NCBI GenBank assembly: GCA_943355085.1
Contig: CALREC010000006.1
Coordinates: 1-10,741 of the forward strand
DNA from: Candidatus Altimarinota bacterium
Lineage (GTDB): Bacteria; Patescibacteriota; Gracilibacteria; BD1-5; UBA2023
Length of the DNA stretch: 10,741 nt
Direction of reading: 5' to 3'
Under the pieces are notes generated by a model. That model saw nothing but the letters and a program-made list of their open reading frames with translations, was not told the DNA's origin and ran no database searches. The position numbers and the translations under genes are program-made. Of the stretch, positions 1 to 10,741 are shown piece by piece; within the stretch, counting starts at the first letter, position 1; each line of letters opens with the position of its first letter.

Positions 1-114
1 GTGTGAGATGTACGCTATATAGATATGAGAATTCCAGGTAAGATATTTATCTGTAAAGACAAGGTTCTTTGTAAAGATAATCTCAAACGAATTTACAAAG
101 AGTACTATAAATAA
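1..114 (+). CDS. C-terminal fragment of a probable FtsQ/DivIB-like division protein
   Basis: Frame 1 is open from the window edge to TAA at 112-114, giving 37 residues; the second codon is UGA, read as Gly. The fragment contains VRYIDMRIPGKIF followed by a basic tail. A 'Y-(V/I)-D-(L/M)-R-(I/V)-P-G-K' stretch near the C terminus is typical of FtsQ/DivIB, the bitopic septal protein that links FtsB/FtsL to the rest of the divisome; its C-terminal beta domain lies outside the membrane. An FtsE-like gene two positions downstream fits a division locus. The next gene starts 16 bases after the stop, so the two are probably co-transcribed. Only a short piece is visible, so the family call is an inference from one motif plus context; that it is a gene end is more secure than its name. 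Confidence 0.5.
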
Positions 115-130
115 TAATAATCCCATACCC

Positions 131-580
131 ATGACCGATATTTACACGATAAAAAATTTTCTCAATTTTCTCCCCTATCTGAAAAACGAAACCTGGTACA
201 TGCTCTGTATCGGTATAGTGATATTTTCGATATATATAGCCTATCTTATGGTCTTTGAGCGTACTTATAAAAATCAGCACCAACCTATCGTCGAGGTACC
301 CAAAGAAGACCCCTCGATCCAGGATATCGTGGATCGGATCCCACTTGAGGATATACATTTTTTTGAGCAACTCAGCCTGGTTATACGATCACATCTAGAA
401 GCATCTGAGCAGGTACCATCGGCTACCAAGAAAACCAGTAGAGATTTTTCGGATGAAATCATCTCCGAAGATATCAAAGAAATCCTTTCTGTCTGCACCT
501 ACTATGAGTATACAAAGAATCGAGCGTCTCAAACAGAAAAAGAAAACATCATACAGCGCCTCAAGATGGCTCTGCGGTAG
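131..580 (+). CDS. Small single-span membrane protein, unknown function
   Basis: 149 residues from ATG 131, stop TAG 578-580, no UGA codon. Residues about 22-42 (WYMLCIGIVIFSIYIAYLMV) form one strongly hydrophobic helix, preceded by a short N-terminal segment and followed by a roughly 105-residue hydrophilic, acidic and helical domain ending in EKENIIQRLKMALR. There is no cleavable signal, so it should be a membrane-anchored protein with a soluble C-terminal domain. It lies between a probable ftsQ end and an ftsE-like ATPase, which suggests an envelope or division accessory role. The plan of one N-terminal helix followed by a small helical tail also resembles the small DUF4381-type proteins of MoxR/Bat operons, but no such partners are present and I do not assign it. 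No Shine-Dalgarno precedes the ATG. Confidence 0.75.
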   Translation: MTDIYTIKNFLNFLPYLKNETWYMLCIGIVIFSIYIAYLMVFERTYKNQHQPIVEVPKEDPSIQDIVDRIPLEDIHFFEQLSLVIRSHLEASEQVPSATKKTSRDFSDEIISEDIKEILSVCTYYEYTKNRASQTEKENIIQRLKMALR

Positions 581-609
581 ATCTCTTTCGATGATTAAAA
601 CATAAACTT

Positions 610-645
610 TGATACTATTTTGCAAAAATATGATTTTCAGTATCA
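610..645. repeat. Inverted repeat upstream of the FtsE-like gene
   Basis: TGATACT (610-616) and AGTATCA (639-645) are perfect 7-bp inverted arms separated by 22 AT-rich bases, in the gap between the small membrane protein and the FtsE-like ATPase. It is a weak hairpin with no U tract; it could be an operator-like palindrome or chance in AT-rich sequence. Confidence 0.25.
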
Positions 646-674
646 TGCCTTTATATATAAAAATAACCGATATC

Positions 675-1352
675 ATGAAAATAGAAAATATCACACTCGC
701 CTACGGAAATAAAAATATCCTCAAGGATGCCAATATACACATCGATCCAGGAGAGTTTATATTTCTGATCGGTGGTTCTGGCAGTGGAAAAACAAGCTTT
801 ATCAAGATGCTCATATGAGATTTACGACCAAAATCAGGTAAGTTTTTTGCAACCGAAGATCGTGACGTTTATGCCTACACAGAAAAAGAACTTCTTGCCT
901 ATAGGCGGAACATAGGTGTGATATTTCAGGATTATAAATTGCTTCGCTCAAAAACTGTTCGAGAAAATGTCTCCTTTGCGATGGAAGTCAGTGGATACAA
1001 AGATAGTTATATAGCCGAGAAGATTCCTGAGATACTGTCGCGTGTGGGCCTCCTACACAAAAAAGAAAGCTTTGTCGAAACACTTTCTGGATGAGAGGCT
1101 CAGCGCATAAGTATAGCGAGAGCACTCATTCATGATCCCGATATTATCATCGGAGATGAACCGACTGGAAATCTCGATCCACGTAATGCAGAAGAAATCA
1201 TAGATCTCCTCCTTGAACTAAATGCACAAGGAAAAACTATTATCATAGCCACGCACGATGATCGTATCGTCAACCGTTTACGTAAACGAGTAGTGACTTT
1301 TAAAGATGCGCGAATCGTATCTGACAAAGAGAACGGAGTCTACGAATTATAA
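675..1352 (+). CDS. ftsE: FtsE-like ABC transporter ATPase (UGA = Gly)
   Basis: 225 residues. Walker A GGSGSGKT 33-40, Q-loop Q85 within RRNIGVIFQDYKLL (characteristic of FtsE), signature LSGGE 137-141, Walker B ending IIIGDE with catalytic Glu162, D-loop NLD and switch His194. Two UGA codons (816-818, residue 48; 1092-1094, residue 140) read as Gly. The second is the invariant second Gly of the signature, which fixes the code. FtsE normally pairs with FtsX to couple ATP hydrolysis to periplasmic cell-wall hydrolases at the septum. No FtsX follows; the next gene is a flippase 23 bases downstream. I start at ATG 675 because it gives the usual FtsE N terminus (MKIENITLAYG); an upstream in-frame ATG at 609 would add 22 atypical residues. 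There is no SD. The LolD/MacB ATPase family is the main alternative. Confidence 0.88.
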
Positions 1353-1375
1353 CATATAAATCCATAATTATCTTC

Positions 1376-2890
1376 ATGATTAACCACTCAGAATCACTCG
1401 CAGAAAAATTTATTCGTAAAGGCTTCTGGCTCTATCTATTCTCATTTTTAGTTGGACCCCTCGGATATGTCGTAAAGATAATTCTTTCCCATGATTTAAG
1501 TGTCGAGGAAATAGGTCTCTTGTACGGAATATTGAGTTTTGTATGACTTCTGGCCGTCTATCATGACCTCGGACTCACTGAAAGTCTGAACTATTTTCTC
1601 CCAAAATCTATCGTCAAGAAAGACTGGACGCAGTTTAAATCACTGGTTGCTTTTTCACTCATCGCCCAGCTCATCACCAGTGGTCTCATAGGAGTAGTGT
1701 TATTTTTTTCATCATGATTTCTTGCAGAGCATTACTTTCATGCGAAGGAAGCCCGAGACGTCATCCAGATTTTTTGTCTCTTTTTTCTGGGCATGAATCT
1801 ACTCAGTATGTGTACTACCATTTTTCAGGTTGGTCAGAACACGAAGCTTCAAAAAGGAACCGAGTTTTTGCGTATGATATTTGTGGTTCTCTTTACTCTC
1901 TGACTCCATTTTACCGGCACAGGAAATCTTATAACATATGCTTGGACATGGATCGGATGAGTGATAGTTGGTATACTATTTGGATCATTTTTCCTCTATC
2001 GTTCATACTATCTCCCCTATCTCAAAGATGCCGATGTCATCTACGACAAAGATCTCATAAAACAAGTTATACCCTATGCTCTTTGGGTCGTACTCGCCGC
2101 CAATGTGGGGACGATCCTCGGTCAGATTGATATGCAACTCATCATATACCTCCTCGGAACACGAGATGCGGGATACTATACTAATTATCTGAGCATTATA
2201 TGAATTCCATTCATCATTATTACTCCTATTATCGGTTTTATATTTCCAGTGATTTCTGAACTTCACTCCAAGTGAGCAGAAGATAAAATCACTACCATAA
2301 AAACACTTTTTTATAAATACTTCTCAGTTCTAGGAATAATCACTGGTATGTTTATGTTTGTATTTGGTCCTATATCTGCCCACGTACTATTTGGAGAAAA
2401 GTTTCTCATGTCCGGGGTCATTGTACAGTATTCTGCGTTCTTCCTCGTGCTCAATTTTTTGCTCACCATCAATTTTCAAATCCTTGCCTGAGTCGGGCGC
2501 ATCAAAGAACGTGTAAAAATTCTGGGGATTGGACTGATTTTTAACATATGACTCAATATCCTTTTCATTCACCTCTATGGTGTTGTTTGATCGGCTCTTG
2601 CTGTAGGACTTTCCTGGATACCCATTTGGTACTTATCTGATCGAGCCACACGTATGTATTCGAACGGATTTGATTTCATGTTTTTTAGTAAAAATCTACT
2701 TCTCACCGTTATTATTGGTGTATGTTTGTGGTATTTTGTTACTCCATTATTCATATGAACATCACGTATATATTGATGTATACTTATAGGATGTATCGCA
2801 ATAGTCATAATCCTGCCATTTATCATACTGAATTTACACGAAGGGAGGATGTTTATAGAAGAATTAAAAAAAATTAAAAAGGTACACTAA
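1376..2890 (+). CDS. Polysaccharide/lipid flippase, Wzx/MATE-like (11 UGA-Gly codons)
   Basis: 504 residues from ATG 1376 to TAA 2888-2890, reading eleven UGA codons as Gly (from 1544 to 2774), about a quarter of all its Gly. The protein is almost entirely hydrophobic with roughly 12-14 predicted membrane helices. The central block (ANVGTILGQIDMQLIIYLLG, then GYYTNYLSIIGIP) matches the hallmark of Wzx-type O-antigen/teichoic-acid flippases of the MATE/MOP superfamily, which move undecaprenyl-linked glycans or lipids across the inner membrane. The length is normal. It follows the FtsE-like gene by 23 bases and precedes an OafA-like acyltransferase, so the likely job is export of a surface polysaccharide precursor that is then acylated. 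MurJ (lipid II flippase) is an alternative, but the IDMQLI...LLG block favours Wzx. No SD before the ATG. Substrate unknown. Confidence 0.85.
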
Positions 2891-2943
2891 ATGTCATAAT
2901 ATATTGCTCACCAAGCACATTATTCATCATAACCTCACCGTCC

Positions 2944-4129
2944 ATGTCTCAAGCACGTCCTCTCGCTGGTTTTAATGGATTACGTGCGCTTGCGTGCCTG
3001 AGCGTACTCTTTTATCACCTCAATCAACACAGAAGTGTCACGAATCTATCAGAATGGAACTGGGACTTATATCAGTTTACAGAGATGTGGCCCGTGGCTG
3101 TGAGTCTTTTTTTTATACTCTCAGCAGTGACAAATTCACTTCCATTTTGGCGTGCACTACTCAAAAATGGAACCATGCCAAATATCCGAGAACATCTTAC
3201 GAGTCGTTTTTTTCGGATTGCTCCAGTATATTATGTTGTCTTGATTTTTACTTTTATACTCGTACTCGGACTGGATGGTCCTCAAGATGGTATGTTTGTA
3301 CGATTGTTTTCAGGACTCACTTTTCTGTCTTGGGTACACCCATTTACGTTCTTTCCCGTAGATATCAATGGTCCTCTTTGGTACATATCATATGACATGA
3401 TGGGGGTATTGCTTGTCATGTGAACCATGTATGTATTGAGTCGCGTAAGAAAAATATATATTCCTCTTATTTTTTTACTTGTAAGCACCCTCCTGATCTG
3501 ATGACATATAGTTTTTACAAGTCTTCCTTTCCCTGTTTTAGATGGCATTGTGAGCGAATGGTTTCCAGCATACAATCCTTTTATTTTTGGACTGCATTTT
3601 CTCATATGAGTTATGATTGCCTGAGTTCTTGTCTGGCAAGAAAAAAAAACACGCACACGCCTCGATCTGGTACGATTGTTTTTTTATCATAAACGGTATA
3701 TGACTCCTCTATTTTCTCTGGACCATACGCGAAGCGGGGGATCTCCAGTATACACTCTTTCATAGTCCCCATAGGTTCCCATTTGCAACCATTCCCATAG
3801 CGTTTCTTGTCATGCTTGCTCCGCACACAAGGTATATGGGCAAATGGCTGGACAATAGAGTATTTCAGCATATTGCTCGACTCTCCTACTCGACGTATCT
3901 GTGGCATGCTATCATCATCGTTATGATGACGAGATTTATTTTTTGATGAGTACATGATTTACCTATGTCAGAATGGTGTATATTGGTAGTAGTAACTATT
4001 TTCTGATCTTTTTCTGTGGCTTGGCTGAGCTATAATTACATAGAAATTCCTATTGCAAATTGGTGGCGGAGTCGCCAAGATCGAAGAGTAGATAAGACAG
4101 CAATAGCATACAAGAAAGAAAGTACATAA
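2944..4129 (+). CDS. OafA-like acyltransferase family 3 membrane protein, frameshifted
   Basis: An integral membrane O-acyltransferase expected to acetylate a surface glycan. The N terminus GFNGLRALACLSVLFYHL carries the family Arg14 and catalytic-type His25; SRFFRIAPVYYV (about 87-98), GPLWYISYDMM (143-153), and near the end LSYSTYLWH and YNYIEIPIANW are all family 3 landmarks. The frame from 2944 meets TAG at 3763-3765 after 273 residues, yet the family C terminus continues in the +1 frame to TAA 4127-4129. Dropping one T from the T7 run at 3679-3685 gives a single 394-residue protein of normal length and creates a good helix (LFFIINGIGLLYFLWTI). An A9 run at 3641-3649 is a second possible shift site. 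Nine UGA codons read as Gly on both sides of the shift. It may be a sequencing error, a phase-variable gene or a recent pseudogene. It follows the flippase by 53 bases. Confidence 0.82.
3641..3685 (+). repeat. A9 and T7 homopolymer runs at the acyltransferase frameshift
   Basis: A9 occupies 3641-3649 and T7 occupies 3679-3685. One-base loss in either would join the two reading frames of the acyltransferase. T7 gives the cleaner join, because the charged QEKKTRTRLDLVR loop then runs directly into a hydrophobic helix. Such tracts are classic slippage sites and also classic sequencing-error sites. Confidence 0.6.
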
Positions 4130-4183
4130 TCATATATGAGCAAGAAATCCATAGAATATATTTTGTTCAACATATCAAGTGGC

Positions 4184-4210
4184 AAAAAAAGGAGTACCCG
4201 AAGGTACTCC
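4184..4210 (-). terminator. Rho-independent terminator with UUCG tetraloop
   Basis: On the minus strand, GGAGTACC - TTCG - GGTACTCC (4210 to 4191) is a perfect 8-bp stem closed by C(UUCG)G, an exceptionally stable tetraloop, followed at once by seven U (4190-4184). It lies 80 bases past the stop of the minus-strand gene ending at 4290. Read on the plus strand, the hairpin is followed only by a broken AT run, so any termination of the acyltransferase transcript from the other side would be weaker. Confidence 0.92.
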
Positions 4211-4289
4211 CAAATTTTGACACCAGCCATCGAAACGTAAGATACATATTTCAAAATGATCAAACGTTCGAGAGCCAAGTATCGATTCA

Positions 4290-5228
4290 CTACACAGGAC
4301 CGAATGGAGCGAAAGCCGACACGGAACCGTAGCGTTCGTCAGCGCCATCAAACCAACATGTGTAAAGCCCGATATCTCCGTCGCCGAACCCAATTACTGG
4401 AGCCCCTTCAAACACACCATCGGCGTCCGGAGAGTATTCATCGCCGGGGCAATAGAGCCATAAATCGTCAAAATTTTTCAGACGGGTATCATGAGTCAGT
4501 AACCAGGTGAATGCTTTGAAGATACCACTACCGTACTCGTTAGTACGACTCGGGAACAGCACGTGCGCACGACGAATGCTTTGTCCGGCGTGGAGCTTCC
4601 CGAATTGCCCCATCTCGATCCAGAGTTCCGGCCCCTGTATTTCACTGAGCCGAGACTCCATGTCGACAGTGCTGGCAACTTGCCTGAGGTACTCAGGTCC
4701 GAGGTTGTCACCGAGGTAGTTCATGAGTCTTCCGCCGACTGAACGGGACAAGATCTCGATCGCAACCTTGACATTCTGGTCGTAATTTGGACCAAAGAAT
4801 GTAGGATTCACCGATGCAAACCACTTTTCGGCGCCATCGACCAAACCAATTTTATCATACTCTTGGGCCAGTTTCCATGCGCGATCAGGGTTGATGCGCG
4901 AGTATTCTGGTTGAGAGCGGATTAAGTCGATCTGACGGGCGAGGTCTTTCAGACTAGATTGGTAACCGCATATATAACCGTAACTGGACTGTATTTCCTC
5001 ATCAGAAAAGTCTTGAGGCATATGAGAGTGGTGAACAACTGCGACGCTATTTGCAGCGACCGTTGCTGAAACTTCTGTCGCAAAACGAGCATGCCCTGCA
5101 GTGATGCCTTGGACAGCATTTTTCGAAGAACCTAGCTGGTTAATAGCTGCGATCACCTCAACCACTGCCTTGCGGGCTGCAGATTCAGTGAATTGATCGA
5201 TTTGTCCTGATGTGATCCTGTTGGTCAT
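4290..5228 (-). CDS. Unrecognised 312-aa protein, paralogue of 9410-10369; GC-rich, no UGA codon
   Basis: Function unknown. It starts at ATG 5228 (MTNRITSGQIDQF), 7 nt after AAGGAG. An ATG directly upstream at 5231 is possible, but the 5228 choice matches the paralogue's N terminus and SD spacing. No signal peptide or membrane helix, so probably cytoplasmic. N-terminal region Ala-rich and helical; then YGYICG (83-88), LARQIDLIRSQPEY (96-109), WKLAQE (118-123), EILSRSVG (158-165), GPEYLRQVAS (177-186), QGPELWIE (198-205), WLL (242-244), and a Gly/Asp-rich tail with CPGDE. All these blocks recur in the second copy. Its roughly 29 Gly codons include no UGA, although the flippase uses UGA for about a quarter of its Gly. 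One 60-base stretch (4861-4920) is about 57% GC against about 33% in the flippase (2161-2220). Together with a private promoter, SD and terminator, this suggests a self-contained, possibly transferred gene. Confidence 0.85.
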   Translation of the reverse strand: MTNRITSGQIDQFTESAARKAVVEVIAAINQLGSSKNAVQGITAGHARFATEVSATVAANSVAVVHHSHMPQDFSDEEIQSSYGYICGYQSSLKDLARQIDLIRSQPEYSRINPDRAWKLAQEYDKIGLVDGAEKWFASVNPTFFGPNYDQNVKVAIEILSRSVGGRLMNYLGDNLGPEYLRQVASTVDMESRLSEIQGPELWIEMGQFGKLHAGQSIRRAHVLFPSRTNEYGSGIFKAFTWLLTHDTRLKNFDDLWLYCPGDEYSPDADGVFEGAPVIGFGDGDIGLYTCWFDGADERYGSVSAFAPFGPV

Positions 5229-5235
5229 CATCTTT

Positions 5236-5241
5236 CTCCTT
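5236..5241 (-). promoter_or_regulatory. Strong Shine-Dalgarno of the 312-aa gene
   Basis: The minus strand reads AAGGAG here, 7 nt before ATG 5228 and 4 nt before ATG 5231. The paralogue has AGGAG exactly 7 nt before its ATG, which favours 5228 as the start. None of the nine plus-strand genes with a visible start has such a site. Confidence 0.85.
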
Positions 5242-5254
5242 CCATTTGATAAAC

Positions 5255-5296
5255 ATGTCCGAACTTTGAAATTAGCCTCTCGGACATAGGCTAATT
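5255..5296 (-). promoter_or_regulatory. Interleaved inverted repeats in the leader, possible H-type pseudoknot or operator
   Basis: Minus-strand order: AATTAGCC (5296-5289), one base, ATGTCCGA (5287-5280), two bases, GGCTAATT (5277-5270), seven bases, TCGGACAT (5262-5255). Arm 1 pairs with arm 3 and arm 2 with arm 4, both perfect over 8 bp. This ABA'B' arrangement is that of an H-type RNA pseudoknot, ending 13 nt before the SD. A start site about 6-7 nt past the -10 would fall inside the first arm and leave about 6 bp of stem 1. A DNA operator for two dimeric binding events is the alternative. The second paralogue shows no equivalent. Confidence 0.6.
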
Positions 5297-5299
5297 GAC

Positions 5300-5326
5300 A
5301 TAATACGAAAAATCATGTTTTGTCAA
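5300..5326 (-). promoter_or_regulatory. Sigma-70-type promoter for the 312-aa gene
   Basis: Minus strand: -35 TTGACA (5326-5321), a 15-nt spacer ending TTCG, -10 TATTAT (5305-5300). The -35 is perfect; the -10 matches TATAAT at 5 of 6 positions. The spacer is short, but the same TTGACA...TTCG-TAT layout stands before the paralogue, which supports it. Confidence 0.75.
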
Positions 5327-5592
5327 AAGTATTTTAAATTGATAAATATTTTAAATTCCATATGTCTTATCAAATCTTGCAAAAATAGATATAGAAAAAA
5401 TCAAGCAAGCAAAAGAGACATTTATACAAATTCATACTCTCTAGATACAGGAGTATTTTCGAAAAAGAAAATAACATAGATATAACCCCTACGATTTTCT
5501 CGTATTGCTTTTCTGCAAGAAAAAGATAAAATCATCCCTAGTCATGGAAAGTCTGGCATGAAGATGTAATTTATTAAACCAATTTTTCAAAC
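5327..5592. other. AT-rich intergenic region between divergent genes
   Basis: No convincing gene. It holds a weak hairpin (ATACTC 5434-5439 with GAGTAT 5451-5456) and the candidate promoter at 5505-5532. No tRNA-like cloverleaf, array or insertion-sequence end was seen. Confidence 0.5.
5505..5532 (+). promoter_or_regulatory. Candidate promoter for the four-span membrane protein
   Basis: TTGCTT (5505-5510), 16-nt spacer, TAAAAT (5527-5532), 60 bases before the ATG at 5593. Fair matches to -35 and -10 consensus in AT-rich DNA, so chance resemblance is possible. Confidence 0.4.
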
Positions 5593-6396
5593 ATGAAAAA
5601 AGTAAAAAAGAAATTGAGAAAAATATTTATCAAGTGAATATTTTTATCCACATTCCTGCTTTCAGCTCTATTGGTCGGGATAAAACTCATCATACCCCAA
5701 GAGTTTCAATTTATAGAACCTATTTCCATATACGGAAGCATCCTCTCATCCGTTATATTTATCTACTGATTCATACTGGCTCCGGCTATCGCGGAATACA
5801 AAGAGAGTGAAAAGTTGCTCACTGATATTAAAAACTCGCTCATCAATATACGCGAGGATGTGGGATATTTTCATTGACTCAAGGGAGATTTTGCTGTAAA
5901 TGATTTTTATAAAATATTAGCAGAAGCGATAGATAATTTTTACCACTCCATAGCAGATGATAGAGAAGCTGAATATCCATATATTTTACATACACTCACC
6001 CCCCTGATTCTACAAGGAGAAAAGCTTTGAATTACTGCAAATCATGTCATTCGACTCAAACAAGAAATATCCATTGTTCAAAAAAGTTTTTTACGAATCA
6101 CTGAAATTAAGCAAAAAGATTCTATGCCCAAGCTGATTCATCATCTGAAGGATTTTATTACATTTATGGTTATCATAACTTTGTTGTTCCTAAATATATG
6201 AACGGCTGGTCTTGATATAATCGGACAAATTGAGGAATCCATCATGCTATTTTTGATATCGTTTCTCTATATATATCTATCATTTATCATCAATGGATTT
6301 GATAATCCATTTGACAAAAGAAGGTTCAATGGTTTTTTGGACCTCACATTTTTATTGGATATCACTAGAGAATTGGAGCAAAAATATGTCAGATAA
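5593..6396 (+). CDS. Four-span membrane protein, possibly DUF4239/bestrophin-like
   Basis: 267 residues from ATG 5593 to TAA 6394-6396, with five UGA codons read as Gly (5635, 5767, 5875, 6028, 6199). It opens with a very basic segment (MKKVKKKLRKIFIK). Hydrophobic helices lie at about 13-33 and 46-66, then a roughly 120-residue soluble charged helical domain, then helices at about 187-204 and 217-234. A short cytoplasmic tail begins FDNPFD and ends LEQKYVR. The 2+2 helix plan around a large soluble domain, with a D-x-PF motif straight after the last helix, recalls the DUF4239 bestrophin-like family of putative channels, but the match is loose. It is transcribed divergently from the 312-aa gene and precedes the VF530-type gene by 71 bases. 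No SD. I am confident it is a gene and unsure of its function. Confidence 0.72.
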
Positions 6397-6467
6397 ATAC
6401 AACATCATACCCTATGTATGCATCACCATCAAAAAATAGCATCTATAACATAAATCTATAAAATTAC

Positions 6468-6740
6468 ATGCAACAAAATAACCGAACCGATGAGATACTT
6501 CATGGAGTGACCCTTTCTATGATCATGGATGTTCTCATAGAACAATATGGTTTCAAGGAGCTCAGTGAGCTTATTCGGATCAATTGCTTCAAGAGTCATC
6601 CAAGCAAAGAATCGAGTCTCAAATTTTTGAGAAAAACTGAATGGGCTCGTTTGCAAGTCCAAGGCCTCTATATACGAACTCTGCTTGAAAAAAACAAAAA
6701 AACGAGTACACCACCAAAAATAGAAATAGGAGCCGTTTAG
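6468..6740 (+). CDS. VF530-family (DUF2132) DNA-binding protein
   Basis: 90 residues, ATG 6468, TAG 6738-6740, no UGA codon. It matches the small VF530 family almost end to end: LHGVTL (11-16), L-x-EQYGFKEL (23-32), IRINCF (36-41), then the diagnostic SSLKFLRKTEWARLQVQGLY (49-68). The family is a compact helical DNA-binding domain known from a Vibrio fischeri structure; its cellular role is not settled. The C-terminal 18 residues (KNKKTSTPPKIEIGAV and preceding) are a basic, probably disordered extension. RNase HII starts 26 bases downstream, so the two are likely co-transcribed, which loosely suggests a nucleic-acid housekeeping pair. Confidence 0.88.
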   Translation: MQQNNRTDEILHGVTLSMIMDVLIEQYGFKELSELIRINCFKSHPSKESSLKFLRKTEWARLQVQGLYIRTLLEKNKKTSTPPKIEIGAV

Positions 6741-6766
6741 ATATTATTATTATTCACCAAGATGCT

Positions 6767-7390
6767 ATGCATAAATACTTTCTCATAGGAGTAGATGAAG
6801 CAGGGCGTGGCTCATGGGCTGGCCCCGTGGTTGCTGCTGCCTACGCTCTCAAGCAAAACGCAAACTATGTCTTCTCTCCCCTCCTCAACGATTCCAAAAA
6901 GCTTTCACCCAAAAAACGAGAAGCGATCTATGCCATGCTTACTGAGTCGATGCAACAAGGACTTTGCCATGGTGGTGTTGGGATCGTAAGTCCCCAGACT
7001 ATAGACCGAGTTGGCATACGCGAAGCCAATAGACTCGCCATGGAGGAAGCACTCAGACAAGTTATCTCTCAAGTATGAGATAACTTTCAAACCATAAAAA
7101 TAGATGGTCGTGATAATTATGCATTTTCAGACATAACATGATCACGTATTGAGTACATAGTTCGTGGGGATAGTTTTGTAAGAGAAATTCAAGCCGCTTC
7201 TATTCTCGCAAAAGTAAGTCGGGATCATCTCATGGAGGATCTGGCAAAAACATATACCAATTATGGACTGGAAAAACATAAATGATATGGAACCTATCTC
7301 CATGCAGAACTCCTCTCTAAACACTGACCATCGGACATACATCGTAAAAGCTACGCTCCTATAAAAAAGTTGATTTTGACCAGAGAATAG
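6767..7390 (+). CDS. rnhB: Ribonuclease HII (UGA = Gly)
   Basis: 207 residues, normal RNase HII length. The enzyme nicks RNA in RNA/DNA hybrids, including 5' of single ribonucleotides misincorporated into DNA. Catalytic acids are visible: D10 and E11 in GVDEAGRG, D113 in KIDGRDN and D135 in VRGDSF. Other landmarks are [39 protein letters not shown] and [11 protein letters not shown]. Four UGA codons (7076, 7139, 7283, 7325) read as Gly; those at 7283 (HKG-YGT) and 7325 (KHG-PS) fall on strongly conserved glycines and independently confirm code 25. TAG stop. The VF530-type gene lies 26 bases upstream. No SD before ATG 6767. With the standard code the protein would be cut at residue 103 and lose two catalytic acids. 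Confidence 0.95.
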
Positions 7391-7416
7391 ATATGATAGC
7401 TCAGATAAAATATATA

Positions 7417-7436
7417 TTTAATTTAATTTAATTTTT
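7417..7436. repeat. Short TTTAA tandem repeat
   Basis: Three perfect TTTAA units (7417-7431) followed by T5, in the 58-base gap between rnhB and the secreted protein gene. It may be a promoter-associated AT element or simple slippage. Confidence 0.5.
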
Positions 7437-7448
7437 GACCTCTTTTTT

Positions 7449-8462
7449 ATGATTTCACCAAAATACATACTATCTCTTTTTTGTATCGGACTCGTATCGA
7501 TACAGTTGCCAGTATTTGCAGACAATGTGTCAGATATGAAAGATATGGTAAATAATAGCATCACGAAACTCATCCAGAGTTATGAGCTTCGTATCAAAAA
7601 TCTTGAAACCGAAAATAGTGCCCTCAAACAAGAAATTGTAAACTTGAAAGGTACTACAACCACTGGAACAAATTTGACAACAACCATAATCCCTACGGTG
7701 ACTGCTCCCATTGTTGTAGCACAAATTTCAACCGCTACCGGAACAAAATCAGACATATATAATAGCGTCATAAAACAAGCTAATGCCAATCTCGGAGCAA
7801 TCCTTTCAGAAAATACTCTCCCCGCCTACTCGGCCATAGGACTCTTTGAGTTTATAGAACCAAATGCTGTTTTTATATCGCTCGATGATGGAAATAATCC
7901 GGCATGAGTGACGGCATTTAAAACAAAAATACTCTATACATTCGATACCAATGGAGTCTTTACAAAAATTGGAATTTTTGATCTCGATTATGCATCCCAG
8001 AAGTACCGGACTCTGCTTGGAACTAATCCTTTTGCCAAATCTGCTCGAACCAGAGTACCAAATGCAGGATACAAAGGCAAACTCTTTGACGCAATTGTGG
8101 CGACAAGTACGGGTACTACAACCTCATCTGGAATCATAACTCCATCTCTCCCAGTTACCACAGAGGTAACCGTTGCCCAGATAAAAGCCGCCTACGACAA
8201 GACCAAGCTCCTCGATGCGATAAAACTTTCTGATACATTCATCGTCAACACCCCAAATAATATCGAGGTGCTCCGTATACGATATCGTAGTTATTATATC
8301 ATAGGAAAATATGACAATTCTCTCTCCGAGATCAAAAAAATAGAAGAGCTCCAGGCGAGTGCCTTTGAGAGAACGATTGCATGTGACGCTGCAGTGATTG
8401 GAAAGATAGCAAAGAAACCCGATATCAGCACCTACTATAGTGCCATCTGTAAGAAAAAATAG
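7449..8462 (+). CDS. Secreted coiled-coil protein with C-terminal TPR-like helices
   Basis: 337 residues from ATG 7449 to TAG 8460-8462; one UGA (7905-7907, residue 153) read as Gly joins two long open frames. Residues 1-24 form a signal peptide with a likely cut after PVFA, so it is exported. About 28-68 is a heptad-like coiled coil (KNLETENSALKQEIVNLK). A Thr-rich linker follows (about 69-97), then a mixed domain containing GLFEFIEPNAVFISLDDG, a second Thr/Ser-rich linker near 217-236, and a helical C terminus (AAYDKTKLLDAIKLSDTFI, RYRSYYIIGKYDNSLSEI) that looks TPR-like. Coiled coil, linker and TPR recall CpoB/YbgF, which coordinates envelope work during division, but the middle domain is extra and the similarity is architectural only. 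ACCTC lies 6 nt before the ATG; no SD. Confidence 0.78.
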
Positions 8463-8533
8463 GAAACATCTGAAAAACTTTTTCTTTATACTCAAAGTTA
8501 TGTTTCCTCCTTCACTGTACTCCTTCGTACAGT
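8461..8533. other. Two hairpins between the secreted protein and the response regulator
   Basis: AGGAAACAT (8461-8469, overlapping the stop) pairs with ATGTTTCCT (8500-8508), with AACTTT/AAAGTT inside. A second perfect stem is ACTGTAC (8514-8520) with GTACAGT (8527-8533) around TCCTTC. Neither is followed by a U tract, so an intrinsic terminator is doubtful; they may end or protect the upstream mRNA or lead the next gene. Confidence 0.45.
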
Positions 8534-8632
8534 TCACTCCGGTACGTACTTTTCATATAAATTACTTCGTTTTTGAGAAATTTCCTAAGAATCTCTGACC
8601 AGGCTCATCTCACTTTATCTAACCTCATTCTT

Positions 8633-9316
8633 ATGACCCACATTCTCCTCATAGAAGATGATGACTGAATTATTAAATCCCTCTCCCTCTACCTTGCACA
8701 GGGCGATAACAAAATAAGTATTGCCCGTGATGGAGAACAAGCTCTAGAAATATTCAAACAGTCAGGATCTCATATAGATCTCATAATCCTCGATCTGAAT
8801 CTCCCAAAAAAAGATGGTTTTTCTGTATGCAAAGAGATCCGAGAAACGAGCAGCACACCAATCATCGTGCTTTCTGCCCGCGATAACGAGGACGACAAGG
8901 TTCGAGCCCTCGAACTCGGAGCCGACGACTATATCTCGAAACCATTCTCCCCTCGCGAACTCATGGCTCGAATCTGAGCTATTTTGAAACGCCTCGGGAA
9001 GCAGGCAACAACCGAGAAGAAAGAAACACACCTCACCTTTGGTAACATGGCCCTTGATATGTCCGAGTACCTTCTGAAGATATTGGATGAAGTTATCAAA
9101 GTGACAAAAACAGAGTTTCTGATCCTCGCCTATCTGGTAGAGCGAGCGGGGCATATAGTCGAGCGTGAAACACTCATGAAAGAGATTATCGGATACGACC
9201 ACTATCTCTATGATCGTACTATCGATACCCATATGAAGAACCTCCGAAAAAAGATCGGAAGTGCGGCAAATATCGAGACGGTGCGTGGTATTGGGTATAG
9301 GATTACAAAAGTATAA
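8633..9316 (+). CDS. OmpR/PhoB-family response regulator, orphan in this window (UGA = Gly)
   Basis: 227 residues, ATG 8633 to TAA 9314-9316. The receiver domain (about 1-118) has the acidic pocket EDDD (8-11), phospho-acceptor D54 in LIILDLNLP, S81, Y100 and K103 in ISKPF. The DNA-binding winged helix (about 129-227) shows TKTEFLILAYLVERAGHIVE, YDRTIDTHMKNLRKKIG and TVRGIGYRI. UGA at 8666 (residue 12, after EDDD) and 8975 (residue 115, MARI-G) read as Gly; without this only the DNA-binding half would be seen. Phosphorylation at D54 by a sensor kinase should drive dimerisation and promoter binding. No histidine kinase lies beside it, and a terminator follows at once, so its partner must be elsewhere. 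Targets unknown. ACCTC lies 6 nt before the ATG; no SD. Confidence 0.93.
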
Positions 9317-9355
9317 GAGCCCTTTTAAATTTTTGTTTTTTTGGATATACACAAG

Positions 9356-9387
9356 AAAAAAGGAAGTACTCGAGAGTACTTCCTTTT
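9356..9387. terminator. Bidirectional terminator between convergent genes
   Basis: GGAAGTACT (9362-9370), loop CGAG, AGTACTTCC (9375-9383): a perfect 9-bp stem with A6 before and T4 after. On the minus strand it gives six U and serves the gene ending at 9410; on the plus strand it gives four U and serves the response regulator ending at 9316. The stem core resembles that of the 4184-4210 terminator, which serves the paralogue. Confidence 0.88.
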
Positions 9388-9409
9388 GGTAAATCAAGAT
9401 GCTCAAATC

Positions 9410-10369
9410 CTAAGAAGGATCAAACACTTGAAGTTCATGAAAATATTTAAGTATAAAACACCCTTCCTTTACACTAAAATCTAGATAAAAACATGGAACA
9501 CAAGAAAAATCCTCATCCATGCTTGAAGCAATATCCCCATCGCAAGTTATAGCAAAAGGCTCATGAAATGGTTCCAGTGTTTCAACCAACAACCATGAAG
9601 CAATCATGAAAGTGGATCTTGGTAGTGCATAATTGCAGTCACCGTAGAGAAGCCTTCTTTTGTCTCTAGATATACCCTGTGCAAGAAAATATTTTTCTTG
9701 TTCCTGTTTCAAAAATTCCGCGGTCATTTTCTTGAGATGAAGACGAAACTCTGTTTCTGGCCTTCTGAAAAGCTCAACCCAGATACCACTTCCTTGCTGT
9801 TCACGTAATTTCGATTCTATAGGATTAACTAGAGTAGCGACTTGACGCAAACACTCAGGACCAAAATCCCGCTTCTTGACATGGCTTTCAAAATATTTAC
9901 CATAACTCCGAGACAATATATTGATAGAAGCATCCAAAGCTTGGTTATAGTCCGGAAAACATGACAAGGGGTCGATAGACACTTGCAGTTTCTGGCGTGA
10001 CATAGGAATATCAGGAGACTTGAGTAACTCTTTTGCAAGCTTCCAAGGTGCATTCAAGTCCAAGTGCGCATATTCTGGTTGCGCATGGATGATATCCATT
10101 TGACGAACCAGATCTTCCAATCTTAGATTACGCCCCTCTAAATATCCATACCGATCATTTGGCTCGGGTGAGATAATCGCAAGTTTTTGAATTACCTGAC
10201 TTAAGCCTTGTTGTAATTCTCCACCATGTTCGATGATATTTTGCATAGAACTTTTATTGATACCAATAGTATCAATAGCGCTCAATGCAGCATCTTCGAC
10301 CAAACGAGAAAATTGCTTGATTTGACCCTCGGTAGCACTCCTATTTGTAGATGTGATCTGTGAAGTCAT
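9410..10369 (-). CDS. Unrecognised 319-aa protein, paralogue of 4290-5228, no UGA codon
   Basis: Function unknown. ATG 10369 (MTSQITS...EGQIKQF) is chosen because AGGAG lies 7 nt upstream and the N terminus then matches the paralogue; an in-frame TTG at 10399 would put that SD inside the gene. No signal peptide or membrane helix. Blocks shared with 4290-5228: YGYLEG (74-79), LVRQMDIIHAQPEY (87-100), WKLAKE (109-114), PDYNQALDASINILSRSYG (139-157), FGPECLRQVA (169-178), E-x-QGSGIWVEL (190-200), SWLL (258-261) and TCDGD (275-279). It differs by about 30 extra residues around 205-245 (charged, KQEQEKYF) and a different, Cys- and aromatic-rich tail. Base composition is closer to the neighbours (about 43% GC in 10081-10140), and none of its roughly 15 Gly is UGA. 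It is a monocistron, convergent with the response regulator. Confidence 0.85.
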   Translation of the reverse strand: MTSQITSTNRSATEGQIKQFSRLVEDAALSAIDTIGINKSSMQNIIEHGGELQQGLSQVIQKLAIISPEPNDRYGYLEGRNLRLEDLVRQMDIIHAQPEYAHLDLNAPWKLAKELLKSPDIPMSRQKLQVSIDPLSCFPDYNQALDASINILSRSYGKYFESHVKKRDFGPECLRQVATLVNPIESKLREQQGSGIWVELFRRPETEFRLHLKKMTAEFLKQEQEKYFLAQGISRDKRRLLYGDCNYALPRSTFMIASWLLVETLEPFHEPFAITCDGDIASSMDEDFSCVPCFYLDFSVKEGCFILKYFHELQVFDPS

Positions 10370-10376
10370 CACCACT

Positions 10377-10381
10377 CTCCT
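10377..10381 (-). promoter_or_regulatory. Shine-Dalgarno of the 319-aa gene
   Basis: The minus strand reads AGGAG, 7 nt before ATG 10369, the same spacing as in the paralogue. It decides the start against the upstream TTG at 10399. Confidence 0.82.
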
Positions 10382-10427
10382 ATTTTCATAACAATCCAAG
10401 AATAAAGCCCCTAGATATGGCCAGCTA

Positions 10428-10455
10428 TTTATACGAAGGATTTTTTATATGTCAA
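10428..10455 (-). promoter_or_regulatory. Sigma-70-type promoter for the 319-aa gene
   Basis: Minus strand: -35 TTGACA (10455-10450), 16-nt spacer ending TTCG, -10 TATAAA (10433-10428). The -35, the TTCG before the -10 and the preceding TTT all recur before the paralogue at 5300-5326. The leader of about 50 nt shows no interleaved repeats like those of the first copy. Confidence 0.78.
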
Positions 10456-10741
10456 AAGATTTTTTGGCAGAATATACTCCATACTAAGCCCGACCATTTA
10501 ATTATAGAGTATAGAGCAAAACCGTATCTACCACCATAATTTATAGAAAAAAAGTTCACGGAAGAATAAATTTGATATTCGTACGCATAGAAAACACGAC
10601 CATAAAGACATGAAGGAGAGGTATTTTCAATGTGCTAAGTTAGGACTCATAGAGAGAACTATAGGACTTTGGAGGGAGTGGCTTTATGGATCTTATATAC
10701 TAAAATCCCATTAGAATTTTCATAAAAGATAATTGAACTTC
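10456..10741. other. Intergenic stretch with no convincing gene
   Basis: AT-rich. The only candidate of note is a 34-codon frame on the plus strand from ATG 10610 to TAG 10714 (begins MKERYFQCAKLGLIERT, contains LWREWLYG) without SD, and a 40-codon UGA-containing frame opposite it. Neither has support beyond being open, so I do not call a gene. The last bases may be the upstream region of a gene beyond the window. Confidence 0.35.

Follow-up and report, generated by a model that had tools for sequence, protein, structure and literature searches.

Stand-alone homologues of DGR variable proteins and a recurrent predicted leader pseudoknot in Patescibacteria

The C-type-lectin-like domain is the usual display scaffold of diversity-generating retroelements (DGRs). 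Small pseudoknots that control translation are found among RNA leaders, for example in preQ1-II or ribosomal-protein leaders. Patescibacterial DGR targets without recognisable domains have already been published, as described in Roux 2021 (PMC8144416). The targets of DGR clade 2, as presented there, resemble the family analysed here in having no Pfam match (17 family members scanned), and we infer that the family corresponds to this clade. With the DGR variable proteins of Patescibacteria, our genes share a sequence family that in other Patescibacteria has pairs of a variable region and a template repeat (VR/TR) and reverse transcriptases (RTs); they differ in that no TR or RT was found in their assembly, in being single and dispersed, and, for one of the two window genes, in a predicted pseudoknot in the leader.

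The window is a stretch of 10,741 nucleotides on one contig of a Candidatus Altimarinota bacterium. TGA encodes glycine in the source genome (NCBI table 25), and several plus-strand genes of the window are open only with that code. Two minus-strand genes, copy 1 (P0001) and copy 2 (P0002), together with a third on another contig (G000:C19:4306-5208, the C19 copy), are the three family copies in an assembly that is 78% complete. Every copy is solitary and lies on the strand opposite to its neighbours according to the ORF lists, in which no partner gene was seen beside any of them; the contig ends past copy 2 without a clear gene. Copy 1 has an alternative start at the next in-frame ATG, 5228. 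At positions 2944-4129 of the window, a presumably acyltransferase-like gene seems to be broken into overlapping frames, 2944-3765 and 3542-4129, close to runs of A and of T; switching, decay or an error would each fit this arrangement. We put at roughly 0.7 the probability that the window genes are stand-alone members of a patescibacterial DGR variable-protein family, with copy 1 fixed, copy 2 decaying and the leader pseudoknot regulatory.

Table 1. Features of the two window genes, in window positions, and example repeat tracts in RT genes of other loci (locus:position).
Feature	Position	Strand	Details
Copy 1 (P0001)	4290..5231	minus	313 aa; start codon 5231; DGR-variable-protein homologue; helical N-terminal module and predicted C-type-lectin-like C-terminal domain
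VR equivalent, copy 1	4311..4427	minus	residues 269-307; aligned with relatives' VR/TR pairs
Shine-Dalgarno AAGGAG, copy 1	5236..5241	minus	from sequence
Predicted H-type pseudoknot, copy 1 leader	5256..5295	minus	S1 ATTAGCCT/AGGCTAAT, S2 TGTCCGA/TCGGACA; 3' end 24 nt before start codon
Promoter-like site, copy 1	5300..5326	minus	TTGACA 5326-5321, TATTAT 5305-5300, spacer 15; from sequence
Intrinsic-terminator-like site, copy 1	4190..4211	minus	terminator scan
Copy 2 (P0002)	9410..10369	minus	319 aa; start codon 10369; divergent paralogue, probably degenerate
Shine-Dalgarno AGGAG, copy 2	10377..10381	minus	from sequence
Promoter-like site, copy 2	10428..10455	minus	TTGACA 10455-10450, TATAAA 10433-10428, spacer 16; from sequence
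Intrinsic-terminator-like site, copy 2	9358..9387	minus	terminator scan
Example RT repeat tracts	L041:3597, L044:4846, L042:2958, L043:4459, L050:3868	plus	

Homology to DGR variable proteins

The initial annotation read the window genes as two copies of an undescribed cassette whose proteins share ordered blocks, and proposed a multigene family deployed as separate cassettes. For the N-terminal and middle parts the shared blocks are confirmed (BLASTP E 4e-30, 34% over 209 aa, with the alignment confined to the first 200 residues), and the genes are homologous single-gene units as drawn; both lie on the minus strand, the annotation having given none. A dispersed family of independent units is likewise borne out by the three copies here and by a search for further members, which returned many: a profile built from five members, searched in 379 genomes drawn across the phylum, found the family in 33 genomes, the source genome included, and in 27 of 336 good-quality ones. 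Near home it is rare, being present in 5 of 194 relatives (own genome included) when P0001 alone is the query. Most of the 56 loci in named genomes carry patescibacterial labels of the Parcubacteria type, with one viral contig in addition; some records are labelled Loktanella, Acidobacteria, Lachnospiraceae or beta proteobacterium, and mis-binning and transfer both fit these labels. A contig of a viral collection, L160 (IMGVR_UViG_3300013232_000622), carries a family member with TR and RT.

The cassette type itself did not prove new, since the relatives are DGR target proteins. In several of these relatives, the C-terminus is encoded again about 300-600 bases downstream in an Asn-rich form, which gives VR/TR pairs. 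Across 25 such pairs, some of them from closely related loci, the VR, which covers the last ~40 codons, is changed at 438 of 802 TR adenines against 30 of 2457 other bases; the scoring did not favour adenine, and a pair was accepted only if half or more of its mismatches fell at A, which inflates the ratio slightly. Three candidate pairs (L147, L154 and the first gene of L118) were dropped, their mismatches being mostly not at A, and are paralogous VRs. Of the 15 loci whose TR was accepted, 14 have an RT after it, the stretch of L120 ending too early to show one, and RT matches at E 1e-10 occur in 26 of 33 family-bearing genomes against 123 of all 379. Because relatives carry VR/TR pairs and adjacent RTs, and own copies and VR/TR-bearing proteins fall in one sequence family, the window genes are, judged by sequence, homologues of DGR variable proteins.

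The predicted fold of copy 1 is consistent with this assignment. The AF2 model of P0001, made from 41 sequences, has a pLDDT of 89.3 and a pTM of 0.81, with helices over roughly the first 130 residues followed by a mixed domain. Foldseek matches to this model were weak (best E 0.92); a second-look structural alignment gave matches for residues 121-311, which we take from their names to be lectin-fold proteins throughout and among which are DGR proteins. The C-terminal part of copy 1 is, by prediction, a C-type-lectin-like domain. From the lectin-fold DGR proteins TvpA (2y3c), Mtd (1yu4) and TaqVP (5vf4) the family stands apart in sequence, its profile having no significant PDB sequence match (best E 0.27); the Bd2740 structure of Bdellovibrio (8oks) comprises a C-terminal domain alone, at 9% identity in the alignment. 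The P0002 model (pLDDT 68.3) is poor over much of the C-terminal part beyond residue 200. P0001 has one confident fold and two unrelated folds were not seen, the P0002 model being too poor to judge. Of the roles suggested in the initial annotation, host interaction or ligand binding is plausible given the predicted lectin-like domain, and nothing was found for a toxin or immunity function.

Copies for which no template repeat or RT was found

In the 78% complete source assembly, neither a TR matching its copies nor an RVT_1 or A2 RT match was found, and for this reason the copies look like former or detached DGR targets. They have company in the family. Among 54 loci with a clear member, a TR or RT was found in 17 and neither in 37, within the stretches examined, some of which stop at contig ends, and with TRs sought on the same strand as the gene; L105 and L128 each carry an RT plus a TR-like piece on the other strand. 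When 24 of the 37 loci, from 23 genomes, were followed, 14 genomes had no RT at E 1e-10, and in the other 9 a search of 10 RT loci with ~1.5 kb of flank either way revealed no TR belonging to the stand-alone gene. At the AAC/AAT columns of TRs, the third base is C or T in 85 of 91 cases in linked members and in 160 of 188 in rows without an accepted TR (background 0.56), the 27 rows including L105, L128 and the DGR-adjacent first gene of L118. This is the imprint expected from past A-mutagenesis. DGRs of the same genus and family, at L091:4508-5468 and L095:1833-2914, have another type of target adjoining the RT, with its own TR.

Three alternatives were weighed. According to the first, the proteins are an ordinary family of lectin-like type that supplied DGRs with targets, and the branch in the source genome was never diversified. 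We consider this unlikely. It is in keeping with the weak imprint of the own copies (14/20, p 0.07; stricter columns 13/17, p 0.03), with P0001 and P0002 forming their own branch outside the others under a midpoint root (used for drawing only, with bootstrap not settled), and with the finding of no family TR in stretches from five genomes of the same taxonomic family, own included. The strong imprint in the other rows without an accepted TR argues against it, as does P0001 itself, which retains the VR scaffold residues DADG, F, AP and YGS while none of its codons aligned with the six strictest Asn columns of the TRs (GGG GGC TGT GGC GAC CGC) specifies Asn.

The second alternative, in which the copies are active remote targets mutated in trans by a TR and RT lying in the unassembled fifth of the genome, we regard as quite improbable. 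Incomplete assembly leaves room for it, an RT match occurs in 5 of 10 own, same-genus and same-family genomes tested (own not among the 5), and remote targets overlooked by contig-based surveys do exist, according to Roux 2021 (PMC8144416). Yet the two TRs near relatives' RTs (L091, L095) match the adjoining other targets and not the window-gene family, the nine genomes that combine a stand-alone copy with an RT yielded no corresponding TR at the 10 RT loci searched, and the three own copies are mutually divergent along the entire protein. That the genes have no link to DGRs and are cassettes of the surface, toxin/immunity or similar type put forward in the initial annotation accords with each being an independent unit that has promoter-like and terminator-like sites of its own, and is very improbable given that their homologues are DGR targets with VR/TR data, that Pfam, NCBIfam and PHROGs gave no match with E below 0.05, and that no partner gene was seen in the ORF lists.

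We favour the reading of detached, probably frozen DGR-target homologues. Copy 1 would be a fixed ligand-binding variant, no longer diversified and expressed from its own promoter. Its GC content is 0.506 against 0.39 for the window, and none of its 29 Gly codons is an in-frame TGA, compared with 30 of 148 in nine other window ORFs (chance 0.0014); the corresponding counts are 0 of 15 for copy 2 (chance 0.033) and 1 of 21 for the C19 copy. With its GC content and its lack of TGA codons, copy 1 looks like a recent arrival from a relative that uses the standard code; no near relative of copy 1 was found. In the tree, whose bootstrap had not settled, P0002 is sister to P0001 (99/97) on a branch of length 3.03 and the C19 copy falls with those of G013 (99/89), P0002 and the C19 copy being long rows of unsure placement. 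P0002 is probably a degenerate, decaying paralogue. It may have been inserted at or near the site that a presumed response-regulator/histidine-kinase pair occupies in two same-genus genomes. A response-regulator-like gene (window 8633-9316) adjoins copy 2, and its kinase-like partner lies elsewhere (G000:C12:7390-8724); in L179 and L181 both genes are adjacent.

Leader pseudoknot and expression signals

The predicted pseudoknot of copy 1, whose stems interlock, is located between the -10 element and the Shine-Dalgarno sequence, and its score of 34.05 was reached by none of 1000 dinucleotide shuffles. With a threshold fixed after examples had been seen, 26 of the 55 non-redundant leaders of the family show the same topology, placed 17-31 nt ahead of the start; a few of these 26 seem to be of a different type (L107, L017 and the first gene of L118, for example). 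The figures for comparison are a mean of 2.33 and a maximum of 6 in 100 shuffled sets and 4 of 54 other same-locus ORFs having a Shine-Dalgarno sequence, these being mechanical ORFs and not all genes. The set comprised 56 leaders, one removed as a near-duplicate; it excluded 20 entries of L104-L160 without a credible start and left out L008-L010, L019, L020, L022, L023, L026, L027, L032-L037, L039 and L040. The pseudoknot is found with linked and stand-alone members alike, and same-family copies L141 and L011 have it (1 and 5 of 1000 shuffles reach their scores); the leaders of copy 2 and the C19 copy have none.

Twelve leaders were aligned by sequence. They were picked for showing the pseudoknot, so that pairing is partly built in, and a few with a shifted stem 1 were scored as unpaired; in them, 88.9% of cells are paired (shuffled 76.9), double changes number 11 (shuffled 4.2) and the covariation score is 0.441 (shuffled 0.207; best slid version 0.111), each value exceeding all 500 shuffles. 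Two further measures were not clearly beyond chance, namely pairs with a double change (4 vs 2.4, reached by 19 of 500 shuffles) and further pair types (11 vs 9.6, reached by 129 of 500). The covariation is located in stem 2, stem 1 varying on one side at most.

An H-type pseudoknot shortly before the Shine-Dalgarno sequence is a feature shared with small pseudoknot leaders such as those of the preQ1-II or ribosomal-protein kind, from which copy 1 differs in that the window has no Rfam match at the gathering score, five weak leader matches lying far below it. Among the matches listed from a limited literature collection, none dealt with DGR targets, judged by title and opening of the abstract, and no report of a DGR with a pseudoknot was seen. 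The recurrent leader pseudoknot is apparently an undescribed RNA element. Lying near the mRNA 5' end, it may control translation of copy 1 through the gene's own product, a ligand or ribosome access.

Many leaders from other Patescibacteria (20 leaders folded) have a long and nearly perfect hairpin of ~17-25 bp upstream of the pseudoknot region (L104, L105, L108, L120, L126, L128, L130, L131, L132, L160, L016, L018 and L038). On visual inspection, a GAGAC/GAGGC that follows often offers the 3' arm a second pairing partner, and the hairpin may be bistable.

The initial annotation had also proposed that promoter and terminator designs were shared and that control signals were copied along with the genes, which is true in part. 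The -35 region CTTTTGACA is common to all three copies and the -10 is AT-rich, while the TTCG before the -10 occurs in both window copies and is absent from the C19 copy. A generic promoter scan with 16-18 nt spacers listed neither window copy's promoter, and promoter-like sites in the region do not exceed shuffles (15 vs 18.1). The upstream 130 bases are nevertheless alike beyond chance, most clearly where the C19 copy is one of the pair (the score is reached by 0 of 300 shuffles for P0001-C19, 2 of 300 for P0002-C19 and 7 of 300 for P0001-P0002). Downstream, the 130 bases of the window copies are alike (0/300) and each is unlike those of the C19 copy (224/300 and 145/300), which lacks their common terminator type. 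Since the terminator scan as a whole is at chance level (5 vs 4.8), the evidence for both sites is their position behind the genes. The -35 region was thus retained throughout, the terminator in the window pair only, and the leader not at all, its pseudoknot being present in P0001 but not in P0002.

Repeats in RT genes and a possible repertoire

Long simple repeats were found in 28 of 62 non-redundant patescibacterial DGR-type RT regions, against 1 of 404 other same-locus ORFs (again mechanical ORFs, not all genes, and a threshold set after examples had been seen). They are (GA)n tracts before the GIPIGNLTSQ motif or poly-G tracts near the 5' end. The two halves of the RT lie in different frames in L041, L043 and L044, and the frame is open in L042. 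Such tracts point to likely phase variation of these DGRs; among the best matches listed in the limited literature collection searched, no report of DGRs with phase variation or simple repeats was found. By eye, the RT gene at L045:5846-6500 is seemingly interrupted by a recombinase-like reading frame.

A two-layer lectin repertoire in Patescibacteria is a speculative picture, less likely than not to be right. Phase-variable DGRs, their RTs switched by GA or poly-G tracts, would make variants, and detached copies might keep chosen ones as dispersed, fixed genes, each expressed separately and many of them controlled by a common pseudoknot RNA; in this picture the window represents the fixed layer in a lineage that reads TGA as glycine. 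Patescibacterial DGR targets are poorly understood hypervariable proteins. Should the stand-alone copies be archived variants, tests of their ligands would not require the mutating machinery; the recurrent leader pseudoknot offers a handle on the control of DGR-target genes. The simple repeats in RT genes would render diversification itself switchable.
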